Assembly (NCBI GenBank): GCA_020051775.1
Contig: JAGVQJ010000058.1
Location: 1-32,221 of the forward strand
DNA length: 32,221 nucleotides
Source: Calditrichota bacterium
GTDB taxonomy: Bacteria > Electryoneota > B3-LCP
Direction of reading: 5' to 3'
A program made the position numbers and the translations under genes. The notes beneath the pieces are model-generated. The model was not told where the DNA came from. It saw nothing but the letters and a program-made list of their open reading frames with translations, and ran no database searches. Shown piece by piece: positions 1 through 32,221 of the stretch. How positions within the stretch are numbered: position 1 is the stretch's first letter; each line of letters opens with the position of its first letter.

Positions 1-825
1 ATGAGTCTGGTTCCCTATTACTTGCTGAACGGGCGCACAGGTTTCCGCATGGGGCACCAGCAGGTTACCGACGGGATGGTCTTCGACGGCCTGTGGGATG
101 TATACAATAACTTCCACATGGGCAGCGCCGCGGAATTGTGCGCTCGCGAATGCCAGATCAGTCGCGAAGACCAGGACAAATATGCTGGTGAATCCTATCG
201 CCGCGCTATGGCCGCGATCAAAGGCGGCAAGTTCGTCGCTGAGATTTCTCCGGTTCTGATAACCGGCAAGAAAGGCGACGTGACCACGATCTCAGAAGAT
301 GAGGAACCCGGCAAGGGCAATCCCGACAAATTCCCGAGCTTGAAGCCAGCCTTCCAGAAGGACGGCACGGTTACGGCAGCCAACGCTTCTTCTATCAACG
401 ACGGCGCCGCCGCTGTGGTGGTCATGGCCGCTGAAAAAGCAAAAGAATTAGGTCTTAAGCCTCTGGCGAAAATTGTTGCTCAGGCCACCGCCAGTAAAGA
501 CCCGGAATGGTTCACGACGGCTCCTGCCGACGCCATTCGCAAAGTGCTGGCGAAGATCAATCTAACCCCCAAAGACATTGACCTGTACGAACTCAATGAA
601 GCATTCTCGGTCGTGTCTCTAATCAACAACCGTCTCCTGGAACTGGACCCGGCCAAGGTGAACGTCAACGGCGGTGCGGTCGCCTTAGGCCACCCCATTG
701 GAGCCTCCGGCACGCGCATTCTGGTGACGTTGCTTTATGCCATGCAGGATCGCAACGCCAAGCGCGGTTTGGCGTCTCTGTGCATCGGTGGCGGTGAAGC
801 CGTGGCGTTGGTGGTGGAAAGATAA
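1..825 (+). CDS. Thiolase (acetyl-CoA C-acetyltransferase), 5'-truncated by window edge
   Basis: This is the C-terminal 274 residues of a thiolase that condenses or cleaves acetoacetyl-CoA-type substrates in the cytoplasm. The NEAF motif (ELNEAFSVVS), the catalytic His in GHPIGASG (His231 of the fragment) and the second catalytic Cys in CIGGGEA (Cys261) are all visible. Thiolases are usually about 390 residues with a nucleophilic Cys near residue 90, and that part is missing here. The ATG at base 1 looks like the internal Met of the conserved GGxENMS segment, not a real start, so the gene continues upstream of the window. It is followed by 3-hydroxybutyryl-CoA dehydrogenase and an acyl-CoA dehydrogenase, which points to butyrate or short-chain beta-oxidation chemistry. 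Family assignment is secure; substrate length is inferred. Confidence 0.93.
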   Translation: MSLVPYYLLNGRTGFRMGHQQVTDGMVFDGLWDVYNNFHMGSAAELCARECQISREDQDKYAGESYRRAMAAIKGGKFVAEISPVLITGKKGDVTTISEDEEPGKGNPDKFPSLKPAFQKDGTVTAANASSINDGAAAVVVMAAEKAKELGLKPLAKIVAQATASKDPEWFTTAPADAIRKVLAKINLTPKDIDLYELNEAFSVVSLINNRLLELDPAKVNVNGGAVALGHPIGASGTRILVTLLYAMQDRNAKRGLASLCIGGGEAVALVVER

Positions 826-838
826 TAAAGATCATACC

Positions 839-875
839 CATAGATTTCGTAGCCGGGGTCGTCCTCGACCCCAAC
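839..875. repeat. Intergenic hairpin repeat, copy 1
   Basis: A 37-nt element lies between the thiolase and the dehydrogenase and is nearly identical to one at 1794-1830. Its core GGGGTCG-TCCT-CGACCCC forms a perfect 7-bp stem with a 4-nt loop, preceded by CGTAGCC. Differences from copy 2 are limited to a few positions, including the loop. There is no T-tract, so it is not a standard terminator. It could be a mobile palindromic repeat or an mRNA-processing or stability element. Confidence 0.75.
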
Positions 876-918
876 GGTACCCAACCCAAATTGATGTAAC
901 TCCTAACTGGAGACCGCT

Positions 919-1776
919 ATGCCAGAGATTAAAAAAATAACCGTCATCGGCGCCGGTACGATGGGCAACGGGATTGCCCACGTTGCCGCGCAAGCCGGTT
1001 TCGACGTTCAGCTTGTGGACGTCAAACAGGAATACCTGGATCGCGCCAAAGGGACGATCGAGAAGAACATGACGCGGCAGGTTGAGAAACGGAACATCCC
1101 CGAATACCGCATGACCGATGCCCTAAAGCGTATCGTATATACCACAGACATGGTTAAAGCCATTTCCGAGGCCGACCTGATCGTGGAAGCCGTCAATGAA
1201 GATCCGGACCTGAAATTCAAAATCTTCAAGGAGATGGATAAAAACGCCAAGAAAGACGCCATCCTGGCCAGTAATACCTCTTCCATTTCCGTCACCAAAA
1301 TGGCCGAAGCTACCAAGCGTCCCGACAGGGTCATCGGCATGCACTTTATGAATCCTGTGCCTATGATGCAGTTGGTGGAAATCGTCACGGCCCAGCAGAC
1401 TTCGGACGAAACCTGTAAGGTGATCGAGCAACTCGCCCGCAAGATGGGCAAGACGCCGGCCATGTCCAAAGATTCTCCCGGCTTTATTTCCAACCGCATC
1501 CTCATGCCCATGATCAACGAAGCTATCTTGACTTTGAGCGAAGGGGTCGGAACAAAAGAGGCCATTGACACCGTCATGAAACTGGGAATGGGCCACCCCA
1601 TGGGTCCGTTGACTTTGGCTGATTTGATCGGTTTGGATGTCTGCTTGTCCATCATGAACGTGCTCTTTGAAGGTTTTAAAAATGAGAAGTACAAGCCGGC
1701 TCCGCTGTTGGTGCAGATGGTCAAGGAAGGCCGCTTGGGCCGCAAAAATGGCAAGGGCTTCTACGATTACAAATAA
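919..1776 (+). CDS. hbd: 3-hydroxybutyryl-CoA dehydrogenase
   Basis: An NAD(P)-dependent 3-hydroxyacyl-CoA dehydrogenase (285 aa, usual length for the stand-alone short-chain type). The N-terminal Rossmann motif GAGTMG spans residues 11-16. The catalytic His is in GMHFMNPVP (His142), followed by the conserved LVEIV Glu, and DSPGFISNR opens the C-terminal all-helical domain. The start is supported by GGAG about six bases upstream of the ATG. It interconverts acetoacetyl-CoA and 3-hydroxybutyryl-CoA (or similar) and sits between thiolase and acyl-CoA dehydrogenase, matching pathway order except that no crotonase is visible here. A long antisense ORF over this gene is a shadow. Confidence 0.95.
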   Translation: MPEIKKITVIGAGTMGNGIAHVAAQAGFDVQLVDVKQEYLDRAKGTIEKNMTRQVEKRNIPEYRMTDALKRIVYTTDMVKAISEADLIVEAVNEDPDLKFKIFKEMDKNAKKDAILASNTSSISVTKMAEATKRPDRVIGMHFMNPVPMMQLVEIVTAQQTSDETCKVIEQLARKMGKTPAMSKDSPGFISNRILMPMINEAILTLSEGVGTKEAIDTVMKLGMGHPMGPLTLADLIGLDVCLSIMNVLFEGFKNEKYKPAPLLVQMVKEGRLGRKNGKGFYDYK

Positions 1777-1793
1777 ATTTTAGATGTTACAAT

Positions 1794-1830
1794 CATAGAT
1801 ACCGTAGCCGGGGTCGCCCTCGACCCCGAC
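1794..1830. repeat. Intergenic hairpin repeat, copy 2
   Basis: Second copy of the 37-nt element at 839-875. The hairpin GGGGTCG-CCCT-CGACCCC has the same 7-bp arms, and the loop differs by one base. Both copies lie shortly after a stop codon, in the same orientation, and both are followed by CTAACTGG before the next gene, so the similarity extends loosely beyond the core. Confidence 0.75.
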
Positions 1831-1867
1831 TGGGATGAAATCTTCTAACTGGTAACTCGCAACTATC

Positions 1868-3028
1868 ATGGACCTGAAATTCACTGAAGAACACGACCTC
1901 ATCCGCAAGACGGCGCGTGACTTTGCTCGAGAAGAATTAGCGTCGGGTGCAGCGGATCGCGATAAAAATGCCGTCTACCCCATAGAATACATCAAAAAAC
2001 TCGGGGAGCTCGGCTTCTGTGGTATGTTCGTTCCGGAAAAGTATGGCGGGGCCGGGTTGGATTCCATCAGCTATTGCATTGCTCTTGAAGAGCTTTCCAA
2101 GGTGGACGCCTCGGTCGGAGTCATCATCTCGGTGACGAATTCACTGGCCGGTTATCCCATTCTTACGTTTGGCACCGAGGAACAGAAGCATAAGTACCTT
2201 AAACCGTTGGCGCAAGGCAAGACTCTGGGAGCCTTTTGTCTCACCGAACCCGGCGCCGGATCGGATGCTGCCGCTCAAACGACAACCGCCGTACGGGATG
2301 GCGATTATTACGTTGTCAACGGCGCCAAGCATTTTGTCACTTCCGGCAGTCATGCCGACACCTTTATTGTCACTGTCATGACGGATCGCAGCAAAGGCGT
2401 CAAAGGTTCTTCCTCGCTAATTATAGAGAAGGGATTCCCGGGATTGAAGGTGCAGCCGCCGGAACACAAGCTGGGCATCCGTTCAAGCGATACTCACGCC
2501 CTGGTTTTTGATGGCGTTCGTGTGCCGGTGGCTAATCGCCTGGGCAATGAAGGCGATGGGTTAAAGGTCGCGCTGTCGGCTTTGGATTCCGGTCGCATGG
2601 GCATCGCAGGGCAAGCTCTGGGGATTGCCCAAGCTGCGTTGGAAGCCTCGCTGTTGTACGCTCATCAGCGCAAGCAATTCGGCCAGTTTCTCAAGGATTT
2701 TCAGGCCACGCAATTCAAGTTTGCCGACATGGAAACCCGCATCCAAGCCGCGCGGTTATTGCTTTATCATTCGGCGCTGAAAAAAGATAGCGGCCAACGT
2801 TACACCAAGGAAGGCGCCATGGCCAAACTGTTCTGTTCCGAAACTGCCATGTGGGCCGCCAATCACGCGGTGCAGATCTATGGCGGGTACGGCTTCACCA
2901 CCGAGTATCCCGTCGAACGCTATATGCGCGACGCCAAGATCACGGAAATTTACGAAGGCACCTCCGAGATACAGCGCATTGTCATCGCTGCCAATCTACT
3001 CTCGGAATGGGCTAAAGCGCATGGGTAG
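1868..3028 (+). CDS. Short-chain acyl-CoA dehydrogenase (butyryl-CoA dehydrogenase type)
   Basis: FAD-dependent acyl-CoA dehydrogenase (386 aa, normal family length) that introduces the alpha,beta double bond and passes electrons to ETF. Visible signatures are LTEPGAGSDA (first ACAD signature), VNGAKHFVTSG, and the C-terminal IYEGTSEIQRIVIA with the catalytic base Glu363, the position typical of short/medium-chain members. No electron-transfer flavoprotein genes are in the window. The ATG start at 1868 has only a weak ribosome-binding site, but the N-terminus (DLKFTEEHDLIRKTARDFA) begins as in the family. Together with the two upstream genes it forms a short-chain acyl-CoA module; whether it runs oxidatively or reductively cannot be told from sequence. 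Confidence 0.94.
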   Translation: MDLKFTEEHDLIRKTARDFAREELASGAADRDKNAVYPIEYIKKLGELGFCGMFVPEKYGGAGLDSISYCIALEELSKVDASVGVIISVTNSLAGYPILTFGTEEQKHKYLKPLAQGKTLGAFCLTEPGAGSDAAAQTTTAVRDGDYYVVNGAKHFVTSGSHADTFIVTVMTDRSKGVKGSSSLIIEKGFPGLKVQPPEHKLGIRSSDTHALVFDGVRVPVANRLGNEGDGLKVALSALDSGRMGIAGQALGIAQAALEASLLYAHQRKQFGQFLKDFQATQFKFADMETRIQAARLLLYHSALKKDSGQRYTKEGAMAKLFCSETAMWAANHAVQIYGGYGFTTEYPVERYMRDAKITEIYEGTSEIQRIVIAANLLSEWAKAHG

Positions 3029-3130
3029 GGACAATGTCCCTCGCTACGCAGACTGCTTCGCGAGTTTGCGCGGATTTAAAGTTCTGTCAGGTCTTGCCGC
3101 AGCGGAGCTTGCTCCGGTGAGACCTGACAG
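3025..3130. repeat. Compound palindromic intergenic element
   Basis: Between the acyl-CoA dehydrogenase stop and the HepT-like gene lie two palindromes. GGGACA-A-TGTCCC is at 3028-3040. A nested structure at 3084-3130 has 11-bp perfect outer arms (CTGTCAGGTCT / AGACCTGACAG) and an inner CGGAGC-TT-GCTCCG stem. The outer structure could form a long hairpin or cruciform. No T-run follows, so it looks more like a dispersed repeat than a terminator. Confidence 0.7.
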
Positions 3131-3190
3131 GTGGTAATATATATATTTCATAATTTGAAACTTGCTCAGAACACATTTTTGTATGTTTAT

Positions 3191-3535
3191 ATGCGACTTG
3201 AGACGAATAAACATCTTTACGATATATTAGACGCCATTGATGAGATCCAGGCGTACGTGCGAGGTGAGTCGTTGATTTCTTTTCTCGCGCAGAGCATGAT
3301 TCAGTCTGCGGTGATGTTGAAATTCCTGATTGCCGGAGAAGCATTGAATCGCCTGCAAAGATCCGATACGGAGACTTTTTCGCAAATTACCGAGGCCCGG
3401 AGTATGATGGATTTCCGAAATATTATCCTTCATGACTACGATACGGTTGAACCAACAATTTTATGGGACGCTATTAATGCCCGCCTTCCCACCATGAAAA
3501 CAGAAGTCGAGAAGTTAATATCAGCTTCTCGTTAA
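3191..3535 (+). CDS. HepT-like HEPN RNase/toxin family protein, orphan
   Basis: A 114-residue HEPN-domain protein of the HepT (DUF86) type when started at ATG 3191; the ORF track start at 3131 adds a 20-residue tail not expected in the family and overlaps the palindromic element. The diagnostic Rx4HxY motif is seen as RNIILHDY (R75 and H80 from this start), as is the helical GEALNRL segment before it. HepT proteins are toxins usually partnered with the MntA nucleotidyltransferase, which AMPylates the Tyr of this motif. MntA normally lies directly upstream, but here that place is taken by a repeat and a metabolic gene. It is therefore an orphan, a relic, or regulated by a distant partner. No clear ribosome-binding site precedes the ATG. 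Confidence 0.75.
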   Translation: MRLETNKHLYDILDAIDEIQAYVRGESLISFLAQSMIQSAVMLKFLIAGEALNRLQRSDTETFSQITEARSMMDFRNIILHDYDTVEPTILWDAINARLPTMKTEVEKLISASR

Positions 3536-3543
3536 TCTATAAT
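3515..3543 (+). promoter_or_regulatory. Candidate sigma-70-type promoter for ilvE
   Basis: A perfect TATAAT at 3538-3543 has TTAATA (4 of 6 matches to TTGACA) 17 bases upstream, and would start transcription about 35 bases before ilvE. It overlaps the 3' end of the HepT-like gene, where CGAGAAG / CTTCTCG (3508-3514, 3525-3531) also form a 7-bp stem with a 10-nt loop. Prediction from sequence only. Confidence 0.45.
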
Positions 3544-3584
3544 TCCGTTGGGGTTTAGCTGAAAGCAAACACTCTGGAGGATTA

Positions 3585-4517
3585 ATGAACCCGCAAGACG
3601 AAAAAGGCAAGATCTGGTTCAGTGGCAAATTCGTGGATTGGAAGGATGCCAATATCCACGTCATGTCTCATGTCATACATTATGGTTCGGCGGTTTTTGA
3701 AGGCCTGCGCTGCTACGATACGGCCAACGGGCCGGCCACTTTCCGCCTGATGGATCACGTAAAGCGCCTGTTCGATTCCGCCAAAATCTACCGCATGCAA
3801 ATTCCCTTCTCCGAACAGGAAGTCTTCGAGGCCTGCCAGGAGACGGTACGTATAAATAACTTGAAGTCAGCCTATCTGCGACCCATCGCCTTTCGCGGCT
3901 ATAAAACCCTTGGTGTGGACCCCACGGGCATCCCCATCGAGGTGGTTGTCGGCGCATTAAGCTGGGGCAAATACCTGGGCGACGAAGCCATCAATGATGG
4001 CGTGGACGTGCGAGTGTCCTCCTGGACGCGCATTGCACCGAACACTTTTCCGGCTATGGCCAAGTGCGGCGCCAACTACATGAATTCGCAGTTGATCAAG
4101 ATGGAAGCCATGTGCGACGGTTATGTCGAGGGTATCGCCTTGGATGCCAACGGCTACGTCAGCGAGGGGTCGGGCGAAAATATCTTCATCATTTGGCGCG
4201 GTAAAATTATCACTCCGCCCTTGGGTGCTTCGGTGTTGCCCGGCATTACACGTGATTCGGTTATCCGTATTGCGCGGGATATGAAGTACGAAGTCTGCGA
4301 ACAATTAATTCCTCGGGAGTTGCTGTACATCGCAGATGAAGTGTTTTTCACCGGTTCGGCGGCGGAAGTCAGTCCCATCCGCACCATTGACCGCATCCCT
4401 GTAGGCAGCGGCACCCGCGGCCCCGTTACCGAAAAGATCCAACGCCGCTTTTTCGATATTATCGAAGGCAAAGTCAAGGATCCCTACGGATGGCTGTCTT
4501 ACGTGTATAATAAATAA
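3585..4517 (+). CDS. ilvE: Branched-chain amino acid aminotransferase
   Basis: PLP-dependent fold-type IV aminotransferase (310 aa, very close to E. coli IlvE length) that transaminates Leu, Ile and Val with 2-oxoglutarate. The PLP-binding lysine is Lys160 in AMAKCGANY. The family segments EGIALDANGYVSEGSGEN, PGITRDS, and DEVFFTGSAAEVSPIR follow in the right order. The start is strongly supported by TGGAGG ending four bases before the ATG, with a TATAAT box further upstream. It stands alone rather than in an ilv operon; a hairpin after the stop separates it from nusB. Confidence 0.95.
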   Translation: MNPQDEKGKIWFSGKFVDWKDANIHVMSHVIHYGSAVFEGLRCYDTANGPATFRLMDHVKRLFDSAKIYRMQIPFSEQEVFEACQETVRINNLKSAYLRPIAFRGYKTLGVDPTGIPIEVVVGALSWGKYLGDEAINDGVDVRVSSWTRIAPNTFPAMAKCGANYMNSQLIKMEAMCDGYVEGIALDANGYVSEGSGENIFIIWRGKIITPPLGASVLPGITRDSVIRIARDMKYEVCEQLIPRELLYIADEVFFTGSAAEVSPIRTIDRIPVGSGTRGPVTEKIQRRFFDIIEGKVKDPYGWLSYVYNK

Positions 4518-4531
4518 GAAATATCCCAGCG

Positions 4532-4559
4532 TGCCGCCGGTTCTGGATAATCGGCGGCA
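4532..4559 (+). terminator. Hairpin after ilvE, possible terminator
   Basis: TGCCGCCG (4532-4539) and CGGCGGCA (4552-4559) form a perfect 8-bp GC-rich stem with a 12-nt loop directly after the ilvE stop. It is followed by TACCCTTG rather than a T-run, so intrinsic termination would be weak. It may instead protect the 3' end. Confidence 0.5.
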
Positions 4560-4605
4560 TACCCTTGCACTGTAAGCCTTAGGATTGGATGCTGAAAGCG
4601 GTGTT

Positions 4606-5043
4606 ATGAACAATAGAAGAGAAGCCCGTGAATGGGTGCTTAAAGTTCTTTATGCCTTTGAACTTTCCGGCAATCCCTTGGACATGGTGCTAAAGCAGGT
4701 TCTGCCGGAAGATTCAGCGGGTAAATACCAACAGTTCACCGTGGAGCTATCCAAAAGCACAGTGGATCATCAAATTAAGATTGATATCTTGATACGGGAG
4801 CACGTAGAAAAATGGGAATTGGATCGCATCGCCGTACTGGATCGTTTGATTCTGCGCCAGGCTATATGTGAGATTCTGTTTTTCCCGGATATTCCTCCTA
4901 AGGTCACCATTAATGAGGCCATCGAAATCGCCAAGAAATATTCCACGGAAAAAAGCGATAAGTTCATCAATGGAGTTTTGGATGCCGTCATTCATCGCCA
5001 GGTAGTCGGAGATCACCCTATCTCAAACACCGGTAATGGATGA
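4606..5043 (+). CDS. nusB: Transcription antitermination factor NusB
   Basis: Small all-helical RNA-binding factor of the rRNA antitermination complex (with NusE/S10, NusA, NusG). With the ATG at 4606 it is 145 residues, usual for NusB. It opens with NNRREAREWVLKVLYAFE, and the C-terminal half shows the typical WELDRIAVLDRLILRQA, INEAIEIAKKYS and FINGVLDAV segments. The track start (TTG 4585) adds seven residues and is less likely; neither start has a strong ribosome-binding site. It is followed 25 bases later by a metallophosphoesterase. No ribH or rRNA genes are nearby. Confidence 0.93.
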   Translation: MNNRREAREWVLKVLYAFELSGNPLDMVLKQVLPEDSAGKYQQFTVELSKSTVDHQIKIDILIREHVEKWELDRIAVLDRLILRQAICEILFFPDIPPKVTINEAIEIAKKYSTEKSDKFINGVLDAVIHRQVVGDHPISNTGNG

Positions 5044-5068
5044 CCATGTAAATTGATGAGGTCATTCC

Positions 5069-5758
5069 TTGAAAGTAGCCATTATATCGGATATACACGG
5101 TAATTTAGAGGCGTTGAATACCGCGCTGGAGTCGTTGGGAAAGCGTGGGGCGTTGCGCATTTACTGTCTGGGGGATGTATTGGGTTACGGCGCTAATCCG
5201 CTTGAATGTCTGGAATTGGTGAAAACCCGCGCCGAGGTTACTCTGCTGGGCAACCATGATGCCGCCGTTGCAGGATTGGAGGATCTGGCCAATTTTAACG
5301 ATTTTGCTCAGGCTGCGGTGATCTGGACCCAAAATGTCCTATCTGCTTCTCACCAGGATTTCTTGGCTTCGTTGCCGATGGAATCCAAAATTAGCGAGAT
5401 CCATCTCGTGCACGCGGCCCCCAGGAATCCGAAAGATTGGACCTATATTTTTTCAGATTATGAAGCCCAGTCACAATTCACCGCCATAGAAGGGCAGATC
5501 TGTTTCGTCGGCCATTCGCACGTTCCCGGCGAATATTTCGAGCGCATCCCCGAGCGCTGTGGGAAGCGCCTGGTCAACGTAGGCAGCGTGGGCCAACCCC
5601 GAGACCGCGACCCGCGACTATGCTACGTGATATATGATACCGATTCCGGTCAGGTGCAATTCGTCCGCGAAGAATATGACATCGAAACCGCAGCCGGTAA
5701 GATCCGTCGCGCTGGTCTGCCGGAATTTCTGGCCGATCGGTTGTTTTGGGGATGGTAA
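5069..5758 (+). CDS. Calcineurin-like metallophosphoesterase family protein
   Basis: A 229-residue dinuclear-metal phosphoesterase with all standard motifs: SDIHGN (Asp8, His10), GDVLGYG (Asp36), GNHD (Asn62, His63), His115 in LVHAAP and GHSH (His149, His151). It uses a TTG start at 5069 with GAGG seven bases upstream; MKVAIISDIHGN begins exactly as this family does, so the start is convincing. The layout matches small cytosolic YfcE/diadenosine-tetraphosphatase-like proteins; the natural substrate cannot be told. It probably shares a transcript with nusB and is followed by a terminator. Confidence 0.88.
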   Translation: MKVAIISDIHGNLEALNTALESLGKRGALRIYCLGDVLGYGANPLECLELVKTRAEVTLLGNHDAAVAGLEDLANFNDFAQAAVIWTQNVLSASHQDFLASLPMESKISEIHLVHAAPRNPKDWTYIFSDYEAQSQFTAIEGQICFVGHSHVPGEYFERIPERCGKRLVNVGSVGQPRDRDPRLCYVIYDTDSGQVQFVREEYDIETAAGKIRRAGLPEFLADRLFWGW

Positions 5759-5946
5759 CCTATTCGCACGACTGTAACGAGGAAGAAATTCAGCAACTTT
5801 TAAACCCCGAGTGCGTTTAAATAGGGGAATTTCAGTGAGATTTATCCAGAACACCGGCAATGCTCTTTTCTCTGGAATATTTCGCCGTTCGGGCTGCTGA
5901 AGGCAGCCTTTTTCGCTAAAAAGAAGGCGGAAACCAGGAGTCAAAA
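5759..5946. other. Intergenic stretch before hicB remnant
   Basis: No gene is seen here. It contains the intrinsic terminator at 5891-5913 and the AGGAG ribosome-binding site (about 5936-5940) of the broken hicB. The antisense ORF of the track that crosses it has no recognisable motif and mostly shadows the metallophosphoesterase. Confidence 0.6.
5891..5913 (+). terminator. Intrinsic terminator after nusB-metallophosphoesterase
   Basis: GGCTGC-TGAAG-GCAGCC forms a perfect 6-bp stem with a 5-nt loop, followed immediately by TTTTT. This is the best Rho-independent terminator in the window. It closes the unit ending with the metallophosphoesterase and separates it from the hicBA remnant and secA. 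Confidence 0.75.
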
Positions 5947-6207
5947 ATGAATTTGAGAGTCGTCATTTAGGAATCTGAAGAAGGTGGATGCTGGGCTGAA
6001 GTTCCAGCCCTCCCTGAGTGCGCCACACAAGGTGAGTCCTTTGACGAGTTGGTAGTGAATCTCTTCGAAGCCGTTGAAGGCTGTCCCGCCATAGATTTGA
6101 AGAAGCTAAAACTTAAAAAAGAGACAGAGTACTGGAGATCGCCGTGTGAAAGCTGTATCAGGAAAAGACTTTGCTCGAATTCTGGAAAAGCATGGCTGGA
6201 AACTTAG
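5947..6207 (+). pseudogene. hicB: hicB antitoxin remnant with in-frame stop
   Basis: Reading from ATG 5947, which has AGGAG six bases upstream, gives MNLRVVI, a TAG at 5968-5970, then ESEEGGCWAEVPALPECATQ in the same frame. That is the classic N-terminal half of a HicB antitoxin (ESEEGGxWAEVPALPGC, GESFDEL, NLFEAVEG). One premature stop at codon 8 breaks it, and no in-frame start lies just after the stop. The downstream frame stays open to 6207 and overlaps hicA. HicB neutralises HicA and usually represses the operon. The rest of the domain is well preserved, so inactivation looks recent; a sequencing error at this base is the alternative. Not in the ORF track. Confidence 0.8.
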
Positions 6208-6232
6208 GCGTATCCGCAGATTTCAAAACTGA
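6146..6232 (+). pseudogene. hicA: hicA toxin remnant, truncated
   Basis: From GTG 6146 the frame reads VKAVSGKDFARILEKHGW then KLRRIRRFQN and stops at TGA 6230-6232. HicA toxins (dsRBD-like mRNA endoribonucleases, about 60-80 aa) begin this way and continue with a GSHH segment carrying the catalytic His. Here the sequence diverges just where GSHH should be, after only 28 residues, so the toxin cannot be active. The order hicB then hicA with overlap matches known pairs. The break sits ten bases before secA, suggesting a deletion that joined the remnant to the secA leader. Confidence 0.78.
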
Positions 6233-6242
6233 TAGTTAAAAC

Positions 6243-9197
6243 ATGCTCGAAATCATCAACAAACTATTCGGCACAAAATCCAGCCGCGAGGTCAAGCGTA
6301 TTTCGCCTCTCGTGGCGGATATCAATCGCTTCTTCGGGGAATACGAATCCCTGAGCGATGAACAGCTCCGCGCCAAGACTGCCGAGTTCAAAGCTCGCGT
6401 ACAAGAGGGTGAGTCCTTAGACGATCTGCTCCCCGAAGCCTTCGCCGCAGTGAAATCCGCCTGCAAGCGCTTGCTGGGGCAAAAATGGGATGCCGGCGGC
6501 TTAAAAGTCACCTGGGACATGGTCCCTTATGACGTGCAGTTGATCGGCGGCATCGTTCTACATCAGGGCAAGATATCGGAAATGGCCACGGGTGAAGGCA
6601 AAACTCTGGTGGCGACCATGCCGCTCTATCTGAACGCGCTATCCGGCAAAGGTTCACATCTGGTCACGGTTAATGATTACCTGGCCTTACGTGACAGCCA
6701 GTGGATGGGCAAAATCTTCGAGTTCCTGGGGTTGTCGGTCGGCTGCATTTTATCGCACATGAGGCCGGATGAACGCCGCACCATGTACCAGGCCGACATC
6801 ACCTACGGCACCAACAATGAGTTCGGCTTCGATTATTTGCGCGACAACATGGCCTTGCGCCCCGAAGAAGTTGTGCAGCGCGGCCACAACTACGCCATCG
6901 TGGATGAAGTGGACTCGGTGCTGATTGATGAAGCCCGTACGCCGTTGATCATATCCGGCCCGGTATCGCGCAGCACGCATAAGTTTGATGAGTTGAAAGG
7001 ATCGGTCGAGCGGTTGGTTAAAAAGCAGAACGAGCTGGTCAATCGCCTGGTGGGTGAGGCTGAGAAGCTTTTAGAAGACGAATCCTCCGAAAACGAGTAC
7101 AAGGCCGGTGAAAAAATCCTGATGGCCCAGCATGGCGCTCCCAAGAACAAGCGCCTGCAGAAGCTCTTCCAGGAGGCCGGCGCCAAACGCCTCATGCAGC
7201 GTGTGGAAAGCGACTACCTGCGCGATAAAAAGATACCCGAGCTGGATGAACAGCTCTATTTCGCCATGGACGAGCAGCATCACACCATTGACCTGACGGA
7301 AATGGGCCGGCAAGAGTTGGCGAAATTAACGCACTCCGATTCCAACATGTTCATCATCCCCGACATGGCCGAGGAGATGGTGAAAATTGATGCTATGGAA
7401 AACGTCAGTCCCGAGAGCAAAATCGAGATGCGCACCAAGCTGGAAGATCTGTACATAGACCGCACCGAACGTAATCATAACATCGGCCAGTTGCTCCGCG
7501 CTCACATGCTGTATGAGCGCGACGTAGAGTATGTCGTCGAAGACAACGCGCGCGTTATCATCGTAGATGAATTCACCGGCCGCCTGCAATATGGCCGCCG
7601 CTATAGTGACGGTCTGCATCAAGCGATTGAAGCCAAGGAAAACGTGCAGATCGAGCGCGAAACCCAGACCATCGCCACGATCACCCTGCAGAATTACTTC
7701 CGGCTTTATGACAAATTAGCCGGCATGACCGGAACTGCCGAAACCGAAGAACAGGAATTTTTCGACATTTACAAGCTGGAAGTGATGGTCATCCCTACCA
7801 ATCGCCCGGCAATTCGCAAGGATCACGACGACGTTATCTATAAGACCCGCAAGGAGAAATACGACGCGGTGCTGAGTGAAATTGAAGAGAATTATCGTCG
7901 CGGTCAGCCGGTGTTGGTGGGCACTACCAATGTGGAAGTGTCTGAGACGTTGGCGCGCCTGCTTCAGCGCATGAAGATCCCTCATGAGGTTCTTAATGCC
8001 AAGCACCATGCACGCGAGGCAGAAATAGTGGCCCGGGCCGGACAACCTCATTCCGTGACCATAGCCACCAACATGGCAGGCCGTGGCACGGACATCAAGT
8101 TGGGGCCTGGAGTGGTGGAATTGGGGGGTTTGCGCATTTTGGGAACCGAGCGCCACGAGGCGCGTCGTATTGACCGACAGTTGCGAGGCCGATCGGGCCG
8201 CCAAGGAGACCCAGGTTCTACCCTCTTTTTCCTCTCATTGGAGGATGATCTCATGCGCCTGTTCGGGTCCGAACGTATCGCCGGCATCATGGATCGCCTG
8301 GGCGTAAAGGAAGGGGAGGTCATCACGCATTCCATGATCACCAGCTCCATCGAACGCGCCCAGAAGCGAGTGGAAACGCAGAACTTCGCCATCCGCAAGC
8401 ATCTGCTTGAATATGACGACGTCATGAACAAGCAGCGTGAGGTGATCTACGAACGACGCAACCGCGTTCTCTTCGATGAAAATCTTGAGAACCTGGCGCT
8501 GGATCTGATGGACGAATGGATCGAAAACCTGGTGGCGCGCACCTGTGATGATGGCAACCCCGATGCATGGAATCTCGAGGAACTGCAGCGGAACTTAGCG
8601 GCGGTCTTGAGGGTTTACCTTGATCTGAACTTAGAGACGATTGGACATCTCAATCGCGAGGAATTGATTGAGAACGCCAAGCAGAGTGGTCGCGCCAATT
8701 TTGTGAAACGCAAAGCGGAAATTGATCCGGCGCTACTGTGGAATTTCCTGCAAGGCACTATTCTCGGGAATATTGATGAAGAGTGGAAGGATCACCTCTA
8801 TGAGATGGATCGCCTAAAAGAAGGTGTAGGATTACGCGCCTACGGCCAACGCGATCCCTTGGTAGAATTCAAGAAAGAGGGCTTCAATCTCTTCGAGGAG
8901 ATGTTGGAGAGAATCAATCAGAAATCCCTGCGGGCAATATTCCAAAGCCGCATTCTGGCTGAATCCCGGGCTCCGCAACGGATCGCGCCTGAAAAGATGC
9001 GGCAAATGCATCGGGAAGCCGCCGGTTTGGCTTACGCGTTCGCTCAGGCGCCGCCGCCTCAGGATGAACCTCGTCAGGCCGCCACCGCCAGTGCGACCCC
9101 TCGACCGCAACCGGTGCAAAAAGGTAAAACCCCCGGCCGCAATGATCCTTGCCCCTGCGGCAGCGGGAAGAAATACAAACATTGCCATGGAGCCTGA
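6243..9197 (+). CDS. secA: Preprotein translocase ATPase SecA
   Basis: The motor of the SecYEG export pathway, 984 residues (E. coli 901). Walker A is MATGEGKT (Gly117-Thr121), the Walker B/DEAD region is DEVDSVLIDEAR (from Asp221), then the preprotein-crosslinking domain, NBD2 with GTTNVEVSE and MAGRGTDIKLGPGV plus RQLRGRSGRQGDPG, and the helical scaffold/wing domains. The C-terminus ends in the SEC-C zinc motif (GRNDPCPCGSGKKYKHCHGA) that binds SecB or ribosomes. A charged insertion of roughly 80 residues (about 260-340, VKKQNELVNRLV to KKIPELDEQLYF) resembles the one in SecA of FCB-group bacteria. The ATG follows the hicA remnant closely with only a weak ribosome-binding site, so the promoter must lie within or before that remnant. 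Confidence 0.97.
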   Translation: MLEIINKLFGTKSSREVKRISPLVADINRFFGEYESLSDEQLRAKTAEFKARVQEGESLDDLLPEAFAAVKSACKRLLGQKWDAGGLKVTWDMVPYDVQLIGGIVLHQGKISEMATGEGKTLVATMPLYLNALSGKGSHLVTVNDYLALRDSQWMGKIFEFLGLSVGCILSHMRPDERRTMYQADITYGTNNEFGFDYLRDNMALRPEEVVQRGHNYAIVDEVDSVLIDEARTPLIISGPVSRSTHKFDELKGSVERLVKKQNELVNRLVGEAEKLLEDESSENEYKAGEKILMAQHGAPKNKRLQKLFQEAGAKRLMQRVESDYLRDKKIPELDEQLYFAMDEQHHTIDLTEMGRQELAKLTHSDSNMFIIPDMAEEMVKIDAMENVSPESKIEMRTKLEDLYIDRTERNHNIGQLLRAHMLYERDVEYVVEDNARVIIVDEFTGRLQYGRRYSDGLHQAIEAKENVQIERETQTIATITLQNYFRLYDKLAGMTGTAETEEQEFFDIYKLEVMVIPTNRPAIRKDHDDVIYKTRKEKYDAVLSEIEENYRRGQPVLVGTTNVEVSETLARLLQRMKIPHEVLNAKHHAREAEIVARAGQPHSVTIATNMAGRGTDIKLGPGVVELGGLRILGTERHEARRIDRQLRGRSGRQGDPGSTLFFLSLEDDLMRLFGSERIAGIMDRLGVKEGEVITHSMITSSIERAQKRVETQNFAIRKHLLEYDDVMNKQREVIYERRNRVLFDENLENLALDLMDEWIENLVARTCDDGNPDAWNLEELQRNLAAVLRVYLDLNLETIGHLNREELIENAKQSGRANFVKRKAEIDPALLWNFLQGTILGNIDEEWKDHLYEMDRLKEGVGLRAYGQRDPLVEFKKEGFNLFEEMLERINQKSLRAIFQSRILAESRAPQRIAPEKMRQMHREAAGLAYAFAQAPPPQDEPRQAATASATPRPQPVQKGKTPGRNDPCPCGSGKKYKHCHGA

Positions 9198-9211
9198 TTT
9201 AGGGACAAGAA

Positions 9212-9231
9212 AAGGAAAAAACACTTTCCTT
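9212..9231 (+). terminator. A/T-rich hairpin after secA
   Basis: AAGGAAA-AAACAC-TTTCCTT forms a perfect 7-bp stem 14 bases after the secA stop. It has low GC and no uninterrupted T-run beyond the stem, so termination would be weak at best. Confidence 0.3.
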
Positions 9232-9308
9232 CTCGCAGATTTCTTATTATATTACTAAGGGGAATCTTACGATGAGGGGGGATTACCACGGACTTATATG
9301 AGGCCCCC

Positions 9309-9791
9309 ATGTATCAACGCATCATGGAGCTCCTGGTCTTGCTGATGGATGAATTTGGCAAAGTCAGCATGCAAAGCGACCAGATGGATCATATCAGCGA
9401 AGATCTCCTTCGCCGCGGCTATACCGAACAGGAAATCAATACCGCATTTTTTTGGCTGTACCACCGTTTCTGGGGGGAAGGGGATAACTCTTTCCCGCAT
9501 TCGCTGGATATTCAGGAACCTGCAGAAACGGCTCACCGCATGCTCAATTCCGTCGAACGGCGTTACGTTACGTCGGAAGCTTTTGGTTATCTGCTGCAAC
9601 TGCGTAACTTAAAGTTGATTACCAACCGCGACATGGAGAAGATCATCGAACGCACTGTCATCCTGGAGGTGGTGCCCGCGGGGATTGAAGAAATAAAAAT
9701 GGTAACGCAATCGGTCTTATTCGAAGACAACATGCAAGGGGGCGGATCCAGGTCCGTCGTCCCACCCAGTCAAAGCGAGACGTTTCACTAG
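9309..9791 (+). CDS. smg: Smg family protein (DUF494)
   Basis: A 160-residue cytosolic protein of the Smg/DUF494 family. Family features are the N-terminal LLVLLMDEF, the RRGYTEQEINTAFFWLYH helix pair, and the C-terminal block LITNRDMEKIIERTVILE. The molecular function of Smg is not established. In E. coli smg lies in the smf(dprA)-smg-topA neighbourhood, and here it likewise directly precedes topA, which supports the call. GAGG five bases upstream supports the ATG at 9309. Confidence 0.88.
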   Translation: MYQRIMELLVLLMDEFGKVSMQSDQMDHISEDLLRRGYTEQEINTAFFWLYHRFWGEGDNSFPHSLDIQEPAETAHRMLNSVERRYVTSEAFGYLLQLRNLKLITNRDMEKIIERTVILEVVPAGIEEIKMVTQSVLFEDNMQGGGSRSVVPPSQSETFH

Positions 9792-9895
9792 GCTTTAATC
9801 AGGCGGAAATGCCTGACCACTACGTATCATAACAGAAGATAGATCTTTCCGTATCTTCAAACATCATTAATTGACTTCTCATTAACGGCTGATCA

Positions 9896-12124
9896 ATGAA
9901 TCTGGTTATTGTCGAATCGCCGGCAAAAGCTCATACCATTAAGAAGTTTCTTGGCCCCAACTTCAAAGTCACAGCCTCCTTAGGACACATAAAGGATTTG
10001 CCGACTAAGACTTTGGGCGTGGATATAGATAAAAACTTCGCGCCTCATTATGAGGTAGTTCCCGGCCGAAAAAAAGTCGTGGATGCTATCCGGGCTGAAG
10101 CTGCAAATGCCGATCGCGTCTACATCGCAACCGACCCTGACCGTGAAGGCGAAGCGATCGCTGCCCATGTGGCAGAAATCATCCATGCCAGTCACAGTTC
10201 CCCTTATCGAGTCCTCTTCCACGAGATCACTCGCAGCGCCGTACAGCGCGCCATTGACTCGCCCATTACCATAGATCAAAACAAAGTTGATGCACAGATC
10301 GCTCGCCGCATTGTGGATCGCTTGGTCGGCTATCAAGTCAGTCCCTTCATCTGGAAGACTGTGGCTAAGGGGCTTTCCGCCGGACGAGTGCAATCGGTGG
10401 CGTTGCGACTGGTTTGCGAGCGAGAACAGGAGATCCGCATTTTCGTCCCGGAAGAGTATTGGTCCGTCCATGCAAAGTTTTCGGGACAAGGTGTGTCGCC
10501 ATTCTGGGCGGAGTTAGTTCAGGATCACGGCAGCAAAGTTAAATTGCCGGATGAAACGGCTACCCAGGATATGGTTGCCCGGGTTAAGGGTGCGACTTAT
10601 CATGTGGCCGATGTTAAACGCACCGTGTTGCGTTCCAAGCCCTATGCGCCATATACCACCAGTACGTTGCAACAAGACGCCGCTCGCCGCCTACGGTTGA
10701 CGCCTAAAAGAACCATGTCGCTTGCCCAGACCCTTTATGAGGGTGTGGATCTGCCTGACGGTGAAAGCGTGGGTCTCATCACTTATATGAGAACCGACTC
10801 CACGCGCATTGCCAATGAAGCGTTAGGAGCCTCACGCGATTTTATCCTGAACGTGTATGGTGATAAATACCTGCCGCCCAAAGCGCGTGTGTATACCAGC
10901 AAGAAGAGCGCTCAAGACGCTCATGAAGCCATCCGTCCCACTGACGTGTCGCGCACTCCGGAGGACTTGAAGAATGTGCTGGATGCGCCTCTTTGGAAGC
11001 TCTACAACCTGATTTGGACTCGCTTTGTTTCCAGTCAGATGATGGAAGCGGTCTTTGATGTGACTACGGTCGAAGTCGAAGGGGACGGTCTGTTATTCCG
11101 AGCCCGCGGCCAGATACGCACTTTTGACGGTTGGCAGAGAGTTTACCCCGTTGACCAGGAGAAAGAAGACACTTTACCGGTTCTTCCCGACAGTTTCAAG
11201 GCCGGCTTCCCACTCGATTTGAAAGACCTGGAATCCAAGCAACATTTCACTCAACCGCCACCTCGGTTCACAGAAGCTTCGCTGATAAAGGCCTTAGATG
11301 AACTGGGTATAGGCCGGCCCAGCACTTATGCTTCCATTATCAGTACTCTCTATGACCGCACTTACATCAAGGCCGAAGAGCGCAAGCTGAACCCTACCGC
11401 ACTGGGCGAGACGGTCAATGGCATTCTCATCAGCCTTTTCCCCGATATATTCGAAGTTGGCTTTACGGCCACGCTGGAAGGGCAACTGGATCAAGTGGAA
11501 GAGGGCACTCCCTGGGCACAGGTAGTTAACGATTTTTACCAACCCTTTTCGCGATCCTTGCAGGCTGCAGAGGGCAAACGCAAAGAAGTCAAGCAACAGG
11601 TGCAGGAACAGACTCCTACAGATGAAATCTGCGAAAAGTGCGGTAAACCCATGGCCGTTAAATGGAGCCGCCGCGGGCAGTTCCTGGCCTGTACCGGCTT
11701 CCCAGATTGCCGTAATACCCGACCCTTGGAAGCGCCCAAAGCGTCCGGCAAACTCTGTCCGGACTGCGGCGGCGCCTTGGTGATTAAGGAAGGCAAGTAC
11801 GGTCGTTTCCAGGGCTGTTCCAACTACCCCACCTGCCGTCACATCGAACCGTTGACGACGGGTGTTAAGTGTCCCAATGGTTGCGGCGGCGAGTTGGTGG
11901 AAAAACAGAGCAAGAAAGGCCGTTTCTATTCGTGCAGCAATTACCCAAGCTGTAAGTTTCATGTTCAGCAGCGCCCAGAGCCAGTCGCTTGTCCTGAATG
12001 TGGCCACCCCTTCATGGTACACGGCAAAGGCGCTGAGGACGGTCAATTGACCTGTCCGAAGTGTAAGACAGTGGTTTCCGCCAAACCTGGGGAAGTAGAG
12101 ATCTCGGCCGCCGTAGGAGATTAA
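9896..12124 (+). CDS. topA: DNA topoisomerase I (type IA)
   Basis: Type IA topoisomerase (742 aa) that relaxes negative supercoils by single-strand passage. The TOPRIM domain opens the protein (NLVIVESPAKAHTIKKFLG, then DPDREGEAIA). The active-site tyrosine is Tyr297 in LITYMRTDSTR, and SAGRVQSVALRLV and GRPSTYASIISTL mark the core. From about residue 579 four C-terminal Cys4 zinc ribbons follow (CEKCG, CPDCG, CPNGCGG, CPECG...CPKC), the last with an unusual long spacer. It begins after smg and is followed 34 bases later by a Xer recombinase, a common topA-xerC neighbourhood. A 250-residue antisense ORF over the zinc region is a codon-bias shadow. Confidence 0.97.
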   Translation: MNLVIVESPAKAHTIKKFLGPNFKVTASLGHIKDLPTKTLGVDIDKNFAPHYEVVPGRKKVVDAIRAEAANADRVYIATDPDREGEAIAAHVAEIIHASHSSPYRVLFHEITRSAVQRAIDSPITIDQNKVDAQIARRIVDRLVGYQVSPFIWKTVAKGLSAGRVQSVALRLVCEREQEIRIFVPEEYWSVHAKFSGQGVSPFWAELVQDHGSKVKLPDETATQDMVARVKGATYHVADVKRTVLRSKPYAPYTTSTLQQDAARRLRLTPKRTMSLAQTLYEGVDLPDGESVGLITYMRTDSTRIANEALGASRDFILNVYGDKYLPPKARVYTSKKSAQDAHEAIRPTDVSRTPEDLKNVLDAPLWKLYNLIWTRFVSSQMMEAVFDVTTVEVEGDGLLFRARGQIRTFDGWQRVYPVDQEKEDTLPVLPDSFKAGFPLDLKDLESKQHFTQPPPRFTEASLIKALDELGIGRPSTYASIISTLYDRTYIKAEERKLNPTALGETVNGILISLFPDIFEVGFTATLEGQLDQVEEGTPWAQVVNDFYQPFSRSLQAAEGKRKEVKQQVQEQTPTDEICEKCGKPMAVKWSRRGQFLACTGFPDCRNTRPLEAPKASGKLCPDCGGALVIKEGKYGRFQGCSNYPTCRHIEPLTTGVKCPNGCGGELVEKQSKKGRFYSCSNYPSCKFHVQQRPEPVACPECGHPFMVHGKGAEDGQLTCPKCKTVVSAKPGEVEISAAVGD

Positions 12125-12158
12125 TAACTCGAATCGCCGGCTTCGCGTTTGGATACTA

Positions 12159-13058
12159 ATGGACGAGCAAATCGCAGGTTATCTGAATTACATGCGCGAT
12201 GAAGTTCGTGCCTCGATGAATACCGTCGCAGCTTACCGGCGCGATCTGTCACAGTTCCAGCAATTCCTGGAACATGGGGGACGGGGGGGAGTCATAAGCC
12301 CGCATTCCGTCCATGATTTCGGCGCTTTTCTGCTGCGCAGCGGCATGGCGCGAGCCAGCGTGGAACGGAAACTTTCTTGTTTGCGCAGTTTTTGCAAATA
12401 TTTATCGGTTCATGGTAGTATCAATATTGGAATCCCGTGGCGCATACTTTTACCGCGAAAAGGTCTGCGACTGCCTCGCTTTGTGGAGCAGGATCCACTC
12501 AATCAACTTATTGAATCGTTAGGCGTACAAGGAGAACTGTCGGCCCGAACCAGGCTGATCATCGAACTGCTTTACGGCTGTGGATTGCGAGTCAGTGAAC
12601 TGGCTGGGATCTGCTTGGATGATTTCGACGGGAATCGCCGTATTCTCCGGGTCAAGGGCAAAGGTAGTAAAGAGCGCATGGTTCCGGTGGGTGGGCCGGC
12701 GCAAGAAAGTTTAAAGACGTATTTGAGCCTCCGAGGTTCGGTGGCCATGCAGCGCGGCTTCACGGTTACCACCACAGTGCTGATCATTAACGCCGGCGGC
12801 CAATCCTTATCCGTCCGGGGAATTCAACGTACCGTGGGCCGTGTATTAGAGAAACTGCCCCATTCGCCGGGACAGAATCCGCATCTTTTGCGGCACAGTT
12901 TTGCAACCCATTTATTAGAGAACGGAGCCGATCTTCGCGCCATTCAGGAATTGCTTGGGCATTCATCAGTATCTACCACGCAGAAATACACACACGTATG
13001 CCGTCGTAAACTCATGGAGGTCTATCGAAAAGCACATCCTCGGGCCGAAAAAACGTGA
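12159..13058 (+). CDS. Tyrosine recombinase, XerC/XerD type
   Basis: Site-specific recombinase of 299 residues, the usual Xer length, with an N-terminal SAM-like core-binding domain (MNTVAAYRRDLSQFQQFLE) and a C-terminal catalytic domain. All catalytic residues are present: Arg144 in YGCGLRVSEL, Lys in KGKGSKERMVP, His242 and Arg245 in HLLRHSFATHLL, His268 in LLGHSS and the nucleophile Tyr277 in TTQKYTHV. The housekeeping position between topA and hpf, with no phage genes nearby, argues for chromosome dimer resolution rather than a mobile-element integrase. XerC and XerD cannot be told apart safely. Confidence 0.92.
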   Translation: MDEQIAGYLNYMRDEVRASMNTVAAYRRDLSQFQQFLEHGGRGGVISPHSVHDFGAFLLRSGMARASVERKLSCLRSFCKYLSVHGSINIGIPWRILLPRKGLRLPRFVEQDPLNQLIESLGVQGELSARTRLIIELLYGCGLRVSELAGICLDDFDGNRRILRVKGKGSKERMVPVGGPAQESLKTYLSLRGSVAMQRGFTVTTTVLIINAGGQSLSVRGIQRTVGRVLEKLPHSPGQNPHLLRHSFATHLLENGADLRAIQELLGHSSVSTTQKYTHVCRRKLMEVYRKAHPRAEKT

Positions 13059-13092
13059 TGTTCAGGACCATAACCCTTCGAAAGGAGAAATT

Positions 13093-13383
13093 ATGCGAGT
13101 CAATGTCTCTGCCAGGCACTTTAAAGCCAGCGACAAATTGCAGGAATTTGCCACCAGCGAAGTCTTGCGCTTAAAAAAATTTTTCGACAACATCATTGAT
13201 GGCGAGGTAGTCCTGAGTTGGCAAAGAGGCAGCAAAACGTCCGAAATCAACCTGAATGTCAATGGTACCAAGCTGACTGCGACCGAGGCCAGCGACGATT
13301 TTTACAAGTGCATCCCTAAAACTGTTGATAAGCTCGAAAGACAACTGCGCAAATACAAAGGTAAATTGTATAAAGGCAGGTAG
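13093..13383 (+). CDS. hpf: Ribosome hibernation-promoting factor (short form)
   Basis: A 96-residue HPF/YfiA-type protein that binds the 30S decoding region and silences ribosomes in stationary phase. MRVNVSARHFKASDKLQEFATSEV and the later KLTATEASDDFYKCIPKTVDKLERQLRKYK are typical. It lacks the C-terminal dimerisation domain of long HPF. The ORF track extends it upstream into the recombinase frame, but AAAGGAG five bases before ATG 13093 fixes the start. Proximity to hprK and PTS genes parallels the rpoN-hpf-ptsN/hprK neighbourhood of proteobacteria. A perfect hairpin follows. Confidence 0.93.
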   Translation: MRVNVSARHFKASDKLQEFATSEVLRLKKFFDNIIDGEVVLSWQRGSKTSEINLNVNGTKLTATEASDDFYKCIPKTVDKLERQLRKYKGKLYKGR

Positions 13384-13406
13384 TAAATTCTTGAGAATCA
13401 ATCATC

Positions 13407-13444
13407 AGGGCGGGTTGGACTTTTATTAGTTTACCCGCCCTTTC
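13407..13444 (+). terminator. Terminator or attenuator between hpf and hprK
   Basis: AGGGCGGGT (13407-13415) and ACCCGCCCT (13433-13441) form a perfect 9-bp stem with a 17-nt loop, followed by TTTC. The T-run is short, so read-through into hprK is possible, which would give partial coupling of hpf and hprK expression. Confidence 0.6.
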
Positions 13445-13465
13445 ACCTTATGATTGAGCGATCCT

Positions 13466-14434
13466 ATGGAAAATCTTGAAGTGGGGCTCTTTTTCAAAGA
13501 AAACGAAACCCGGCTGGGTCTGGAAATAGTTACCACCCGAGAAGGGTTGCGACGCAAGATTACCCAGAAGAATCTTCACCGACCGGGACTGGCTTTGGCC
13601 GGTTTCCTTGAATTGTTCACGTTTGATCGCATTCAAATCGTGGGCAATACGGAAATGTCTTACCTGCGGAACTTATCCGAACGTGAGCGGCGAGTTAAGT
13701 TCCAGAAAGTATTCAATTACGACATTCCATTATTGATTGTCACGGACTCCAACGAAGTCTTCCCCGAGATGATCGAGGAAGCCAATTTGAAAAAACTGGC
13801 GATTTTTCGCACGACTTACTCTACCACCGACCTGGTACATTTGCTCAGTAGTTATCTGGATGAGAAATTTGCCCCCAAGTTGACCCTCCACGGATCGCTT
13901 GTGGATGTTTATGGAACCGGCCTGCTGTTCACCGGACGATCTGCCATCGGCAAGTCCGAAATCGCCCTGGACTTGGTGGAACGGGGACATCGTCTGGTAG
14001 CTGATGATGTGGTCATACTGACCAAAAAAGCCGAAGGCGTATTGGTGGGTTCTGGACCTGATATGCTGAAGCACTTCATGGAGATTCGCGGGGTTGGCAT
14101 CATTGACGTGCGGCACATGTTCGGCGTACGAGCCATTCGCTTGCAAAAGCGAGTGGAAATGGAAGTAGAACTGGTAGATTGGAACACCGGTGAAAGTTAT
14201 GACCGTCTGGGATTGGATGAGGAATACCGCGACTTTCTGGATGTGAAAATCCCGTTGGTTAAGCTGCCTATTTTCCCCGGAAAGAATATCACAGTCATCG
14301 CCGAAGTTATTGCCTTGAACTTGCATCTGAAGATTTACGGTTACCATCCGGCGCAAGTGTTCAATACGCGGCTGCGGGACATTTTACTCAATAAGAAACA
14401 AGTCACAGATTATTTGGATAAGGATTTCGAGTAG
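13466..14434 (+). CDS. hprK: HPr kinase/phosphorylase
   Basis: Bifunctional Ser kinase/phosphorylase of HPr (322 aa from ATG 13466; the track's TTG at 13454 adds four residues). The N-terminal DRTGG-like domain is followed by the P-loop GRSAIGKSEIAL (Lys about 163) and the HprK signature EIRGVGIIDVRHMFG. The conserved catalytic His is not lost: HGSLVDVYGTG precedes the P-loop as in the family. HprK implies that a Ser-phosphorylatable HPr is encoded elsewhere. It lies directly upstream of mannose-family EIIA and EIIB, a set used for regulation in many Gram-negatives. Confidence 0.94.
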   Translation: MENLEVGLFFKENETRLGLEIVTTREGLRRKITQKNLHRPGLALAGFLELFTFDRIQIVGNTEMSYLRNLSERERRVKFQKVFNYDIPLLIVTDSNEVFPEMIEEANLKKLAIFRTTYSTTDLVHLLSSYLDEKFAPKLTLHGSLVDVYGTGLLFTGRSAIGKSEIALDLVERGHRLVADDVVILTKKAEGVLVGSGPDMLKHFMEIRGVGIIDVRHMFGVRAIRLQKRVEMEVELVDWNTGESYDRLGLDEEYRDFLDVKIPLVKLPIFPGKNITVIAEVIALNLHLKIYGYHPAQVFNTRLRDILLNKKQVTDYLDKDFE

Positions 14435-14442
14435 GATTCAGA

Positions 14443-14826
14443 ATGGCAGTGCGAGGAATAATCATCGCTCATGCAGATCTTGCGCAGGCGCTTATCACCA
14501 CGGTAGAATCCATCACCGGTCCTCAAGACGATCTGTTAGCCTTATCCAATATAAGCCTCTCCCGGGAAGAGATGGATCATTTAATCCGCCACTATCTGGA
14601 AGATGGCCAATCCACCATTTTCTTCACTGACTTCAGCGCGGGGAGCACCTATGCTGTGGCGCGGATCGCCATCAACTCGTATTGCCGACCCGGACGTGTG
14701 ATCTGCGATGCCATCAGCGGTGTCAATCTGCCCATGCTGCTTTCGTTTGTCACGAAAAGGAATAATCTGCCTTTTTCAGCCTTGATGGAAACGGTGCGCC
14801 AAGACGGTCATAGAGGAATTCAGTAA
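14443..14826 (+). CDS. PTS EIIA component, mannose/fructose/sorbose family
   Basis: A 127-residue single-domain EIIA-Man protein. The phosphorylated His is His10 in GIIIAHADLAQAL, and TDFSAGSTYAVARIA is the expected central segment. It starts eight bases after hprK and ends five bases before EIIB, so the three are surely co-transcribed. It would take phosphate from HPr and pass it to EIIB. No EIIC/EIID permease is present, so in this context it may act as a sensor or regulator. Confidence 0.9.
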   Translation: MAVRGIIIAHADLAQALITTVESITGPQDDLLALSNISLSREEMDHLIRHYLEDGQSTIFFTDFSAGSTYAVARIAINSYCRPGRVICDAISGVNLPMLLSFVTKRNNLPFSALMETVRQDGHRGIQ

Positions 14827-14831
14827 TCGCC

Positions 14832-15356
14832 ATGATCAAGTGGAGACGTAGAACGGACGAAGAAAGCCGCGGTAATTTTTTTTACTTGCGCATTGATGAC
14901 CGTTTGATACACGGACAGGTAGTCGTGGGATGGGGTACGGTCTTAGACGTTAATCATCTGGTGCTGGTCAATGACCGAATCGCCGCTAATCCTTACGAAC
15001 GAGAGTTCTATCGTCAAGTCATCCCTGAGAGTATGGGCGGGGAGGTGGAAAGCCTGTCCGAGGCGATGAATCATGATATTTCACGGAAAGAGGGAAACTG
15101 TCGCTGTATTTTTGTGGTTGCCTCAGTGGAGGATGCTCGACGGTTAATCGAAGGCGGGAAAGTTCCGGACGCCCTCGTGCTGGGTGGCATTCATGCTCAG
15201 GAGGGGCGTAAGCGCATACTGGATTATCTTTACCTTTCAGAAGCGGAAATATCCATCCTGCAAGGTCTCGCGACGAAAGGTATCAAAGTCATTATCCGAG
15301 ATCTTCCCACCAGCGACTTTATGACTCTCCAGGAAGCGCTTCAAGCCTTACGATGA
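14832..15356 (+). CDS. PTS EIIB component, mannose/fructose/sorbose family
   Basis: A 174-residue EIIB-Man domain protein. RIDDRLIHGQVVVGW carries the phosphorylatable His27, followed by LVLVNDRIAANPYEREFY typical of the family. A hydrophilic N-terminal extension of about 14 residues (MIKWRRRTDEESRG) precedes the domain, and the codons joining the two contain a run of eight T bases (14876-14883). Its stop overlaps the start of a small membrane ORF (ATGA). With no EIIC/EIID nearby, its phosphorylation probably reads out PTS state rather than driving sugar import. Confidence 0.9.
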   Translation: MIKWRRRTDEESRGNFFYLRIDDRLIHGQVVVGWGTVLDVNHLVLVNDRIAANPYEREFYRQVIPESMGGEVESLSEAMNHDISRKEGNCRCIFVVASVEDARRLIEGGKVPDALVLGGIHAQEGRKRILDYLYLSEAEISILQGLATKGIKVIIRDLPTSDFMTLQEALQALR

Positions 15357-15478
15357 TTTCTATCCCTAAGCATGTTCTTTTATTTTCCATAATAATCTTC
15401 GTTACTTATCTGAGTCGTAAAATTCTTTGGTTGCTGAATTCTCTAATATCGAGCCGAAATGAAAAAGAACTATTCTGA
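15353..15478 (+). CDS. Predicted 41-residue single-pass membrane peptide
   Basis: This ORF is too short for the track. Its ATG overlaps the EIIB stop as ATGA, the usual sign of translational coupling, and it ends 20 bases inside the next gene. The peptide starts MISIPKHVLLFSIIIFVTYL and continues with SRKILWLLNSLISSRNEKELF: a hydrophobic stretch of about 15-20 residues followed by positive charges, hence one predicted TM segment. I recognise no family. It fills almost all of the gap between EIIB and the MCE gene, whose own leader is A/T-rich; that composition could also produce such an ORF by chance. Confidence 0.4.
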   Translation: MISIPKHVLLFSIIIFVTYLSRKILWLLNSLISSRNEKELF

Positions 15479-16400
15479 ATTCAAAATCGGGTTGTCGGTA
15501 ATCCTGGCCCTGGTGATCCTGATCGGCGCCATTATCTGGGGTAAAGGATACGCCCTGACAGCCAAATCCGTGAAAGTTGAGGTTCGCTTCTCGGACATCG
15601 CCGGGCTGGAAGAAGGCGCCTACGTTCTGGTCAATGGTTTACGCAAAGGCAAAGTACAACAATTCGTGCTGGAACAGAAGGACGTTCTGGTGCGCCTATC
15701 TTTGGATCAGAAGGTGAAGCTTAACGACGACGCCGTTTTCGAAATCACCAGTCCGGATTTGATGGGTGGCAAGGTCGTTAATATCTCGCCCGGCACTTCC
15801 GGATTTGCACCAACGCCGGGATATATCTTCGTCGGTAAAGCCGGCGGCGGCATGAATGAACTCATGCGCATGTCTTCCAGCCTAGTGGATGACGTAAAGC
15901 GGCTGTTGGGTGTGCTGGAAGCAACCGCAGTCAATATTAATAAAACCGCCGGCGATCCTCGTTTGCAGGAAGCCTTTCTTTCCAGTGTGAATAATTTGGA
16001 TAAATCTTCGCAGCGCACCCTGGAATTGATTACCATCAACGAAGGCAAATTGAATGAAGTGATGGACAATCTCGTCGTTACCACCAATAGTGTGCGCGGT
16101 TTGATCGAAAACAGCAGCGGTGAGTTTAGTCAATCTGTAATTGAATTCCATACCTTTGTGACGGAGTTGAACCGAATCTCCCAGGACGTTCATCAAGTTG
16201 TGAACCAACTGAACAATAACGACGGCACCCTCGGCCAACTGATCAACCAGGGCGACTTGGCCGATGATCTCAAACACACTTTGGCCGGTATAGATTCTCT
16301 GGTGGCTCAAATTCGCTATGAGGGTCTTCAAACCAACGTCAGCCTGTTCGGCTCGAAAAAACCAAAACCGCCACGACCCGACAAAGATAAGGGACGGTAG
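15459..16400 (+). CDS. MCE/MlaD family lipid-transport protein
   Basis: A 313-residue MlaD-type protein. An N-terminal TM anchor (about residues 9-28, GLSVILALVILIGAIIW) precedes one MCE domain (about 38-115, with VRFSDIAGLEEGAYVLVNGLRKGKV and ITSPDLMGGKVVNISPG). A helical C-terminal region of about 170 residues follows, with repeated NLDKSS/LNEVMDNLVVTT-like segments that could oligomerise as a periplasmic channel or needle. MCE proteins carry phospholipids between inner and outer membranes and work with an MlaE permease and MlaF ATPase. Neither is adjacent here, so they must be encoded elsewhere or upstream relatives are used. The neighbouring barrel protein could be an outer-membrane partner, which is inference. 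Confidence 0.88.
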   Translation: MKKNYSEFKIGLSVILALVILIGAIIWGKGYALTAKSVKVEVRFSDIAGLEEGAYVLVNGLRKGKVQQFVLEQKDVLVRLSLDQKVKLNDDAVFEITSPDLMGGKVVNISPGTSGFAPTPGYIFVGKAGGGMNELMRMSSSLVDDVKRLLGVLEATAVNINKTAGDPRLQEAFLSSVNNLDKSSQRTLELITINEGKLNEVMDNLVVTTNSVRGLIENSSGEFSQSVIEFHTFVTELNRISQDVHQVVNQLNNNDGTLGQLINQGDLADDLKHTLAGIDSLVAQIRYEGLQTNVSLFGSKKPKPPRPDKDKGR

Positions 16401-16413
16401 AACCTTCGCTTTT

Positions 16414-17031
16414 TTGACCGAAATCTCTAACCCAGCAGCCGTCATCCTGGCTGCCGGCAATTCGACTCGCATGGGTCGCGCTAAGCTATGGCTGCCCTTC
16501 CAGAGCAGCACGTTTCTGGGAGAGCTAATAAAGGCGTACCGAGGGTTGGGATGCCACCGGATTATAGTCGTATTCAGCGGTGATCTTGAGGCGTTGACAG
16601 AGTACGAAGCGCAGGCCGAATTCATCCGCAATCCTAATCCGCAAGACGGTCCTTTATCCAGCATTAAATTGGGTTTATCCCTCCTTCCGCCAACAAATCC
16701 CGGCTATTATATACACCCTGTGGATCACCCTGCTGTCAAGGACGAAACACTGACTGCTTTGTTAGAGGCTTTGAAGACCGATCCGAAGGCGATTATAAAA
16801 CCCATATTTGATGGTCGCGGCGGCCATCCGATCCTCTTAAGCAGCTTCTGGCGGAATGAGTTGCTGGCCTTACCGCCTTCCGCCTCGTTGCGAACTCTGC
16901 TTGCCGCCCACGCAGACAAATTGGTAAAGCTGTCGGTGGCCGATCCTGCGGTACTGCTAAATGTCAATACTCCCTCAGATTATAATAATCTCTTGAAGTT
17001 GTATCCATCACCCGATAGTTCCGATTCATGA
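16414..17031 (+). CDS. MobA-like NTP transferase family protein
   Basis: A cytosolic nucleotidyltransferase of the MobA/MocA-like NTP_transf_3 group, about 205 residues from TTG 16414. The nucleotide-binding signature is ILAAGNSTRMGRAKLWLPF at the N-terminus; HPVDHPAV supplies the metal-binding Asp segment; GRGGHPILL and NVNTPSDY near the end are family features. The ATG at 16318 chosen by the track lies inside the MCE gene and gives a non-conserved tail, so TTG 16414 is preferred although it lacks a strong ribosome-binding site. Substrate could be molybdopterin (CTP or GTP) or a sugar or alditol phosphate. No molybdenum-cofactor genes are nearby. Its stop overlaps the next start as ATGA. Confidence 0.8.
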   Translation: MTEISNPAAVILAAGNSTRMGRAKLWLPFQSSTFLGELIKAYRGLGCHRIIVVFSGDLEALTEYEAQAEFIRNPNPQDGPLSSIKLGLSLLPPTNPGYYIHPVDHPAVKDETLTALLEALKTDPKAIIKPIFDGRGGHPILLSSFWRNELLALPPSASLRTLLAAHADKLVKLSVADPAVLLNVNTPSDYNNLLKLYPSPDSSDS

Positions 17032-18137
17032 ACGCTCCCCGAAGGCTTGCGGTGATATTTTTGTTCGCGGTTAGTTTGTGCTCCACCCAACCGGTGAAGG
17101 CGCGCTGGTTTTTCCTGCCGGGAGTGTATTACACTCAGGATCTAAATTGGGTATTCACCGCTTCTGCCGTGTACGAGAATTCCCTGCACGATCGTTATAC
17201 GGCTGATTTTGGCTATTATCAAAATGCTGTAGGCCAAGTTAAATTAGTCGGATTCTTTACGCGGGCGCACCGCGATTTGACCTTTATGGCTGAATATTTC
17301 TCCCATGATTATCCTGGGTATTCTTACTCTAATCCTTCTGACCAAACTGAACTTATTCAGGCTCGCCGCCGCAAATGGGAATTTCGCGCTCGCTGCGATT
17401 TTCCCAGTAACAGCGGCTTCTTTTATGGTTACCAACTGGACATGCAAAGCTTTGAATTTCTAGTTGAAGGATCACCATTGCCGACTGTTTCTTCCCTCTA
17501 CAGCAGTACAAATTCGTTCGTTGACGGCGAAGAGTATTCCGGTTCACTTCGAGTGGGACTTGAAAAAAGGAACAATCGCTATCACACCACCAGCGGAGTT
17601 TATCTGTTATGGCAATTCGACTTGGGGCGCTTCTATACCGAAGGCGAACCAGACGCACTCGTGCGCTTGCAATTAGATAGCCGATTCTACCACCCCATCA
17701 GATGGAGCAAAAGTATGCTGGCCTTCAATCTGCGCGCTGGGGTACAGCATAGTCATGTACCATTTTTCGGGCAATTTACGTTGGGTGGCCAATTTGACTT
17801 GCGAGGGTTTCCCAACGACCGATACAGCGGCAATGCATATTATCTCGGCCGTGCCGAATGGCGCCAGACTGTTATAGACAGCCTAAATATCTCCATGAAA
17901 ATAGCAAGACATGTTTTCCCCAAAATACAAGATTTCGACGTTTCGGCTGGATTTGTCATATTTACGGATGGCGGCGATCTGTGGCGGGCGGACTCGCGTT
18001 GGTGGGGTTTCCGCCAGAGCTTTGGCGCTGGTTTGCGGCTGATCTTACCGCCCAGTGTGGTCGCCTCTCTGGATGTGGCTCGTCCGGTAGCGGGAGGCGA
18101 CTTGGCCTTATATCTTAGCTTGGAGCAGAGTTTCTGA
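17028..18137 (+). CDS. Outer-membrane beta-barrel protein, Omp85/bacterial surface antigen-like
   Basis: A 369-residue protein with an N-terminal signal peptide (LAVIFLFAVSLCS, likely cut after VKA, about residue 25) and no cytosolic features. The rest is rich in alternating aromatic/polar strands, and the protein ends in Phe as many outer-membrane barrels do. The segment FTLGGQFDLRGFPNDRYSG matches the LGG...LRGF/Y motif of the Omp85 (BamA/TamA) barrel L6 loop, so it looks like a barrel-only member without POTRA domains. Start overlaps the upstream stop by ATGA, and it overlaps the response regulator start by one base, so it is part of one operon. Role unknown; lipid or protein insertion at the outer membrane are options. 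Confidence 0.72.
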   Translation: MNAPRRLAVIFLFAVSLCSTQPVKARWFFLPGVYYTQDLNWVFTASAVYENSLHDRYTADFGYYQNAVGQVKLVGFFTRAHRDLTFMAEYFSHDYPGYSYSNPSDQTELIQARRRKWEFRARCDFPSNSGFFYGYQLDMQSFEFLVEGSPLPTVSSLYSSTNSFVDGEEYSGSLRVGLEKRNNRYHTTSGVYLLWQFDLGRFYTEGEPDALVRLQLDSRFYHPIRWSKSMLAFNLRAGVQHSHVPFFGQFTLGGQFDLRGFPNDRYSGNAYYLGRAEWRQTVIDSLNISMKIARHVFPKIQDFDVSAGFVIFTDGGDLWRADSRWWGFRQSFGAGLRLILPPSVVASLDVARPVAGGDLALYLSLEQSF

Positions 18138-18877
18138 TGAATGATCGAATTGACCGCATCCTGGTGGCGGACGACGATGATATGATCCGGGAAGTACTAA
18201 AGATAAAGCTGGAAAAATCCGGCTATACCGTGCTTCTGGCTGAGGATGGCCTGACCACATTGGCTGGCGTTGAAACTGAGTTTCCCGATCTGCTCATCCT
18301 GGATGTTAAGATGCCTGACCTCGACGGGCTGGAGGTATGTCGTCGTCTGCGATCGGCTGAAATCACCCAGGCGCTCCCGATCTTGATGTTAACCGCCTAT
18401 GGAGGTGTAGAACACGTTCTGGCGGGATTGGACGCCGGAGCCGATGATTACGTTGTCAAACCTTTTCATCCCGAAGAGGTGTTAATGAGAGTGCGAAGCC
18501 TATTGCGCATGAAGCAGATCGAACGCGATCTGCGGGAAAAAGAGGTGCGGCTGGCTCGTGTAGAGGCTGTGGGACAACTGTTAGTCACTCTAGCCCATCA
18601 TATCAATAATTCCCTGGCGGTGCTTATGGGGCGTGCCCAGGCAACCAAAACCGAAGACGTTTATGCTCTCAAATTGAAAGAGGTATGTATGCGCCAGTCG
18701 GAACGCATCACCGTGGTTTTAAAAAGCCTCGAGGAGCAGGTGGGACGTCTACAATTGGAAGCGGTTCCCTATGCGGGGTCTGATCTCAAGATGCTGGATG
18801 TAGAGATGGAGATCACAAAGAGGCTGGAAAACGCAGGCGGGAACGAGACGATCCAAACACAGAAAATTGGAAGCTAA
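18137..18877 (+). CDS. Response regulator with C-terminal histidine-kinase DHp-like domain
   Basis: A 246-residue protein. The receiver domain (about 7-122) has the acidic pocket Asp13/Asp14, the phosphoacceptor Asp56 in LLILDVKMP, Thr86 and Lys108 in VVKPF. A coiled linker (MKQIERDLREKEVRLARVEAVGQ) leads to LLVTLAHHINNSLAVLMGRA, which resembles the H-box of HisKA (AHEINNPL) with His154 at the phosphorylated position and His155 in place of the Glu. A second helix follows, but there is no HATPase domain and no DNA-binding domain. It could dimerise through the DHp-like part and act as a phosphotransfer relay or adaptor. Its stop overlaps the stop of the convergent gene by four bases. Confidence 0.85.
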   Translation: MNDRIDRILVADDDDMIREVLKIKLEKSGYTVLLAEDGLTTLAGVETEFPDLLILDVKMPDLDGLEVCRRLRSAEITQALPILMLTAYGGVEHVLAGLDAGADDYVVKPFHPEEVLMRVRSLLRMKQIERDLREKEVRLARVEAVGQLLVTLAHHINNSLAVLMGRAQATKTEDVYALKLKEVCMRQSERITVVLKSLEEQVGRLQLEAVPYAGSDLKMLDVEMEITKRLENAGGNETIQTQKIGS

Positions 18878-20040
18878 GATTGTGCCAGGAACCGGTTTAG
18901 GGCCAGAAACATCCAAGCTTGTACCCAGCGAATATGCGGAATGCGGTTCGTCCACCGCCGCCGTTTCTGGAAATAAAAATAACCGGACGGATGTTGCAGG
19001 TGCGTTATCCCCCAATGTGCTATTTTTTCGGCAAACTTAAATCCTTCCGGATCAGAATCTTTTAAGCGACTGAAGGTTAGAATCCCCTGAGCCAGACAGT
19101 GGCCATCTACCGGCCAGATGGAGTTCGGAGAGAATTTAGGCGTGCCATCATCGAGGAAAAGCTGCCGACGGTAATAGTCAAGCCCACGTAAAAACGTCGA
19201 ATATAACCCATCATCTGCTGCATAGTATCCGTAATCATCTAAAGCATCCAGAACAAAACCGGTGTGGTAGTTGTCAATCCAATGATGAACTGGATCAATC
19301 CCATACCACCAGGATCCATCCTCGGCTTGATGGGAAGCGACCCACTGAACCGCTGATCTTGCGTGAGACAGCAGATGGGCATCCTGGCTGATTTTTCCAA
19401 CTCGCGCCAACATGCGCGCCGCTAAAGCGGAAACGTTGATAACCCGGGTGCGGTCAATCGGTGTGTAACTGAAACAGATGCCGCCCTCCTCGGAGCGAAT
19501 CGTTAAATCCTGTAAGATAAAGCGGCAGGCTCCGCGCGCGGCTTCTAATAGCTCAGCTTGTGGGTCAAGATCATAAAGATCCAATAATGCATCCACAGCG
19601 AACGCAGTATGCACCAATGAAGGGGTTTGGGCAGGTACGAAAAAAGCCCGGGTCTGGTAGGCGAGATTGGTACCCCAGCAAGGACCGGAATAACCGGCTA
19701 TGACCTTATCCATCAGTCTGGAATGCAAACTCTGGATCATCTCGAGGTTACCTGGGTCCGGAAAATGCTTCTGACGCAGCGCATAGCCCGAGATGAAGAG
19801 AGCCAAACCCTTGGCGAAACAGTCGCGAGGGATACCCAGATAAGGCCGGGGATTTAGTGGAGAGATTTTAATCAGATGATTGGCTGCCCAACGAGGAAGC
19901 CGATAGTTGAAGGGGAATATACGCAATCCGGGAGAAGCCAGCGCATCCCAAGGATCCCAGCCTCGAAAACCCTCCCTTTCGCACCAGGTGCGGAGCGACC
20001 TTTCAGCCGCTTGGATTTTAGTAGCCTTCATAGAGTCCAA
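18874..20040 (-). CDS. Conserved alpha/alpha-toroid-like protein of exopolysaccharide loci
   Basis: The only minus-strand gene, 388 residues, with no signal peptide or TM segments. It is rich in aromatic residues and helical repeats typical of an alpha/alpha toroid (six-hairpin glycosidase/terpenoid-cyclase-like fold). Strongly conserved-looking patches are GYSGPCWGTNLAYQTRAFF (about 116-134), CFSYTPIDRTRV (189-200), DGSWWYG, WIDNYHTGF and IRWVQAWM. From memory, proteins with these patches occur in many polysaccharide gene clusters and carry misleading names in databases (for example delta-aminolevulinic acid dehydratase, with no relation to HemB). Function unknown; processing of a polysaccharide or a lipid-linked intermediate is an inference. 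It is divergent from the exopolysaccharide operon, sharing a 99-bp intergenic region with it. Confidence 0.7.
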   Translation of the reverse strand: MDSMKATKIQAAERSLRTWCEREGFRGWDPWDALASPGLRIFPFNYRLPRWAANHLIKISPLNPRPYLGIPRDCFAKGLALFISGYALRQKHFPDPGNLEMIQSLHSRLMDKVIAGYSGPCWGTNLAYQTRAFFVPAQTPSLVHTAFAVDALLDLYDLDPQAELLEAARGACRFILQDLTIRSEEGGICFSYTPIDRTRVINVSALAARMLARVGKISQDAHLLSHARSAVQWVASHQAEDGSWWYGIDPVHHWIDNYHTGFVLDALDDYGYYAADDGLYSTFLRGLDYYRRQLFLDDGTPKFSPNSIWPVDGHCLAQGILTFSRLKDSDPEGFKFAEKIAHWGITHLQHPSGYFYFQKRRRWTNRIPHIRWVQAWMFLALNRFLAQS

Positions 20041-20047
20041 AAATGGC

Positions 20048-20076
20048 TTGATTTCCAGGAAAAATCTTCCTATATT
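20048..20076 (+). promoter_or_regulatory. Sigma-70-type promoter of the exopolysaccharide operon
   Basis: TTGATT (20048-20053) and TATATT (20071-20076) are separated by exactly 17 bases, each box having one or two mismatches to consensus, in the A/T-rich divergent region between the toroid gene and the export lipoprotein. Transcription would begin near 20083, giving a leader of about 57 bases before ATG 20140. It is the best promoter in the window and sits where the polysaccharide operon should start. Prediction only. Confidence 0.6.
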
Positions 20077-20139
20077 TGGGGAAAATCGAAAATTAACAAG
20101 TTTGCTCGACGCGCCAACTCTTTTGTGAAGGAACCCGTC

Positions 20140-20913
20140 ATGACCTGGTTTGCCAAAACTATAACCATTTGGGCGTTTTCATTGTTGTTGGCGCTACTTC
20201 TCACGTCCTGCTCCGGAAGCCGAGGCCCCGGCTTGGTGGTGACCGAAAAAATCACCATGCCGCCGTATACGCCTCCCCAACCCCAGGATATGCCCGATTA
20301 TTTGATTGATTTCGGCGATCTGTTGGATATCAAGTTCTTCAATAATGAGCGCTTTAACGATTCCATCCGCGTACGTCCCGACGGGCGCATTACTCTGCAT
20401 CGCCTGGGCGATTTCCTAGTAGTAGGGCGTACTCCCGGTGAAGTGGATAAAATGATCACGGACGCATACGCGGGAATTATCAAAGATCCGGATGTGACGG
20501 TATTCGTGCGTGAATTCGGACAGGTGGAACTTTACGTCATGGGCGAGGTATCAAGGCCGGGCAATTATCCCTATCACGCCAATCTGACAGCAGCTCAAGC
20601 CATCGCCATAGCCGGTGGACCCACCCGTGAAGCTAAAATGTCCAGTGTGTTGATCATCCGCATGGAAAGCGATCAGTTGATCGCCGCGCGCTGGGATTTG
20701 GACCGCTTAATGTCCGGACATTTGAAAGGCGGGATTCCCGGTGTCCGAGCCTACGACGTTATCTACGTTCCGCGCACCTTCATATCCAAATTGGGCGACT
20801 TCATGACTTCATATCTGCCGGCCATTTTAAGTCCCATGGATCTGACGGTGCGATGGTACTATTACCAAAAAATAATCCGAGGTGAGAATACCAGCGGAAC
20901 AACCATCCCTTAG
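20140..20913 (+). CDS. Wza-type polysaccharide export lipoprotein
   Basis: A 257-residue outer-membrane export protein when started at ATG 20140, which has AAGGA seven bases upstream; the track start at 19876 runs through the promoter and the divergent gene. A lipoprotein signal ends in LLLTSC with Cys24 as lipid anchor. Next is the Poly_export domain (YLIDFGDLLDIKFFNNERFN, VRPDGRITLHRLGDFLVVGRT) and one SLBB/beta-grasp domain (VELYVMGEVSRPGNYPY, AIAIAGGPTREAKMS). It is shorter than E. coli Wza (379 aa), with fewer SLBB repeats, like many non-enterobacterial homologues. It would form the outer-membrane exit for the polymer made by the downstream genes, with the GumC-like protein as inner-membrane partner. 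Confidence 0.92.
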   Translation: MTWFAKTITIWAFSLLLALLLTSCSGSRGPGLVVTEKITMPPYTPPQPQDMPDYLIDFGDLLDIKFFNNERFNDSIRVRPDGRITLHRLGDFLVVGRTPGEVDKMITDAYAGIIKDPDVTVFVREFGQVELYVMGEVSRPGNYPYHANLTAAQAIAIAGGPTREAKMSSVLIIRMESDQLIAARWDLDRLMSGHLKGGIPGVRAYDVIYVPRTFISKLGDFMTSYLPAILSPMDLTVRWYYYQKIIRGENTSGTTIP

Positions 20914-20938
20914 ACTTACACCGAAACGTGGTAATTTC

Positions 20939-21727
20939 ATGTACTTGAGCTATTTTGGCTTCAAAGAACATCCCTTTAACGTGACACCAGATCCAAAGTT
21001 CCTCTACTTTGGAGAGGCCTATCAGGACGCCTTAGCATACCTGGTTTACGGGATTCGCATGCGCAAAGGATTCGTGGTGTTGACCGGGGAAATCGGCATC
21101 GGCAAGACGACTGTTATCAACGCCCTGCTGGAAAGATTGGATGATTCGCACCGCGTGGCGCATCTGGTACACTCCAATATGAGCCTCAAGGACATGCTGC
21201 GTTTCATTTTTCGTGATTATGGTCTGGAGGCGGCCGGCAAATCCAAGAGTGAATTGCTTTTAGACTTGCAAGTCTTCTTAACCGCCCTGGATCAGCGAGG
21301 AGGCAATGCCGTATTGATCATTGACGAAGCCCAAAACCTCCGCAGTTGGCAGTTGGAAGAGATCCGCTTGCTGTCCAACATCGAAACCGCCAAAAACAAA
21401 TTGATCCAAATCGTATTGGTGGGACAGCCGGAACTTTTACATCTCATCAATGCCACTGAACTTCGTCAATTCAAACAAAGAATCAGTTTACACTTTCACC
21501 TGAAAGCCTTAAACCGTGACGAGACTGAGAATTACATTGATTATCGGGTTAAAATGACCGGCTATCAGGGCAAGAAAATATTTGAAGACGGCGCCTTGGA
21601 TGAAATTTACCACTTTACCGAGGGGATTCCGCGTCTTATTAATGCTCTGTGTGATAAAGCCTTAATCAAGGCGTGTATTTCCAATCAACGCAAGGTGGAT
21701 AAAAAGCTCATTCGACAGGTGATCTAA
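20939..21727 (+). CDS. ExeA/XrtA-associated type AAA ATPase
   Basis: A 262-residue cytosolic AAA-type ATPase from ATG 20939 (track start 20882 is inside the upstream gene). It begins MYLSYFGFKEHPFNVTPDPKF, the hallmark of the ExeA/GspA family seen in type II secretion and in exosortase-linked exopolysaccharide loci. Walker A is GEIGIGKTT (Gly50-Thr58, Lys56) and Walker B is VLLIIDEAQ-like (AVLIIDEAQ, Asp129-Glu130); GIPRLINALCDKAL is the sensor-2-like region. It lacks the C-terminal peptidoglycan-binding part of ExeA. No exosortase is in the window. Its role in polysaccharide export is by association. Confidence 0.87.
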   Translation: MYLSYFGFKEHPFNVTPDPKFLYFGEAYQDALAYLVYGIRMRKGFVVLTGEIGIGKTTVINALLERLDDSHRVAHLVHSNMSLKDMLRFIFRDYGLEAAGKSKSELLLDLQVFLTALDQRGGNAVLIIDEAQNLRSWQLEEIRLLSNIETAKNKLIQIVLVGQPELLHLINATELRQFKQRISLHFHLKALNRDETENYIDYRVKMTGYQGKKIFEDGALDEIYHFTEGIPRLINALCDKALIKACISNQRKVDKKLIRQVI

Positions 21728-21748
21728 TCCCGCGGAATTATTCGGTCT

Positions 21749-22990
21749 GTGGCGACCAGGGAGGCGACGATCAATCTAACAGAAGTTATTAAATTATTCG
21801 CGAGCCGCCGGGCTTTTTTATGGACCATATTCGTGACTGCTTTGGTGGTGCGCCTCGTCTATATCTCCACTCTGCAGGAAGGTTATTATTTCAGCGATTT
21901 CAAAGTTTATGAACGAGCCGCTCTATCATTGCTGAATGGGGAGGGGTTCAACCCGGAATATCGGCGGCCGCCCCTGTATCCACTTTTTCTGGCGGCTAAT
22001 TATCTGGTTTTCGGACAGCATTTTTTTACGATGCGATTGGTTCAAGCGTTGCTGGGAGCGTATTGTTCGGTACTGATTTTTGTGGCCGGCAGTCGAATAT
22101 TTGGAGACAGGGTTGGGAAAATCGCCGCCTGGATCTCGGTATTTTATCCGTATTATATTTTTTTAGCGGGACTGCTTTACCCCACTTTGATTACCGCTTT
22201 TTTATTGATTGGAGTCTTATATTTCCTGACATTGGCGCGAGAAAATGGATCTGTAGCCTACTTCATGCTGGCAACTTTTTGTTTGGGCATGGCCACGATG
22301 GCCACACCAGTGAGTCTGGCATTTTTACCCTTTATGATTCTGTGGTTGCCGCGCGGTTTGACGATCTCTCCAGCCCGGCGCTGGTTGGTGGGTTTCAGTG
22401 CGATCCTGGTTATCGCCGGTTGCATGCTGCCTTGGAGCTATTACTATTACGAGCGTCACGGACGCATTATTTTGGTAGATGCCCGCGCTCAGGATCACAT
22501 GCCCAACTTATCCGGAGATTCATCCGCGGCTGCGGATGGTGAAATTCCCCCGGGGCGACTTCTAACCATGATTAGTCATCCGGGTAAAACCCTGGCCAGA
22601 ATTAGTTCTGAATTTTTGCACTTCTGGACTTTTGTGCCTGATCGAATCGTTACACGCAATCCGGATTATCGTGATAAGAGACACCGACAAGACCAGCGCT
22701 TGATTGTAGATCATAAGTTTACTTCACGTTGGCTTGACTTAGTCAGCATCTTGACTTACGGTCCGGTTTTCATTCTGGCGTTAATCGGCCTTGGGATAAA
22801 CTGGAAGCGCTGGGAATTAATTAGCTTGCCGTTACTCTTATTGCTTTCCCAAGCGGTGGGGTACTCGTTTTTTTTCACTCAGGTGCGCTACCGGCTACCG
22901 GTAGAATTTTGTCTGATGATTTTTGCCGGCGTTGGCGTAGCCGGTCTCTATGATAAATACAAGAGTCGCGCTGTTAAATCAGAGGTATAA
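21749..22990 (+). CDS. Membrane glycosyltransferase, GT39/ArnT-like (PMT_2)
   Basis: A 413-residue polytopic inner-membrane protein with about ten hydrophobic helices. The first TM is followed by a loop with the acidic FSDFKVYERAA (Asp50), the place of the catalytic Asp in GT-C enzymes, and then YRRPPLYPLFLA, typical of the Dol-P-Man mannosyltransferase/ArnT-like family that uses polyprenyl-phosphate sugars on the periplasmic side. A large extramembrane loop near residues 245-330 precedes the last helices. GTG start at 21749, 21 bases after the ATPase. Its stop overlaps the epimerase start by one base. The transferred sugar and acceptor are unknown. Confidence 0.82.
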   Translation: MATREATINLTEVIKLFASRRAFLWTIFVTALVVRLVYISTLQEGYYFSDFKVYERAALSLLNGEGFNPEYRRPPLYPLFLAANYLVFGQHFFTMRLVQALLGAYCSVLIFVAGSRIFGDRVGKIAAWISVFYPYYIFLAGLLYPTLITAFLLIGVLYFLTLARENGSVAYFMLATFCLGMATMATPVSLAFLPFMILWLPRGLTISPARRWLVGFSAILVIAGCMLPWSYYYYERHGRIILVDARAQDHMPNLSGDSSAAADGEIPPGRLLTMISHPGKTLARISSEFLHFWTFVPDRIVTRNPDYRDKRHRQDQRLIVDHKFTSRWLDLVSILTYGPVFILALIGLGINWKRWELISLPLLLLLSQAVGYSFFFTQVRYRLPVEFCLMIFAGVGVAGLYDKYKSRAVKSEV

Positions 22991-23925
22991 TGTCCGTATA
23001 CTTGGTTACAGGAGGAGCCGGATTCATCGGTTCGAACCTCGTCGAAGCCTTGCTGGAGCGGGGTCATCAAGTGCGAGTTGTGGATAATTTCTCCACGGGT
23101 CGTCGTGAAAACCTGAATTCTTTCCGCAACGACATCGAACTCTTCGAGATGGACATCACTGACGCTCAGGCGCTGCACCGGGCTTTCACCGGAGTTGAAT
23201 TTGTCTTGCATCAAGCCGCGCTGCCGTCCGTACCCCGCTCCATTGAAGATCCTATGGGGACCTTTCGTGCCAGCGTAGAAGGGACAGTGAACGTTTTGGA
23301 AGCTTCGCGTCGGGTCGGAGTGAGAAAACTGGTGTTCGCCAGCTCTTCGTCCATTTACGGCGCCAATCCGGAATTGCCGAAGCGCGAGACGATGTTGCCG
23401 GCTCCGATGTCGCCCTACGCGGCCGCAAAATTATCCGCCGAAACGTTCTGTCGAGTATACCACCGAGTTTATGGACTGCCCACAACCTGCCTGCGATATT
23501 TCAATGTCTTCGGTCCTCGACAAGATCCCAAATCCCAGTACGCTGCGGTTATCCCGAAGTTCATTACAGCCGGTTTGAAACGACAAAGCGTTGTTGTCTA
23601 CGGCGATGGTGAACAATCTCGTGATTTTACCTTCATTGACAATGTCGTGCAAGCCAATATTCTGGCAGCGGAAAATCCAGCAGGAGCCGGAGAGGTGTTT
23701 AATGCGGCTTGCGGCGATCGTATAACCCTCAATCAGATGTTGGCCCTGATCGAGGAAAAATTGCAGCACCCCATTCAGAGGGAGTATGTCACCGGCCGAC
23801 CCGGCGATGTTCCGCATTCCCAAGCAGACATCACCTTGTTGTGCCAGACTCTGGGCTATAAGCCGGAAATCTCTTTCCGGGACGGGATGACCAAAACAAT
23901 CGAATATTTCGAGAAGGTTTCATAA
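22990..23925 (+). CDS. NAD-dependent UDP-sugar 4-epimerase family protein
   Basis: A 311-residue extended short-chain dehydrogenase of the UDP-glucose/UDP-N-acetylglucosamine 4-epimerase group. The NAD motif is GGAGFIGS (residues 8-15), the catalytic Ser lies in FASSSSIYG and Tyr143/Lys147 in SPYAAAK; FNVFGPRQDP and GDGEQSRDFTFIDNV are the substrate-binding blocks. The wording near PRQDPKSQYAAVIPKFI resembles WbpP/TviC-type UDP-GlcNAc 4-epimerases, but substrate cannot be assigned safely. It supplies a nucleotide sugar for the glycosyltransferases of this locus. Confidence 0.9.
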   Translation: MSVYLVTGGAGFIGSNLVEALLERGHQVRVVDNFSTGRRENLNSFRNDIELFEMDITDAQALHRAFTGVEFVLHQAALPSVPRSIEDPMGTFRASVEGTVNVLEASRRVGVRKLVFASSSSIYGANPELPKRETMLPAPMSPYAAAKLSAETFCRVYHRVYGLPTTCLRYFNVFGPRQDPKSQYAAVIPKFITAGLKRQSVVVYGDGEQSRDFTFIDNVVQANILAAENPAGAGEVFNAACGDRITLNQMLALIEEKLQHPIQREYVTGRPGDVPHSQADITLLCQTLGYKPEISFRDGMTKTIEYFEKVS

Positions 23926-23958
23926 ACCGCGAGGAAAAGAGTTTCAGGCGGATTCAAT

Positions 23959-25383
23959 ATGGATAAAAATTACGTCGCTGCGCGCTCTACTTCTCTGCGT
24001 CACTTTCTGATGGTGGTTTTCAAGCGGATTTGGCTGGTCGCGGGGATTTCGGTTTTGGCGTTGTTGGCCGGTGCGTTTCAGATCATGCGTCTGCCGGATA
24101 AATATGAAGCCTCGGCCAAACTGCTGTTGGAACGCGACCCGGAGCTGGAAAAAATGATGCTTCTGCGCATCAGCGGCGGGGGCCGTGATGACGAATCCAG
24201 TTATAGTTTCACGCAGGAATCGGAAATTATGACTTCGCGGCCGGTGTTGGAAAGGGTCATTCTGGGTCTGGGGCTATTCGGTTTCGATGACACCACTAAA
24301 TTTTTAAACTCACAGGATCGCGAAGCCGCCATGCAGAACGCTCTTTTTCAAATGTCAAAAGACCTGTCTATTATTCCTTCCACCGATCCCAATATTGTCA
24401 AAGTCAAATTCAAATCCACCGACCCCGCCCGCAGCGCCGGGGTTGTGAATGATCTGGTCAATAAATACATCGAATACCGTTTTGAAGTGTTTTCGGACGA
24501 CCAGAATCTGGCATTCCTGGACAAACAAATCGAAGAAACCGGATCCCTGCTGACCGACTTACAAAATCAACGAGCCCTTTTCCAGAGCGAGGGCACTTTA
24601 TACACCCCGGCTCGAGAAGGCGATATTCTCTTCACCAAGCTCAAAGATTACGAGAGTCGCGCTGATGCTTTAAAACTGGAAAGAATCAGCAAGGAAGCCA
24701 AACTCAAATCCTTGCAGGATATGGTCAATAACGGCACCTTTGATGGCCTGGCCGCCATTGACCTGGGAGCCAATAATTCTCAAATGGTCAATGTGTTGAC
24801 GTTGAAAAGCCAGCTCTGGACTTTAGAATACGAACGCGACCGCCTGCGCCAGAAATATACCGACACTTACGTGGAAGTGCAGGAAAAGACTACAGAGATC
24901 GAAGCCTTGCGCAAGCGCATTAACGAAGAAGTCGGCCAGATCATAAAGGGTTTGCAATCCCACATCAGCGCTTTGAATAGCGAGGAATCTACCCTGCGAG
25001 CCAATGTGGCTTCCATCCAGTATCAAATTCGGGGTTTGTCGGGTAAGGATTTGGAAATGTCGAAATTGTCCCGCAGCATCCTCGAAACGGAAGAGATCTA
25101 TTCGGCCTTGCAAAAACAGCGTGACGAGACGAGACTTTCCCGCACCAAAAAAGAGATGGTGGTGCGGGTAAAAGTAATCAGCGCCGCCGTGCCGCCCTTG
25201 GAACCCATCTCGGAACATAAATTCATCAAATTGGCGTTGGTGCTGTGCCTGGGGATCTTTGCCGGTATATCCATGGCCTTTTTCTTCGATTTCTTCGACC
25301 ACTCTTTTCAGAGTGCCGAAGACGTACAACGCTACCTGAATCTTGATGTACTGGCCTCAATTCGGAGCTTTGAAAAACCGTGA
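23959..25383 (+). CDS. GumC/Wzz-type chain-length determinant protein
   Basis: A 474-residue polysaccharide co-polymerase. The N-terminal TM (about 24-41) is followed by the Wzz domain (YEASAKLLLERDPELEKM, FTQESEIMTSRPVLERVI, VKVKFKSTDPARSAGVVNDLV) and a long periplasmic coiled-coil region (about 190-400, EYERDRLRQKYTDTYVEVQEKT). A second TM (about 424-443) and a short cytosolic tail DHSFQSAEDVQRYLNLDVLASI follow, as in the GumC/EpsF group. No kinase domain is fused. The next gene (a CpsD-like ATPase) overlaps it by GTGA and would be its cytosolic partner. It controls polymer length and contacts the Wza-type lipoprotein. Confidence 0.93.
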   Translation: MDKNYVAARSTSLRHFLMVVFKRIWLVAGISVLALLAGAFQIMRLPDKYEASAKLLLERDPELEKMMLLRISGGGRDDESSYSFTQESEIMTSRPVLERVILGLGLFGFDDTTKFLNSQDREAAMQNALFQMSKDLSIIPSTDPNIVKVKFKSTDPARSAGVVNDLVNKYIEYRFEVFSDDQNLAFLDKQIEETGSLLTDLQNQRALFQSEGTLYTPAREGDILFTKLKDYESRADALKLERISKEAKLKSLQDMVNNGTFDGLAAIDLGANNSQMVNVLTLKSQLWTLEYERDRLRQKYTDTYVEVQEKTTEIEALRKRINEEVGQIIKGLQSHISALNSEESTLRANVASIQYQIRGLSGKDLEMSKLSRSILETEEIYSALQKQRDETRLSRTKKEMVVRVKVISAAVPPLEPISEHKFIKLALVLCLGIFAGISMAFFFDFFDHSFQSAEDVQRYLNLDVLASIRSFEKP

Positions 25384-26162
25384 CGATCTACAAGGACATG
25401 ATCAAGTGGGCTGAGAAGCGGGGCGAGGTGTTGGAAAGCCCGCTGGAAGCTGATGAGACTCCCGATGAGGCGCATCACCCACTACCCGGGGATCTGCCCC
25501 GACCTCTAGCCAATGACTTGCAAATGTTGCAGGAAAACATCGAAGCACTTCGTGGCCAGGATGAGTTTCGGACTGTCCTGGTTGCTTCAGCCGTGCGAGG
25601 CGAAGGGGCTTCCACTATTGCCGCCAATTGGTGCCGACTGCTGGCTCGAGATCGCCTCTCCGGAATGCCTATCAGCACCACTGACACTATCGGCGGCGGT
25701 ATCCTTCTGATTGACGCCAACCTGCGCCGGCCAGTACAACATAGTCTTTTTGATCTGGATCGAAAACGCGGCTTGACGGAGCTTTTACAAGGCGAGCTGG
25801 ACCTTCAGCAGGTGATTAAAGGAGTTTCGCGGCGTAATCTCTGGGTAATAACATCCGGTAAGCCCGCCGCCAATCCTGCCGACCTTTTGGGATCCATGCT
25901 GATGAGAGGCATTTTGGAAGAGTGCCGCCGTCGTTTCGAGTTTATCGTGGTGGATGCCGCACCGGTTTCTTTATACGCTGAAACCTTAGCCTTAGCCAAG
26001 CAGGTGGATGCCACCTTATTGGTAGTGCGCACCGGCCAAACCCGCTGGGAGGTGGCGGCTTCAGCTAAAAACCAGTTGCAAAAAGTAAATTCACGCATTT
26101 TAGGCGTAGTGTTAAATCAACGCAAATTCATCATTCCCGGCTGGATATATAAAAGAATTTGA
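25380..26162 (+). CDS. CpsD/CapB-family tyrosine-kinase-like ATPase with altered Walker A
   Basis: A 260-residue cytosolic protein of the bacterial tyrosine kinase (CpsD/Wzc-C) fold. It starts with GTG overlapping the GumC stop. The P-loop reads VRGEGAST: the essential Lys is Ala77 (codon GCT at 25608-25610). Walker A' is LLIDANLRRP (Asp112) and Walker B FIVVDAAPV (Asp192), both close to normal. Family members with active kinase end in a Tyr cluster; this one ends PGWIYKRI with a single Tyr. So ATP hydrolysis and autophosphorylation are doubtful, while the fold and its contact with the GumC tail appear kept. It is probably a pseudokinase that serves as an assembly partner, or binds nucleotide differently. 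Confidence 0.85.
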   Translation: MTIYKDMIKWAEKRGEVLESPLEADETPDEAHHPLPGDLPRPLANDLQMLQENIEALRGQDEFRTVLVASAVRGEGASTIAANWCRLLARDRLSGMPISTTDTIGGGILLIDANLRRPVQHSLFDLDRKRGLTELLQGELDLQQVIKGVSRRNLWVITSGKPAANPADLLGSMLMRGILEECRRRFEFIVVDAAPVSLYAETLALAKQVDATLLVVRTGQTRWEVAASAKNQLQKVNSRILGVVLNQRKFIIPGWIYKRI

Positions 26163-26207
26163 GGTTCATGACCGAATGGTCAGAGTGGTCAGGCGAGAGG
26201 CAGAAAT

Positions 26208-27713
26208 TTGATCAAGGACGACATCCGTAAAGGCTTTGCCAGCACTGTATATAACTATTTGGGCTTGTTCTTTGAAAAACTAATGACGGTCTTTGTGACC
26301 GTTTATGTCATTCGGCAATTGCCGATTGTGGATTATGGTGTTTTTAATCTATTTCAAGACACCATCGTTCTGGTCGAGGTGATTTTCGCGTTCGGCATCC
26401 CTTCGCTGATTGAGCGGTTTCTGCCGGAATTATATGAGCGAGGGTTGTTTGAGGAGCTGCGGCGCTGGGTTCGGCGAGCCTTGGTGGCTCGTTTTCTACT
26501 GGGAGTCTTGGGCGCCTTGATTTGCCTGTTCGGCCGTGAATATCTGGGGACCCTTCTTCACGCTGAGAAATTCTCAGCCTTGTACCCTGTCTTCGCCCTG
26601 GGATTGGTGTTCACCATTCTGAATACTACTTCCCAGATGGTGCTGGATACTTTCCTACAGCAGAAGCGGCGCAATGCTATTCGCGTCATCGTTTCCATGG
26701 TGCGAGCGGGATTGTATTTTTGTGCCATCTATTTCGGATTTGGTTTATTGGGGGTACTGTGGAGTTTCTCCATTTCCGCCATCGTGGGATCGGCGCTCTT
26801 TATATGGACGATCCATCATCAGAAGTTCCCTGCCAACATCACTCCGCGTACGGAAGGCTTGGGAAGTCTTCCGGGGCGAATGAAACGCTATGGCGGAATC
26901 AGTTATGCTAATGAAATGGGGAGTCTGATCTTGAGTCGTCGCGTGGACAACTACATGATCAGCACCTTTATTAATCCGGTGGCCGTAGGATTTTATTCTT
27001 TTGCCGCACGTATCGTGGATATGTTCATCGCTTTAACGCCCTTGAAGGTCGGAACGATGATCATTTCCACGATCCTATTTCGGCAATTCACTGAGAATCC
27101 AACCCAGGAGTTTTTGCAGCGCCGCTTCAATTTATTGACTAAACTATGCTATTACCTGACCTTGCCGTTACTGCTCATCTTAGTTGGTCTCAGTCGCCAG
27201 GTCACGATGATTATTGATCCCAAATATGTCACAGCCAGCGGCATCTTGGCGCTCATCGCCGTTTTTGAGATTTTCAATTCCTTTTCCTGGCCCATCGCTT
27301 GGATGGCGCAATCCGCCGAGAAACCCGAAGTGCAGCTTTATTCAAAAATCGGCGCAATATACAATATCATCAGCGCGCTGATTCTTATTCCGCTCTATGG
27401 GCCGTTAGGCGCTGCCTGGGCGACCGGCACTTCATCGTTAATGAAGAACATTTTAATGTATCTGTTTTTACGACGCCATCTACCGCTAACTTTCCCCTGG
27501 GTTTCCTTGGGGAAGTTGAGTTTAGCCGGTTTAGTTTCCTGGGGTATCCTAATTGCCCTGGAACCATTCGTGGACGGACTATTCCCCTTATTGTTAGCCG
27601 CTGCTGCCGGAGTTCTGGGTTTCGTATTGAGTTCCTGGCTGCTGCAACCCTTTAACCAGGCGGAACGCTCTTCGTTGGAAAAAGCGTTTGGCCGTCGCTT
27701 GCGGTTTGTATAA
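26208..27713 (+). CDS. Wzx-type polysaccharide flippase (MATE/MOP superfamily)
   Basis: A 501-residue polytopic inner-membrane protein with 12-14 hydrophobic helices, the length and pattern of O-antigen/exopolysaccharide flippases. Typical stretches are the N-terminal FASTVYNYLGLFFEKLMTVF, the FGIPSLIERFLPE loop and the C-terminal polysaccharide-biosynthesis region GAIYNIISALILIPLYGPLGAAWATG. It would flip the undecaprenyl-linked repeat unit to the periplasm. TTG start at 26208 with GAGAGG seven bases upstream. The stop is directly followed by the next ATG, with no gap. Confidence 0.88.
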   Translation: MIKDDIRKGFASTVYNYLGLFFEKLMTVFVTVYVIRQLPIVDYGVFNLFQDTIVLVEVIFAFGIPSLIERFLPELYERGLFEELRRWVRRALVARFLLGVLGALICLFGREYLGTLLHAEKFSALYPVFALGLVFTILNTTSQMVLDTFLQQKRRNAIRVIVSMVRAGLYFCAIYFGFGLLGVLWSFSISAIVGSALFIWTIHHQKFPANITPRTEGLGSLPGRMKRYGGISYANEMGSLILSRRVDNYMISTFINPVAVGFYSFAARIVDMFIALTPLKVGTMIISTILFRQFTENPTQEFLQRRFNLLTKLCYYLTLPLLLILVGLSRQVTMIIDPKYVTASGILALIAVFEIFNSFSWPIAWMAQSAEKPEVQLYSKIGAIYNIISALILIPLYGPLGAAWATGTSSLMKNILMYLFLRRHLPLTFPWVSLGKLSLAGLVSWGILIALEPFVDGLFPLLLAAAAGVLGFVLSSWLLQPFNQAERSSLEKAFGRRLRFV

Positions 27714-29057
27714 ATGAATCTGATGGACCCCATTCAGGCTGTGCAAAAAGCCATTCGACCGGATGATAAAGGAACCGGTAAATACGCTCAAATTCGTCCC
27801 TTTCCATACCCCTTTAAGGCAGCACTGGCGATTTGCAATGATTTGGATGGGCTAACTACCTTCGAGCGGATGAAGGCCGTGCATGACGTCATGAACGGAC
27901 ATGCCACGACCCCTTGCGGTCCCGGCTTGGGTTTGGAGATCGGTGATTCCATGCATTTTTTCTCCGTTCACCCTCAAGCCGATGATACCTTAGCCTATTT
28001 TGATGGGTTGACTAATCAACCGGGGCCTGCCGCCTCGGCGCTACGAGAGGGGATTCAGGCGGGTCTGCTGGATACGCTGCATACCTGGGGGAATTATTCT
28101 CAAAAAGGAGGATTTTTCCGCGAGCAAGCCGAGTGGGCGGTGGCAGAAATGGAAAAATATGGCCTGCACCTGCCGCTCTGGACCAATCACGGCGACCGCC
28201 ACAATTTCCAGAATTTGGGGCGTGCTGACTCCTTGGGCGACGTGCGGGAAACCTCCTCGGCACGAGGCGATAAAAGCCGAGTACTGGAATATCACGCGGA
28301 TTTGGTTCACCAGATCGGCATTCGCTATTTATGGTTGAAGGAACTTACCGGCATTCCCGGCCAGGAAAGATTTCTTAATTGGCAGGATTGGCTGGAAGAC
28401 GGATCGGAATTAGGGCGCTACTTTGCAAAAGGATTGGCCTCGCATGATCCCGTTGGTGGAACTGGTCGGCCACTGCAGTTGACCAATCATCTCCTGCGCC
28501 TGCGACCCTTGCGGGATGGCAACAGCTTTTACGAGATGCTGCGCTATGGATTCTTCATCAAAGATGGCGCCGATAACCTACCTGAGCTGCTGTCGTTACG
28601 CTTCCTGCGCCGGTTGGTTGAATCGGGAGGCGCTTGCCTGCTCTATATTCATCTGGGTAAGGGCCAACCCTCGCCGGAAGTACCATTCAGCAAGGAAAGC
28701 TATAACGCCCTGGCGCGATTGGCGGAATGGGCCCGCGCGGGGGATATTTGGGTAACGACTCCCTCTCGTTTGTGTCGCTACGTTGAGTTGCGTCAGCGTC
28801 TGAAACTGAATGCCTATTTAAGCGAAGGCGAGATGTGGTTGGCTGGTGACTTCGAACCCGCCGGCAGATTATCGGAACCAGAAATATCCGGGTTATCATT
28901 CTATCTACCGGAAGTGACTGCCGCTCAAAAACCCCCGGATGATACTCGGTTGGATTTGACTGCAGCGGGAAACGTCCTGGTGCAGAATCCACCCGATCAC
29001 ACTGGCAAAGTTTCCTATTCTGCGCCGTTGGAGCCGCTGGTCTATCCATGGGAATAA
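27714..29057 (+). CDS. Polysaccharide deacetylase-like protein
   Basis: A 447-residue soluble protein with no signal peptide, placed between a flippase and a glycosyltransferase. Recognition is tentative. The early KAALAICNDLDGLTTFE (Asn42-Asp43-Leu44-Asp45) resembles the first NodB motif (FDDG), and GLLDTLHTWGNYSQ (His123) resembles the second metal motif (H-S/T-x-x-H) but with Asn instead of the last His. Further conserved-looking His-rich patches are LWTNHGDRHNFQNL and LLYIHLGKGQPSP. A C-terminal beta-rich region (from about 365) has no catalytic motif. It could be a sugar deacetylase or a glycoside hydrolase-related barrel that modifies the repeat unit. The end overlaps the next gene by ten bases. 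Confidence 0.5.
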   Translation: MNLMDPIQAVQKAIRPDDKGTGKYAQIRPFPYPFKAALAICNDLDGLTTFERMKAVHDVMNGHATTPCGPGLGLEIGDSMHFFSVHPQADDTLAYFDGLTNQPGPAASALREGIQAGLLDTLHTWGNYSQKGGFFREQAEWAVAEMEKYGLHLPLWTNHGDRHNFQNLGRADSLGDVRETSSARGDKSRVLEYHADLVHQIGIRYLWLKELTGIPGQERFLNWQDWLEDGSELGRYFAKGLASHDPVGGTGRPLQLTNHLLRLRPLRDGNSFYEMLRYGFFIKDGADNLPELLSLRFLRRLVESGGACLLYIHLGKGQPSPEVPFSKESYNALARLAEWARAGDIWVTTPSRLCRYVELRQRLKLNAYLSEGEMWLAGDFEPAGRLSEPEISGLSFYLPEVTAAQKPPDDTRLDLTAAGNVLVQNPPDHTGKVSYSAPLEPLVYPWE

Positions 29058-30187
29058 ATTCCATGCCGACGATCGCCTTCATTATGCAGGCATTCTACGG
29101 CGACCGGATCGGCGGTGCAGAACGGCAAGTGCAATTGTTGGGGGAGGGCCTTCGGGATCAAGGTTGGCGAACCGTATATATCTGCGAACGACCGGTCGGG
29201 AAACCTCGCAGCGAAGTCGTTCTGGGGATGGAGGTCATTGCGCTGCCGTTACGTCAAAAGCGTAATGTCACCTTGAATTACAAGGCTCTGAAAGAGGCCA
29301 TGCGGGAAAGCCGGGCGGACCTTTTTTACCAGAGGATCCGTCATCCGTACACCGGCATGGGAGTCTGGGCAGCGAGAAAGCTGAAAAAGCCCTTTGTTTG
29401 GGCTGCGGCCTCCACCGCCGATTTGGATCGCCGAGTGGATTATCGTAATCCCAACATCAGGCTGATATCACGAGAGCGTTTGGCACATCCCGTCAATCGG
29501 CGCATTGAGAGTTGGGGTATCCATAAGGCCGACGCCGTCATTCTGCAGACCATGGAACAGTTGCGGCTGTTGGAAACGAATTATCATCGCAGCGGCACGG
29601 TAATCCCAAATCACATTGTGAGTTGCACTACTGCTGAGGCAGTACCGCGACGCCAGCCTCCGGAAGTTTTATGGCTTTCCAATATCAAATCTTTCAAACG
29701 CCCGGAATTGTTCATTGCCTTAGCCCGACGTTGCCAGGATATGCCGGTGCGTTTCACGATGGTGGGCGGCTGTATGAATCCTGCGGCGTTGACTCCGATT
29801 CGTAGCGCTCAAGAGAGTGTGCCGAATTTCGCGTATATAGGACCGTTGTCGCCTGCAGAAGCGGAAGAACGCATCGCTGGTGCAACCGTACTGGTCAACA
29901 CCAGCCTTTTTGAAGGCTTTCCCAATGCTTTTCAGCAAGCATGGTGTTATGGCGTCCCAACCTTGACGATGAATGCAGATCCGGATGGGATCATCAATCG
30001 TGAGAAATTGGGCAGCGCCTGCGCCTCCCTTGAAGACCTGGAAGTTGAATTGCGAAAGCTCTTGGGAAGCGCCGAAATTCGGGATAAAATTGCTATACAC
30101 GCGCGTAGTTTCGCGCATAGTAATTATGAATTATCAGGGCTTCTGCCCGCTTATCTCAAACTATTCAATGAATTGCTACAATTATGA
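29048..30187 (+). CDS. GT4-family glycosyltransferase
   Basis: A 379-residue GT-B fold glycosyltransferase. The N-terminal domain opens with PTIAFIMQAFYGDRIGGAERQ, the GGAE(R/Q) acceptor loop of GT4; ATG 29063 (Met6) is an equally good start. The C-terminal nucleotide-sugar domain shows VLWLSNIKSFKRPELFI, AYIGPLSPAEAEERI and FEGFPNAFQQAWCYGVPTL. The usual EX7E motif reads E-GFPNAFQ-Q, the second Glu replaced by Gln, as in some GT4 subfamilies. It likely adds one sugar of the repeat unit on the cytosolic face. Donor and linkage are not predictable. Its stop overlaps the next start as ATGA. Confidence 0.88.
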   Translation: MGINSMPTIAFIMQAFYGDRIGGAERQVQLLGEGLRDQGWRTVYICERPVGKPRSEVVLGMEVIALPLRQKRNVTLNYKALKEAMRESRADLFYQRIRHPYTGMGVWAARKLKKPFVWAAASTADLDRRVDYRNPNIRLISRERLAHPVNRRIESWGIHKADAVILQTMEQLRLLETNYHRSGTVIPNHIVSCTTAEAVPRRQPPEVLWLSNIKSFKRPELFIALARRCQDMPVRFTMVGGCMNPAALTPIRSAQESVPNFAYIGPLSPAEAEERIAGATVLVNTSLFEGFPNAFQQAWCYGVPTLTMNADPDGIINREKLGSACASLEDLEVELRKLLGSAEIRDKIAIHARSFAHSNYELSGLLPAYLKLFNELLQL

Positions 30188-31341
30188 ACGTATTATGGGT
30201 TAATTCAAGTCCAGGACAAAAAGTTAGCAACACCCACCTTTACGGCGTTCCCCGCGCGTTGGAAAAATTAGGTGTGCGCAGCTTTGTTCTGGTCGGAGGT
30301 CGAAGAGCTCCCAACATCCCTGAATTCTTTGTGCTGTTACCGATGCCTTTGAAGCGGTTGGGTATTTATCGTCTGCTGGTGACGATGGCTCTGCCGTGGT
30401 TGTGCTGGAAATATCGTCCCGACGTCGTGATCAGTGATTGGCAATCTGCGGGCATGACCTGGTTGCTGGTGTTGATGCGAAGGTTGGGCCTGTTCAATTT
30501 CCGTTTGGTTCATGATGTTCGCACCGTATCGGTTAAAAAGGATAACGATAGAGGCGAGAGAATCTGGATCAAATCGTTGCAATACGCGCATCGTCATTTC
30601 GACGGATTGACGACGATTACAGAACCCTTGAAGGACTTAATCAGTCGTCAATTTGATATTCCGGCAAGCCAGATCGCGGTATGGCAATCTGGCGTGGATT
30701 TGAATCATTTCCGACCGCAGAATGCCTCCTCTTTGCGCCGCGAATTGGATTTAGAAGACAAATTCGTCGTCTTTTATCATGGCGCGGTTGAGAGCAATAG
30801 GGGTATCCTGGAGCTGGCTGAATCAACGCATTATCTTGAGGATCTGCCTGACCTGAGATTATTAGTCGTTGGTTATGGCAGCGAGTGGAATAAATTGGTG
30901 GATTTAATCCGTGAATCGAAGTTGGATAAGGTCATTCTCAAGCCTAGCGTGCCCTATCATCAAATCCCGCAATGGATCGCTTGTGGCGACCTGTGTGTCG
31001 TGCCCTTGCCCAATCACCCTTGGTGGGTAGTTTCCAGCCCGCTAAAATTGATGGAATACCTGGCTATGGGGAAGCCGGTGATGCTGACGGAGATATTAGC
31101 CCATCGAGCCGTTATCACCCGCGACGAGGATGCGTTTTGGGTTCCTGAATGCGATCCTCAACAATTTGCTGAGGGAATTAGACGAGCCTATCAGCAACGT
31201 ACTCGATTGCAGGAGTGGGGAATGAAGGGGCAGCGCCTGGCCGCTGAAAACCTGACCTGGGAGCGACAAGCTTCGCTTTTAAAAGATTACCTAATGCAGG
31301 TATCATCCAAAAAAATCAACCTGCGAAGCTCGGCAATATAA
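30184..31341 (+). CDS. GT4-family glycosyltransferase, tandem paralogue A
   Basis: A 385-residue GT-B glycosyltransferase. The N-terminal domain carries LWVNSSPGQKVSNTHLYGVP; the C-terminal nucleotide-sugar domain carries FYHGAVESNRGILELAES, LLVVGYGSEW, LPNHPWWVVSSPLKLMEYLAMGKPV, the last with the SPLKxxEY donor-binding region. It is translationally coupled to the upstream gene by ATGA. The downstream partial gene matches it throughout, with identical blocks such as LVHDVRTV, LTTITEPL and VPLPNHPWW, so the pair arose by tandem duplication. The two probably add similar sugars or carry out successive steps; specificity is unknown. Confidence 0.87.
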   Translation: MNVLWVNSSPGQKVSNTHLYGVPRALEKLGVRSFVLVGGRRAPNIPEFFVLLPMPLKRLGIYRLLVTMALPWLCWKYRPDVVISDWQSAGMTWLLVLMRRLGLFNFRLVHDVRTVSVKKDNDRGERIWIKSLQYAHRHFDGLTTITEPLKDLISRQFDIPASQIAVWQSGVDLNHFRPQNASSLRRELDLEDKFVVFYHGAVESNRGILELAESTHYLEDLPDLRLLVVGYGSEWNKLVDLIRESKLDKVILKPSVPYHQIPQWIACGDLCVVPLPNHPWWVVSSPLKLMEYLAMGKPVMLTEILAHRAVITRDEDAFWVPECDPQQFAEGIRRAYQQRTRLQEWGMKGQRLAAENLTWERQASLLKDYLMQVSSKKINLRSSAI

Positions 31342-31361
31342 TTTAAAGGCCCAACTCGGTC

Positions 31362-32221
31362 TTGAAGATCCTCTGGGTAAATTCCGGCAGGAGTAAAACC
31401 ATGAGCAATACCAGGCTCTATGGTATCCCGCCGGTGCTGGAAGAGTGGGGGGATAAAAACATTGTGCTCATCGCCGGGCGCTCGGTCCAGCGATCCCTCC
31501 CGCCCTATTTTCTGCCCTTACCTGTACCTCTGGGCAGGTTAGGCGCATACCGCCTGCTGGTGGCTTTGATGCTCCCGTTTCTTTGCCTGAAATATCGCCC
31601 CCAGATCGTCCTGACCGATTGGACTTCGGCTCGTTTGACGTACCTGGTGCTGGTCATGCGGCGTTTAGGATTACTGCACGTTAAACTGGTTCACGACGTA
31701 CGCACAGTTCCGGTAAAAGACGACGGGGGAAAAAGTTGGCAGGTATATGCCGCTTGTCTCCGTTACGCCAAGCGTTATTTCGATGGCTTAACTACGATTA
31801 CGGAGCCACTAAGGGATGAGATTTGGGAGCGTTTTAAAATCCCCCGGAATAAAGTCGCAGTTTGGACCTCCGGCGTGGACGTGAATCATTTCAAACCCCG
31901 ATTGGATGGCGATCTTCGCCGACACCTGGGTCTGGAAGATAAATTCGTCGCGTTTTATCACGGATCCGTAAATCTCAACCGCGGTGTGCTGGAACTGGCC
32001 TTAGCCACTCGTCATTTCGAAGATCTACCCAACTTCAGGTTGTTGATCGTGGGGGGCGGTAATAAATGGGCTAGTTTGCAGAAAGTCGTAAAGAATAATC
32101 AGTTGGAGAAAGTGATTTTACAACCGGCAGTGCCCTATGATCGTATTCCTGAGTGGATCGCATGTGCTGATTTATGTGTTGTGCCATTACCCAATCACCC
32201 TTGGTGGCGTGTCTCCAGCCC
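31362..32221 (+). CDS. GT4-family glycosyltransferase, tandem paralogue B, cut by window end
   Basis: Absent from the ORF track because it runs off the window. From TTG 31362 the frame reads MKILWVNSGRSKTMSNTRLYG, which aligns residue for residue with the start of the upstream paralogue (MNVLWVNSSPGQKVSNTHLYG). ATG 31401 has a better ribosome-binding site (CAGGAG) but would remove the first Rossmann strand, so homology decides for TTG; expression from both is possible. The frame stays open to the last base, where VPLPNHPWWRVSS shows that roughly the last quarter is missing. A C-terminal SPLKLMEY-like motif should follow just outside. Confidence 0.85.
   Translation, partial: MKILWVNSGRSKTMSNTRLYGIPPVLEEWGDKNIVLIAGRSVQRSLPPYFLPLPVPLGRLGAYRLLVALMLPFLCLKYRPQIVLTDWTSARLTYLVLVMRRLGLLHVKLVHDVRTVPVKDDGGKSWQVYAACLRYAKRYFDGLTTITEPLRDEIWERFKIPRNKVAVWTSGVDVNHFKPRLDGDLRRHLGLEDKFVAFYHGSVNLNRGVLELALATRHFEDLPNFRLLIVGGGNKWASLQKVVKNNQLEKVILQPAVPYDRIPEWIACADLCVVPLPNHPWWRVSS

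Follow-up and report, generated by a model that had tools for sequence, protein, structure and literature searches.

The gene at 25380-26162 of the window (the whole stretch of DNA analysed, 32,221 nucleotides, which is one entire contig of a 4.07-Mb genome) encodes a protein that carries VLVASAVRGEGASTIAANW, in which Ala77 occupies the position held by lysine in BY-type tyrosine kinases. We put at roughly 0.8 the probability that this protein is a catalytically dead, stand-alone BY pseudokinase serving, by way of tail docking, as a scaffold for the kinase-less PCP-2 protein GumC in a Wzx/Wzy pathway. The conserved cytoplasmic tail of GumC would dock onto the pseudokinase, which would then provide a non-phosphorylating platform for PCP assembly in polysaccharide production of the Wzx/Wzy type. 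We infer that the protein is inactive as a kinase, that it binds the PCP tail and that it affects polymer assembly; the proposed scaffold role leans on the precedents of EcpK and HfsB (PMC12004946). The features concerned are collected in Table 1, and an Rfam search of the window gave no match.

Table 1. Features of the polysaccharide locus, in window coordinates.
Feature	Position	Strand	Basis or remark
OPX polysaccharide export protein	19876..20913	+	PF02563, PF10531; synteny; true start maybe further downstream
GumC/Wzz-type PCP-2 partner, 474 aa, kinase-less	23959..25383	+	PF02706, PF13807 (Wzz + GNVR only)
PCP cytoplasmic C-terminal tail (DFFDHSFQSAEDVQRYLNLDVLASIRSFEKP), presumed docking segment	25288..25380	+	Conserved in 6/6 PCPs
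Stand-alone BY-kinase-like protein without catalytic residues (BY pseudokinase), 260 aa	25380..26162	+	TIGR01007; fold; Lys absent in 6/6 orthologues
EX2RX2R helix motif, here N45-X2-Q48-X2-Q51	25512..25532	+	Invariant in 6/6 orthologues
Degenerate Walker A, VRGEGAST, residues 72-79	25593..25616	+	Residue 77 Ala, not Lys; codon GCT, 25608-25610
Insertion of ~13 residues (93-106), P-loop helix to Walker A'	25656..25697	+	Group-specific in alignment
Walker A', LLIDANLR, residues 109-116 (GILLIDANLRRP)	25704..25727	+	Asp112 retained; Asn114 in place of the second Asp
Walker B strand, FIVVDAA, residues 188-194 (FIVVDAAP read)	25941..25961	+	Asp192 invariant in 43/43 alignment rows
C-terminal tail RKFIIPGWIYKRI, residues 248-260, no tyrosine cluster	26121..26159	+	Orthologue comparison
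Wzx-type flippase	26208..27713	+	PF01943
Putative Wzy polymerase, 447 aa	27714..29057	+	Inferred from position; conserved in all relatives

Membership of the protein in the BY-kinase family is indicated by both sequence profile and predicted structure. A Pfam search of the protein gave no match over threshold, and the NCBIfam model TIGR01007 (polysaccharide biosynthesis tyrosine autokinase) scores 129.5 bits, above its cut-off of 108.05. An AlphaFold model built on a 43-row alignment has a mean pLDDT of 82.7, and its best PDB matches in Foldseek are the kinase domains of Wzc (3la6, E 1.3e-17), Etk, CapAB and VpsO (TMt 0.85). Profile score and fold matches together identify the protein as a BY-kinase homologue. 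With TIGR01007 above its cut-off, automatic annotation would call the product an active tyrosine autokinase, which is probably wrong.

The first-pass annotation had read the P-loop as RGEGAST with Ala77 in place of Lys, and translation bears this out, coordinates and residue numbers included. It had also noted that the reading would fall if sister genomes carried GEGKST at the locus; none of the six does, and so the protein is not a lone mutant. Position 77 is A, V, S, S, S and S in the six orthologues and Lys in none, while the Walker A Lys is present in all 53 other distinct BY-kinase domains examined, which come mostly from the same phylum and include both paralogues of the six genomes. A single mutation or an assembly error at this position is ruled out by the agreement of six genomes. 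The retention of Asp112 and Asp192, also claimed in the first pass, stands, but Walker A' is incomplete: all six orthologues have Asn for the second Asp of DxDxR (DxNxR), where 36 of the 37 other BY-kinases of the 43-row alignment have Asp. That substitution had been overlooked, as had the disappearance of the EX2RX2R motif, whose Glu all 37 other BY-kinases in that alignment keep and which is replaced by NX2QX2Q in every orthologue. The absence of a tyrosine cluster was seen correctly, Tyr257 being the sole Tyr near the C-terminus; the tails of the orthologues hold one or two isolated Tyr and no cluster, and both paralogues of the same genome finish in Tyr clusters (e.g., YGSYYYYYHYYQYYYYYG). 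EX2RX2R constitutes one half of the canonical BY-kinase ring interface and the Tyr cluster the other (PMC3795738); with both missing, any ring would have to depend on the PCP or on contacts of a new kind. Set against an active kinase of the Wzc/CapB type, the protein thus has the Walker B Asp and lacks the GK[ST] Lys, DxDxR, EX2RX2R and the Tyr cluster.

An active kinase might in principle persist if a non-standard residue, such as Arg73 or Arg74, took over from the Lys, with substrates other than a Tyr cluster. Arg73 is found in five of the six orthologues and Arg74 in three, but residues 73-74 are variable (R/W and G/R/H), the orthologue L004 having Trp73-Gly74, and compensation by either Arg is rejected because neither is invariant. 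Moreover, none of the six has the second Walker A' Asp or the Tyr cluster, and the operon is without a phosphatase, all of which makes continued kinase activity very improbable.

The GTDB class of the source organism, which coincides with its order and family, holds six genomes in six genera (LCP-89/Zixibacteria type), a lineage known only through metagenome assembly, and each genome has exactly one orthologue of the pseudokinase, 63-74% identical. A contig scan with the pseudokinase as single query found no match; an alignment-based contig scan found the five orthologues and one intact kinase in Elusimicrobiaceae. Outgroups were six records among the 40 of 626 matches listed in a plasmid tblastn search, the listed matches being mostly annotated as kinases. 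A maximum-likelihood tree of 48 rows groups the six pseudokinases as monophyletic, with support of 100/100 and a long stem, which points to one origin of the clade; the same tree does not place its branching point.

That the gene is under selection, as the first pass had supposed, is borne out by the comparison of the six orthologues, in which pN is 0.196 and pS is 0.806 (synonymous sites are saturated), values that indicate purifying selection. The pseudokinase is less constrained than the intact paralogues, whose pN is 0.10-0.11. This faster evolution is what a decaying gene on its way to loss would show, but the frame is intact in 6/6 genera, synonymous sites are saturated against a mean protein identity of 69%, and synteny is fixed. 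The selection and synteny results contradict decay, which we hold to be scarcely credible, and a pseudogene is rejected on the selection result.

The genomic setting places the pseudokinase gene beside that of its PCP. The GTG start of the gene overlaps the gumC stop codon by 4 bp (GTGA) and translation shows an intact frame, both as first described; across the orthologues the gene overlaps or abuts the PCP gene, and its position beside that gene is fixed. A Pfam search found no kinase domain in GumC. The tails of the six PCPs follow the consensus DHSFxxAEDVQRYLxLxxLASIRSF, reading IRSF near the C-terminus in five and IRSH in one. The operon runs OPX, XrtA-type ATPase, PMT_2 glycosyltransferase, epimerase, PCP, pseudokinase, Wzx, probable Wzy and two glycosyltransferases, an order that the five relatives share over whatever stretch their contigs cover. 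The product in the Wzy position (27714-29057) has no match in Pfam or NCBIfam. With Wzy assigned by position, the protein has a kinase-less PCP-2 partner in a Wzx/Wzy pathway, as is the case for the EcpK/HfsB kind.

Two observations concern the proximal part of the operon. The start of OPX may lie downstream of that of the ORF, since in two of the five relatives the alignment begins only at residue ~103-110; the 5' end of the OPX ORF is overlapped by a 388-aa minus-strand ORF (18874-20040) for which Pfam gave no match. The ATPase at 20882-21727 scores 307.3 bits with TIGR03015 (XrtA/PEP-CTERM-associated) against a cut-off of 324.5, and no other gene of the operon is as well conserved (79-83% identity).

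All six genomes have an intact BY-kinase with a phosphatase (on contig C91 in the source genome), and a search for CpsB/CapC tyrosine phosphatase gave exactly one match per genome, directly adjoining the intact fused kinase. No CpsB/CapC phosphatase was found in the pseudokinase operon of any of the six, and low-molecular-weight (LMW) phosphatases are encoded on separate contigs or 180 kb or more from the operon, both statements applying to assemblies of which most are fragmented. The catalytic and ring losses in 6/6, purifying selection, the fixed PCP neighbour and the lack of an operon phosphatase together support the first-pass proposal of a pseudokinase, and the intact kinase and phosphatase in the same cells offer a natural internal control.

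Their co-occurrence in every genome also lends some colour to another role, in which the pseudokinase would mix or compete with the canonical BY-kinase (contig C91) and so tune its phosphorylation, a role similar to that suggested for inactive CapB1 (PMC3795738). Against this, EX2RX2R, through which half of the canonical ring contact is made, is absent (PMC3795738), the gene overlaps or abuts its own kinase-less PCP gene, and the genetics so far available for EcpK speak against dependence on active kinases (PMC12004946); we consider such regulation improbable.

Other fused kinases were observed in passing. A 715-aa fused kinase on contig C125 (L003) and its five orthologues have a Walker A' of DTDYPRP or similar, in which Pro takes the place of the DxDxR Arg in 6/6 and the Walker A Lys is kept; a Tyr cluster is present in L003 and L014, whose ends were read. 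In other families of the same phylum, fused BY-kinases L105, L106, L108, L109, L110, L111 and L114 keep the Lys and have a Walker A' of VGCNLRRP or IGCNLRRP, with both Asp gone and an insertion of ~20 residues following. By their motifs these seven are candidates for a second, different pseudokinase group.

The extent to which the pseudokinase may still handle nucleotide bears on how the scaffold would work. Crystals of CapA1B2(K55M) (PMC3795738) and maps of Wzc(K540M) (PMC11986026) contain ADP-Mg, so loss of the Lys alone is no proof that ATP binding is lost. Glu75-Gly76, Ser78, Asp112, Arg116 and Asp192 are invariant across the six orthologues; apart from Arg116, these residues are more than EcpK keeps, so that some nucleotide function may persist, and a nucleotide-bound but inert pseudokinase that uses both retained Asp residues is possible from the sequence. 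The fuller retention of the nucleotide site counts against the scaffold reading, as do the LMW phosphatases elsewhere in the genomes and the fragmented state of most assemblies.

As a sub-case of the pseudokinase reading, the protein could be a switch that binds nucleotide and does not phosphorylate: ADP- or ATP-Mg would be held through Asp112, Asp192 and Ser78, the PCP tail would bring an aromatic residue near the base, and occupancy would control PCP assembly. The invariant residues and the ADP-Mg of the two Lys mutants fit this idea, and the IRSF or IRSH of the PCP tails recalls the penultimate Phe of CapA1, which contacts the nucleotide (PMC3795738). However, a sequence search of the PCP tail against solved CapA gave no match, the register of the Phe not being directly alignable, residue 79 is Ile or Met in two orthologues, residues 73-74 vary, and conservation among the orthologues is highest at residues 121-136 and 151-172 and not in the P-loop. 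We regard the switch as a tentative proposal, with odds well against it; a shade more doubtful is its extension to a nucleotide-gated, non-phosphorylating PCP-2 switch in which the pocket was kept for sensing or to hold a structural cofactor as the Tyr tail and canonical ring contacts were removed. Were gating by nucleotide true, evolution would have fixed a Lys loss of the kind that structural work introduces (K55M, K540M) so as to capture the kinase unphosphorylated and bound to ADP.

Four known systems come closest to this one. The pseudokinase resembles the XrtA-associated tyrosine autokinase (TIGR03018) in that it stands alone, adjoins a chain-length determinant and lies in an operon with an XrtA-type ATPase; TIGR03018 itself scores 106.6 bits, below its cut-off of 230.65. 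Around Walker B it has DxAP...AET in common with the Nitratidesulfovibrio XrtA kinase, which, unlike the pseudokinase, keeps GEGKT and DADLR. Ala194 and Glu201 had been candidates for pseudokinase-specific changes and were dropped, as that kinase also reads DTAP...AET. An XrtA/PEP-CTERM system is rejected, since exosortase (PF09721) was found in none of the six genomes. The split architecture is that of CapB/CapA of Staphylococcus aureus (PCP-2b), where the CapA tail docks on a separate kinase-like protein, as is presumed here for GumC; CapB2 differs in being active, with the Walker A Lys, EX2RX2R, a Tyr cluster and the associated CapC phosphatase.

The remaining likenesses are to two described pseudokinase pairs (PMC12004946). 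HfsB and HfsA of Caulobacter crescentus, both needed for polysaccharide there, likewise combine a stand-alone BY pseudokinase with a kinase-less PCP-2 protein. EcpK of Myxococcus xanthus, identified in 2025 as a BY pseudokinase, binds EpsV, a PCP-2 protein without a kinase domain, and is needed for exopolysaccharide, and in published models of both EcpK/EpsV and HfsB/HfsA the PCP tail docks on the pseudokinase (PMC12004946). As described for EcpK/EpsV, the protein studied here has a stand-alone BY-kinase fold, as judged from the predicted model, lacks by its sequence key catalytic residues and the Tyr tail, and is paired with a kinase-less PCP-2 protein in a Wzx/Wzy pathway. It thus shows the testable features of the EcpK/HfsB kind and is placed there by resemblance to its description. 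Two differences from EcpK stand out: ecpK is encoded away from epsV, whereas the present gene overlaps its PCP gene, and EcpK has lost all three Walker motifs, whereas the first Asp of Walker A', the Walker B Asp and the Glu-Gly-x-Ser of the P-loop are kept here. The phosphorylation-independent PCP-2 subfamily, so far known by experiment in Myxococcus and Caulobacter, would now have a candidate lineage at the level of a phylum, and its members would represent an informative intermediate in which the Lys, the second Asp, the ring motif and the Tyr tail have been lost and the two Asp of the metal site retained.
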